This document shows positions 1 to 49,871 of a DNA stretch of 49,871 nucleotides, one piece after another. The notes under the pieces are model-generated. The model was given only the letters and a program-made list of their open reading frames with translations. It was not told where the DNA came from and searched no databases. A program made the translations under genes and the position numbers. Within the stretch, counting starts at the first letter, position 1. Each line of letters begins with the position of its first letter. Source of the stretch: an uncultured Alphaproteobacteria bacterium (GTDB taxonomy: Bacteria; Pseudomonadota; Alphaproteobacteria; Rhodobacterales; Rhodobacteraceae); assembly GCA_902599445.1 (NCBI GenBank), contig CACKFK010000012.1, positions 1-49,871 of the forward strand, in the 5' to 3' direction.

Positions 1-95
1 GTACCATCAGGAACCTCACCACGTAATCCTGATGGGGTAAATACAACCAAATGTTGTTTAATTTTGGAAATTTTTTTTACTACACCATTGGTCAT
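1..95 (-). CDS. Ferredoxin/ASKHA-domain corrinoid activation protein (5' end only)
   Basis: Only the first 31 codons are in the window; the gene continues past its left edge. The visible N-terminus contains LVVFTPSGLRGEVPDGT, the typical opening of the 2Fe-2S ferredoxin domain that precedes an ASKHA (DUF4445) domain in reductive activators of corrinoid proteins (RamA-like family). Such proteins re-reduce inactive cob(II)alamin on corrinoid proteins in the cytoplasm. The ATG lies 43 bases downstream of the methyltransferase stop codon on the same strand, so the two are probably one operon. That context strengthens the call, because the family habitually sits beside methyltetrahydrofolate:corrinoid methyltransferases. 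The cysteines of the iron-sulfur site and the whole ASKHA domain lie outside the window. Confidence 0.7.
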   Translation of the reverse strand, partial: MTNGVVKKISKIKQHLVVFTPSGLRGEVPDG

Positions 96-138
96 GACAA
101 ACTCCAGTATCAAATATTATAAGACGGTTTTATAAAGT

Positions 139-1077
139 TTATCCTGTGTTCCTCCGTCGGCGACGTTCACTTCTTCTTGTCCCGTTTCTTTCAGTAATAT
201 TATTACTTTCTTCTGGCATACGATTTCTATTGATCCATCTTGAGCTATTGGCATCTCTATCCATGAGTAAATTAGCAGCAAATATGGCATCCATTTCGCT
301 AGAATTAGTTGGGTTCATGATGGCGCTAGTCATCCCAGATGCTATAGCCATGGGAAGGAAGGTAGCATTAATAGCATGCCTATTCGGTAACCCAAATGAT
401 ATATTTGAAGCTCCACAGGTTGTATTAACTTTAAGCTCTTCTCTCAACCGTTTAACAAGTTTAAATACCTGCTGACCTGCAGTTGCCATTGCCCCAATAG
501 GCATTACCAAAGGGTCAACTACAATGTCACTAGCAGGAATGCCAAAATCAGCAGCCCTATGAACAATTTTTTTTGCAACAGCAAATCGAATGTCAGGGTC
601 TTCTGATATCCCTGTATCATCATTAGAAATTGCTACGACAGGAACTCTAAATTTTTGTACTAATGGTAAAATAGCTTCGAGCCGTTCTTCCTCTCCTGTC
701 ACGGAGTTCAATAGTGGTCGCCCCTTTGCTATGCTTAATCCTGCTTTGAGTGCAGCGGGTACAGAACTATCAATGCATAGCGGGACATCAACTGTATTTT
801 GTACAAGTTTTATCAACTTTTCCATTAATATGGGTTCAGTTTCATTAGGATTAGGATTTGAATTATAGACTACTCCAGCATTGACATCTAAAGCAGTTGC
901 TCCTGATTTTACTTGATCCAACGCATCTCTTTCAACTGTCTCAAAGTTTTCAGCTTCCAATTCTGCAGCCAGTTTTTTTCTGCCAGTAGGATTAATCCTT
1001 TCACCGATTACGCAAAATGGCTCATCATGTCCGATGACCACTGTTTTTTTAGAACTCTCTAGAACGGTTCTGGTCAT
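139..1077 (-). CDS. Methyltetrahydrofolate:corrinoid methyltransferase (pterin-binding family)
   Basis: A 312-residue protein of the dihydropteroate-synthase-like pterin-binding TIM-barrel family. Visible family features are GERINPTGRKK near residue 26, DVNAG near 64, CIDSS near 101, LLNSVTGE near 121 and an NDDTG segment near 151. In this family the enzyme moves a methyl group between a corrinoid protein and tetrahydrofolate; in marine alphaproteobacteria relatives sit in clusters that demethylate quaternary amines or related methyl donors. The C-terminus ends in a strongly basic Arg-rich tail (about the last 20 residues) that is not part of the barrel. It is the upstream gene of the pair with the ferredoxin/ASKHA activator. 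The methyl donor cannot be told from this window, because the corrinoid protein and donor-specific methyltransferase are not included. Confidence 0.88.
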   Translation of the reverse strand: MTRTVLESSKKTVVIGHDEPFCVIGERINPTGRKKLAAELEAENFETVERDALDQVKSGATALDVNAGVVYNSNPNPNETEPILMEKLIKLVQNTVDVPLCIDSSVPAALKAGLSIAKGRPLLNSVTGEEERLEAILPLVQKFRVPVVAISNDDTGISEDPDIRFAVAKKIVHRAADFGIPASDIVVDPLVMPIGAMATAGQQVFKLVKRLREELKVNTTCGASNISFGLPNRHAINATFLPMAIASGMTSAIMNPTNSSEMDAIFAANLLMDRDANSSRWINRNRMPEESNNITERNGTRRSERRRRRNTG

Positions 1078-1116
1078 ACTAGTCTTCGCTCGTTATAAGG
1101 ATTATTATCATTCATC

Positions 1117-1146
1117 TTGTTGCACAAAAAGTTGTTATGCAAAAAG
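1117..1146. repeat. Two tandem 15-bp repeats upstream of the methyltransferase
   Basis: TTGTTGCACAAAAAG (1117-1131) is followed immediately by TTGTTATGCAAAAAG (1132-1146), with three mismatches. They lie 40 bases upstream of the methyltransferase start, in the 284-base gap between divergent genes. This could be a paired operator site; no known motif is recognised. Confidence 0.4.
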
Positions 1147-1361
1147 TTTGTAACAGGTGATCTTGGAAAGCTGATGGTCTAAAATCGACACATTTGCAAT
1201 CTTAGACGACATGGCAATAAAGTTTTAAACCTGTTGAGTTAATCCGAAGTTTATATTACGGTGAATTCAAAGAGAAATAAGCTATCAATCGGGCTTTGAG
1301 TACACTGCGTAATAATTTGATTTATTCTAGGCCAGCTTATTTTTAGTGAAAGGAAGATTTT

Positions 1362-2510
1362 ATGGTGAACTTAGGAGAGGGTCCTAAGTTGGTAAGGCAT
1401 AAGAGTGAATTCAAAAATGGTGAAGAAAGAAGTAAGAAATCATTATATGCAGCATTAGATTTAGGAACGAATAGTTGCCGAATGCTAATCGCCCGACCAA
1501 CTGGTCCCAGGTTCGAAATAGTAGATGCCTTTTCAAAGTCAGTCAGGCTTGGACTTGATTTAGAGAGGACAGGTGAGTTGTCTCAAGCAGGGATAACCAG
1601 GGCACTTCAAGCCCTGCATGTCTGTTCCAAAAAACTTAAACGTTTTAACGTAAGAAGGTCACGCTTGGTGGCAACTGAGGCATGCCGAAGATCGAAGAAC
1701 GGTAAGAAATTTCTTGATAAGGTCAAGAGAGATACTGGCTTGGCTCTAGAATTAATAAAGCCTGAAGAAGAAGCTAGGTTAGCTGTGATTAGTTGTGCGC
1801 CATTGTTAGATCCTAAAGTTTCGCAGGTATTAATAGTTGATATTGGAGGAGGGTCTACGGAGTTGGTCTGGATTGATTTGTCTAATGTACCTAAAGAACT
1901 TCGAATAAGTGCTATGTTAGATTTGGAACTGGGGCTTCCTACTAAAGGAGAACTGACAAGTTTCGCTAAGAAAACTAAAAAAGTGAGAATAGTTGATTGG
2001 ATTTCGGTACCTCTAGGTGTGGCCACTTTATTGCAACGTTATTCTGATGTTGAAGATGATAGTGCCAGATTTGCTTTGATGTCTTGTGATTTTGAACAAA
2101 AGATAGAAAACTTCTTACCATACTTTTCTGAGGATCTCATGAATAAGGAAGAGGATCTACAAATTATTGGTACCTCAGGAACTGTAACAACTCTGGGAGC
2201 AGTCCATTTGGGTCTGCGAAGATATGATAGGTTAAAAGTAGATGGTCTTAACTTAGGAGCGGCTGATATTGATGCAGTAATTAAGAAATTCTTAGATTTA
2301 GGGCCGGAGGGGCGAAAAAGGGAGCCTGGAATAGGCCGAGACAGGGCTGAATTGATTATGTCTGGATCAGCTATTATGCAAACCTTGCTAAGGATCTGGC
2401 CAATAACAAGTATGAGGGTTGCTGATCGGGGGTTGAGAGAAGGAATACTTTATTCTCTCATGAGTGCAGATAGCCATTTCAATGAGCCTAATGTGAAAAA
2501 CAGTCACTAG
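1362..2510 (+). CDS. ppx: Ppx/GppA family phosphatase (exopolyphosphatase)
   Basis: A 382-residue member of the ASKHA-fold Ppx/GppA family, which releases phosphate from polyphosphate and/or hydrolyses pppGpp. The N-terminal phosphate loop ALDLGTNSCRML begins near residue 31 and the second phosphate-binding motif VDIGGGSTELVW near 159; IGTSGTVTTLG follows in the second half. It lacks the long C-terminal HD domain of enterobacterial Ppx, which is normal for the shorter form found next to rlmE in alphaproteobacteria. An AAGGAAG ribosome-binding site precedes the ATG. rlmE starts 16 bases after its stop, so the two are likely co-transcribed. Polyphosphatase and pppGpp phosphatase activity cannot be told apart from sequence. 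Confidence 0.9.
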   Translation: MVNLGEGPKLVRHKSEFKNGEERSKKSLYAALDLGTNSCRMLIARPTGPRFEIVDAFSKSVRLGLDLERTGELSQAGITRALQALHVCSKKLKRFNVRRSRLVATEACRRSKNGKKFLDKVKRDTGLALELIKPEEEARLAVISCAPLLDPKVSQVLIVDIGGGSTELVWIDLSNVPKELRISAMLDLELGLPTKGELTSFAKKTKKVRIVDWISVPLGVATLLQRYSDVEDDSARFALMSCDFEQKIENFLPYFSEDLMNKEEDLQIIGTSGTVTTLGAVHLGLRRYDRLKVDGLNLGAADIDAVIKKFLDLGPEGRKREPGIGRDRAELIMSGSAIMQTLLRIWPITSMRVADRGLREGILYSLMSADSHFNEPNVKNSH

Positions 2511-2526
2511 CAATAGAAATAGGTCA

Positions 2527-3246
2527 ATGGTCAATTCTAATACTGGAAAAACCCGAAAACGAAATATAGATACAGGCAAAAAAGTATTAGTCAAAACTGC
2601 TAAAGGACGCAAGTTGTCATCAACAAATTGGTTGAGGAGGCAGTTAAACGATCCATTCGTTAAACTTGCTAAGCAAAAAGGGTTTAGAAGTAGAGCGGCC
2701 TTTAAACTCTTAGAGATTGATGAAAAATTTTGCATGTTTAATCCTGGTGATGTCGTCGTCGATTTGGGATCTGCCCCGGGAAGCTGGGCTCAGATAGCTG
2801 TAGATAAAACTAATGCAAACAAACAGTCCACCAAAGAGAAGATAGGCCGGGTGTTGGGTATTGATCTTAAACCAGTATTACCTATTAGTGGTGCTGAATT
2901 TTATGTATGGGACTTTTTAAGCGATGATTTTCTCATTAACATTGACAATATACTATCAACCCCCGTTGATGTGATCATGTCAGATATGGCATCTAATTCG
3001 ACAGGCCATAGAAAATCTGATCATCTTAGAATTATGGCGCTATGTGAAGCCGCAGCATTTTTTTCCTTTGATTATTTGCGACCTGGGGGTAATTTCGTTG
3101 CTAAAGTTCTTGCCGGTGGTGCTGAAAGAAACCTTCAAACATCTTTGAAAAATAATTTTAAGAAAGTTGTTAATTTTAAACCAAAGTCTAGTAGGTCGGA
3201 TAGTTCAGAGAAATATGTAGTCGCATTAGGGTTTGGGAAAGTGTGA
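2527..3246 (+). CDS. rlmE: 23S rRNA (uridine-2552 2'-O)-methyltransferase RlmE/FtsJ
   Basis: A 239-residue RrmJ/FtsJ-type methyltransferase. The S-adenosylmethionine loop DLGSAPGSWAQ starts near residue 79, the catalytic-region motif DVIMSDMASNSTGH lies in the middle, and FVAKVLAGG follows. The SRAAFKLLEID segment near residue 55 is typical of the family. It 2'-O-methylates U2552 in the A-loop of 23S rRNA on the 50S subunit. The first 30 residues are a Lys/Arg-rich extension, common in alphaproteobacterial members. It sits between ppx and the guaB remnant. Confidence 0.93.
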   Translation: MVNSNTGKTRKRNIDTGKKVLVKTAKGRKLSSTNWLRRQLNDPFVKLAKQKGFRSRAAFKLLEIDEKFCMFNPGDVVVDLGSAPGSWAQIAVDKTNANKQSTKEKIGRVLGIDLKPVLPISGAEFYVWDFLSDDFLINIDNILSTPVDVIMSDMASNSTGHRKSDHLRIMALCEAAAFFSFDYLRPGGNFVAKVLAGGAERNLQTSLKNNFKKVVNFKPKSSRSDSSEKYVVALGFGKV

Positions 3247-3302
3247 ATTAGTGTGTTTGTCTACCGAGTATCAGATTGAAAATGAAAAGGTGAAGTGAAT
3301 TA

Positions 3303-3461
3303 ATGAAGATTGAAGAAGCTATTACTTTTGATGATGCTCTTTTAGTTCCAGCAGAATCTTCTGTTAGGCCCAATGAAGCAAAAGTTAATACGATGATTAC
3401 TAAAGATGTTAAGTTGAATATTCCTTTAATTTTTCTTAGAGCATATGCGTCCAATATCTAG
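3303..3461 (+). pseudogene. guaB: Truncated guaB (IMP dehydrogenase) N-terminal remnant
   Basis: This open frame begins with ATG and encodes 52 residues. Residues 5-19 (EAITFDDALLVPAES) and the continuation to about residue 44 (MITKDVKLNIPLI) match the N-terminus of IMP dehydrogenase, which is about 490 residues long. After NIPLI the sequence departs from the family, where SSAMDT is expected, and stops at 3459-3461. No further guaB sequence follows: rsmB starts at 3445, inside this frame and in another register. What is seen is the start of guaB joined directly to the start of rsmB, best explained by a deletion of roughly 1.3 kb. The catalytic cysteine loop and the CBS domains are absent, so it cannot be an active enzyme. 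It may still be translated and deliver ribosomes to rsmB. A full guaB elsewhere in the genome cannot be excluded. Confidence 0.85.
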
Positions 3462-4659
3462 AGCAGCAGCTTCAATTGAGGTGATAGATCATTATCTTGC
3501 AGGTTCACCGATTGAGGCAGCTTTGAAGAACTGGTTTAGAGATAACCGTTTTGCTGGTTCTAATGACAGATATTCAATCAGAAATATAATCTATGATGTC
3601 CTCAGAAAAAGAAAATCACTCATCTTTCCATTTCAGATTACTGGGCGTAAAGAAAATGGGCGGCTCTTGATTCTATCCTATTTGGCTGATCATTATGAAC
3701 AAATTGAATTAATTAAAGGAATTAATCAAAATAAATACTTTCAGGAGCCCCCAAGTTCAGACGAACTTTCTATATTGGAACAGAAAAATATGATTTTGTC
3801 AGAGGCTTCAAATTCAATAGCTTTGGACTATCCGTCATTCTTAACCGAAGGGTTGACACAATTTCTTGGTAAGAATTTCGAAATTGTCATGGGAAAAATG
3901 CGAGAAAGAGCCCCACTCTATTTACGTCTGAATAAACTAAAAGGTCGTATGAATGAAATTGAAGACCTCATGGCTAAAGAAGGTATTTTATGTTCTAGAT
4001 TGAGTGGTTATTCGGATGCCATTCAAGTTGATGCTGGTAGAAGATTAGTGAAATCTTCCAAATGTTATACGTCTGGTATGGTTGAAATTCAAGATCTATC
4101 ATCCCAAGTCATGAGCGATTTGCCTGAAATAATTGAGGGTGCACGTATCCTTGATTATTGTGCTGGGGGTGGAGGAAAAACATTAGCAATGGCTTCCAAA
4201 ATAAACAACAAGGGCGATTTATTAGCTTTCGATATTAATCAGAAGAGGCTTGTTGATCTTAGACGCAGGGCAATTAGAGCAGGTGCTAGGGTTAGATTGT
4301 TGCAATTGTCAGATTTGAAGGATTACATTTCATCTTGCGATGTTGTTTTTGTAGACGCGCCTTGCTCCGGTTCGGGTATATGGAGGCGGGATCCTGAGGC
4401 CAAGTGGAATTTAACCACCAATAGACTTGAAGAATTAGTAGTGACTCAATTGGAGATCCTTGAGGAAGCGTGTAAATATGTGAGGGTTGGTGGAGTGATA
4501 ATTTATGTTGTCTGTTCTATGTTGCCAGAGGAGGGGGACGTACGAGTTGATAAGTTTTTAAGCAAAAAATCTAATTTTGAAAATTTGAATCGATCTCTTT
4601 TACACCCCCTAGTTGCAGGGGATGGTTTTTTTAGAGCCGTTTTGAAAAGGTTAAAATAA
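3445..4659 (+). CDS. rsmB: RsmB/NOP2/Sun family rRNA (cytosine-5) methyltransferase
   Basis: A 404-residue RsmB-family protein that makes 5-methylcytosine in rRNA. The SAM-binding motif LDYCAGGGGKT lies near residue 236, the motif with the first conserved cysteine, DAPCSGSGIWRRDPEAKW, near 304 (Cys307), and the second conserved cysteine near 357 in YVVCSMLPEEG. The N-terminus reads like normal alphaproteobacterial starts, so the neighbouring guaB deletion seems to have spared it. Its ATG overlaps the guaB remnant by 17 bases in a different frame, and no clear ribosome-binding site is visible, so reinitiation or coupling from the remnant is plausible. In many alphaproteobacteria this gene follows guaB, which supports the reading of the remnant. 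Confidence 0.9.
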   Translation: MRPISRAAASIEVIDHYLAGSPIEAALKNWFRDNRFAGSNDRYSIRNIIYDVLRKRKSLIFPFQITGRKENGRLLILSYLADHYEQIELIKGINQNKYFQEPPSSDELSILEQKNMILSEASNSIALDYPSFLTEGLTQFLGKNFEIVMGKMRERAPLYLRLNKLKGRMNEIEDLMAKEGILCSRLSGYSDAIQVDAGRRLVKSSKCYTSGMVEIQDLSSQVMSDLPEIIEGARILDYCAGGGGKTLAMASKINNKGDLLAFDINQKRLVDLRRRAIRAGARVRLLQLSDLKDYISSCDVVFVDAPCSGSGIWRRDPEAKWNLTTNRLEELVVTQLEILEEACKYVRVGGVIIYVVCSMLPEEGDVRVDKFLSKKSNFENLNRSLLHPLVAGDGFFRAVLKRLK

Positions 4660-4671
4660 TCTAGAATTATC

Positions 4672-4700
4672 TTGCCTATATCTATAAAAGATACTAAGAA
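4672..4700 (+). promoter_or_regulatory. Candidate recA promoter
   Basis: TTGCCT (4672-4677) and TAAGAA (4695-4700) are separated by 17 bases and resemble -35 and -10 boxes. The -10 overlaps the LexA-type box that starts at 4698, which is the geometry expected for repression. The -10 match is only moderate; TATAAA at 4683-4688 is an alternative. Confidence 0.45.
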
Positions 4701-4712
4701 CATATAGTGAAC
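4698..4712. promoter_or_regulatory. LexA (SOS) box upstream of recA
   Basis: GAAC-ATATAGT-GAAC is a perfect match to the alphaproteobacterial SOS box (GTTC-N7-GTTC read on the other strand). It lies 83 bases upstream of the recA ATG. LexA is expected to bind here and be released on DNA damage. The position in front of recA makes this the most secure regulatory site in the window. Confidence 0.88.
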
Positions 4713-4795
4713 AAAAATAATAATAATACTATTTTTTTTAGTTTTAAGTTTGAATTATTGCTACGGAAACAAAGATGTGAAATAAGGAAATATAA

Positions 4796-5869
4796 ATGAC
4801 AAAGCTTATTAATTTCTCAGAAAGACTGGTGATGGATAAAGAAAAGGCACTTGAAACGGCAGTAGCCCAGATTGAGCGAAACTTTGGTAAGGGTTCAATA
4901 ATGAAATTGGGGCAGGAAAATCCGGTAATTGATATTGAATCCGTTTCAACAGGATCCATTAGTTTAGATATAGCCCTTGGGATAGGCGGGCTTCCCAAGG
5001 GCAGAATTATAGAGATATACGGTCCTGAAAGTTCAGGAAAAACAACCTTAGCGCTTCATGTGGTGGCGGAAGAGCAGAAGAAGGAAGGTATCTGTGCGTT
5101 TGTTGATGCAGAGCATGCTTTAGACCCTAATTATGCAAAAAAACTAGGGGTTAATTTGGATGAATTACTTATTTCTCAACCTGATACAGGGGAGCAAGCA
5201 TTGGAAATTACAGAAACATTGGTTAGATCTGGTGCTGTGTCATTGGTAGTTGTTGATTCTGTAGCAGCTTTAACCCCTAGATCAGAATTGGAAGGGGATA
5301 TGGGTGATGCACAAGTAGGAGCTCAAGCCAGGTTAATGAGTCAAGCGATGAGAAAGCTTACAGGTGCTATAAGTCGCTCTAATTGCATGGTAATCTTTAT
5401 AAACCAGATTAGAATGAAAATAGGGGTGATGTTTGGAAGCCCAGAGACCACAACTGGCGGAAATGCTTTGAAGTTTTATGCTTCAGTAAGGTTGGATATT
5501 CGGCGGATAGGGGCTTTAAAAGACCGTGATGAAATAGTTGGTAATGCAACCCGTGTTAAAGTAGTAAAGAACAAAGTCTCACCTCCTTTTAAGCAGGTTG
5601 AATTTGATATAATGTATGGAGAAGGCATCTCTAAGTCAGGTGAAATAATTGATTTAGGTGTCAAATTTGGCATCATCGAGAAGTCTGGTGCATGGTTTTC
5701 TTATGGTGAGGAGCGAATAGGGCAAGGTCGAGAAAATGCAAAGAAATTTTTAATTGAGAATCATGAACTAGCAGCAGAGATTGAAGGAAAGATTAGAAAT
5801 GCAAATGGTTTAGGAGATGAGCATTCTACGGAACTTGTCGGAGAAACAGCTCTTTTAGAAAAAGATTGA
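4796..5869 (+). CDS. recA: Recombinase RecA
   Basis: A 357-residue RecA, the usual length. The Walker A loop GPESSGKTT spans residues 76-84, [12 protein letters not shown] is the Walker B region, and [24 protein letters not shown] and [12 protein letters not shown] are the conserved core around the DNA-binding loops. It forms ATP-dependent filaments on single-stranded DNA for strand exchange and stimulates LexA self-cleavage. The tail is acidic, as usual. An AAGGAAA ribosome-binding site lies 7 bases before the ATG; a second ATG 12 codons in is possible but less well placed. It is preceded by a perfect LexA box and followed by alaS, a conserved alphaproteobacterial order. Confidence 0.98.
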
Positions 5870-5966
5870 GCCAAGACTAAACCTAATAAGCTTTAGGAAA
5901 GATATTTAAGAGCATCACAAACAAACTTTTTTTGTTAGCATGCTATAGGTTATAACGAGAGGGGTT

Positions 5967-8636
5967 ATGGTTGGACTAGCAGAAATTCGCACAACTTTTT
6001 TAGATTATTTTCAGAGAAAAGGACACGAGGTTGTCAACAGTTCTTCTCTAGTTCCAGATAATGACCCAACCCTGATGTTTACTAATTCAGGAATGGTTCA
6101 ATTTAAGAATGTTTTCACTGGCACAGAAAAAAGAAGTTATGAAACTGCTGTGACCAGTCAGAAATGTTTGCGTGCAGGTGGTAAACATAATGATTTGGAT
6201 AATGTAGGCTATACAGCACGCCATCACACCTTCTTTGAAATGTTAGGTAATTTCTCTTTTGGACATTACTTCAAAGAGGAAGCCATTCCTCTTGCATGGG
6301 ATTTGATAACAAAAGAATTTGCCTTACCAAAAGAGAAGTTACTAGTTACTGTTTACCATAATGATGAAGAGGCGATTAAAATTTGGGAAAAACATGCGGG
6401 ATTATCTCGATCGCAGATAATAAAAATAAACAGCACTGACAACTTCTGGTCTATGGGCTCGACAGGCCCCTGTGGCCCCTGTTCTGAGATATTCTTTGAC
6501 CATGGACCTAGAATACCAGGGGGGCCTCCCGGCTCTGCAAATGAAGATGGGGATAGATTTGTAGAAATCTGGAATTTAGTTTTTATGCAATACAATCAGT
6601 CAAAGGATGGCAATCGATCAAACTTACCAAAACCATCAATTGATACTGGTATGGGGTTGGAGCGAATGGGTGCTGTTCTACAAGGAACACACGATAACTT
6701 CAATACTGATCTTATGAGAGGACTAGTTGAGGAGTCAGCAAATTTGTCTTCCCAGGACCCAGATGGAGACATGAATGTCCATCATAGGGTGATTGCTGAT
6801 CACATTAGGTCAATAGCATTTTTGATAGCAGAGGGTATTTTCCCATCGAATGAAGGAAGAGGCTATGTTTTAAGACGGATAATGCGGAGAGCCATGCGTC
6901 ATGCTCATTTTCTGGGTGTGAAAGAACCTATGATGCATAAAATGGTTGGGGCATTAACTCGGGAGATGGGAACAGCGTTCCCTGAACTTATTGAAGCTAA
7001 GGAATTGATACAGGATAGTTTACACAATGAAGAGGTTAAATTCAAGACAACTTTAGATAGAGGGTTAAAGATTTTAGATTATGAAATCAATAAATTAAAA
7101 GGTGGAGATAAAGTATCAGGAGACGTTGCATTTAAGTTATATGATACATACGGTTTTCCGGTGGATTTGACGCAAGATACTCTTCGGGAGAGACAATTGC
7201 AGGTTGATTTAAAGGGCTTTGAGCGGGCAATGGAATTGCAGAAAGAAAGGGCAAGAAAGGCTTGGTCTGGATCAGGTGACAAAAAATTAGATGTTATTTG
7301 GTTTGAACTAGGCAGTAAATTAGGGGCAACGGAGTTCTTAGGGTACAATACGTTAAGATCAGAGGCAAAGGTTTTGTCTTTAGTAATTAAAGGAGTTGAG
7401 CAAGCGAAAGTTAGTACCAATGATTTAGTTGATGCAGTCTTTAACCAAACACCATTCTATGCTGAAAGCGGTGGTCAAGTGGCTGATGTGGGTAGAGCCT
7501 TTAATGATGAAATAGAGGCTATTATTGAAGATGTGCAGAAAATTGGAAATCTCTTTGTCCACAAATTAAGGGTGCTCAAAGGTAAAATTTCTGCTGGAGA
7601 TCTTCTAAGGCTGGAAGTACATAACTCAAATCGAGAAGGAATATCAGCTAACCACTCAGCAACTCACTTAATGCATCAAGCTTTGAAAGATGTGTTGGGG
7701 CCACATGTAAATCAGAGAGGATCTCTTAATGATGCTGAAAAAATCCGATTTGATTTTTCACATGACAGGCCTTTGTCAAGCAAGGATGTCATCCTCGTTG
7801 AGGAAATCGTTAACAAAAAAATCTTACAAAATTCCATTGTTTCTACAAGGCTTATGGACTTAAATGCTGCTAAGAAACTAGGAGCGCAAGCTCTTTTTGG
7901 CGAAAAATATGACGACGAAGTGCGTGTTGTTTTGATAGGTAATGTTGAGGAACGTAAATCAAGAATAGAAAATACAAATCATTACTCTATGGAGCTTTGT
8001 GGTGGCACCCATGTTGAAAGAACCGGAATGATAGGTTCTTTTGTCATTAAAGCTGAAATTGCTTCGAGCTCAGGTGTTAGGCGAATTGAGGCCTTAACTG
8101 GATTAAATGCATTGAATTTTGTTCAATCTAACCGCAGTAATATTTCAGAAATAGCGGTCATGTTAAAAGCTCCGGTTAATAAGATTGGTGAGAGAATAAA
8201 TACATTACTTTCAGATAAGAGATTACTTCTAGATCAAATTGCTGAACTGAAAAAAGGCGCAGGCAAGCTTTCTAATCAAAAAGAAGTTGACAATTATTCG
8301 AAGGAAATTCGTGGAGTGCATTTGGTGGTCAATACTTTAGATCAATTTGAAAGTAGGGAGATGAGGTCGTTAACCGATCAGCAAAAAAAGGAAATCAAGT
8401 CTGGTGTAATAATAAATTTATCTAAGGATCTCGATAAAATATCTTATACCGTTGGTGTAACTGCTAATTTGTGTAATGCTATTTCTGCTGTTGAAATTAT
8501 TAAAATTATTTCAAGTTTAACGAATGGCAAGGGTGGAGGCCGACCTGATTTTGCTCAAGGCGGTGGACATGGTATAGGAAAAATAGGAAGTATAATAAAA
8601 AAAGTGGAAAATTTCCTCGATCAAACCTTGGGTTGA
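5967..8636 (+). CDS. alaS: Alanine--tRNA ligase
   Basis: An 889-residue alanyl-tRNA synthetase, full length. The class II catalytic core occupies about residues 1-240 with LTPTLMFTNSGM-like and RHHTFFEMLGNFSFG segments (PTLMFTNSGMVQFK near 34). Editing-domain motifs follow: PFYAESGGQ near 495, the HSATHLMHQAL zinc/editing site near 563 and CGGTHVERTG near 675. The C-Ala domain ends with GKGGGRPDFAQGGG near 853. It charges tRNA-Ala and hydrolyses mischarged Ser/Gly-tRNA. An AGAGGGG ribosome-binding site precedes the ATG. It lies 97 bases after recA and converges on icd with a gap of only 17 bases, leaving no room for a classical terminator. Confidence 0.98.
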   Translation: MVGLAEIRTTFLDYFQRKGHEVVNSSSLVPDNDPTLMFTNSGMVQFKNVFTGTEKRSYETAVTSQKCLRAGGKHNDLDNVGYTARHHTFFEMLGNFSFGHYFKEEAIPLAWDLITKEFALPKEKLLVTVYHNDEEAIKIWEKHAGLSRSQIIKINSTDNFWSMGSTGPCGPCSEIFFDHGPRIPGGPPGSANEDGDRFVEIWNLVFMQYNQSKDGNRSNLPKPSIDTGMGLERMGAVLQGTHDNFNTDLMRGLVEESANLSSQDPDGDMNVHHRVIADHIRSIAFLIAEGIFPSNEGRGYVLRRIMRRAMRHAHFLGVKEPMMHKMVGALTREMGTAFPELIEAKELIQDSLHNEEVKFKTTLDRGLKILDYEINKLKGGDKVSGDVAFKLYDTYGFPVDLTQDTLRERQLQVDLKGFERAMELQKERARKAWSGSGDKKLDVIWFELGSKLGATEFLGYNTLRSEAKVLSLVIKGVEQAKVSTNDLVDAVFNQTPFYAESGGQVADVGRAFNDEIEAIIEDVQKIGNLFVHKLRVLKGKISAGDLLRLEVHNSNREGISANHSATHLMHQALKDVLGPHVNQRGSLNDAEKIRFDFSHDRPLSSKDVILVEEIVNKKILQNSIVSTRLMDLNAAKKLGAQALFGEKYDDEVRVVLIGNVEERKSRIENTNHYSMELCGGTHVERTGMIGSFVIKAEIASSSGVRRIEALTGLNALNFVQSNRSNISEIAVMLKAPVNKIGERINTLLSDKRLLLDQIAELKKGAGKLSNQKEVDNYSKEIRGVHLVVNTLDQFESREMRSLTDQQKKEIKSGVIINLSKDLDKISYTVGVTANLCNAISAVEIIKIISSLTNGKGGGRPDFAQGGGHGIGKIGSIIKKVENFLDQTLG

Positions 8637-8653
8637 GAGCAACAATGATCGTT

Positions 8654-9880
8654 CTAAATATGTAGAGATTTCCTGAGATTTTCTTCAACTTTCTCCAAAA
8701 ACTGAGTTGTATTAAGCCACGGTTGCTTCGGGCCAATTAAAAGAGCTAGATCCTTAGTCATGAACCCAGATTCAACAGTTTCTACAACTACGGTTTCAAG
8801 TTTTGTTGAAAATTTTTCTAAATCAGTATTTGCATCAAGTTTGGCTCTATGTTTTAAACCACCTGTCCACGCAAAAATTGATGCTATTGAGTTGGTAGAA
8901 GTTTCATTACCTTTTTGGAATTCTCTATAATGCCTCGTCACCGTGCCATGCGCTGCTTCTGCTTCTAAAGTTTTTCCGTCTGGGGTCATCAGCTGACTAG
9001 TCATGAGACCTAACGAGCCAAAACCTTGAGCAACAGTATCAGATTGTACGTCTCCATCGTAATTCTTGCACGCCCACACAAATGAGCCAGACCACTTTAG
9101 GGCTGAAGCTACCATGTCATCAATTAACCTGTGTTCATAAATAATGCCTTTTGCTTCAAATTTACTCTTAAACTCTTCCTCATAAACTTTTTGGAATAGG
9201 TCTTTAAATCTTCCATCATAGGCCTTTAAAATTGTATTTTTCGTAGACAGATATACTGGCCAGCATAGCTTAAGTCCGTAATTCATGGATGCTCTGGCAA
9301 AGTCTATTATAGAATTGTCAAGATTATACATTGCTAGAGTAACGCCACTTGAAGGTGCTTGAAACACCTCCTTTTCAATGATGTTTCCGTCATCACCCAC
9401 AAATTTTATAGAGAGTTTTCCTTTGCCAGGAAATAAAAAGTCAGTTGCTCGATACTGGTCACCATATGCGTGTCTTCCTATTACTATAGGACTTGTCCAT
9501 CCCGGCACTAACCTTGGCACATTTTTACAGATTATAGGAGCTCTAAAAACTACCCCGCCAAGGATATTTCTTATAGTCCCATTGGGTGATCGCCACATTT
9601 TTTTTAATTTGAATTCTTCGACTCTAGCCTCGTCTGGCGTAATCGTGGCACACTTTACGCCAACACCATATTTTCTGATTGCTTCAGCTGCCTGAGTAGT
9701 AACACGGTCTTCAGTTTTATCTCTTTCTTCAATCCCTAGATCATAGTAATGTAAATCGACATCTAGAAAAGGAAGGACCAACTTTTCCTTAATGAATTTC
9801 CAGATAATTCGGGTCATTTCATCCCCATCCAATTCAACTAAGGGATTTTCAACTTTAATTTTTTTTAGCACTTGTGACAT
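8654..9880 (-). CDS. icd: NADP-dependent isocitrate dehydrogenase (eukaryote-like dimeric type)
   Basis: It oxidatively decarboxylates isocitrate to 2-oxoglutarate in the citric acid cycle. From the ATG at 9880 the protein has 408 residues beginning [10 protein letters not shown], the size of the NADP-dependent dimeric class. The open frame continues 38 codons further upstream, but that extension is low-complexity and lies before the family's normal start. Supporting motifs are [12 protein letters not shown] near residue 15, the substrate segment [10 protein letters not shown] near 95, LIDDMVA near 250, YDGDVQSD and [12 protein letters not shown]. It follows alaS convergently, the recA-alaS-icd order known in alphaproteobacteria. 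Confidence 0.95.
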
Positions 9881-10017
9881 TTTATTGTTTTTCCAACTGA
9901 TTTCTGATAGCCAATTTTTTATTACTAGGAAGTTATATTTCGCTGTTTTTTTATATTTCTGCTCTCTATCAGCATGTTTACAATATCGATTCAAGTGTTT
10001 TTTTTTTGGAGTGAATT

Positions 10018-10749
10018 TTGAAGCCTAATTTTATATTAACTAGACCACAAATGGGAGAAAATATAGGTGCTACAGCCAGAGTAATGTGGAATTTTGGTTT
10101 GGAGGGGCTTAGGTTGGTAGCTCCTAGAGATGGTTGGCCCAACAAAAAAGCTGCAACTGTATCTTCGGGTGGGGGGCAAATCCTTGACAAATGCCTTATC
10201 CATTCCACAGTTGAGGACGCCGTCCATGACTTAAACTTTGTATTTGCGACAACTATTCGCTCAAGAAAGTTTTATAAGGAGGTTTTCAATCCTTGTGAAG
10301 GTATGCAATTGATCAAAGAATTGGTTGAAAAGGGTCAGTCAACTGGGATAATTTTTGGTTCTGAGCGGGCCGGATTAGAAAGTAAAGAAATTGCAATCGC
10401 AAATGCAATAATTTCAATACCTGTAAATACTAAATTCAGGTCTCTAAATCTTTCACATGCGGTAGCACTTTTGGCATATGAGTGGTTCAGGGTATCTGGA
10501 GATGAGAAGTTTACAACAAAGGATCGTAGTGATCACAAAAACAATGCTACTCAGTCTGAAGTAAATAGCTTAGTTAATCATCTGAAGATGGAACTCAACC
10601 AATCTGGTTACTTTTGGCCAGAAGATAAAAGAGATAGTCTCAATAGGAATATTGAAAACTTGTTCCATAGGTTGCCTTTAACTAATCCAGATATTAGGAC
10701 TTTGTTTGGCATCATTAAGGCCATTTCAAAACGGAGAAACTCTCCATAA
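10018..10749 (+). CDS. trmJ: TrmJ-like tRNA 2'-O-methyltransferase (SPOUT family)
   Basis: A 243-residue SpoU/SPOUT methyltransferase. The N-terminal motif [19 protein letters not shown], the central [14 protein letters not shown] and the C-terminal [15 protein letters not shown] give the three family signatures of the trefoil-knot SAM site. TrmJ 2'-O-methylates position 32 in tRNA anticodon loops. The start is TTG at 10018: an in-frame TGA at 10012-10014 rules out an upstream start, and GGAG at 10008-10011 lies at correct distance from the TTG. The gene diverges from icd with 137 bases between starts. A different SPOUT target RNA is possible. Confidence 0.87.
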
Positions 10750-10781
10750 TGCACTTATTGAGAAATTTGAAAGCCTTTAGG

Positions 10782-10798
10782 TGCGTCGCCAAGACGCA
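10782..10798. other. Short GC-rich hairpin between trmJ and ctaA
   Basis: TGCGTC-GCCAA-GACGCA forms a perfect 6-bp stem with a 5-base loop, 33 bases after the trmJ stop. It stands out in AT-rich surroundings. There is no T-run directly after it on the plus strand, so it is not a standard intrinsic terminator; it could act as a 3' stabilising stem for the trmJ transcript. Confidence 0.4.
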
Positions 10799-10887
10799 AT
10801 ACAAAAATTATAACTTCAGGTTTAATTGCAATATTAGACAAATTAATAAGATCTAATTTAACTCACTCTTTGTCGGGAAAAATTTGA

Positions 10888-11976
10888 ATGGAGCCAGGTT
10901 TAAGTAATTCCTATAATAGGCTAGCCGTACAAATATGGCTTTTCATACTTCTGGGGTTAATTTTTTTTATGATTCTAGTTGGTGGTCTTACCAGATTAAC
11001 CGACTCTGGATTGTCCATTACAGATTGGGCTCCTTTAATGGGAGCATTCCCCCCCTTGTCACTAAGAGATTGGACAGATTTATTCAATGACTATCAGAAG
11101 ACTTCGGAATTTATCCTACAAAATAACTCGATGACTTTAGAAGAGTTTAAGTATATTTTTTGGTGGGAATGGGGACATCGTCAGTTTGGTAGATTGATAG
11201 GGTTAGTTTGGTTCCTTGGCTTTATATTTTTGAATTATATTACGAGCATGCCAAGATTTTTATTCATCTCAGGCCTTTTTTTAGGAGTTCTTGGTCTTGC
11301 TCAGGCATTTATTGGATGGTGGATGGTAAAATCTGGATTAAATTCGGAAGAAACTATGTTGGACGTTGCTTCTTATAGGCTGGCCATCCACTTAAGTTTG
11401 GCGCTAATAATTTTCTCCATGATTTATCTGCTTATTAGAATAAATAGTGCCCAGCCAGATGAGCCAAGACCTAAAAAAACTGTCGACAGGACTTCAGTAG
11501 AGGAAATTCTTGTTAATTTATTTTTAGGAGGTTTCTTTGTACAAGTTTTTCTTGGTGCATTAGTTTCAGGAATAGATGCAGGTCAAAGTTATACAGATTG
11601 GCCTTTTATGAATGGAAAGATCGTTCCTGAAGACATATTCTACCTAGTCCCTAGGTATACCAACTTTCTGGAAAACCCTGCCTTGGTCCAATTTAATCAT
11701 CGGTTGATGGGCTACTTGCTATTTATATTAGGGATTATCATATGGATTAGAGGAATAAGAAAGGTCAATTTATATCCAGATCAGAAGGTAAGTTACCATC
11801 TTTTATTTGGTTTATTATCACTGCAAGTGATCATAGGCATCTTTGCATTATTAAATTCTGTGCCATTATACATGGGTTTAGCACACCAATTAGTGGCTAT
11901 ACTGTTATTACTTTCTATATTAAATCTAAAATATAATTTATATCATGAGAGAAGAGTTCAGGTTCCAGGCAAGTAA
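10888..11976 (+). CDS. ctaA: Heme A synthase CtaA/COX15
   Basis: A 362-residue membrane protein with about eight hydrophobic segments. It oxidises the C8 methyl of heme O to make heme A for aa3-type cytochrome oxidase. The heme-ligand histidines are visible in GHRQFGRLIG, AIHLSLALI, NHRLMGYLLF and AHQLVAILLL, with VGGLTRLTDSGLSITDWAPLMG near residue 32 as the family signature and YTDWPFMNG in the second half. Two similar four-helix halves are typical of the family. It is preceded by 138 bases without a gene and converges on the enoyl-CoA hydratase family gene. Confidence 0.95.
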   Translation: MEPGLSNSYNRLAVQIWLFILLGLIFFMILVGGLTRLTDSGLSITDWAPLMGAFPPLSLRDWTDLFNDYQKTSEFILQNNSMTLEEFKYIFWWEWGHRQFGRLIGLVWFLGFIFLNYITSMPRFLFISGLFLGVLGLAQAFIGWWMVKSGLNSEETMLDVASYRLAIHLSLALIIFSMIYLLIRINSAQPDEPRPKKTVDRTSVEEILVNLFLGGFFVQVFLGALVSGIDAGQSYTDWPFMNGKIVPEDIFYLVPRYTNFLENPALVQFNHRLMGYLLFILGIIIWIRGIRKVNLYPDQKVSYHLLFGLLSLQVIIGIFALLNSVPLYMGLAHQLVAILLLLSILNLKYNLYHERRVQVPGK

Positions 11977-11984
11977 GTCAGGTT

Positions 11985-12773
11985 TCATTCCCTCCATTTA
12001 AGATCTCGCTTCTCTATGAATGCTGAAATGCCCTCTATGGTCTCATCTAGAACCATATTTTCAGCCATAATTTTTGCAGTATAATCGTAAGCATTTTCTA
12101 GTTTCATCTCAGCTTGTTCATAAAAAGCTTTTTTTCCTATTTTGACCACCCGTTTAAATTTTTCTGATATCTTTGATGCTAACTCGTCAGTTTTAGCTGA
12201 AAGTTCTTCCTCACTTATAACGTGGTTGACTAGACCAGATTCTTTCGCTTCTGAAGCAGTCATGAAATCACCCGTGACTAGCATTTCGAAAGTTTTCTTT
12301 CGTCCAATATTTCTGGAAAGTGCTACCATAGGAGTTGAACAGAATAGCCCTATATTAACGCCATTGACTCCAAACTTGGCAATCTTTGAAGCAACCGCGA
12401 TGTCACAAGTTGCTACTAACTGGCAACCTGCAGCGGTAGCTACTCCTTGTACCTCGGCAATCACTGGTTTTGGCAGATTCTTTATCTGCATCATTACTTT
12501 TGAACATTGATTAAAAAGCCTATTAAAGTATTTTAATCCTTTATCGGGGGTCTTTCTTTCATTCTGCATTTGTTTCAAATCATGCCCGGCACAAAAAGCT
12601 TTTCCAGTAGATCTTAATATGACAACATGAGTTGATTGGTTTGAAGCACACTGTCTAAGTGCAGCTGACAACTCCTTTAGCATTTCTTCAGACAAAACAT
12701 TTAATTTTTCTGGAGTATTAAACGTCAATATCTCTGATTTGTCCTTGACTTCATGTAAAAGAATAGAATTCAT
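11985..12773 (-). CDS. Enoyl-CoA hydratase/isomerase family protein
   Basis: A 262-residue crotonase-fold protein. The oxyanion-hole segments are visible as FCAGHDLKQM near residue 60 and VQGVATAAGCQL near 108. The residues after the second segment (TCDIAVASKIAKFG) do not clearly supply both catalytic glutamates of a classical hydratase, so a hydratase, isomerase or ECHDC3-like role is open. It is divergent from the PaaI-type thioesterase gene with about 50 bases between starts; both proteins handle acyl-CoA, so a shared control region is likely. In related bacteria this pair is found just upstream of rplM-rpsI. The substrate cannot be assigned. Confidence 0.85.
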   Translation of the reverse strand: MNSILLHEVKDKSEILTFNTPEKLNVLSEEMLKELSAALRQCASNQSTHVVILRSTGKAFCAGHDLKQMQNERKTPDKGLKYFNRLFNQCSKVMMQIKNLPKPVIAEVQGVATAAGCQLVATCDIAVASKIAKFGVNGVNIGLFCSTPMVALSRNIGRKKTFEMLVTGDFMTASEAKESGLVNHVISEEELSAKTDELASKISEKFKRVVKIGKKAFYEQAEMKLENAYDYTAKIMAENMVLDETIEGISAFIEKRDLKWRE

Positions 12774-12824
12774 GAAACACTCCTTATGCTACGCACAAAT
12801 TTAAACTGGACCTCAGGATAATAA

Positions 12825-13241
12825 ATGCAGAACAAGTTATCAATAGATGAGATGAGCAAATATTTAGATAGAATCTTTCCACAGGTTAAAGGTAAATATC
12901 GGATATTAAAGTTGGGAGACTATTTAAGCGAAGTGCAGCTAATGGCAACTGATGCAAACTTGAGGCCTGGAGACACAATTTCTGGGCCAACTATGTTTGA
13001 GTTGGCCGATATTGCTTTTTATGTTGCTGTGATCCCTGTGACTGGGTCTGGAACTTTAGCATTAACGACCAATGTTGCCATTAATTTCCTTAGGAAACCT
13101 ATGCATAGTAATCTGATAGCAATTGCAAGAATCAGGAAGAGGGGTAGGCACTTGGTAGTTGGAGATGTTGAGATTTTTTCTGAAGATAGATCCCAGCTGG
13201 TTGCCCATGCAATTTTCACATATTCATTACCACCCAGCTGA
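12825..13241 (+). CDS. PaaI-family hotdog thioesterase
   Basis: A 138-residue hotdog-fold protein of the PaaI/YbgC-like acyl-CoA thioesterase group. The segment GDTISGPTMFELADIAFYVAV near residue 47 contains the Gly-Pro and Asp region of the active-site helix, and TTNVAINFLRKPM near 84 is the usual second strand pair. Such enzymes hydrolyse acyl-CoA thioesters in the cytoplasm. It diverges from the crotonase-family gene and precedes rplM by 129 bases. The acyl substrate is unknown. Confidence 0.83.
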   Translation: MQNKLSIDEMSKYLDRIFPQVKGKYRILKLGDYLSEVQLMATDANLRPGDTISGPTMFELADIAFYVAVIPVTGSGTLALTTNVAINFLRKPMHSNLIAIARIRKRGRHLVVGDVEIFSEDRSQLVAHAIFTYSLPPS

Positions 13242-13370
13242 TTATATCAAAAAAAAGGTTTGAGCTATAAGTTTTTAGAAAATATTTCAGATGATCCTAA
13301 CGATTATTATTGACGAACCGAAAAATTTTCTTAAAAGAGACCCAACTATGTATTATCGGAATAACTAATA

Positions 13371-13844
13371 ATGCCAATTAATAAAACATTCTCCATAAAA
13401 CCAGCTGATATTCAGAAAAAGTGGCTGGTAATAGACGCAGAAGGTCTTGTCCTTGGCAGATTGGCATCGTTGGTTGCAGCATATCTTCGAGGGAAGCATA
13501 AGCCGACGTTTACTCCGCATATGGACATGGGAGACAATATAATAATTGTGAACGCGGAAAAAATTGCACTGACAGGTAAAAAGCGAGAAGACAAAACATA
13601 TTATTGGCATACTGGCTATCCTGGTGGTATAAAATCTATAAAAGCCGTAGATGTATTAGAGGGTAAATTCCCAGAGAGAGTCGTTATGAAGGCGGTCAAG
13701 AGAATGTTGCCTGGTGGACCACTTTCTAGACAGCAATTGACTAACCTTAGAATATACTCTGGAAGTGATCATCCTCACGAGGCTCAAAACCCTGAATGGA
13801 TAAATGTTAAAAGCATGAACAATAAAAATATAAAGAGAAACTAA
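13371..13844 (+). CDS. rplM: 50S ribosomal protein L13
   Basis: A 157-residue L13, full length. Family signatures include [17 protein letters not shown] near residue 17, [17 protein letters not shown] near 38 and the [20 protein letters not shown] segment near 105. L13 is an early assembly protein of the large subunit. rpsI follows after 4 bases, the universal rplM-rpsI pair, so both are translated from one mRNA. Confidence 0.98.
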
Positions 13845-13848
13845 GAAT

Positions 13849-14340
13849 ATGGAAGAGAAAAAGAAATCTCTAGAAGATCTTGAGTCATTGAAAGATGATA
13901 CACAAACTCCTGAAGAAGTAGTGATTGAAGTAGCTAAGCCAAAAATCGATGAACTTGGACGGGCATATGCAACAGGTAAAAGAAAAGACGCAGTAGCAAG
14001 GGTGTGGCTGAAACGGGGCGCCGGTATTATTTTAGTAAACGGAAAAGACATGAGTAAATATTTTGCCAGACCGGTTTTGCAAATGCTAGTGAATCAACCA
14101 TTCTCTGTGGCCGGGGTCGCCAGCCAATTTGACATAAAAGCTACTGTAAAAGGGGGCGGGCTTTCAGGGCAGGCGGGTGCACTCAAACATGGGATTTCCA
14201 AAGCACTTAGTCTTTTCGAGCCGGCTTTGCGACCATCTCTCAAGACTGCAGGCTTCATTACTAGAGATAGCCGAGTTGTTGAGCGTAAGAAATACGGCAA
14301 ACCAAAAGCCCGTAGAAGTTTCCAGTTTTCTAAGCGTTGA
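13849..14340 (+). CDS. rpsI: 30S ribosomal protein S9
   Basis: A 163-residue S9. The core begins near residue 40 at [19 protein letters not shown]; the C-terminal basic tail ends in the conserved [16 protein letters not shown], which reaches the decoding site. The first 38 residues are an acidic/Lys-rich extension found in many alphaproteobacterial S9 proteins. In related genomes argC often follows, but here the next gene is 363 bases away and belongs to a transporter block. Confidence 0.98.
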
Positions 14341-14703
14341 GAAAAGTTTTAAAGAATATACAAAAAAACAATCACTTATAACATTTTATACTTTTTTTAT
14401 TACTGACTTAACATTTAAAAAATTACATATCTGCAAATAAATATGAACATTCTAACGGGTTGAAAAGCCATAAAGAAAATACGTTAAAATGTTTTGCGAT
14501 TTTGGTAATTACACACTTGTGAAAAAGTATTCTTTTTCTAAGGTTGGAGGTTATCATTTCTCTTTGGATCCTTATGCACGAACCAGCCTAAAACTCATTT
14601 TTCAGTAAAATGATAATCAAGTTTAAATAAAATGATGGTGTATTTTGTAAAAAAAGTATATTGTTTCTAATTTGCTTTAGCAAAGGGAGTCGGGAGACGT
14701 GCC
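14341..14703. other. 363-base AT-rich gap with complementary segments
   Basis: No coding region is supported here. It holds the 3' end of the rpsI transcript, the promoter and leader of the TAXI transporter gene, and two pairs of complementary segments. AGGTTGG (14541-14547) pairs with CCAGCCT (14583-14589), and GGTTATCATTT (14549-14559) pairs with AAATGATAATC (14608-14618). The pairs are interleaved, which would make a pseudoknot in an RNA transcribed toward the transporter. No known riboswitch or small RNA class is recognised. Confidence 0.4.
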
Positions 14704-15696
14704 ATGAAACGGAATATATTATTTAAATCTGTTTGCTTTCTTATTTTTTTAAATTTGATTTTGGTAGCCAATAAAGTTGTCGCAAGCAGTCAAAACATCA
14801 TCCTATGTGGAGGAAGCCCTGGGGGTCTTTGGTCTTTACTAGGTGCTGGTTTAAATTCTGCCGTTCAGAAGGTAGATGCTAGTTCGGTGGTTACTTATCA
14901 GACTTCAAGCGGGGGATTTGCTAATATAGCTCAGACCAAGTCAGGCAAATGTGATGTTTCTATCGCTCATATTGGCGAAATAGTGATTGCTGAAAAAGGT
15001 TTGAAACCATTTTCTTCTCCTGTCACGGGGACTAAAGCTATTGCAATGCTTTATGATTGGGCTCCTATGCAATGGCTAGTTGATCAAAAGTTTGCTGATA
15101 AACATAAACTGAAAACAATTTCAGATCTGGGAAAAGAAGGTTTAATGGTTAATTTGGTGGTCAACCGAAAGGGAATATTACCATCCATTTTAGCTGAAAG
15201 TTCTCTTAAGAAATCAGGCGTTTCCTTTGAAAAAATTTTAGATTCGGGTGGTAGTATACAGTATCAAGGTTCAAAGGCTGCTTCACAAATAATGCAAGAT
15301 CGTAAAGCAGATATTTGGGTTAATGCAACTTTTATTGGCAGTGGTAAGATTAAGGCCATTGCAAAAGTAAGAGATTTAAAAATGTTATCGGTTGACGAAA
15401 TTGTTGTTGATATGATGTCTAAAGAGTTCGGATCTAGGCCTTTTACTGTGAAAGCAGGATCTTATGAATGGCTTACGGAAGATGTCACAACCTTTGGAGC
15501 ACAAGCGGCTCTAATAGCATCGGAGGTGAGCGATGCTGACAAGGTACAGTTAGTGGCTAAAGCGATTTCTCTTTACCCTGAAGAAATTCGAAAAGTTCAT
15601 CCAGCCATGAAAAGTTTTAATCTTAAGCTTGCTAGCTCTGTCGATGTTATTGCTTACCATAACAAAGCAATGGTAATTTTGGATAATAGTCAATAA
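14704..15696 (+). CDS. TAXI-family TRAP transporter solute-binding protein
   Basis: A 330-residue periplasmic binding protein with an N-terminal signal peptide (Lys/Arg at 2-3, hydrophobic 7-22, probable cleavage after residue 27 near VVASS). The mature N-terminus ILCGGSPGGLWSLLGAGL and the YQTSSGGFANIAQTKSGKCDVSIAH region are typical of the TAXI family (TRAP-associated extracytoplasmic immunogenic). It delivers a solute to the fused membrane permease encoded next. TAXI systems studied so far mostly carry small carboxylates such as glutamate or 2-oxoglutarate. Here the neighbour is nadC, so a pyridine carboxylate is a reasonable guess, but nothing in the sequence proves the ligand. Confidence 0.92.
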   Translation: MKRNILFKSVCFLIFLNLILVANKVVASSQNIILCGGSPGGLWSLLGAGLNSAVQKVDASSVVTYQTSSGGFANIAQTKSGKCDVSIAHIGEIVIAEKGLKPFSSPVTGTKAIAMLYDWAPMQWLVDQKFADKHKLKTISDLGKEGLMVNLVVNRKGILPSILAESSLKKSGVSFEKILDSGGSIQYQGSKAASQIMQDRKADIWVNATFIGSGKIKAIAKVRDLKMLSVDEIVVDMMSKEFGSRPFTVKAGSYEWLTEDVTTFGAQAALIASEVSDADKVQLVAKAISLYPEEIRKVHPAMKSFNLKLASSVDVIAYHNKAMVILDNSQ

Positions 15697-15763
15697 GAAA
15701 TAGCATATGCGTCTCTGATAACCCTTTTCACTATCGTAAAGTTCTTTGAACCAGGGGATTCGA

Positions 15764-17674
15764 ATGTTTAAATCTGGGTCTTTGAATAGTTTTTTTTCAA
15801 CGGGGATTCGAAGAAAAGTTGTTTCAAGATTTGACAACTTACTAAGATTATATACCGCGAGCATTGCAGTTTGGGTATTGTATGCGGCTATTTTTTCTCG
15901 ACTAGATGTTTTAGCAACCTCCGTAATCTTTTTGTGCTTGATCCTAGTTCCTTCATTTCTATACATTGGGGGGTCCGCAAGTTCAGATAATGAAATGCCT
16001 AGCATTATAGATTGGTTTTTGGCATTTTTATCATTCATTTCGGCAATATATTTTATTTCCGAGATACAGAATATTTCCACGAGAATTTCTTTGCTAAACG
16101 AACTGAGTCCTATAGAATATTTCTTTTCATCAGTAATTGTACTTTTGAGTCTTGAAATTACTAGGCGCGCAATTGGGGCAGTTTTATTAACAATTATCCT
16201 TGCCTTTATAATATATAACCTATTTGGGCATTGGATCGACGGAAATCTTGGTCATGGTGTCATAACCGTAAGTCATTTCCTGGATATTAATGTCTTTACT
16301 ACTGATGGTTTATTTGGAATTCCAATAAGGGTTGCCGCTACTTACGCATTTCTATTTGTTTTATTTGGAACCTTTTTTGAAAAATCTGGAGGGAGTAATT
16401 TTTTTTTCAAAATATCGAAGACTTTAACAGGTAAAACTAGAGGAGCTCCAGCTAAAATTTCAGTACTCTCATCAGCTCTATTTGGAACGATGTCAGGCAG
16501 TCCTACCTCTGACGTAGTTGCTACTGGTGCAATAACTATTCCTTTGATGAAAAAGTATAAATATTCGGCGAGTATGGCAGGCGGCATAGAGGTTGCGGCA
16601 TCAACTGGTGGAAGCCTTTTGCCTCCAATAATGGGGTCAGCTGCATTCATAATGTCTGAATTTACCGAGATCCCATATTTATCAATAGTGTCAGTAGCTC
16701 TGTTCCCAGCTCTAGTATATTATATGAGTCTTCTTATCCAAGTTCATTTTAGATCCCAATTAAGAAAAATACCTTACTTGGTTGAAGCAGGGCCTCCTGA
16801 CAAGGTGACTGTTCATGATTTACTCTACCTAATGCCATTATTTGGCTTGATCATCAGTTTGATTTTGGGGTTCTCGCCAACAATGGTTGCTGCAATAAGC
16901 ACTTGCTTGATATGGTTAATATCTTTGATCCATCCAAAATCTGAAATATCTCTTATCAAAACCATAGATGTTTTGTCCCTGGCAACTTTGAGGATGATCC
17001 CTGTCACTGCTGCTTGTGCATCCGCCGGACTTGTGATTGGTGGCATTACTATGACTGGTTTGGCGACAAAATTCTCAAGCATTGCATTCTCTATCGGTGG
17101 TGATAGTCATCTATTAATTTGCATTTTTGCCGCTTTGGTTACAATAATCTTGGGCCTAGGCATGCCGACTCCGAGTGCTTATATTCTTTCAGCAGTTTTA
17201 GTGGCGCCAACATTAATTGAAATATTAGAATTACCATCAATTAACATACATTTTTTTCTTTTTTATTTTGCAGTTTTATCTGCAATGACACCTCCAGTTG
17301 CAGTTGCCGCATATGCTGCAAGTGCTATCTCAGAATCTAATCCATTCTCATTAGCAATTTCGGCAATCAAGTTATCTGCTGCTGCATTCATCTTGCCTTT
17401 TGCTTTTATTTCAATGCCCGGTATCTTACTTTCTTTTGATAAATTATTAACATTAAGAGATGCTTTTTTCTTAATCTCTTCTTGTGTATTTATTTCAGTA
17501 GCTTTTTCTATAACCACAAAAAGATACTATTTCTCTATGCATAAAGTTGTATTAGGTTTGATATCTTTAGTACTTATTTTACCACAATTTACGTTTAAAT
17601 TACTATTTCTTTTGGCTGGATGGTTGTTGCTAGCATTAATTTTAAAACAGCAGAAATTTGAGGATACGGTTTAA
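15764..17674 (+). CDS. TRAP transporter fused permease (4TM + 12TM type)
   Basis: A 636-residue integral membrane protein in which the small (DctQ-like) and large (DctM-like) TRAP subunits are fused, the usual form for TAXI systems. The N-terminal four hydrophobic segments lie in about residues 35-170. The large-subunit signature MSGSPTSDVVATGAITIPLM lies near 245, followed by ASTGGSLLPPIMGSAAFIM and a second half containing GLGMPTPSAYILSAVLVAP near 465. I choose the ATG at 15764, with AGGGGA at 15753-15758 as ribosome-binding site; a TTG at 15746 would add six residues and lacks such a site. Transport is Na+/H+ driven. Its stop codon overlaps the nadC start (TAATG). Confidence 0.93.
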   Translation: MFKSGSLNSFFSTGIRRKVVSRFDNLLRLYTASIAVWVLYAAIFSRLDVLATSVIFLCLILVPSFLYIGGSASSDNEMPSIIDWFLAFLSFISAIYFISEIQNISTRISLLNELSPIEYFFSSVIVLLSLEITRRAIGAVLLTIILAFIIYNLFGHWIDGNLGHGVITVSHFLDINVFTTDGLFGIPIRVAATYAFLFVLFGTFFEKSGGSNFFFKISKTLTGKTRGAPAKISVLSSALFGTMSGSPTSDVVATGAITIPLMKKYKYSASMAGGIEVAASTGGSLLPPIMGSAAFIMSEFTEIPYLSIVSVALFPALVYYMSLLIQVHFRSQLRKIPYLVEAGPPDKVTVHDLLYLMPLFGLIISLILGFSPTMVAAISTCLIWLISLIHPKSEISLIKTIDVLSLATLRMIPVTAACASAGLVIGGITMTGLATKFSSIAFSIGGDSHLLICIFAALVTIILGLGMPTPSAYILSAVLVAPTLIEILELPSINIHFFLFYFAVLSAMTPPVAVAAYAASAISESNPFSLAISAIKLSAAAFILPFAFISMPGILLSFDKLLTLRDAFFLISSCVFISVAFSITTKRYYFSMHKVVLGLISLVLILPQFTFKLLFLLAGWLLLALILKQQKFEDTV

Positions 17675-18507
17675 TGTTAATTAGAAATGATCTACTGGAT
17701 GAGCATGTCAAAAATTGGTTAAAGGAAGATGTGGGAAACTTTGATTTAACATCTCAAATTATTGTAGAACCAGCTGTTTCAAGTACATTTAATTTAATTG
17801 CTAGGGAACCAACAATAATCTCTGGTTTGGACGTGGCTCGGGCAATTTTTTATCAGGTTGATCATGAATTGGAATTTAAACCATTATGTAGTGATAAGGA
17901 TCAAGTAAAAACTGGAAGTAAGATTGCTTCAATCAGTGGTAAGGCGTCTGCGATTTTAACTGCTGAAAGAGTTGTGCTGAATATACTCCAGAGAATGTGT
18001 GGAATAGCAACCATCACTGCTAAATATGTGAAGGAGATTTCCCATACTAATGCATGCCTAGTAGACACTAGAAAAACTACCCCTGGTTTGAGGTTATTTG
18101 AAAAATATGCCTTCTACTGTGGGGGTGGGAAGAACCATAGATTTGGCCTGGATTCTGGTGTGATGTTGAAAGACAATCATCTTGCGTTAGTAGACAATAT
18201 TTCTGAAGCGGTAAGGGCTGTTAAGAATCGAGCACCTATACTGACCAAGATTGAGGTGGAGTGTGATAAGATTTCTCAAGTACGGGCAGCCATGACAGCA
18301 GGCGCAGATTTAATTATGTTGGACAACATGAATTTAGCGGAAATGGAAAGGGCCGTTAAGCTTGTAAGTGGCAAGGTGCCTTTGGAATGCTCAGGCGGTG
18401 TCAATCTTAATAATATTAGAAAAAAGGCAGAAACTGGAGTCAACTACATTTCTGTCGGTGCTATTACTCAGTCTGCACGCTGTATCGACATTGGGTTAGA
18501 CGCCTAA
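17674..18507 (+). CDS. nadC: Nicotinate-nucleotide pyrophosphorylase (quinolinate phosphoribosyltransferase)
   Basis: A 277-residue type II phosphoribosyltransferase that converts quinolinate and PRPP to nicotinate mononucleotide in NAD synthesis. Visible motifs are EDVGNFDLTS near residue 18, AERVVLNILQRMCGIAT near 95, the substrate-binding TRKTTPGLR near 131, GGGKNHRFGL near 149, MLKDNH near 164 and the final ECSGGV plus SVGAIT. No nadA or nadB is present beside it, although these three genes are often clustered. Instead its ATG overlaps the stop codon of the TRAP permease, so it is translationally coupled to a transporter. A ModD-like paralogue is an alternative, but motif agreement favours NadC. 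Confidence 0.93.
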   Translation: MLIRNDLLDEHVKNWLKEDVGNFDLTSQIIVEPAVSSTFNLIAREPTIISGLDVARAIFYQVDHELEFKPLCSDKDQVKTGSKIASISGKASAILTAERVVLNILQRMCGIATITAKYVKEISHTNACLVDTRKTTPGLRLFEKYAFYCGGGKNHRFGLDSGVMLKDNHLALVDNISEAVRAVKNRAPILTKIEVECDKISQVRAAMTAGADLIMLDNMNLAEMERAVKLVSGKVPLECSGGVNLNNIRKKAETGVNYISVGAITQSARCIDIGLDA

Positions 18508-18550
18508 ATTTTTTTGATAAACTGGAGCATTTATTGTTTTAACTTCTCGA

Positions 18551-18949
18551 TCAATTAAATTGGTCTCTCATGGAATTGAATATAGACTTCATTCTCGGAT
18601 CTACATCACAATTGGCAGTTATAGTTATTTCCTTCTTTGCTTTGTACGATTCTCCACTATAAATAAAGTTCGGGTATTTAGGCGATATGGCTAACCTAAT
18701 TAAATCTCCCTCATGCAATTTTAAGCGCGCTAAGTCATTTGAAAAATGGGCAAAACGTTTACTTTTTACATGAACTACAATAAATGCCTCAGATATGATC
18801 GTGCATTCGTTTTGGAGGGTTACTTTTGATACGATTAATTCAGGTTTACGAAAACTTTTCTGTATATTTGTCCAATTTGAGAGCAGAATTAAAATCATTA
18901 TGCCAAGAATAGAGAAAATAAAGAGTGACTGTCCAAATTGCTTAATCAT
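18551..18949 (-). CDS. Hypothetical single-pass membrane protein
   Basis: A 132-residue protein with no family I recognise. The N-terminus carries one hydrophobic segment (about residues 8-25), followed by a roughly 105-residue polar region that would face the periplasm if the segment is a signal anchor. The polar region has two cysteines (near 48 and 115), beta-prone stretches and a short hydrophobic pattern suggesting a small folded domain. The composition looks like a real protein, but the ribosome-binding site is weak. It lies between nadC (convergent) and the acyltransferase (divergent). Confidence 0.6.
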   Translation of the reverse strand: MIKQFGQSLFIFSILGIMILILLSNWTNIQKSFRKPELIVSKVTLQNECTIISEAFIVVHVKSKRFAHFSNDLARLKLHEGDLIRLAISPKYPNFIYSGESYKAKKEITITANCDVDPRMKSIFNSMRDQFN

Positions 18950-18970
18950 GGTTCATTTTCTATTGTTCAG

Positions 18971-19012
18971 ATTGTTTTGATATTTAGTAGGCACCCAAAT
19001 AATTGTTTTGAT
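18971..19012. repeat. 11-bp direct repeat between divergent genes
   Basis: ATTGTTTTGAT occurs at 18971-18981 and again at 19002-19012, a spacing of 31 bases (about three helical turns), in the 210-base gap between the hypothetical membrane protein and the acyltransferase gene. It may be a paired regulator site; it could also be chance in AT-rich DNA. Confidence 0.35.
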
Positions 19013-19159
19013 TCACAAAGGGACTATATTTTTCTGTTGGCAGCTTTTGACGAAAACTATGAGATAACAAATTTTAATCCATGCTTTAAATTTTTCGTAC
19101 GATAATGTATTAAAGTTTTAAACATTTTTTATGCAATTTGCCATAAGAAAGGTACAAAA

Positions 19160-20020
19160 GTGAAAAAAGAAGTAGCGCGCGATATTTCGTACTCTAGTTC
19201 TGCAAAGAGTAAAGCAGGTAGAGCTATAATCCGTTCAATTGAAAACATGACTGGTAGGATTAGCTTAATTAAAAAGGCTAAGGATTATGAAAATGAGGTG
19301 GCTGCTGGACGTGATTTTTGGGAAGTTATAATAGAAAAATATGGAATTCAGTTAGATGTCTTAGACGGAAGTTTAGAAAACATACCAAAAGAAGGCCCTG
19401 TAGTTGTCGTAGCTAACCATCCTTATGGAATATTAGACGGTCTCATGCTTGGTTACATTTTGTCAACTACTCGGACAGACTTTAGGATATTAGCACATAG
19501 GGTTTTTAAGAAGGCACAAGACTTGGACAAAGTTATTTTACCTATAAATTTTGATGAAACTAGAGATGGCATAGCTAAAAATATTGAAACAAGAAAAAAA
19601 GCTATTAGGTACTTAGTTGAAGGGGGGTGCGTAGGGATCTTTCCTGGCGGAACCGTTTCAACGGCCGTGAAACCATTTGGTAAGGCAATGGACCCTAGTT
19701 GGAGGAAATTTACAGCACGTTTGATTGCTAAGTCTAAAGCAAAAGTGGTTCCAATTTATTTTAAAGGCAGCAATAGTCGGCTTTTTCAAATAGCCAGTCA
19801 CTTACATTACAATCTTAGAATGGCCCTTCTAATAAAGGAATTTGGTAGAAGAACTAATGACAAAGTTTCAGTTGTGGTTGGTGAACCCTTTTCAGAAAAT
19901 AAAATTGGTCAGTACCATAATAACGCCGAGGAGCTAATGACGTTCCTTAGAACTGAGACCTACAAATTATCTCCAGACAAGAGAAAGGGTTTTGATGAAG
20001 GTTTTGATTTTGATACCTGA
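19160..20020 (+). CDS. Lysophospholipid acyltransferase family protein (PlsC-like)
   Basis: A 286-residue glycerolipid acyltransferase. The acyl-transfer motif reads ANHPYGILDG with His87 and Asp93, so five residues separate His and Asp instead of the four in classical PlsC; the hemolysin-like branch of the superfamily shares this HPxGxLDG form. The second motif FPGGTVST lies near residue 164, and VVPIYFKGSNS near 198 resembles motif IV. It should transfer an acyl group to a lysolipid or amino-acid lipid at the inner membrane. The GTG start at 19160 is supported by AAAGG seven bases upstream. Whether it makes phosphatidic acid, ornithine lipid or another lipid cannot be told here. Confidence 0.85.
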   Translation: MKKEVARDISYSSSAKSKAGRAIIRSIENMTGRISLIKKAKDYENEVAAGRDFWEVIIEKYGIQLDVLDGSLENIPKEGPVVVVANHPYGILDGLMLGYILSTTRTDFRILAHRVFKKAQDLDKVILPINFDETRDGIAKNIETRKKAIRYLVEGGCVGIFPGGTVSTAVKPFGKAMDPSWRKFTARLIAKSKAKVVPIYFKGSNSRLFQIASHLHYNLRMALLIKEFGRRTNDKVSVVVGEPFSENKIGQYHNNAEELMTFLRTETYKLSPDKRKGFDEGFDFDT

Positions 20021-20064
20021 TGTGAATCATGGCTTAGTAAGCGTCGTTGTAAAGGAATTTAGAA

Positions 20065-21087
20065 GTGATTAAGACAGCAATACTTGGTGCAAGTGGTTAT
20101 ACAGGGGCAGAGTTAGTCAGACTTCTATCCGAGCACCCAAATTTTGAGGTAAGTGTGGTTTCTGGCGATTCCAAGGCAGGTTTAAATTATGGTGAGGTCT
20201 ATCCTTCGCTAAATCATCTCGATATACCTGATTTGTGCGCCATCAGCGATGTAAGTCTCAGCAACTTAGACGTAGTATTTTGTGCCTTACCTCATACAAA
20301 AAGTGCAAAAATAATCAAAGATTTACCCAAACACATTAAAGTGATAGATCTCTCAGCTGATTTTCGTTTAAGAGATGTTAAACAATATGAAAAATGGTAT
20401 GACTGCATACATCCAGCCCCAGAACTTCTAACTCAGGTAAGTTATGGTTTAACGGAATTTTATCGAAGTGAAATTGTGAATTCCAGGATCATTGCATGTA
20501 CAGGGTGTAATGCTGCCACGGGGATGTATCCTCTGTTACCTCTAATGAAGGGAGGGGTAATTGATCGGAAAGAAATAATTATCAACTTAGCTACAGGGGT
20601 TTCTGGCGCCGGGAGAAAGGCCAAGGAAGAAATTATCCATAGTGAAGTTTCGGAGGGATATGCGGCATACAACGTGTCTACGCATCGGCATCTTGCAGAA
20701 TTCGATCAAGAATTTAGTAGGGAAGCTGGTGAGCAGGTTAGGGTAGCTTTTACTCCCCATATGCTGCCACAAAATAGAGGTATCCTTGCTACTATATATG
20801 TTAAAGGCAAATTAATGGACATCCAGGCTGCGCTCGAACATAGGTATAAGAATGAAGTCTTTATCCGTGTCATGGCTCCAAATACATTAATTTCTACCAA
20901 GCATGTCCGCGGATCGAATTTTTGTCATCTTGCCGTATGTGAATCTAGTAAAAAGGATGTTGTAATAGTTTTTTCTTCATTGGATAATCTTATTAAAGGT
21001 TCTTCGGGTCAAGCAATACAAAATGCTAATTTGGCCTTTGGCCTAGAAGAGAGTGCTGGACTCATGTCAGCTCCCATTTTTCCTTAA
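20065..21087 (+). CDS. argC: N-acetyl-gamma-glutamyl-phosphate reductase
   Basis: A 340-residue ArgC, the long form. The NADP-binding loop GASGYTGAELVRLL lies at residues 8-21, the active-site cysteine in ACTGCNAATGMYP near 148, and AYNVSTHRHLAEF and FTPHMLPQNRGIL are further family segments. It catalyses the third step of arginine synthesis in the cytoplasm. The GTG start is supported by AAAGGA eight bases upstream. In many alphaproteobacteria argC directly follows rpsI; here about 5.7 kb of other genes lie between. Confidence 0.97.
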   Translation: MIKTAILGASGYTGAELVRLLSEHPNFEVSVVSGDSKAGLNYGEVYPSLNHLDIPDLCAISDVSLSNLDVVFCALPHTKSAKIIKDLPKHIKVIDLSADFRLRDVKQYEKWYDCIHPAPELLTQVSYGLTEFYRSEIVNSRIIACTGCNAATGMYPLLPLMKGGVIDRKEIIINLATGVSGAGRKAKEEIIHSEVSEGYAAYNVSTHRHLAEFDQEFSREAGEQVRVAFTPHMLPQNRGILATIYVKGKLMDIQAALEHRYKNEVFIRVMAPNTLISTKHVRGSNFCHLAVCESSKKDVVIVFSSLDNLIKGSSGQAIQNANLAFGLEESAGLMSAPIFP

Positions 21088-21099
21088 TGTATAGTCGTA

Positions 21100-21540
21100 A
21101 TGATCTCACGCAAAAAACAAAGGATAAGATTACTAGTTTTTGGGCTATTGTTGTTAGGTCTAGTGTCTGCAATCGTTGGTTTCGCTTTAAGAGATGGTAT
21201 AGAGTATTATAAATCACCAAGTCAGATAGTTAATTTAAATATTTCAAGTGATGTTAAGTTTAGATTAGGTGGTTTGGTTAAAGTCGGGAGTATAGATAGT
21301 TCAAATGGCAAAGAAATAAGGTTCATTATTACTGATAATGCTGATACAGTCCCCGTAATATTTTCTGGAATCCTGCCGGATTTGTTTGCTGAAAACCAAG
21401 GAATCATAGCCTTAGGAACTTATTCAGACGGGATCTTTTTTGCCGAAGAATTGCTTGCAAAGCATGACGAAAATTACATGCCCAAAGAAGTAATAGATAT
21501 GCTTAAAACTGAAGGAGTTTATGTTGATCCAGCTAAGTAA
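21100..21540 (+). CDS. ccmE: Cytochrome c maturation heme chaperone CcmE
   Basis: A 146-residue membrane-anchored periplasmic protein. An N-terminal membrane segment (about residues 10-29) is followed by a beta-barrel domain. The heme-binding motif is AKHDENY, with the covalently modified histidine at 122 and the conserved tyrosine at 126. It takes heme from CcmC/D and hands it to CcmF. It starts 12 bases after argC and precedes ccmF and ccmH; ccmA-D are not in the window. Confidence 0.96.
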   Translation: MISRKKQRIRLLVFGLLLLGLVSAIVGFALRDGIEYYKSPSQIVNLNISSDVKFRLGGLVKVGSIDSSNGKEIRFIITDNADTVPVIFSGILPDLFAENQGIIALGTYSDGIFFAEELLAKHDENYMPKEVIDMLKTEGVYVDPAK

Positions 21541-21561
21541 TTCTTTAACTCAGTAAAGCAA

Positions 21562-23526
21562 ATGATTATAGAAATAGGACATTTTTCATTAATTTTAGCC
21601 CTTATGGTGGCAGTTTTAACAATATTTCTAGCTATGGTTAGCTCAGCATATCGTTGGAGTAATTGGGCAAAATTGACATGTAGCCTAGTTCTGGTAACTT
21701 TTTTTCTGATCAGCATATCTTTTTTTGCATTAATTTACGGATTTGTAGTTTCAGATTTTTCTTTAGTTGTTGTTTTTAATAATTCTCATTCGTCAAAACC
21801 TTTATTCTACAAATTAGTAGGAACTTGGGGTAACCACGAAGGATCGATGTTACTATGGGTCTTGTTAATATCTTTTTTTGCTGCCCTAGTAGTTTGGTTC
21901 GGTACAAATTTAGATCAACGATTTAAAATTGTGGTACTGGGAGTGCAAACTAGCATCTTAGTTTTATTTTTGAGCTTTTTAATTTTTACCTCCAACCCAT
22001 TTGCTCGGACCTTGACCGCACAATTTGAGGGAAAAGGGTTAAACCCCATTTTGCAAGACCCGGGACTAGCTTTCCACCCCCCATTTTTGTACTTAGGTTA
22101 TGTCGGTTTATCTGTTGCATTTAGTTTTTCGATAGCGGCCTTGTTGCTAGGGAAAATTGACTCTGTATGGGCTCGTTGGGTTAGGCCATGGACATTACTT
22201 GCTTGGATATTTCTAACTATAGGGATCGCATTAGGAAGTTGGTGGGCCTACTACGAACTAGGATGGGGTGGGTGGTGGTTTTGGGATCCAGTAGAAAATG
22301 CATCCTTCATGCCTTGGTTAACTAGTGTTGCACTTCTACACTCTGCTATTGTAGCTGAAAAGAGGGACAGCCTTAAGAATTGGACTGTTTTACTGGCCAT
22401 TATTGCTTTTTCGTTTTCTTTGATTGGAACATTTATTGTAAGATCTGGTGTCTTAACTTCAGTTCATGCGTTTGCTAATGACCCAACTCGTGGGTTATGG
22501 TTGTTAGTTATAATAATTTTTATAGTTGGAGGAGCCCTTGCTCTTTACTCAATTAGGTCATCATCTCTTTCAAGTAACTCAACATTTTCTCTAATTAGCC
22601 GAGAAAGTTCCTTGCTCTCAAATAATTTACTGCTCATGGTTTCAACCCTAGTAGTATTCGTGGGAACTATCTGGCCACTAATTATTGAAGCAACCTTGGG
22701 AGAAAAGGTCTCTGTAGGTGCACCTTTTTTTAATAACGCATTTACACCATTCATGATACTATTGGCAATGCTTTTGCCTCTTGGAGCTATTTTACCCTGG
22801 CGAAAGGCCTCTCAAATACATTCATTAAGTGTATTGTCCCCTATACTATTTTTGTCTCTTTTGTTAGGGTTCATTGTTTGGGAAATGCAGAATGGCAAAA
22901 GTTTAGTGGGACCTATCGGCATTTTTCTATCGCTTTGGGTGGTGCTTGGCGCCTGGACCGAGATTTTCTCTCGATTGAAACCCTTATCCAATCCCATTAG
23001 CATAACATTTCATCGGATTAAGAATATTCGAGGATCGGACTGGGGGAAGGTCATAGCACACAGTGGTTTTGGTTTGATAATTTTTGGAATTGCAAGCATT
23101 ACCGCTTGGGAAAAGGAAGATATTAGGGTGGCAAAGCTAGGAATGCCTTATAACGTGGGAGCGTATACGCTAACGTTAGATGATGTGTCATTCAAACATG
23201 GTCCTAATTATGTTTCAACCTATGCTACAGTAATTGTAGAAAACTTAACAGGGGATTACCTTACAACAATGAATCCAGAGAAGCGATTTTTCCCGACCAG
23301 CACAACCACGACAACAGAGGCTGCCATCGATAATGGGTTGACACGTGATTTATATCTTGTTTTAGGAACAATGCAGACTAAAAATTCTTGGGTGATAAGA
23401 ACATACATAAAACCATATGTTAACTGGATATGGCTTGGCGCTGGCGTTTTAGCTATTGGAGGATTAATTAGTTTGCTTGATAAGCGATTGAGGCTTGGCG
23501 TTGGATCTAATAAAAAGGTGGTATGA
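21562..23526 (+). CDS. ccmF: Heme lyase CcmF
   Basis: A 654-residue membrane protein with about 15 hydrophobic segments. The tryptophan-rich heme-handling motif GWGGWWFWDPVENASFMPWL lies near residue 234, and conserved histidines occur in GTWGNHEGSMLLW near 90 and in LDPGLAFHPP-like FHPPFLYLGYVGLS near 172. It joins heme from CcmE to CXXCH motifs of apocytochrome c at the periplasmic face. A large periplasmic loop lies near residues 520-620. Its stop overlaps the ccmH start (ATGA), so the two are coupled. Confidence 0.97.
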   Translation: MIIEIGHFSLILALMVAVLTIFLAMVSSAYRWSNWAKLTCSLVLVTFFLISISFFALIYGFVVSDFSLVVVFNNSHSSKPLFYKLVGTWGNHEGSMLLWVLLISFFAALVVWFGTNLDQRFKIVVLGVQTSILVLFLSFLIFTSNPFARTLTAQFEGKGLNPILQDPGLAFHPPFLYLGYVGLSVAFSFSIAALLLGKIDSVWARWVRPWTLLAWIFLTIGIALGSWWAYYELGWGGWWFWDPVENASFMPWLTSVALLHSAIVAEKRDSLKNWTVLLAIIAFSFSLIGTFIVRSGVLTSVHAFANDPTRGLWLLVIIIFIVGGALALYSIRSSSLSSNSTFSLISRESSLLSNNLLLMVSTLVVFVGTIWPLIIEATLGEKVSVGAPFFNNAFTPFMILLAMLLPLGAILPWRKASQIHSLSVLSPILFLSLLLGFIVWEMQNGKSLVGPIGIFLSLWVVLGAWTEIFSRLKPLSNPISITFHRIKNIRGSDWGKVIAHSGFGLIIFGIASITAWEKEDIRVAKLGMPYNVGAYTLTLDDVSFKHGPNYVSTYATVIVENLTGDYLTTMNPEKRFFPTSTTTTTEAAIDNGLTRDLYLVLGTMQTKNSWVIRTYIKPYVNWIWLGAGVLAIGGLISLLDKRLRLGVGSNKKVV

Positions 23527-24002
23527 GGATAATTATGAAGGAGAAATGCTTATTCCTTGTACTACTCTGTATTTATGTTCCTACCCTTTCATTGAGTGTG
23601 CAACCGGATGAGATTTTAGCAGATGTAGAACTCGAGAATAGGGCTAGGATGATTTCAAAGGAATTAAGATGTTTGGTGTGTCAGAATGAAAATATTGATA
23701 GTTCGAATGCTGAGCTGGCTAGAGACCTGAGATTATTGGTGCGTGAAAGGTTGCTTTTGGGAGGTAGTAATGAAGATGTTATTTCTCACGTGGTAAAGAG
23801 ATACGGTGAATTTGTACTACTTAAACCAAAGTTTGCTGGTGAATCCTTAATATTGTGGTTGATTGGCCCGATAGTTCTAATTTGTTCAATTTTTTGTCTT
23901 CTACTATTTCACTGGAAAAACAAAGGAGCAAGGTTACCGGAAGATTTACGGCTAAATAGTGAAGAAGAACAAGAGTTAGCAAACTATTTTAAAAAAAAGT
24001 GA
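23523..24002 (+). CDS. ccmH: Cytochrome c maturation thiol reductant CcmH/CcmL
   Basis: A 159-residue protein with a signal sequence, a periplasmic domain carrying LRCLVCQNENI (Cys50 and Cys53), and one C-terminal membrane segment near residues 105-127. The LRCxxC pair reduces the apocytochrome CXXCH disulfide before heme ligation. The ATG at 23523 overlaps the ccmF stop; a second ATG at 23535 is an equally possible start. The TPR-containing CcmI/CycH partner is not found in this window. Confidence 0.95.
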   Translation: MRIIMKEKCLFLVLLCIYVPTLSLSVQPDEILADVELENRARMISKELRCLVCQNENIDSSNAELARDLRLLVRERLLLGGSNEDVISHVVKRYGEFVLLKPKFAGESLILWLIGPIVLICSIFCLLLFHWKNKGARLPEDLRLNSEEEQELANYFKKK

Positions 24003-24086
24003 CACAAATAGAAAAACAATTATAGTTTAACTCGAAAGGTAATTATTGGGGCGTCCCTGCCAACAGTTCCCTTAGTGTGAATTACG

Positions 24087-27026
24087 ATGACTTTGAATTT
24101 GAGTTTACCTAATGTGTGTTTGGCAAATATAAGTGGTAAACCCAGGCTTTTTGTCCAAGCTCAATTTGAGCAGGTGCCTTCTGATAAAAAATTATCAAGA
24201 GAGTTTTGGGAGTTTGTTTCTCAAGTGGGGAAATATTCGCCTTATCTCAAAAAGATAACTTCAAAAGAAAAAGACTGGCTTAAAGCAGTCATAGACCTGC
24301 CGATAGGGGCTATATTAGATGCTCTTCTTAGAGATATTAGGTTGTCCAACTCGAAGTTGTTAGTTGAAAACTGTAGAAAGGCCAAGAGAAGAAGCTTCTT
24401 GATTACGGCACTCTTTGATCTAGCGGGATGCTTATCCCTTGAAAATGTTTCATATATTTTGACAGTTGTAGCAGATGAGATATTAAGTGCATTAACAAAA
24501 GAAGTCATGGATCCTAGGTTAATAGGTAAATTTGATTCTAAACCAATAAGCTACAATCCTAATATTAGTGCAAATGCTGACATGCCAAAAAATATTAAAA
24601 GTGTGTGTGGTAAATTCTTCGTACTTGCAATGGGGAAAATGGGAGCAAATGAACTTAATTATTCTTCGGATATTGATATAATTTTTTTCCTTAGTGAGAG
24701 TAATTTTCATGTTGGTGAGAAGATAAATGAACGACGAGAGTACAGTATTAAAGCTAGAAAGTTGATAAAAATACTATCGAATTTGACTGCTGACGATTTT
24801 ATCTACCGGACCGATCTACGCTTGCGGCCTGATCCTGCATCTACCCCCATAGTTGTCTGCACAGAGTTTGCTACAACCTATTATCAAAATCTTGGTCGAA
24901 CTTGGGAGAGAATGGCTTTCATTAAGGCTAGACCTGTGGCTGGAGATATATCTGAAGCGAAGAAATTCTTGGAGACTTTAGAAAGCTTTATATGGCGAAA
25001 GCATTTTGATTATGCCTCGATAGAAGATGTAAAAAACCTTAGAGAGAAAATGAAATTAGACTCAACTTCAATTAACCTTGATGCCTTGGGTGGGTATAAT
25101 ATTAAAATGGGCTTAGGTGGAATAAGAGATATAGAGCTCTTCACGCAAACCTATCAATTAATCGTAGGTGGTCGGCAAATAGAATTGAGACAACGAAGTA
25201 CTGTTATGACCCTCAATATTCTTGCAAAAATGAAGTGGTTAAGAAGACAACAATCCGAAGGGTTAATTGATGCATATATATTCTTTCGCAATGTTGAAAA
25301 TAGATTGCAAATGATAAACAATACACAGACCCAAATTTTACCTACTGAGAATTCTGGGAGTTTTACGGAGTTGTCGATCCTATCGGGCTTCGATGAACCA
25401 ATCCTTTTCAAGAAAAAACTCAAAGATTATTTGCTTTATGTTAAGGATTTAACCGAAGATTTCTTTACCAATCTAAAATTTAGAGCAGTTGGTAAGAGCA
25501 AAGAAGAATTAGCTACCCCAAATGCACCGAAAGCTAGGAGCAGAGATAAAGACTTAATAATAGCTAATCCAGAATTCTCACAAAGGTTTGATCATTTGCG
25601 TGAATTGCCTATTTTTCGAACGGCAAGCGCTCTCAAATCTTTTGATACGTTAATACCGACTCTAAATGAGATAGTTAGTCAGTCTAGTAGTCCATCGGAT
25701 TCTTTTTTACAGTTTTCTAATTTTTTGAAAGAGCTGTCCTCTGGGTTCCAGCTATTCCCACTATTAGAAAATAATCCTGGCATTATTAATACACTAATAA
25801 AAATTTGTCAGAGTTCTGATTCAATTGCAAAAATTTTGGCAAAGGATATAGCATTATTTGACCTCCTTATCTCAGAGGATTTTTTGAAATTTATCTATTC
25901 TAAAGATGTCGCTAGATCAAATATCAAAAGGAGAATTAAACGCGGATCAGACTATGAATTCATTCTTAATGAGTTGCGAAAATTTGCGAAGGAGAGAAAG
26001 TTTCAGATTTGTGTACACTTGATATTGGAGAAAATAAATCCACAACAGGCAGCGAAGTTTTTCTCAGATACTGCAGAGATTTGCATTAGGCTTTTATGTC
26101 CACTTATTAAACAGAATTTGTCAACACGCTATGGCTCTACTATAAAACATCTCCCATGTATTTTGGGTATGGGAAAATTAGGTTCCAAAGAAATGAATTT
26201 TTATTCAGATTTAGACCTCATCTTAATTTATGACTCGCAGGCAAGATATAATTCAAGAAATAAAAATTATGGGTCTTTACCAGCCTATTTCGCAAAGTTT
26301 ACTCAGTCTTTAGTGTCTGCCTTTACTTCGCTTACTGAGGAAGGGAGGTTGTATCAAGTAGACATGAGGCTACGTCCTTCGGGGAAGCAAGGTCCCGTGG
26401 CTACATCCTTATCAGCCTTTGATTCATATCAAAAAGAGAAAGCTTGGGTCTGGGAACATATGGCGTTATCTAGGGCGCGCATTATTGCTGGGGATATTTC
26501 GATCAAGAGAGAGGTTTTAGGAGTATTTGATAAAGTCTTTGGGCAGGGGGGGCATTCTAAGCAGACTATTAAGACACAAACTTTCAAGATGAGACATTCC
26601 TTGAGAACGAACTTTCCAAGTGTATTCACCCCACCAGAGATTAAATTTGGTCGCGGTGGCATGCAAGAGTTAGAGCTATTGGTCCAAATGGGATTCTTAT
26701 TAACTGATTTGAGCTATGAATCTAACCAGCAATCTCCTCAACATTTAATAAAACGATTAAGTGATAAGGACTTCTTTACAAAAGATGAAACTTGTAATTT
26801 GTTGTTGATTTATAATTTGTATTTTAACTTTCAACAAACATACGGCATTTTCACCGTGAAAAAATCAGAACAGGAAAAGCTGTCTGATATCGGTTACCGT
26901 CAGTTGCTTGCCAGTATCTCAGACCGAAATATATGCCGTGATATATCGTGTGTAGAGGATTTAAATGAGGTATTAATCGAGAAAGCCAATTTTGTTGGAG
27001 ATTTATTTGATAGAAAACTAAATTGA
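24087..27026 (+). CDS. glnE: Bifunctional glutamine synthetase adenylyltransferase/deadenylase
   Basis: A 979-residue protein of normal length with two nucleotidyltransferase domains. The N-terminal one (deadenylylase) has GKMGANELNYSSDIDIIFF near residue 183; the C-terminal one (adenylylase) has GMGKLGSKEMNFYSDLDLIL near 693. The metal-binding aspartates of both DxD motifs are intact, as are the RTDLRLRP and QVDMRLRPSG segments. It adds and removes AMP on a tyrosine of glutamine synthetase in response to PII, adjusting nitrogen assimilation. It lies 84 bases after ccmH and is probably a separate unit. Confidence 0.96.
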   Translation: MTLNLSLPNVCLANISGKPRLFVQAQFEQVPSDKKLSREFWEFVSQVGKYSPYLKKITSKEKDWLKAVIDLPIGAILDALLRDIRLSNSKLLVENCRKAKRRSFLITALFDLAGCLSLENVSYILTVVADEILSALTKEVMDPRLIGKFDSKPISYNPNISANADMPKNIKSVCGKFFVLAMGKMGANELNYSSDIDIIFFLSESNFHVGEKINERREYSIKARKLIKILSNLTADDFIYRTDLRLRPDPASTPIVVCTEFATTYYQNLGRTWERMAFIKARPVAGDISEAKKFLETLESFIWRKHFDYASIEDVKNLREKMKLDSTSINLDALGGYNIKMGLGGIRDIELFTQTYQLIVGGRQIELRQRSTVMTLNILAKMKWLRRQQSEGLIDAYIFFRNVENRLQMINNTQTQILPTENSGSFTELSILSGFDEPILFKKKLKDYLLYVKDLTEDFFTNLKFRAVGKSKEELATPNAPKARSRDKDLIIANPEFSQRFDHLRELPIFRTASALKSFDTLIPTLNEIVSQSSSPSDSFLQFSNFLKELSSGFQLFPLLENNPGIINTLIKICQSSDSIAKILAKDIALFDLLISEDFLKFIYSKDVARSNIKRRIKRGSDYEFILNELRKFAKERKFQICVHLILEKINPQQAAKFFSDTAEICIRLLCPLIKQNLSTRYGSTIKHLPCILGMGKLGSKEMNFYSDLDLILIYDSQARYNSRNKNYGSLPAYFAKFTQSLVSAFTSLTEEGRLYQVDMRLRPSGKQGPVATSLSAFDSYQKEKAWVWEHMALSRARIIAGDISIKREVLGVFDKVFGQGGHSKQTIKTQTFKMRHSLRTNFPSVFTPPEIKFGRGGMQELELLVQMGFLLTDLSYESNQQSPQHLIKRLSDKDFFTKDETCNLLLIYNLYFNFQQTYGIFTVKKSEQEKLSDIGYRQLLASISDRNICRDISCVEDLNEVLIEKANFVGDLFDRKLN

Positions 27027-27143
27027 AATACAGTCACTTAAGAAAAAAAACATGATTTACCATCATTATATTTTTTAGTCAACCGTCCCCTATTTTAGGA
27101 GCTTGATTTTTAATTGAAGATATCGGGAAAATTGTGAGGGATT

Positions 27144-27404
27144 ATGGAAAACGATCCTAACGGAATGATAACAGAGTCATACAATATTGCTGGCATAACT
27201 GAGGAAGAATGTCGGTCTATATTTTTTGGCTGGGCTCTTGCGTTTAATCAGGATCTTGATCCTATTCATGCTATAAAGGAATTTTTAAAAGCATATGAAA
27301 GTAAATATCCTCAGCATCCAATGAATAAGGTGTTGAGGGAAGGTATCACAGAACATAACCTCAACCCGTCTAGAAGAGTTAGAGGAAAAAATCGACTAAA
27401 ATAG
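27144..27404 (+). CDS. Small conserved-looking hypothetical protein
   Basis: An 86-residue protein of unknown function with no signal or membrane segment. It contains EECRSIFFGWALAF near residue 21, an HAIKEFLKAYESKYPQHPMN helix-rich region near 42, and a basic C-terminal tail (RRVRGKNRLK). A good GAGGG ribosome-binding site precedes the ATG at the right distance. Its last 9 bases overlap the end of the convergent dipeptidase gene. The small acidic body with a basic tail could fit a nucleic-acid or protein-binding role, but nothing specific is shown. Confidence 0.7.
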   Translation: MENDPNGMITESYNIAGITEEECRSIFFGWALAFNQDLDPIHAIKEFLKAYESKYPQHPMNKVLREGITEHNLNPSRRVRGKNRLK

Positions 27405-28775
27405 GCTAGACAATTTGTGCAATATTCGGACCCAACTTCTCGCACCTTTGTGAAAACTGTCTAGATTATATTTCTCATTTGGAGAATGTATTTGATCATC
27501 ATCCAAAGCAAAGCCAACTAGAAGGGTATCCATCCCCAAAATTTCCTTAAAATGTTTTACAATTGGGATTGATCCTCCACCTCCTACAAAAACTGTTTCG
27601 TTCCCCCATTCCTCAGTCAAAGCTCCTCTAGTCTCTGTCATAATTTTCGAATCTAGGGAAAATTGAGTCGCTTTTGATCCCTTATGGTTGGAAAATGTTA
27701 TATGAAAATCTAATGGTAATTCTTCTCTTAGTTTCTTGCGGAATTCTTTTCTAATATTCTCTGGATCTTGTTTCCCAACTAAACGAAAAGAGATCTTTGC
27801 ATGAGCCTCAGATGGAATCACTGTCTTAAATCCCTCATCAATATACCCCCCCCAAATACCATTGATTTCACAAGTGGGCCTACTCCATAATTTCTCCAAA
27901 GTTGAAAAACCTTTTTCACCAGAGGGTTCAGATAAGTCTAATTCTTCCAAAAAGGTTGCTTCTGAGAAGTTCAGTGCTTTCCATTGCTTTAATAAGTCCA
28001 AAGGGACTGGTTCTACACCTTCATAAAAGTTGGGTATATTAATTTTTCCATCAGCATCATGGAGACCCGAGATTAATTTTGCCATCACGCGTAAGGGATT
28101 TGGGACAGCGCCACCAAATAAACCCGAATGTAAATCTTTGTCAGGTCCTCTTATTGTTATTTCCTCAGCTAACATCCCTCTTAAAGAGCTGGTAATTGAG
28201 GGGGTGCTTTCATCCCACATGCCTGTATCACAAACTAGAGCATGACTGCTTTTTAATTCTTCACCATGTTCTAAAAGAAACGGAATTAAAGAAGGGGATG
28301 AGGTTTCCTCCTCTCCTTCCAACAAGACAGAAATTTTGCATGGTAACTTTCCGTTCACAGCAATTATGGCTCTACAGGCTTCGACAAATGTCATTAGTTG
28401 ACCTTTGTCGTCAGAAGCACCACGCGCACGGATAACAGCACCATTTGAGGTGTTTTCAATAACTGGCTCGAATGGTGCTGTTTTCCACAAGTATTCGGGG
28501 TCGACCGGTTGAACGTCATAGTGACCGTAAAATAGTAGATCAGATGTTCCAGTATCACTATGAGCGACAACCATAGGATTCCCGCTAGTCTTCCTTAGAG
28601 AGGAAGAAAAACCTATTTCCGAAAGTCGCTTAACTAACCATTCTGCTGTCCTAAAGCATTCAGATTTGTATTGAGAATTAGTTGATATTGATTTGAACCT
28701 AAGTAATTCGAACAGTCTACTTTCAGCAGACATCTGAGACTGTTCAAGATTTTCTAGAACTAGATCTAAATTCAT
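27396..28775 (-). CDS. M20-family dipeptidase
   Basis: A 459-residue zinc metallopeptidase of the M20 (ArgE/DapE/CNDP) family. Metal-binding positions are visible in LLFYGHYDVQPVDP (His/Asp), RGASDDKGQ (Asp), LEGEEETSSPSL (Glu-Glu) and the late HSPNEKY histidine. The lid domain contains DLHSGLFGGAVPNP. It probably hydrolyses dipeptides or acyl-amino acids in the cytoplasm, since no signal peptide is present. It is the last gene of a minus-strand set mnmA-yaaA-M20 with gaps of 18 and 25 bases, and it overlaps the small plus-strand gene by 9 bases. Confidence 0.93.
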   Translation of the reverse strand: MNLDLVLENLEQSQMSAESRLFELLRFKSISTNSQYKSECFRTAEWLVKRLSEIGFSSSLRKTSGNPMVVAHSDTGTSDLLFYGHYDVQPVDPEYLWKTAPFEPVIENTSNGAVIRARGASDDKGQLMTFVEACRAIIAVNGKLPCKISVLLEGEEETSSPSLIPFLLEHGEELKSSHALVCDTGMWDESTPSITSSLRGMLAEEITIRGPDKDLHSGLFGGAVPNPLRVMAKLISGLHDADGKINIPNFYEGVEPVPLDLLKQWKALNFSEATFLEELDLSEPSGEKGFSTLEKLWSRPTCEINGIWGGYIDEGFKTVIPSEAHAKISFRLVGKQDPENIRKEFRKKLREELPLDFHITFSNHKGSKATQFSLDSKIMTETRGALTEEWGNETVFVGGGGSIPIVKHFKEILGMDTLLVGFALDDDQIHSPNEKYNLDSFHKGARSWVRILHKLSSLF

Positions 28776-28800
28776 TCAGAATTCCTTTATTGAAACTTAT

Positions 28801-29571
28801 TTAACTTTTTCGGGTAAAAGTAGGTTTGTCGTTTGTGGAGATCTCTGGATTATAGTTATAATTTTCAAGATTGAATGCGGTTATATCTAAAGGATTCTCA
28901 ATTTTATTTTGTATAATAAACCTGGCCATTGAGCCTCGAGCTTTTTTTGAGAAAAAACTTATATTCTTAAATTTTTTTTCTCTTTCCTCAAGAAACTGGG
29001 GAGTAATAATTAAAGCATCTAAAATACGTTGATCCAGAACCTTTGAGTATTCATTTGATGCTAAATTAATGATTGTATTGGATTTTTTCTTCTTTAATTC
29101 TTTAGCTAAGCTTTTTGAAACTAACTCACCCCAATAATGATATAGGTTGTCCCCTAAGGAATTCTTAAGTGTGCTTCCCATCTCTAACCTGTAAGGTTGG
29201 ATGTTATCTAATGGCCGCAACAAGCCGTATAATCCCGATAGTATGCGCAGGTTATCCTGGGCAAATGCAAAATCTTGTGAGGAAAAAGCTTGAGCCTGTA
29301 ATCCTACATAAGTATCGCCATTAAAAGCTAAGGCGGCAGGCTTAGTTTCTAATTCTGAGGGTTGTTTCTTAAAATTTTGGAATCGTTCATAATTCAATTT
29401 TGCCAGGTTGTCTGAAATGGACATTAGTTGGCCGAGTTCTGATTTAGATAGTTGTGAGGCTATATTGGCCAACAAAAATGCTTCAGTATTAAATAATGGC
29501 TCGGTTGCTTTAATTTGAATTCTCTTGTTAGAGAAATCTAATTTTTTTGCTGGTGAAATAATGCTTAACAT
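28801..29571 (-). CDS. yaaA: Peroxide stress protein YaaA (DUF328)
   Basis: A 256-residue YaaA-family protein opening with MLSIISPAKKLDF, the usual start. The middle contains ALAFNGDTYVGLQA near residue 82 and LRILSGLYGLLRPLDNIQPYRLEMG near 107, the family's most conserved blocks, followed by NLASNEYSKV. YaaA binds DNA and lowers free iron during hydrogen peroxide stress in E. coli. It lies between mnmA and the dipeptidase gene and is probably co-transcribed with both. Confidence 0.95.
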   Translation of the reverse strand: MLSIISPAKKLDFSNKRIQIKATEPLFNTEAFLLANIASQLSKSELGQLMSISDNLAKLNYERFQNFKKQPSELETKPAALAFNGDTYVGLQAQAFSSQDFAFAQDNLRILSGLYGLLRPLDNIQPYRLEMGSTLKNSLGDNLYHYWGELVSKSLAKELKKKKSNTIINLASNEYSKVLDQRILDALIITPQFLEEREKKFKNISFFSKKARGSMARFIIQNKIENPLDITAFNLENYNYNPEISTNDKPTFTRKS

Positions 29572-29589
29572 AGAAAAGCCCTCGTTATA

Positions 29590-30714
29590 TTAATCTGTAG
29601 TGATCCAACCACCCCCAAGTACTCTGGAAGAATCTTTTTCATAAAAAACGCATGCCTGCCCCGGTGCTATTGCTTCTTCATACTCAGTAATTGCAACTTC
29701 CCCGTTCTTTCGGTCAATTGGATAGATAATAGCAGACTTAGCAGGTCTTGTAGATCTTACCTTTACTTGAAGCGGCCAACCATCTGTGGGGCTATCGACA
29801 AAACTATTATCTCCAAGCCAATTCACTTCCTTTATCTTGAATTTCTTAGTAATCAGATCAACTCTCCTTCCCACAACAATGGAATTGGTCAGCGGATTGA
29901 TCTCCAAAACGTAATAAGGTTCAGTTGAAGATATCCCAAGCCTTTTTCTCTGGCCAATAGTGTAATTTATAATCCCATCATGGCGCCCTAATTCAACACC
30001 ATTTTTGTCGATAATTAAACCAGGTTCATTAGAGGTATGGGAGAGATTTTTTATGAAATCGGCATATTTCCCGCCATTAACAAAGCAAATATCCTGGCTA
30101 TCGGGCTTATTTGCTATATTAAGACCAAGGTCCTGCGCTTTTATTCTAGTTTCGGATTTGGATTTCATATGCCCAAGGGGAAACCTCAAATACTCCAATT
30201 GATCCTGCTTAGTGGAAAACAAGAAATAACTTTGATCTTTGCTTTCATCCAATGCTCGATGTAATTCAATACCCCTTTCTCCTGTCGTTCTACGAACATA
30301 ATGTCCGGTGGCCATACAGTCAGCATTTAAATTTTTTGCTGCATCAAGAAGGTTTGAGAATTTGACTGTTTCATTACACTTAATGCAAGGGACTGGTGTG
30401 AGACCACTGTAGTAGGATTCTACGAAGTCATTAATAACACCAAGTTTAAATTCAGATTGATAATCAAAAACATAATGGGGAAAATTAAAGTCCCTAGCAA
30501 TTTTTATTGCATCTTTGACGTCAACGCCACCACAACATTTGCCGGGTTTACTTTTAAAAGTAGTATTTGCATATAGTTGCATAGTTATTCCAATAACTTC
30601 ATAACCTTCCGTTTTAAGTTGAGCAGCTACTACAGAACTATCGACGCCTCCTGACATAGCTACTACTACCCTAGTTTGGTTTGGTTTTTTTTCTAGACCT
30701 AAGGAATTAATCAT
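29590..30714 (-). CDS. mnmA: tRNA-specific 2-thiouridylase MnmA
   Basis: A 374-residue enzyme that inserts sulfur at C2 of wobble uridine 34 in tRNA-Lys, -Glu and -Gln. The ATP PP-loop AMSGGVDSSVVAAQ is at about residues 19-32. The catalytic cysteines are seen in PCIKCNETVKF near 110 and QDICFVNGG near 208. MATGHYVRR near 137 and IGQRKRLGI near 250 are also characteristic. The sulfur comes from a cysteine desulfurase relay. First gene of its minus-strand operon. Confidence 0.97.
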   Translation of the reverse strand: MINSLGLEKKPNQTRVVVAMSGGVDSSVVAAQLKTEGYEVIGITMQLYANTTFKSKPGKCCGGVDVKDAIKIARDFNFPHYVFDYQSEFKLGVINDFVESYYSGLTPVPCIKCNETVKFSNLLDAAKNLNADCMATGHYVRRTTGERGIELHRALDESKDQSYFLFSTKQDQLEYLRFPLGHMKSKSETRIKAQDLGLNIANKPDSQDICFVNGGKYADFIKNLSHTSNEPGLIIDKNGVELGRHDGIINYTIGQRKRLGISSTEPYYVLEINPLTNSIVVGRRVDLITKKFKIKEVNWLGDNSFVDSPTDGWPLQVKVRSTRPAKSAIIYPIDRKNGEVAITEYEEAIAPGQACVFYEKDSSRVLGGGWITTD

Positions 30715-30901
30715 TGTTCATAGTCACTTTAAGATTATAACCTGGTCTCCGAATATAGCAATTTCACTAAAATTAGAAATCCTTTTTTATATAAATTGCG
30801 ATGAAATTTCATGTTTGCGATGTTGCATAGCATCTGTTTAGAATATACCCATATTGTAGGCTATTTAAATAAGAAATATCTGAAAGAGTTAGTCAGAATC
30901 A

Positions 30902-33001
30902 TTGATAAATACGGACCACAGAGAAAAGAAATCAAGGTTAACCCGTTTAGCAAAGCAGATTGAGTCAGCTAGAAAAGCGTATTTTCAAGAAGACTCTCCA
31001 CTTTTATCTGATGGAGAATATGACAGTCTGATTAAACGGTACAGAGAAATAATAAAAAAGAACCCAGAATTAGCGTCAAATATCGATCCGTTACTTCAAG
31101 TCGGTAGCACTCCTTCTAAAGCTTTCACCAAAGTTTGCCATGATGTTCCTCTCCTATCCTTAGCTAATGCACTAAAAAAAGATGATGTTACAAAATTTGA
31201 TGAATCCATTAAGAGATTCTTGGGCCTAGAGCTCTCTTGTGACATTTCTTATGTGGCAGAGCCAAAAATCGATGGATTGTCCCTGGCTTTAAAATATCGA
31301 AAAGGCAAGTTAGTTACTGCTGCCACAAGAGGAGATGGTGATACGGGAGAAGATGTAACACATAATGCCATCACTATTGGTGATATCCCAAAGAGAATTT
31401 CTAATGCTCCTGCTGTTTTGGAAGTGAGAGGAGAGGTTTATATACTTAAGAATGATTTTGTTAGCCTCAATGAGTTTCAAAAAAGTGAGAATCAAAAGAT
31501 GTTTGCGAATGCGAGGAATGCGGCAGCGGGTTCTTTACGACAATTAGATAGTAATATTACTAAGCAGAGGCCATTAAGATTTTTTGCCTATTCTTTGGCA
31601 GGGATGGGTCATAATCTGGCTTCTTCGCAGGAACAACTACTGAAAGTTTTGAGTCAGTTCGGTTTTTCTATAAATCATGATTACCAGATTTGTGCTGGCA
31701 TTGACGAACTATTCCAAGCATATGAACTAATTTGTAATAAACGTGAACTTCTTGAATACGAAGTTGATGGTATAGTCTACAAGGTCAATGATTTTAATTA
31801 TCAAGAGAGGTTAGGGTCTCGCTCTAATTCCCCTCGATGGGCTATTGCGCATAAGTTCCCACCTAAAGAAAGCTTTACAAAGTTGATATCGATAGAGATT
31901 CAAGTTGGGAGAACTGGTACTTTGTCACCGGTAGCAAAACTAGAACCTGTGGAAATCGGAGGAGTTATAGTAAGTAGCGCAACTCTTCACAACGAAGATT
32001 TCATCAGAGGTTATGACAATACTGGTGCAAAAATTAGAGATGGTATTGATATCAGGGTCGGAGATTTGGTTAGTGTCTATAGAGCGGGTGACGTGATTCC
32101 AAAAATTAAATCAATTAACTTATCAGAAAGATCAAGAGATTCTGAGCCATTTGTTTTTCCTATATCCTGTCCAGAATGTGGGAGCAAAGTCATAAAAGAA
32201 AAGAATGAATCAGTCACCCGCTGTAATGCAGGACTTTCATGCAGAGCTCAGGTATTAGAGCGTTTAAAACATTTTGTCTCCAAGCAAGGTTTTTGCATCG
32301 ATGGTTTCGGAGAAAAACAAATAATAAACTTTTATGATCTGGGCTGGCTTTCACAACCTGCAGACATATTTAGATTAAGAAAAAATCATGGGGAAAATAG
32401 TGAAAAGCCATTGGAAGAGTTGGTGAACTGGGGTAAAAAATCTGCAGACAAACTTTTTAATTCGATTGAGACTAGTAGAACTATAAGCCTTGAAAAATTT
32501 ATTAATGCTTTAGGTATCCGCTATGTAGGTGAGGTTGTTTCTTTACTTTTGGCTAGGTATTATGAGTGTTGGCCAACATTTTATACAAAAATGATTAGCA
32601 TATCTGAGGGTGAACTTGATGTACTGGAAGAACTCTACAATATAGATGGAATAGGTCTAAAAAGTGCAGAAGAATTAAAGAATTATTTTAGTAATAAAGA
32701 GAACCAAATCCTTTGTGAGGAGTTGGCCTCAGAAATAAATGTGATAAAATCAATATCAAAGAGAGTTTCGAGTCCAGTTTCTGGATTAACAGTAGTGTTT
32801 ACCGGGTCTTTGCACAGTATGACTAGATCCGAAGCGAAGTCGTATGCGGAAAAGATGGGTGCAAAGGTTTCCAATACCATTTCTTCCAAAACCGATATAC
32901 TAATTTCTGGTGATGGAGCAGGTTTAAAGCTAAAGAAAGCTAAGGAATTTGGGATTAAAGTCTTGGCAGAAAAAGATTGGTTTAACTTAATAAAAACTTA
33001 A
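30902..33001 (+). CDS. ligA: NAD-dependent DNA ligase LigA
   Basis: A 699-residue ligase that seals nicks during replication and repair. Domain order is normal: Ia near residues 1-65 with PLLSDGEYDSL, nucleotidyltransferase with the AMP-accepting lysine in EPKIDGLSLALKY near 123, OB fold, zinc finger (CPECG ... CNAGLSC), helix-hairpin-helix repeats and a C-terminal BRCT domain. The start must be TTG at 30902 or another rare codon: an in-frame TAG lies at 30890-30892 and there is no internal ATG before essential residues. The only purine-rich stretch (GAAAGAG at 30882) is about 13 bases away, which suggests inefficient initiation. recG follows after 34 bases. Confidence 0.96.
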   Translation: MINTDHREKKSRLTRLAKQIESARKAYFQEDSPLLSDGEYDSLIKRYREIIKKNPELASNIDPLLQVGSTPSKAFTKVCHDVPLLSLANALKKDDVTKFDESIKRFLGLELSCDISYVAEPKIDGLSLALKYRKGKLVTAATRGDGDTGEDVTHNAITIGDIPKRISNAPAVLEVRGEVYILKNDFVSLNEFQKSENQKMFANARNAAAGSLRQLDSNITKQRPLRFFAYSLAGMGHNLASSQEQLLKVLSQFGFSINHDYQICAGIDELFQAYELICNKRELLEYEVDGIVYKVNDFNYQERLGSRSNSPRWAIAHKFPPKESFTKLISIEIQVGRTGTLSPVAKLEPVEIGGVIVSSATLHNEDFIRGYDNTGAKIRDGIDIRVGDLVSVYRAGDVIPKIKSINLSERSRDSEPFVFPISCPECGSKVIKEKNESVTRCNAGLSCRAQVLERLKHFVSKQGFCIDGFGEKQIINFYDLGWLSQPADIFRLRKNHGENSEKPLEELVNWGKKSADKLFNSIETSRTISLEKFINALGIRYVGEVVSLLLARYYECWPTFYTKMISISEGELDVLEELYNIDGIGLKSAEELKNYFSNKENQILCEELASEINVIKSISKRVSSPVSGLTVVFTGSLHSMTRSEAKSYAEKMGAKVSNTISSKTDILISGDGAGLKLKKAKEFGIKVLAEKDWFNLIKT

Positions 33002-33035
33002 TTTTATCATAATCTTACACCAAATAGGCCATTCT

Positions 33036-35138
33036 ATGAAATTAGTCAGCAGACCGGAATATCTTTTTGCTCTATTTGGTAACCTTACTAAATTGGAAGG
33101 TGTTGGACGGCGGACAACTACTCACCTTACTAAGATTAGGATATCCAAGCCCATAGACTTTCTATATTCAATGCCAATAGGCATGAAGCGAAGGAAATTG
33201 GTGAAAGTCGTTAATGATGAAAACCTAAATGATAACATCATTATAAAAGTAATTGTTAGAAAGCATATTTTTAAGAGGTTTCGATTTCCATCGGTTATTG
33301 AAGTTACTGATACTGTAAGTAAGTTTAATCTCGTATTCTTTAATGCAAAGCGTGAATGGTTGGTTGCAAATTTCCCAATTAATAAAGATCTTGTTATCTC
33401 GGGAAAATTGGAAAGGTTCAATAATGTGTTCCAAATAATACATCCGGAATACATACAAGGATCAAATCAAACTATGGCAATCCCAACTGAGGAAACTTTA
33501 TACTCCCTTACAAGAGGGGTGTCTCAAAAATTATTTTTTCGGTCTGTTCAAAAAGTATTAAAAATGATTCCTAAGGAAGTGAATGACATTGAGTGGATTA
33601 AAAGTAATAGAATTTCTAGTAATGGATGGAAAGGTTATAAAGAGAGCCTTGAGAGAGTTCATAATCCACAATCTGATGATGATTTTTCCTTGAATTCTCC
33701 ATTTCGTCTTCGTTTAGCCTATGACGACTTATTTAGCCACCAGGTTTGTCTGGCTCTTGCGCGGAAAAAGGTTAGAGATTCGAGTAAGAACCGTAAGCCA
33801 ATTTTGGGACAATTATCTCAAAAACTCGTTAAGAAATTGCCATTTGAGTTAACGAAAGCTCAAGTTCGCTGCATAGGGGAAGTTAAAACTGATTTATCAA
33901 ATCCTCCCCCAATGTTTAGATTGCTGCAGGGTGATGTAGGGTCTGGTAAGACTCTGGTGGCATTCGTTTCAATGCTCTTTATAACAGAAAATGAGGGTCA
34001 GTGTGCCCTAATGGCTCCTACAGATCTATTAGCACAACAGCATCACCGGAATTTAACGAAACTTATCAAGGATATTGGTGTTAAAACAGCAATACTAACT
34101 GGAAAAATAAAGCCGAAGGTTAGAGAGCAAAGGTTGGAAGAGATAAGGACTGGTTCTGTCCAAATAATAATAGGGACTCATGCTCTCTTCCAAAAAGACG
34201 TCCAATTTAAGAATCTGCAATTAGCAGTTATAGATGAGCAACATAGGTTTGGAGTGAAGCAAAGGTTTGATCTTATCAAAAAAGGAGATTTAATTGATAT
34301 ATTAGTAATGACCGCCACCCCTATACCTAGGACTTTACAGTTGTCCAATTATGGTGACTTAGATGTTTCTATAATTGACCAAAAACCTCTGAATAGAAAG
34401 AAAATCAATACGGCGGTCATTTCTGAGTCAAAGACTGAACCTTTATTGAAAAGACTCAGATTAGCTTGCGAAAGAGGAGAACAGGCTTATTGGGTTTGCC
34501 CCCTAATAGAAGAGGCAGAAAATTCAGAATTAGTCGCTCTAGAGAAACGTTTTAAGACGCTAAGGAAATTCTGTCCAAATTTAAATGTAAAAATTTTACA
34601 TGGGAAAATGCCTGAAGAGGAAAAAAATGATATTATGCAATCTTTTCTTAATGGTATGATTGATATTTTGTTAGCTACAACAGTAATTGAAGTTGGTATT
34701 GATGTTCCAAATGCTTCAATAATGATTATAGAAGGAGCCGAACGCTTTGGTCTTGCACAACTCCACCAGTTACGTGGGAGAGTCGGCCGTGGGGATCTAC
34801 ATTCAAGCTGTACCTTAGTTTATTCGAATCATTTGAGTAAGGCTGGTAAAGAAAGATTGGAAATTTTAAGAAATAATAGCGATGGGTTTCATATAGCTGA
34901 AGAAGATTTGAAAATGCGAGGAGGTGGAGATCCCTTAGGTTTCCAACAATCTGGAATTCCAAAGTTCAGGTTAGCAGATCTGGGATGCCATTCTGATATT
35001 TTGTCATGGGCTCAGGAAGATGCACGTGCACTCATACATAGGAATCCATCTTTAAAAGATGCGGAGGGATACAACATACGATTATTATTATTCCTAATGG
35101 GGAGAGAAGAATCTTTGTCATTAATCAGGTCAAGTTAA
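33036..35138 (+). CDS. recG: ATP-dependent DNA helicase RecG
   Basis: A 700-residue superfamily 2 helicase that remodels stalled forks and Holliday junctions. The N-terminal wedge/OB domain spans about residues 50-200. Helicase motif I is GDVGSGKT near 302, motif II IDEQHRFG near 399 (DEQH box), motif III MTATPIPRTL, and motifs V/VI TTVIEVGIDVPNA and QLRGRVGRG, followed by the TRG element. All are intact. It follows ligA on the same strand. No LexA box is present at its start; one lies just after its stop codon. Confidence 0.96.
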   Translation: MKLVSRPEYLFALFGNLTKLEGVGRRTTTHLTKIRISKPIDFLYSMPIGMKRRKLVKVVNDENLNDNIIIKVIVRKHIFKRFRFPSVIEVTDTVSKFNLVFFNAKREWLVANFPINKDLVISGKLERFNNVFQIIHPEYIQGSNQTMAIPTEETLYSLTRGVSQKLFFRSVQKVLKMIPKEVNDIEWIKSNRISSNGWKGYKESLERVHNPQSDDDFSLNSPFRLRLAYDDLFSHQVCLALARKKVRDSSKNRKPILGQLSQKLVKKLPFELTKAQVRCIGEVKTDLSNPPPMFRLLQGDVGSGKTLVAFVSMLFITENEGQCALMAPTDLLAQQHHRNLTKLIKDIGVKTAILTGKIKPKVREQRLEEIRTGSVQIIIGTHALFQKDVQFKNLQLAVIDEQHRFGVKQRFDLIKKGDLIDILVMTATPIPRTLQLSNYGDLDVSIIDQKPLNRKKINTAVISESKTEPLLKRLRLACERGEQAYWVCPLIEEAENSELVALEKRFKTLRKFCPNLNVKILHGKMPEEEKNDIMQSFLNGMIDILLATTVIEVGIDVPNASIMIIEGAERFGLAQLHQLRGRVGRGDLHSSCTLVYSNHLSKAGKERLEILRNNSDGFHIAEEDLKMRGGGDPLGFQQSGIPKFRLADLGCHSDILSWAQEDARALIHRNPSLKDAEGYNIRLLLFLMGREESLSLIRSS

Positions 35139-35159
35139 ATTTCTTCTTTACAACATCAA

Positions 35160-35165
35160 TATAAT
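35160..35165 (+). promoter_or_regulatory. Candidate -10 box for the small SOS-box ORF
   Basis: TATAAT is a perfect -10 consensus 12 bases upstream of the LexA-type box, but no good -35 precedes it at 16-18 bases. An alternative is TTTACA (35147-35152) with a 17-base spacer to TAGGTT (35170-35175), which would place the LexA box directly after the -10, as at recA. Confidence 0.4.
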
Positions 35166-35176
35166 TCGATAGGTTA

Positions 35177-35191
35177 GAACAAAACATGAAC
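35177..35191. promoter_or_regulatory. Second LexA (SOS) box, downstream of recG
   Basis: GAAC-AAAACAT-GAAC is a perfect GAAC-N7-GAAC site, the same motif as in the recA promoter. It lies 39 bases after recG and 13 bases before the start codon of a 36-codon ORF. Its position between a candidate promoter and that ORF suggests repression by LexA. The match alone is short enough to occur by chance about once in a window of this size, so its intergenic location next to an ORF start is what gives it weight. Confidence 0.68.
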
Positions 35192-35204
35192 ATATAGGTT
35201 TGAA

Positions 35205-35315
35205 ATGGCTACAGAAATTTTATCAAAAGTTAAATTCTTCGGCAAAACGAGTGCTCTAGCATTGACAATATTATTGGTTAATTATCTAATAATAATGGTA
35301 TTTTGTAATTTTTAG
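35205..35315 (+). CDS. Candidate SOS-controlled 36-residue membrane peptide
   Basis: This ORF runs from ATG at 35205 to TAG at 35313. The product has a short Lys-rich N-terminus (three lysines in the first 14 residues) and one hydrophobic segment from about residue 17 to the C-terminus, so it should insert with the N-terminus inside. A weak AGG lies six bases before the ATG. A perfect LexA-type box lies just upstream. In Caulobacter the SOS-induced SidA is a 29-residue single-span peptide that blocks division through late divisome proteins, so a similar role is a reasonable guess from layout. No sequence similarity to SidA is claimed. The ORF could also be chance in AT-rich DNA, where hydrophobic codons are common. 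Confidence 0.45.
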   Translation: MATEILSKVKFFGKTSALALTILLVNYLIIMVFCNF

Positions 35316-35326
35316 TTGATTTCCCA

Positions 35327-35740
35327 TTATTTTTCTTGGAGTGCATTCTTTGTTGCCTCGAGCACTAAGAGAATTGATGCGTGGCGATTCTTGAAATCGG
35401 TGGCCGGGCGTAGTAATTCGTAGTTTGAAAAAGGGGGGGCTGGGGCTGGCAAATTTTTTTCGAGCATGCCTTTTACAGAATTATGTAAAGCACTTATTTC
35501 GGGGAGATCCAAACCTATAATGTTATTAGCTAGAATTGATGCAGAGGCTTGACCTAATGCACAAGCTTTTACCTCTTGTCGGAATTCTTTGATTCTACCT
35601 TGGTGTTGATTAATGTAAACTGTAATTGCAGAACCACATATGGGTGATCTGAGAGATACTGTCTTGTCAGCATTATCAATTTTACCTATGAGAGGTATTT
35701 CGGTAGCTAGTTTGAGGATCTTTTCAGTATACAGTTTCAT
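35327..35740 (-). CDS. NifU/IscU-like iron-sulfur scaffold family protein
   Basis: A 137-residue protein of the IscU/NifU N-terminal family. Conserved cysteines are seen in SPICGSAITVYI near residue 34 and EVKACALGQASASIL near 58; the third IscU ligand region near residue 106 lacks a cysteine (PATDFKNRHAS), so it is a divergent member, as in the separate alphaproteobacterial IscU-like group. It may bind or transfer an iron-sulfur cluster, but an enzymatic scaffold role is not proven. It is the last gene of the minus-strand run from ssb, with 137 bases between it and gluQ, so it probably has its own promoter. Confidence 0.82.
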   Translation of the reverse strand: MKLYTEKILKLATEIPLIGKIDNADKTVSLRSPICGSAITVYINQHQGRIKEFRQEVKACALGQASASILANNIIGLDLPEISALHNSVKGMLEKNLPAPAPPFSNYELLRPATDFKNRHASILLVLEATKNALQEK

Positions 35741-35877
35741 TTTCTATCGAATAACTTGTCTATGCATCAATTTAAAAATTAGATAACTCTTGTACAATAT
35801 GAAGTAATCAGATTGAGTTTTAAAGGAATTCTAGTACCGAAAAGGATTTGTGACAATGTGTCTTTAACTCGGATGTC

Positions 35878-36732
35878 TTAATTACTGTTGCAAACAAGCA
35901 TAGATTTAATTGTTTCCAAGTCTTTTCCAGATTCCCTAAAGTTTAAGATACTTTCAGATCCTTTGCTCTTAGACAACTTATGACCATGGCCATCTGTGAT
36001 TAAAGGGTGGTGCACATATTTAGGGGTATTAAAATCTAATAGCTTTTGTAAAAGTATGTGCATGGGTGTTATATAAAATAAATCATTTCCCCGGGACACA
36101 TGTGTGATTTTTTGGCAGGCGTCGTCTACTGTAACAGAAAGATGGTAGGATGTGTTAATATCTCTTCTAGCTATTATGAAGTCACCGTAATTTTTTGCCA
36201 GCGAATCTAGAGAAACAACTTGAGTGCCGCTCTCACCATTTGGGCCAGTACCTTCCTCACAAAAATTTAAGGTATTTTTTTTTAGATAAGCTATCGATTT
36301 CACAATGTTAAGTCTAATGTTTTGGTTATCAAGAGATAGGTTCTTTTCTCGGCAGGTTCCTGGGTATACTGTTGTGTTAGAGTTCTTTCTGGGCGTATTA
36401 GGTGCTGAGAGAGCTCTTTTTATATCTGACCTTGTACAGTCGCAACCATATGTTAGACCTTTTTTTGCAAGCTTTTTCAGATAATATGAGTAACATGATA
36501 ACCTATCAGATTGCCTTATTGGAGTATCATTCCAATGAATACCCAGCCATTTTAGGTCTCTATATATTTGTTTTTCAAAATCAGAGGTGCATCTGGTCTT
36601 ATCTATGTCTTCTATTCTCAGGAGTAAGGAACCAGAATTATTTTCAACGAGATTTTGCGTCAAAAATGCAGAATAAGCATGCCCGAGGTGTAATAGTCCA
36701 GTGGGGGAGGGTGCAAATCTTGAAATAAGCAT
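35878..36732 (-). CDS. gluQ: Glutamyl-Q tRNA(Asp) synthetase GluQ
   Basis: A 284-residue protein corresponding to the catalytic half of a glutamyl-tRNA synthetase without an anticodon-binding domain. The class I motifs are HLGHAYSAF near residue 16 and KLSKSKGSE near 257. RFAPSPTGLLHLG opens the protein, and LLRIEDIDKTRC follows. It attaches glutamate to queuosine at position 34 of tRNA-Asp. The ATG overlaps the trmFO stop (TAATG), so the two are coupled. Confidence 0.93.
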   Translation of the reverse strand: MLISRFAPSPTGLLHLGHAYSAFLTQNLVENNSGSLLLRIEDIDKTRCTSDFEKQIYRDLKWLGIHWNDTPIRQSDRLSCYSYYLKKLAKKGLTYGCDCTRSDIKRALSAPNTPRKNSNTTVYPGTCREKNLSLDNQNIRLNIVKSIAYLKKNTLNFCEEGTGPNGESGTQVVSLDSLAKNYGDFIIARRDINTSYHLSVTVDDACQKITHVSRGNDLFYITPMHILLQKLLDFNTPKYVHHPLITDGHGHKLSKSKGSESILNFRESGKDLETIKSMLVCNSN

Positions 36733-38126
36733 TATACTGACATTTTTATTCCGATTGATTTGAAATTGAATCTCGGATTAAACCATTCATTCCAGTCCTT
36801 TTTTGCTCTATTAGTTAAAGCCATTTTTCGATCGTCCTTTTTGAGCTTCTGGTTTCCAACTGGAGCAATATCTTCAAACAATCCAAAGTTTATATTCATG
36901 GGTTGAAACAAAACCTTTTTATTCTTAAAAAGTAAATAGTTATGAAGACTTCCTAGGGCTGTGGTAAGTGGTGGAGAGGAGTGGGATCTTCCTGCAATTT
37001 TCTCAGAAATAAAAAGGGCCACCAAAAGGCCTATTGCGGTGCTCTCCACATAGCCTTCCACGCCCGTTATTTGACCAGCAAAGTAAACAAGAGGATGTTC
37101 TTTGAGGCTCAAATCAGGTTGCAAGATTTCAGGTGAATTAATGAAGGTATTTCGATGTATGCCTCCCAATCGAGCAAATTTAACTTGTTGCAAACCTGGT
37201 ATCTTTTGAAATATTTCTATTTGTGCAGAGTGCTTCATTTTAGTTTGAAATCCAACCATGTTATATAGAGTTTGGGCTTTATTGTCAGGTCTTAACTGAA
37301 CCACTGCATGTGGGCGACTATACTGGGCATGGGGATTTCTTAAACCGACAGGCTTCATTGGGCCAAATCTTAAAGTCTCACTCCCTCTTTCTGCCATAAT
37401 TTCGATCGGTAGACAGGCCTGGAAGTATGGAGTTTCTTTTTCCCATTCTTTGAATTCTATTTTCGGTGCACTAATTAAGGCGGCTACAAAGTCTTCGTAC
37501 TCTTCTTCAGTCATAGGACAGTTCAAATAAGCTGTTTTTTCTAGACTATTTTCCCCTTTATCATATCGAGATTGGAACCATGCCTTAGTCATATCAACGT
37601 CTTCTAAATAAATGATAGGTGCGATAGCATCAAAGAAGGCCAAATTTTCAGATTTAGTGATAGCCTTAAGTTTGTGTGCCAAGGCGTCTGAAGTAAGCGG
37701 TCCAGTAGCTATAATGGTAGTTCCATTCTCTGGTGAAAGATCACAAACTTCCCCATGAGAAACTTCTATTAGAGGATGACTGTAAATTTTTTTAGTAATT
37801 TTATCAGAAAATTCTGTTCGATCGATGGCTAGCGCACCACCGGCAGGAACGGAATTGTTGTCGGCTGTTTGCATAATTAAACTTTGCGCAGATCTCAACT
37901 CCCATTTTAGTTGACCCACAGCATTTTTTTCGTCATCATTTGATCTAAAAGAGTTTGAGCAAACCAATTCACAAAATTTTTCTGTTTTATGCACTGCAGT
38001 TGGTTTCTCTGGCCTCATTTCACATAATGTTACCTTAAAACCTCTGTTAGCTAATTGCCACGCAGCTTCACAACCGGCTAGCCCTGCACCAACAATTTTA
38101 ATTGTAGAATTATTCATAGGTAACAT
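36732..38126 (-). CDS. trmFO: Methylenetetrahydrofolate--tRNA-(uracil-5-)-methyltransferase TrmFO
   Basis: A 464-residue FAD protein that makes 5-methyluridine 54 in tRNA using methylenetetrahydrofolate. The FAD-binding GAGLAGCEAAWQLANRG is near residue 12, CEMRPEKPTAVHKT near 35, and CSNSFRSND near 55 contains a conserved cysteine. Later blocks include RPHAVVQLRPDN and YFAGQITGVEGYVESTAIG. The ATG at 38126 has an alternative three codons later. It lies 28 bases after gyrA on the same strand and overlaps gluQ, pairing two tRNA modification genes. Confidence 0.95.
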   Translation of the reverse strand: MLPMNNSTIKIVGAGLAGCEAAWQLANRGFKVTLCEMRPEKPTAVHKTEKFCELVCSNSFRSNDDEKNAVGQLKWELRSAQSLIMQTADNNSVPAGGALAIDRTEFSDKITKKIYSHPLIEVSHGEVCDLSPENGTTIIATGPLTSDALAHKLKAITKSENLAFFDAIAPIIYLEDVDMTKAWFQSRYDKGENSLEKTAYLNCPMTEEEYEDFVAALISAPKIEFKEWEKETPYFQACLPIEIMAERGSETLRFGPMKPVGLRNPHAQYSRPHAVVQLRPDNKAQTLYNMVGFQTKMKHSAQIEIFQKIPGLQQVKFARLGGIHRNTFINSPEILQPDLSLKEHPLVYFAGQITGVEGYVESTAIGLLVALFISEKIAGRSHSSPPLTTALGSLHNYLLFKNKKVLFQPMNINFGLFEDIAPVGNQKLKKDDRKMALTNRAKKDWNEWFNPRFNFKSIGIKMSV

Positions 38127-38154
38127 GTGGTGTTGTCAGAAAAATTTAATAACT

Positions 38155-40848
38155 TTAGGCAGGCGGAGGGTCTTCATCGTTTTTTTCTGCGATCCATGCA
38201 ACTGATACAACCTTCTCATCTTCTGATGTATTAAAAACTTTCACGCCAGAGGCCGTTCTAGACTGTCTAGATATTCCAGTTACAGGGCATCTTATTGCTT
38301 GACCAGCGGAAGTAACAAGCATTATTTGATCATCCTCTTCAACTGGAAAGGAAGCTACAATGGTATCATCTCTTCTAAGTAAATTAGCTGCAGTAATTCC
38401 TTGTCCACCCCTTCCCGAAACTCTAAATTCATGGGCTGAAGATCTTTTGCCATACCCGGAAGCAGTTAAGGTTAGAATCCATTCTTCTGCAGCTGACAAT
38501 TCAGTGTAACGTTCTTTTGAAATAGTGACCAAATTATCATTGCTACCCTCCTCAACAGAAATCTCACCAGTGATCGCTCTTCTCATCTTGAAATAAGCTG
38601 ATCGTTCCTCTGACAATACATTTACATGCCTAATTATGGCCATTGAGACAACAAAATCATTTCTAGCTAACCGAATACCTCTCACTCCCGTTGAATCCCT
38701 TCCTTTAAACACTCTTACGTCCGTAACAGCGAACCTTATGGCCTTGCCTAAAGAAGTAGTAAGAAGGACGTCATCCAATTCCGAACAAATTTTAACATCG
38801 ACCAAATTTGTTTCTTTTGGCAATTTCATAGCAATCTTTCCATTAGATTGTACCTTTGTAAAATCAGAAAGAGCATTGCGTCTCACGCTACCAGTTGAAG
38901 TAGAGAAGAAAATTTGTAGATTATCCCAAGTTTCTTCGTCTGCCTCCACTGGCATTATGGCAGCGACAGATTTTCCAGTAGTTATAGGTAGAATATTGAT
39001 TATTGCTTTACCTCGAGAGTTTCTTCCTCCAATAGGCAATTTCCAAGTTTTTATTTTGTAGACAATCCCATCAGTAGAGAAAAACAGAAGGGGAGTATGT
39101 GTGTTTGCCACAAACAAGTTCGTGACGACATCTTCCTCCTTTGGATTCATGCCTAGCGAACCTTTCCCCCCACGCTTTTGTTCTCGATATTCTGATAAGG
39201 CTGTTCTTTTGATATATCCCCCAGCAGTAACAGTAACAACCATTTCTTCCTTTTCAATTAGATCTTCGTCCTCAGTATCCCCTTCAAATGGTACTATTTG
39301 GGATCTGCGCTCGATTGCATAATTTTTAACCAAATCATCAAGCTCTTCCACTACAATATCTAGTATATTGTTTCTCGAATCTAAGATATCTAAATACCTT
39401 TTAATGTTTTTAGAAAGCTCAGTAAGCTCCTCTGAAACTTCTTTAATACCAAGTGCAGTGAGACGTTGTAGTCTTAAATCCAGGATCGCCTTGACCTGGT
39501 TTTCAGTAAGGTTGTAAGTTCCGTCTTTATTTGGTTTGTGGGAAGGGTCATCAATGAGTTCTATATAATGAAGGATATCATTTGACGGCCACCTCTGTTC
39601 CATTAGTCTCTTTCTTGCTTCTGTTCCATCGGCAGAGTTTCTAATCAGATTTACAACATCATCAATATTAGAAACTGCTACTGCAAGTCCACATAATAAG
39701 TGGCTCCTATCTCTGGTTTTTCTTAGATCATAGGCCGTTCTTTTTGTGACGATTTCTACTCGGAACTCTATGAACTCTTCAAGGTACATTTTCAAATTAA
39801 GCTGTTCTGGCTTGCCTTTATTGAGTGCAAGCAAGTTGCAACCAAAACTAGTTTGTAGTGGAGTGAAACGGAATAATTGGTTAAGTACAACCTCTGCAGT
39901 CGCATCTCTTTTTAACTCAATAACAACACGTATTCCAAACCTATCAGATTCATCTTGAATATGTGAAATCCCTTCTACTTTTTTATTTTTTGCCAGATCT
40001 GCGATTTTTTCTATTAAGTTAGCTTTATTAACTTGATAGGGTAATTCTGTTACTATTATAGCTGATCGATCTTTACGGATTGCCTCTACTTCTGTCTTAG
40101 CTCTAATCAAGATAGAACCGCGGCCTTCCGAATATGCCCGACGTGCACCGCTGTATCCTAGAATTAAGCCACCTGTAGGAAAATCTGGACCTGGAACTAG
40201 ATCTAATAAATCTTCCAAACTAGTTTGTGGCTCCAGGATAAGCTTTTTGGTCGCACGGATAAGTTCTCCTAAATTATGGGGAGGAATATTTGTTGCCATT
40301 CCTACGGCTATGCCAGCAGCCCCGTTTAAGAAGAGGTTGGGTAACCTAGCAGGTAAAACAGAGGGTTCAAGATCTTTCCCATCGTAGTTATCTTGAAAAT
40401 CAACAGTTTCCTTCTCAATGTCGGCAAGGATGCCTTGAGTGATCTTAGCTAACCTCACTTCAGTGTAGCGCATGGCTGCCGCTGAATCACCATCAATTGA
40501 TCCGAAATTACCCTGCCCATCGATTAATAGGGCAGACATAGAGAAATCTTGAGCCATTCTTACTAAAGCATCATAAATAGCACTGTCGCCATGGGGATGA
40601 TATTTACCCATCACGTCTCCTACTGGACGTGCTGATTTTCGGTATGGCTTGTCGGGAGTATTTCCAGTTTCATGCATTGCATAGAGAATTCTTCTATGAA
40701 CTGGTTTCAATCCATCCCTAAGATCTGGAATTGCTCGGCTAACAATCACACTCATGGCATAATCTAGATAAGATGTTTTCATCTCATCTTGAATTTGGAT
40801 AGTCTCTATTGAGCTGTTTCCTGATATTTGGTCGGAATCATCTTCCAT
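38155..40848 (-). CDS. gyrA: DNA gyrase subunit A
   Basis: An 897-residue type IIA topoisomerase subunit. The catalytic tyrosine is in [10 protein letters not shown] near residue 129. The quinolone-region motif [17 protein letters not shown] lies near 85 and carries Ser/Asp-type residues of a normal sensitive form. The GyrA box reads QKRGGKGS near 565, where QRRGGKG is usual, so one Arg is Lys. The C-terminal beta-propeller completes the protein and wraps DNA. It introduces negative supercoils with GyrB, which is not in the window. ssb lies upstream on the same strand with 109 bases between. Confidence 0.97.
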
Positions 40849-40957
40849 GGTGACCCCTTTTCTTAGATCTTATCGCTATGTTGCTGTTAAAACTTGTATA
40901 ATGCAGACGTTATAACATTTAATGATCGAATGATAGTTCAAAAGCCTCAAGCGCAGT

Positions 40958-41425
40958 TTAAAACGGTATTTCATCATCAAAATCATCGACTGCAAAACTA
41001 GGGATACTTTCAGGGGTAGAAGATTTGTCAAGCATTTGTGATTCTTCTGCTTGATATGCAGTTCCTGTTTCAGGTTTGTTATCTAGTAATGTGATTTCAC
41101 CGCGGTATGGTCGTAACACTACTTCGGTACTGTATCGGTCTGCGCCAGAATTGTCCTGCCACTTTCTCGTTTCGAGTTGACCTTCGATATAGAGCTTAGA
41201 CCCTTTCTTGAGAAATCTTTCTGCAATATTCACTAATGGTTCAGAAAAAATTGCTATATTATGCCATTGGGTTCTTTCTTGCTTTTCTCCGGAATTTCTA
41301 TCTCTCCAAGTTTCAGACGTGGCTACCGGAAAGTTGCAGACCTTTCCCCCGTTTGGGAAGGTTCTAATTTCTGGATCTTTACCAAGGTTTCCCACAATTA
41401 TTACTTTGTTAACACTTCCGGCCAT
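40958..41425 (-). CDS. ssb: Single-stranded DNA-binding protein Ssb
   Basis: A 155-residue OB-fold protein beginning MAGSVNKVIIVGNLGKDPE. The start is set at 41425 because GGAGGT lies at correct distance before that ATG; an ATG four codons upstream at 41437 contains this ribosome-binding site in its own codons and is unlikely. The core ends near residue 105, followed by an unstructured linker and the acidic tip DDFDDEIPF that recruits repair and replication proteins. It is divergent from uvrA, the conserved ssb-uvrA pairing. No LexA-type box is present in the shared region. Confidence 0.97.
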   Translation of the reverse strand: MAGSVNKVIIVGNLGKDPEIRTFPNGGKVCNFPVATSETWRDRNSGEKQERTQWHNIAIFSEPLVNIAERFLKKGSKLYIEGQLETRKWQDNSGADRYSTEVVLRPYRGEITLLDNKPETGTAYQAEESQMLDKSSTPESIPSFAVDDFDDEIPF

Positions 41426-41585
41426 ATTTACCTCCATAAAACCAATATTGAAGTAAGATATGTTTTTTTTTCAATTATTTAAACCTAAATTTTCACGCCA
41501 GACATTTACTATTTCAAAATCATGAATAAGTAGTTAAAACACAGACTTCTTGGTACCAAAATTGGATAATGGATGGGCTACCCAA

Positions 41586-44444
41586 ATGGTGGAGAAAAAT
41601 GAGATTAAGGTAATAGGAGCCAGAGAGCATAACCTAAAATCCATTGATATAACTATCCCACGGAATCGGTTTGTCGTAATTACCGGCTTATCTGGGTCAG
41701 GAAAATCAAGTCTTGCTTTTGATACTATTTATGCCGAGGGACAACGGAGGTATGTAGAAAGTCTTAGCGCATATGCAAGACAATTCTTAGATGTCATGCA
41801 TAAACCGGATGTCGATAACATTTCTGGTCTTTCGCCAGCCATTTCCATAGAACAAAAAACCACAAGTAAAAACCCTAGATCAACGGTTGGAACAGTAACG
41901 GAAATTTATGATTATCTAAGGCTACTTTTTGCTAGAGTAGGTACTCCTTTTAGCCCAGCAACTGGTTTACCAATTAAAGCACAACAACCGTCTGATATGG
42001 TTGACCAGATAATGGAATTGAAAGAAAATACAAAGATTTACCTTCTTGCCCCTATTGTGCGGGATAGAAAAGGAGAATATAAGAAAGAACTCTCAGAACT
42101 ACAAAAAAAGGGGTTTCAACGAATTAAAGTTGATGGGAGGTTTTATGAATTTGAAGATGCACCTGTTTTAGAGAAGAACTTCCGGCACAGTATCGATGTT
42201 GTTGTCGATAGGCTTGTAATTAAACCAGGGATTGAAAGTAGGTTAGTTGATAGCCTTCGAACTACACTCGATCTGGCAGAAGGGATAGCCGTCATAGAAC
42301 TCATTTCAGAGAACAATAAGGAAAATGAAAGGTTGGTCTTTTCAGAAAATTTTGCTTGTCCTGTATCAGGTTTCACGATTGCAGAAATAGAACCACGGCT
42401 GTTCTCCTTTAATGCACCTACTGGTGCTTGCAAAAAGTGTGACGGATTAGGTGTAGAATCTTTTTTTGATGAAAAGCTAATTGTTCCTAATATAGGCTTA
42501 AGTTTGTCTGAGGGAGCTTTATTGCCCTGGCACAAAAAGAAGTCTCCATATATTGATCAAACACTAATTTCTCTGGCTTCTATTTATGATTTTTCATTAA
42601 ACACTCCTTGGAAAGACTTAAAGCATGACGTTAGAAACTTATTTCTAAATGGCTCAAATGGGCGAAAAATCCATTTTAAATATAATGAAGGTGGCAGTGT
42701 TTATGAGGTCCATCGGTCTTTTGAAGGCGTTATCCCAAATCTTGAAAGGAGGTATCGAGAGGCTGGAAGTAGCTGGGTTAGAGAAGAGTTTGACCGATAT
42801 CGAAACGATCGACAGTGTGAAGAGTGCAAAGGATTTAGATTAAATGCTGAAGCGCTAGCAGTGAGGGTAGCAAACATAAATATAGGGGAAATGGGTCGTT
42901 TATCTGTCAAGGAAATGCTCTTGAGGTTTGAAAAAATTCTTGAAACCCTTAGTAAGCAGAACAAAAAAGTAGGAGAAACAATTATCAAAGAAATTAGAGA
43001 AAGATTAAATTTTTTGAAGGATGTAGGTTTAGGCTATCTTACTTTGAATAGAACTTCTGGAACATTGTCTGGTGGAGAAAGTCAAAGAATTAGATTGGCC
43101 AGCCAGATTGGCTCAGGCCTTACGGGGGTTCTGTATGTGCTTGATGAACCTTCTATAGGGCTACATCAGAGAGATAACGCTAGATTATTGACAACTTTGA
43201 AGAACCTTAGGGATCAAGGAAATACTATAATCGTTGTGGAACATGATCAAGAAGCTATGCTGGAGGCTGACCATTTAATAGATATTGGTCCCGGGGCTGG
43301 TGTTAATGGAGGTCAGGTTGTCGCAGCTGGAACTCCTGATGAAATTAAAACCTCTAAGGAATCTATAACAGGAAAATATTTGTCCGGTGTATTGAAGATT
43401 GATATTCCCTTGGCTAGAAGAAAAGGTAACGGACTATTCATTGAAGTCCTTGGTGCTAAAGGTAACAATTTGAAAGGAATTGATATTCGTTTCCCGTTGG
43501 GTGTTTTCACTTGTGTAACAGGGGTTTCTGGGGGAGGGAAGTCAACTTTAGTTATCGAAACATTATTTAAGTCTGTATCTTTAAACCTGAATTCTTCTCG
43601 AGTAACTCCAGCCGAACACAAAGAGATAAGAGGCATAGAGTTTTTAGACAAAGTTATCGATATTGATCAATCCCCCATAGGTAGAACACCAAGGTCAAAT
43701 CCTGCTACCTATACAGGAGCTTTTGCCCCAATCAGAGAATGGTTTGCTGGATTACCGGAGGCTCGAGCTCGGGGCTACAATGCTGGTCGGTTTTCTTTTA
43801 ATGTCAAAGGAGGACGGTGTGAGGCTTGCAAAGGTGATGGGTTAATCAAGATCGAAATGCACTTCTTGCCTGACGTATATGTGATGTGCGAGAGCTGCAA
43901 AGGAAATCGGTATAACAGGGAAACTTTGGAAATCAAATTTAAGGGCATGAGTATTTCAGATGTGTTAAGTCTTACGGTTCAAGAGGCCAGTGAACTTTTT
44001 TCGGCTGTACCAGCGATTAGAGAGAAAATGAAAACCCTTATTCATGTTGGCTTAGGTTATATTAAGGTAGGTCAGTCCGCCACAACCTTATCTGGAGGAG
44101 AAGCTCAAAGAGTAAAGCTTTCCAAAGAGTTATCTCGAAGGTCAACTGGTAAGACTTTATATATCCTTGACGAACCGACTACAGGACTGCATTTTGAAGA
44201 TATAAAAAATTTGCTTGCAGTCCTTCATAAATTGGTTGACCAAGGGAATTCAGTAATAGTTATAGAACACAATCTTGATGTTATAAAAACTGCTGATTTT
44301 ATTGTTGATATTGGTCCAGAAGGTGGAGATTCTGGTGGTCAAGTGATTGCTCAAGGTACCCCGGAGAATGTTTCAAAACAGAAGCAAAGCTTTACTGGGG
44401 AATTTCTGAATAGAATTTTGTTTGAAAATTCTATTTGTCACTGA
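41586..44444 (+). CDS. uvrA: Excinuclease ABC subunit A
   Basis: A 952-residue ABC-type damage sensor of nucleotide excision repair. Two ATPase sites are visible: Walker [10 protein letters not shown] near residue 34 with signature LSGGESQR and [12 protein letters not shown], and Walker [10 protein letters not shown] near 640 with [16 protein letters not shown] and [12 protein letters not shown]. Zinc-binding cysteine sets are seen in ACKKCDG and in CEACKGDG with CESCKGN. I choose the ATG at 41586 ([17 protein letters not shown]), where the family normally begins; a TTG at 41550 would add 12 residues without a ribosome-binding site. It diverges from ssb and is followed by coaD after 33 bases. 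Confidence 0.96.
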
Positions 44445-44477
44445 TACCGTTTGTCGCAAGTATGGATAGGAAGTTTA

Positions 44478-44981
44478 ATGCGAATAGGTCTATATCCAGG
44501 AACATTTGATCCTCTAACGCTCGGGCATGTTGATATAATTCGACGAGCTTCGAGCTTGGTAGACAAGCTTATCATTGGAGTGGCTATTAACAATGCCAAG
44601 TCACCAATGTTTAGTTTAGAAGAAAGGGTTCAAATGATTGATGAAGAAATTATTCCGATTGCTATAGAACGTGGAATTAAAATAATTACCCACCCTTTTG
44701 AAAATTTGTTAATAGATTGTGCAAAGGATGTTGATGCAAGTGTGATTGTCAGAGGTTTGCGAGCTGTATCAGATTTTGAGTATGAATTTCAAATGGTTGG
44801 AATGAATAGGGTGCTTTCGAGCGGAATCGAGACAGTCTTTCTTATGGCAGATAACAGTTATCAATCAATAGCTTCTAAATTGGTTAAAGAAATAGCCAGG
44901 CTTGGAGGGAAAACAGAAGAATTTGTACCTGAATCCGTGCAAAAAAGATTGCTATCTTTTTCACAACAGAAACCAGATTGA
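44478..44981 (+). CDS. coaD: Phosphopantetheine adenylyltransferase
   Basis: A 167-residue nucleotidyltransferase for the fourth step of coenzyme A synthesis. It begins MRIGLYPGTFDPLTLGHVDI, containing the TxGH nucleotide motif, and has VRGLRAVSDFEYEFQM near residue 88 and the ISS-like SYQSIASKLVKEIARLGG segment. The ATG at 44478 is supported by AGGA shortly upstream; a TTG at 44451 would add nine unlikely residues. It lies between uvrA and two cyclophilin genes, with which it is probably co-transcribed. Confidence 0.96.
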   Translation: MRIGLYPGTFDPLTLGHVDIIRRASSLVDKLIIGVAINNAKSPMFSLEERVQMIDEEIIPIAIERGIKIITHPFENLLIDCAKDVDASVIVRGLRAVSDFEYEFQMVGMNRVLSSGIETVFLMADNSYQSIASKLVKEIARLGGKTEEFVPESVQKRLLSFSQQKPD

Positions 44982-45014
44982 GTTAATCTAAAGAAAGTAA
45001 TAGAGGCAAATAAT

Positions 45015-45527
45015 ATGGCAAAAAAACTTCCGATAGGTCCTTCACTCTATTTGAAACTGCAAAACGGAACAGTTGTTTGCAGGTTGTTCAAAGAGATAGC
45101 TCCTAACCATATAGAGCGTATTACTGAATTGGTGCAAGCTGGCTTATATGACAGCGTTGTATTTCATAGAGTGATTGATGGTTTTATGGCTCAAACAGGT
45201 GACGTTTTATATGGTAATAAAGAGAAGAACTATGTACCAAGTCGTTGTGGAACAGGTGGTTCGGAACACCCCAATTTGAAACAAGAGTTTTCTGATATAC
45301 CTTTTGATAGGGGAGTTTTAGGTATGGCTAGATCTCAGGATCCTAATTCTGCTAACAGCCAATTTTTTATAATGTTACAGGAAGGCCATTTTCTTAACGG
45401 AAATTATACCGTACTTGGGAAAGTTACCAGAGGCATGAAATTTGTGGATGCTATAAAGAAAGGTGATGCAAATGACAATGGAACAGTGGAGAATCCCGAT
45501 AAAATAGTTTCTGCACGAGTAAAATAG
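45015..45527 (+). CDS. Cyclophilin-type peptidyl-prolyl isomerase (cytoplasmic)
   Basis: A 170-residue cyclophilin without a signal peptide. Active-site segments are VVFHRVIDGFMAQTGD near residue 51 and GMARSQDPNSANSQFFIML near 98. It speeds cis-trans isomerisation of prolyl bonds during folding. It opens with KKLPIGPSLYLKLQNG and is closely similar to the next gene across the whole domain, so the two are tandem paralogues: this one for the cytoplasm, the next for export. AGAGGC precedes the ATG. Confidence 0.94.
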   Translation: MAKKLPIGPSLYLKLQNGTVVCRLFKEIAPNHIERITELVQAGLYDSVVFHRVIDGFMAQTGDVLYGNKEKNYVPSRCGTGGSEHPNLKQEFSDIPFDRGVLGMARSQDPNSANSQFFIMLQEGHFLNGNYTVLGKVTRGMKFVDAIKKGDANDNGTVENPDKIVSARVK

Positions 45528-45553
45528 TTAATGAAAACTTCAGGAGATCTGCA

Positions 45554-46123
45554 ATGCGTTTAGTTTTAACAGGATTTTTATTTCTTATCTCCTCTATCTC
45601 AATTTCAGCAAAAGATTTCATGCGAATAGAAATTTCAGGGCAGGTAGAAGGAGTTGTAGAGATCGAACTTTTGTCGGATTTGGCCCCTAATCACGTCATT
45701 CAAATAAAGAAACTGGTGTCCGACAAAAATTATGACGGAGTTGCTTTTCATCGAGTGATTGAAGGTTTTATGGCACAGACTGGCGATGTAGTATTTGGAA
45801 ATGTCTTTAATGAATATCTACCAACAATGGTTGGAAGAGGAGGATCTCAATTGGATGATTTGAATGCTGAGTTTACATCTCAACCTTTTGATCGTGGAAT
45901 AGTGGGTATGGCACGCTCTCAAGACCCCAATTCTGCTAATAGCCAATTTTTTATCATGCTAGAAAACGGTCATTTTTTGAATGGAAAGTATACCGTATTT
46001 GGCAAAGTATCCTCTGGGATGGATATAATCGATGAAATTAAAAAGGGTGATCAGGCAAATAATGGGATGGTAGCGCAAGATCCTGATTTTATGAAAAAGA
46101 TTACTATTGTATCTCGAGATTAG
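45554..46123 (+). CDS. Cyclophilin-type peptidyl-prolyl isomerase (exported)
   Basis: A 189-residue cyclophilin with an N-terminal signal peptide (hydrophobic residues 3-18, probable cleavage after SISA near residue 19), so it should work in the periplasm. The catalytic segments VAFHRVIEGFMAQTGD and GMARSQDPNSANSQFFIML match the preceding cytoplasmic paralogue. CAGGAG precedes the ATG, and the gap to the first copy is 26 bases. It converges on tyrS with 13 bases between the stops. Confidence 0.94.
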   Translation: MRLVLTGFLFLISSISISAKDFMRIEISGQVEGVVEIELLSDLAPNHVIQIKKLVSDKNYDGVAFHRVIEGFMAQTGDVVFGNVFNEYLPTMVGRGGSQLDDLNAEFTSQPFDRGIVGMARSQDPNSANSQFFIMLENGHFLNGKYTVFGKVSSGMDIIDEIKKGDQANNGMVAQDPDFMKKITIVSRD

Positions 46124-46136
46124 AGTGATATTCTAA

Positions 46137-47402
46137 TCAATCATTATCAAGCTTGAGTAGTACATGCCTTTTCTTACCTGCAGAAAGCTTCACAGATTCT
46201 CTAAAGTGTTCTGGAGTTAATTTAAAAGTTGGAGAAGTAACTAACATGTCATTGTATCTAGCTCCATCTTCAGCAATCAGACGTTTAGCCTCTTTTCCAC
46301 TTGAGACCAGACCTGATTTAACAAGTAATTGTGTTATATTTATCGCTGGCTTTAGATCAGATAAGCTTATTGTTTGTGTTGGCAAATTTGAATCAATCTT
46401 ACCTTCTTCAAATACTTTAATTGCTGTAGCATTTGATGTCAGAGCGGCTTTCTTTCCGTGGCACAACTCAGTGATTTGATTAGCTAATAAGATCTTTGCA
46501 TCATTGATTTGATGGCCTTGCAATGCACCATAGTTATTACAAGCTTCATAGGGTAATTCTGTGTAGAGAAGCAGAAATTTCTTTACATCGCTATCAGCAG
46601 TATTTCTCCAGAACTGCCAAAATTCATATGGCGATAGTAGTGCTGAATTTAGCCACACTGCCTTTCCATGAGATTTACCCATCTTTTTCCCATCAGCCGT
46701 GGTTATAAGTGGCGATGTTAGACCAAAAGTATGAACGTCAGAAACTCGCCTAATCAAGTCTATGCCAGATACTATATTACCCCATTGATCAGATCCTCCA
46801 ATTTGAAGGCAACATCCAAAATTCCTATTTAACTCCAAAAAATCATAAGCCTGCAGTAGCATATAATTGAACTCTAAAAAGCTCAACGATTGTTCTCTAT
46901 CTAATCTCGTTTTTACGGCCTCAAAGGAAAGCATTCGATTAATAGAAAAATGCCTTCCAAAATCCCTTAAGAAGTCTAAATAATTTAGTTTTGTTAGCCA
47001 AGAGGCATTGTTTACCATTAAAGCAGGGTTGAATTCCTTTTTGTAATTGAGGTATTTATTGAAGACAGTTCTAAGCGATTTGATATTGGATCCTATCTCT
47101 TCTGTACTTATTAAAGGTCTCTCTTCTGATCTAAATGAAGGGTCTCCCACTCTTGTTGTTCCCCCTCCAATTAAGGTTATAGGCTGGCCTCCAAATTTCT
47201 GGAACCAACGCAACATCATTATATTAACTAAGTGTCCAACGTGTAGGGATCGTGCTGTTGCATCATAGCCTACATAGGCAATCATTTCTTTCTTATCGCA
47301 GCAAATTTTGTCTAGCCCATTAAGGTCCGTACAATCGTGAATAAAACCACGTTTGCTTAGTACTTGTAAGAAGTCTGATTGTAGTTTGTTATCTAGAGAC
47401 AT
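46137..47402 (-). CDS. tyrS: Tyrosine--tRNA ligase
   Basis: A 421-residue class I synthetase of the short TyrRS type. The HIGH-like motif is HVGHLVNIM near residue 56, the tyrosine/ATP site [14 protein letters not shown] near 202, and the KMSKS-like motif is [13 protein letters not shown] near 238. A C-terminal S4 RNA-binding domain is seen in [24 protein letters not shown] near 363. The hydrolase gene lies 9 bases upstream on the same strand, so they share a transcript. Confidence 0.96.
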
Positions 47403-47411
47403 TTGAATAGG

Positions 47412-48062
47412 TTAGCGGGTATTTTCTGTGAGTCGCTTTTGAACATATTTTTTTGTGGCTTCTAACATCTGTTCCATTCCTGGATCAAAGAAATGGTTGG
47501 CATTCTCGATAACTTGGTGGGTAATTACAATACCTTTTTGTTGTTGCAACTTATTTACTAGGTCAGTTACCTTCTGTGAAGGAACAACTCGATCATTTGA
47601 ACCATTTATAATTAAGCCTGAAGATGGACATGGTGCCAAGAATGAAAAATCATAAGTATTTGCTGGTGGAGAAATGGCAACAAACCCAGTCACTTCAGGT
47701 CGGCGCATCAAGATTTGCATACCAATCCATGATCCAAAAGAAAAACCCACTACCCAGCAGGCTCTTGCATTTGATACATGGGATTGTAAAAAATCTAGTG
47801 CAGAGGTTGCATCAGCTAACTCTCCGACACCTTGGTCAAAAGTGCCCTCACTCTTGCCCACTCCCCTAAAATTAAACCTCAAGCAAGAAAATCCCATATT
47901 GAAAAAGCAATAATGCAAATTATAAACAACTTTGTTATTCATAGTGCCACTATATTCAGGGTGTGGGTGTAAAATAATTGCAATGGGTGAGTCAGGAGAT
48001 CTTTGGGGGTGAAAACGTCCTTCAAGACGACCATCAGGTCCTGGGAAGATTACTTCGGGCAT
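47412..48062 (-). CDS. Alpha/beta hydrolase (conserved beside iscR-suf)
   Basis: A 216-residue serine hydrolase. HPHPEYSGTMNNKVV near residue 32 is typical of the COG2945-like branch. The nucleophile elbow reads GFSFGSWIG (Ser near residue 107), a GXSXG site, the acid is likely in NGSNDRVVP near 158, and the histidine in NANHFFDPG near 193. The ATG at 48062 follows GGAG closely, so I prefer it to a GTG two codons upstream. In alphaproteobacteria this gene often sits next to the suf cluster, but its substrate is unknown. It diverges from iscR with a regulated 141-base gap. Confidence 0.88.
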   Translation of the reverse strand: MPEVIFPGPDGRLEGRFHPQRSPDSPIAIILHPHPEYSGTMNNKVVYNLHYCFFNMGFSCLRFNFRGVGKSEGTFDQGVGELADATSALDFLQSHVSNARACWVVGFSFGSWIGMQILMRRPEVTGFVAISPPANTYDFSFLAPCPSSGLIINGSNDRVVPSQKVTDLVNKLQQQKGIVITHQVIENANHFFDPGMEQMLEATKKYVQKRLTENTR

Positions 48063-48089
48063 TTGCACTCCATATTAATTTCTAACTTC

Positions 48090-48118
48090 TTGACCATCTT
48101 AAACCAGTATTCTAGAAT
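48090..48118 (+). promoter_or_regulatory. Sigma-70-type promoter of iscR-suf
   Basis: TTGACC (48090-48095) and TAGAAT (48113-48118) are separated by exactly 17 bases, each differing from consensus at one position. Transcription would start near 48125 and give an iscR leader of about 80 bases. Confidence 0.7.
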
Positions 48119-48127
48119 GATTCTAAA
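48111..48127. promoter_or_regulatory. Iron control element (Irr box) over the iscR-suf -10
   Basis: TCTAGAATGATTCTAAA matches the alphaproteobacterial iron control element TTTAGAA-N3-TTCTAAA at all but one fixed position (C for T at the second base). The inner part TAGAA-TGA-TTCTA is a perfect inverted repeat. It covers the -10 box of the iscR promoter, so Irr bound under iron limitation would be expected to block RNA polymerase. Irr itself is not in the window. Confidence 0.72.
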
Positions 48128-48143
48128 GTATATATATAGTAAT

Positions 48144-48157
48144 CTGAATATATTCAG
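48144..48157. promoter_or_regulatory. 14-bp perfect palindrome in the iscR leader
   Basis: CTGAATATATTCAG is self-complementary over 14 bases, lies about 20 bases downstream of the predicted start site and 47 bases before the iscR ATG. A dimeric regulator such as IscR itself could bind here. I do not recognise it as a published consensus. Confidence 0.45.
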
Positions 48158-48203
48158 TAACGTGTTTAATATGTTTTAGTCAACTATTTAGGTGAAGGAA
48201 ATT

Positions 48204-48659
48204 ATGAAGTTGAACACCCAAGGGCGTTACGCTCTTATAGCATTGGTTGATTTGTCGAATAGGAGTAACGAAAAGAGGGTCAGTCTTTCAGAAATTTCAG
48301 AGAGACAAAATATTTCTCTGCCCTATCTTGAACAACTTTTTGTTAAATTGAGAAGGGCTGGTGTAGTGAAATCATTTAGAGGTGCTACGGGTGGTTATGT
48401 AATATCTAAATCAGCTGAAACGCTAAGAATAACAGAGATTTTGAAAGCAGTTGATCAAGATTTAGATTTAGCTGCAGAGAGAAAAAAAGAAGTTGAAAAA
48501 GTTGAAACTAAGGAAGAGGTGTTGGCAGGTAAAATGTGGGAACAATTGTCGGCCAGTATGTATGTTTTTTTACATCAGGTGCGTTTGTCTGATATAGCAA
48601 ACGACCAGCTCAATCCATGCCCTGCTGTTCCAAATTTTGTATCTGTGTCGGACAATTAG
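48204..48659 (+). CDS. iscR: Rrf2-family iron-sulfur regulator IscR (single-cysteine type)
   Basis: A 151-residue winged-helix regulator. The DNA-binding half includes TQGRYALIALVDL near residue 5, ISLPYLEQLFVKLRRAGVV near 37 and RGATGGYVIS near 59. The three clustered cysteines of enterobacterial IscR are absent; the only cysteine is Cys139 in NPCPAVPN. Rhodobacter sphaeroides IscR is a known precedent for iron-sulfur binding with an unusual ligand set and one cysteine. The ATG at 48204 has AAGGA upstream; a GTG at 48192 would add four residues. It heads the suf operon and probably represses it when clusters are sufficient. Confidence 0.93.
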   Translation: MKLNTQGRYALIALVDLSNRSNEKRVSLSEISERQNISLPYLEQLFVKLRRAGVVKSFRGATGGYVISKSAETLRITEILKAVDQDLDLAAERKKEVEKVETKEEVLAGKMWEQLSASMYVFLHQVRLSDIANDQLNPCPAVPNFVSVSDN

Positions 48660-48664
48660 CATAC

Positions 48665-49711
48665 ATGAAACGGGTTTATTTAGATTGGAATGCATCAGAA
48701 CCTTTATCGGAAAAGGCCTATAGTGCAATCATACGTTCTCTGCAGCAACATGGGAATCCGTCATCAATTCATTTTGAAGGTCGAGAGGCAAGAAATGCTT
48801 TGGAGAAAGCGAGAGACAGAATAGCTGAAATTGTCGGAATACCTTCTCGCCATTCAATTGTTTTCACTTCTGGAGCAACAGAAGCGGCTTCGATGATACT
48901 TCATTCCCACCCCTTTAAATGTGCCCTGATAGAGCATGATTGTGTGAAAGTTTGGGCAGAACACTATTTAGACGTGAGTGAATCCGGGTTGGTTGCAGTA
49001 AATGATCCTGGAAGTTCAAGCTTGCAAATGGCTAATTCAGAAACTGGAATAATTCAGGATGTGCCAGATGGAATATTACTTACAGATGCTGTTCAAGCAT
49101 TTGGAAAAATATGTATTGATTTTTCCAATATTTGTTATGAATTTGCGGTAATATCTTCTCACAAGATTGGTGGGCCAAAAGGCGTTGGAGCATTGCTTGT
49201 TCAGGACACTTCATCCATAGAACCCTTGATCAAAGGGGGAGGTCAAGAATCTGGTTTGAGGTCTGGTACAGAGAATTTAGCAAATGTTTTAGGTTTCACA
49301 GCTGCAGTTGAAGATAGATTAGTTGCAATAAAATCTGGGATACAGGTTGAGATCGAGAAAAAACGTGATTATTTAGAACGTATGATCAAGGAGGTAAATC
49401 CTGAAACTATTATAGTGGGTGAAGCTGTCAATAGATTGCCAAATACTAGTTATTTCATCACTCGTGGGTGGAAAGGAGATCTCCAAGTTGCAGGTCTAGA
49501 TTTAGAAGGTTTCTCGGTGTCTTCTGGGATGGCCTGTTCTAATGGGAAAAAAGATAAAGGTAGGGGTCTTGAATCCATGGGTTACTCAAAAGAATTAAGT
49601 GATTGTGGTATCAGAGTCTCGATTGGGTTTAGTACAATAAATGAAGATTTAGAGAGATTTATAGAAGTATGGTCTTCGCAATTAAAAGAATGGCAAAGGA
49701 AGGCAGCATGA
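48665..49711 (+). CDS. Cysteine desulfurase (NifS/IscS-like, suf operon)
   Basis: A 348-residue PLP enzyme that takes sulfur from cysteine for iron-sulfur clusters. It begins MKRVYLDWNASEP; the open frame extends 16 codons upstream, but those codons overlap the end of iscR and are not needed. The PLP lysine is Lys167 in SSHKIGGPKGVG, and the sulfur-accepting cysteine is Cys291 in SSGMACSNGKKDKG. FTSGATEAA near residue 67 and LRSGTENL near 199 are standard. It starts 5 bases after the iscR stop, with sufB 33 bases downstream. Confidence 0.93.
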   Translation: MKRVYLDWNASEPLSEKAYSAIIRSLQQHGNPSSIHFEGREARNALEKARDRIAEIVGIPSRHSIVFTSGATEAASMILHSHPFKCALIEHDCVKVWAEHYLDVSESGLVAVNDPGSSSLQMANSETGIIQDVPDGILLTDAVQAFGKICIDFSNICYEFAVISSHKIGGPKGVGALLVQDTSSIEPLIKGGGQESGLRSGTENLANVLGFTAAVEDRLVAIKSGIQVEIEKKRDYLERMIKEVNPETIIVGEAVNRLPNTSYFITRGWKGDLQVAGLDLEGFSVSSGMACSNGKKDKGRGLESMGYSKELSDCGIRVSIGFSTINEDLERFIEVWSSQLKEWQRKAA

Positions 49712-49744
49712 AGAATTTTGTATTGATTTTAAGAAAGAGTAGTT

Positions 49745-49871
49745 ATGCAAGAAAATAATTTAGATGTTAAAGAGGGTATTGACCAAGATACGGTAGATTC
49801 TGTCAAAGCCTTAGGCAAAAAATACAAATATGGGTTTAGTACTAAAGTTGATATGGATTATGCCCCAAAAG
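49745..49871 (+). CDS. sufB: Fe-S cluster assembly protein SufB (5' end only)
   Basis: The first 42 codons are present and the gene runs off the right edge. The segment DTVDSVKALGKKYKYGF near residue 15 is the characteristic N-terminus of SufB, the scaffold subunit of the SufBCD complex. Its place after iscR and a cysteine desulfurase is the normal alphaproteobacterial suf order. The cluster-binding cysteines lie outside the window. Confidence 0.9.
   Translation, partial: MQENNLDVKEGIDQDTVDSVKALGKKYKYGFSTKVDMDYAPK

Follow-up and report, generated by a model that had tools for sequence, protein, structure and literature searches.

A LexA-type box and a short open reading frame (ORF) are found directly behind recG in the window, the 49,871-nucleotide stretch of DNA analyzed here. 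Their arrangement raises the question of whether a chance sequence match happens to precede coding noise, or whether the two elements form a gene of the SOS response, and in the latter case what its product might do.

The locus behind recG

The recG gene (ATP-dependent DNA helicase RecG; positions 33036 to 35138, plus strand) marks the place. Its match to NCBIfam model NF008164, at 843 bits and above the cut-off, bears out a first-pass annotation that located the peptide just after recG. The box, GAACAAAACATGAAC (35177 to 35191, plus strand), is recognized by its sequence pattern and is kept at the same place across the genus. After a gap of 13 bases, it is followed by an unannotated ORF for a 36-residue, single-span membrane peptide, MATEILSKVKFFGKTSALALTILLVNYLIIMVFCNF (35205 to 35315, plus strand), whose identification is based on the reading frame, hydropathy and conservation. 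Both features have exactly the sequence and coordinates first given for them. The box was also said to be identical in form to the recA box, and the region upstream of recA (4796 to 5869, TIGR02012) does contain an exact pattern match, GAACATATAGTGAAC (4698 to 4712, plus strand). The most hydrophobic 18-residue stretch of the peptide begins at residue 17 (mean hydropathy 2.57), and a single-sequence fold consists of one predicted helix, residues 3 to 35 (mean pLDDT 80.5), consistent with the original description of one hydrophobic span and a Lys-bearing N terminus.

Upstream of the box, TTTACA (35147 to 35152, plus strand) is a probable -35 element, and the spot is conserved in that TTTAC also occurs in the operator consensus of the core family described below. 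The previously reported TATAAT is present (35160 to 35165, plus strand) but is doubtful as a -10 element, because with a spacing of 7 bases it is too close to TTTACA for pairing; TAGGTT (35170 to 35175) would give a 17-base spacing. A consensus promoter scan found no plus-strand promoter in the interval containing the box and the ORF. The ribosome-binding site is weak, as originally judged, and consists only of AGG (35196 to 35198). The stop codon of the peptide (35315) is separated by 11 bases from the end of a convergent SufU/NifU-like scaffold gene (35327 to 35740, minus strand; Pfam NifU_N above the cut-off, SUF_scaf_2 below its cut-off). Because the gap is so short and no terminator was found between the peptide stop and this gene, an SOS transcript may run antisense into the SufU/NifU-like gene.

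The box by itself was rejected as evidence. Three exact GAAC-N7-GAAC boxes are present in the window, where 1.11 are expected, a figure that agrees with the earlier estimate of about one chance box, and at least three occurred in 11 of 100 shuffles. Nor is the pattern enriched genome-wide, with 38 matches compared with 58 for the reversed pattern used as a control. The case therefore rests on conservation. The 15-mer box of the window is found one more time in the genome (G000:C1:64870-64884, positions 1501 to 1515 of locus L002), where an ImuB-like gene (Pfam IMS, DUF6504), of a kind that belongs to the SOS response, has its start codon inside the operator. The third exact box in the window (6040 to 6054, minus strand) lies inside a long ORF (5967 to 8636) and is probably a chance match. 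No box, either exact or with one mismatch, is present in the window between the ssb-like gene and uvrA (41438 to 41549), although many bacteria have uvrA under SOS control.

A recG-linked peptide family and its operator

The first-pass annotation had suggested that relatives be inspected for stop codons or frameshifts in the ORF, for loss of the box, and for synonymous-biased substitution. Among 11 sister genomes, seven have a full-length RecG match and three have no match; the weak match in the remaining one lies inside a much longer frame and is probably Mfd. The genus set consists of the window and the seven sisters with full-length RecG. In all eight genomes, an exact box is located 38 to 42 bases 3' of the recG stop codon and is followed by an intact ORF, which can be read as a 36-residue peptide that contains a single hydrophobic stretch and ends in Asn-Phe. 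(For L341 this reading starts at a later ATG, since the first one would yield 40 residues.) The box reads GAACAAAACAAGAAC in seven of the eight and GAACAAAACATGAAC in the window. Close pairs lean toward synonymous change, with pS values of 0.69 to 0.76 and pN values of 0.15 to 0.17 for L344 compared with L345-L347, and pS values of 0.54 and 0.71 with a pN of 0.23 for the window compared with L342 and L343. Deeper genus pairs are saturated (pS about 0.5 to 0.7, pN about 0.5) and are therefore uninformative on selection.

Beyond the genus, the peptide belongs to a set of peptides that almost every sampled genome of the window's taxonomic family retains behind recG; we judge this taxonomic family, by the names of near relatives (Rhodobacteraceae or Paracoccaceae), to be Rhodobacteraceae. 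RecG was found in all 196 genomes placed in this family. Of the 29 best loci other than the window's, 26 have an exact box within 500 bases 3' of recG, and small ORFs come after it. A core profile was built from 22 recG-linked peptides, with the window's genus left out, and at a threshold of E <= 0.01 it matches in 183 of the 196 genomes and in 87 of 88 genera. Thirteen genomes give no profile match: the window's own, nine from genus g7 and three from genus g37. In 11 of the 12 other than the window's, recG is followed by an exact box and by a small ORF that encodes the D-x-x-G...L-P core. Seven of these 11 (L168, L169, L171, L172, L173, L175 and L180, of genus g7) are readable as 31 residues, a form in which the N-terminal arm is almost absent and the D-x-x-G...L-P core and the box are retained. 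The twelfth genome, G185 (L174), has neither a box nor a matching peptide behind recG. Genus g7 is counted among the 87 matched genera solely through a marginal match (E 0.0064) in G022 (L177), which likewise lacks both the box and a matching peptide at this place. Both G185 and G022 are possible losses or moves of the peptide locus.

Places were listed for 149 recG genes and 150 peptides, and for both in 133 genomes; because they are drawn from the matches listed, the sets of 133 and 150 loci lean to stronger matches. In 132 of the 133 genomes, the peptide lies on the strand of recG and 99 to 633 bp behind it, with the 633-bp distance in G014 (L211, G014:C22:452197-452626), and the exception is G117 (L210, G117:C2:109698-110124), in which the peptide is 66 kb from recG. 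In a sample of 289 genomes from the class, strong profile matches occur solely in three other genomes of the window's taxonomic family. Seven further matches are marginal (E 0.0017 to 0.0096), and two of these have an in-frame stop.

The operator was analyzed in the 150 listed peptide loci (30 from the profile search and 120 fetched upstream regions). At least one exact box is present in the 250 bases upstream of the peptide in 146 of them, whereas resampling that preserved neighbor frequencies (50 rounds) gave a mean of 1.7 loci with a box and a maximum of 5. The four loci that have no exact box (G041, G038, G008 and G142) contain, by eye, clustered near-match half-sites, and the displaced copies in G117 and G014 both retain the operator. 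Anchored on the GTTC-form box nearest the start, the consensus of the 146 loci is GTTCnCaAATGTTCTcAaAAAGTTCTTTACa, roughly a dozen variable bases, and taTGAGAACAAAgnggCAACA. A GAAC-N7-NAAC site lies downstream of the anchor box in every one of the 146, and the window's single box corresponds, by eye, to the second site of this core operator. As a control, recG loci of other families were searched, and a box lies within 300 bases in one of 28, these being the best-scoring of 137 other-family genomes with a RecG match. The one locus, L192, belongs to another family of the class and has GAACAAAAATAGAAC after recG. LexA was found in all seven related genomes tested (one confirmed as TIGR00498), each with a box 16 to 45 bases before the lexA start; the search found no lexA in the window's own, 60% complete assembly.

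These counts bear on the simplest negative answer, namely a chance box in front of a meaningless ORF. About one box is indeed expected in the window, and the pattern is unenriched in the genome. However, retention of the box in eight of eight genus genomes with recG and in 146 of 150 listed family loci, compared with one of 28 loci in other families, leaves this explanation with practically no probability.

Selection on the peptide and the place of the window copy

Every one of the 150 listed family peptides contains an 18-residue stretch with a mean hydropathy of at least 1.8, and in every one Lys and Arg are more common before the hydrophobic stretch than after it. Exactly 40 residues is the length of 109 of the 150. 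All 150 start with ATG, which carries no weight because the choice of starts favored ATG. For 41 independent pairs chosen on total divergence, dN/dS is 0.17 (bootstrap 95% interval 0.13 to 0.21), and differences at the first, second and third codon positions number 257, 87 and 561, so that the synonymous bias that had been sought is seen in close family pairs as it is in close genus pairs. An earlier pooling of 67 pairs chosen by pS gave 0.51 and is superseded by selection on total divergence.

Alternately, the box might drive an untranslated RNA or leader within which the ORF is incidental. The weak ribosome-binding site in the window would suit such an arrangement, but the dN/dS value, the distribution of differences over codon positions, the constant length of most listed peptides and the lack of any Rfam match in positions 34900 to 35900 all argue for a translated product, and they make an untranslated RNA very improbable. 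On sequence grounds, LexA control and translation of the window ORF appear nearly certain, in keeping with the original proposal of a LexA site governing a translated membrane peptide, which the comparisons for stop codons, frameshifts and box loss did not overturn.

Conservation within the peptide is concentrated in a few residues. In 109 aligned peptides of equal length, D19 is present in 108, G22 in 109, L34 in 108 and P37 in 108. This signature, D19-x-x-G22...L34-x-L-P37, falls on one face of a helix, and conservation follows helical periodicity across residues 19 to 37 (p 0.005); the helix-face test is weaker in two other stretches (p 0.046 and 0.083). A charge at residues 20 to 36 is found in none of the 109 aligned core members. 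An uncharged span with one conserved face suits packing on a protein.

The window copy is a member of the family by its place, operator, size and topology. It is a short ORF directly 3' of recG on the same strand, a LexA operator lies between recG and the ORF, and a single hydrophobic span follows a Lys/Arg-bearing N terminus. However, its own sequence gives no sign of kinship. It does not carry the core signature D-x-x-G...L-x-L-P, the core profile misses it, and against the core family its score is equalled or exceeded by 172 of 400 segment-kept shuffles. Profile-profile comparison of the window's group with the core gives a probability of 2.3. A claim of kinship to the core family from the sequence of the window peptide alone was dropped, since profile, profile-profile and shuffle tests all failed. 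Compared with their own shuffles, sisters L009, L010 and L022 beat 400, 399 and 398 of 400, respectively; the deeper sister L011 beats 285, with 115 scoring as well, and is not distinct.

The window copy is most simply explained by descent with rapid drift. Alternatively, another peptide may have replaced it under the same operator. The first-pass annotation had suggested a possible independent peptide of the SidA kind; its description as a LexA-linked, single-span peptide stands, but the peptide is not a lone one and is rather a divergent local form of the recG-linked family. At the level of comparative evidence, the gene, its conservation, its operator, selection on the protein and one hydrophobic span are established.

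Possible roles in the SOS response

The window peptide has no Pfam match at E <= 1 and no NCBIfam match, and the 22 core peptides have no match in Pfam, NCBIfam or PHROGs. The core profile has no relative in the PDB, and a search of plasmids and phages with one core peptide as the query gave no match. A weak match of a Planktomarina-type peptide to an NCBIfam transposase model (E 0.064) was taken as noise. The literature searched (titles and abstract openings, with subscription papers mostly outside this coverage) contains no report of a recG-linked peptide, and the terms recG and SidA do not occur in the available portion of PMC6473078. Small membrane peptides of the SOS type are known as a kind; as far as seen within the searches made, the recG-linked family is apparently undescribed.

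The reading that we prefer, with a probability of roughly 0.55 for the mechanism as a whole, is that the peptide blocks late division in the manner of SidA and is under LexA repression. Bound at the window box, LexA would repress the gene for a 36-residue inner-membrane peptide, and cleavage of LexA after DNA damage would derepress it. The peptide would insert into the membrane, its Lys-bearing N terminus facing the cytoplasm, and the conserved helix face might pack on a membrane helix of a late divisome protein (FtsW, FtsI or FtsN). Septum synthesis would thereby be held back until repair is complete, as by SidA in Caulobacter. A division inhibitor is favored because SulA (Pfam PF03846) is found in none of 61 family genomes, the window's own included, because the span is uncharged and has a conserved face, and because the window leaves little room for an antisense RNA.

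Several known systems resemble this proposal, as described in the available parts of the articles cited. SidA of Caulobacter crescentus is likewise alphaproteobacterial and LexA-controlled, with 29 residues and one inner-membrane span (PMC4211646), and the filamentation of Caulobacter lexA-null cells depends on sidA (PMC12700426). However, the link to FtsW and division belongs to SidA, the recG-linked peptide is likened to it by description and not by sequence, and strong profile matches of the recG-linked peptide are confined to its own taxonomic family in the 289-genome class sample. Late division is blocked by the small membrane proteins SidA, YneA, SosA and ChiZ, each of which has been modelled on FtsW, with low confidence (PMC13396833). 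YneA, SosA and ChiZ are also induced by DNA damage, but YneA and ChiZ include a LysM domain (PMC13396833), whereas the window peptide has no Pfam match. DidA, also of Caulobacter, is a damage-induced, single-span inhibitor that acts at FtsW/I/N; in contrast to the window peptide, which has an exact LexA box upstream, it is 71 residues long and LexA-independent (PMC4211646). SulA is similar in role as the SOS division inhibitor of E. coli (PMC4211646), but it acts on FtsZ, and again the window peptide lacks a Pfam match.

The peptide might instead resemble TisB or DinQ of E. coli, SOS-induced single-span peptides of similar size (PMC3567139), and lower the membrane potential so that growth slows or stops with no divisome target. 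DinQ in particular, a LexA-controlled, 27-residue, depolarizing peptide, fits in size and regulation. However, according to the available text, both DinQ and TisB belong to the type I toxins, which antisense RNAs and RNA processing keep in check (PMC3567139). The 13 bases between box and start and the 11 bases between stop and next gene leave little antisense room in the window, and the Rfam search noted above, which covers known RNA families, found no match there. The core span is also uncharged in 109 of 109 aligned members, with its fixed residues on one face, and we regard a depolarizing peptide as improbable.

As a further alternative, the peptide may be a LexA-controlled membrane regulator that acts elsewhere, for example on the gene transfer agent pathway, an envelope sensor, a transporter or a protease. 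The targets of single-span peptides are diverse. In Rhodobacter capsulatus, moreover, LexA control extends to cckA and to the gene transfer agent (a finding cited in the available portion of PMC6473078). On the other side, retention of the SOS operator by almost every genome sampled speaks for a core function in the damage response, and the searches of phages with one core peptide and of PHROGs with 22 gave no match. We regard another target as unlikely, if worth bearing in mind.

The preferred reading, a blocker of late division, can be extended to the whole of the Rhodobacterales, which we take to be the order of the group. In this extension, to which we give slightly less than even odds, an unrecognized, fast-evolving family would constitute the SOS division checkpoint of the order, with an origin separate from that of SidA. 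Its core would be a bare helix whose D-x-x-G face and C-terminal Leu-Pro dock on a divisome membrane helix. One genus would have cut the peptide to about 31 residues, and the window lineage would have drifted in sequence beyond recognition while keeping operator, place and length. If the family did arise separately from SidA, bacteria would have re-invented SOS division brakes repeatedly.

The locus also illustrates that short peptides beyond the reach of sequence search can be followed through their operator and synteny. The group includes much-used laboratory organisms, among them Rhodobacter, Dinoroseobacter and Paracoccus, and no explanation of its division arrest after DNA damage was found in the literature searched. 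The peptide behind recG is a good candidate for the brake that would act on division in this situation.
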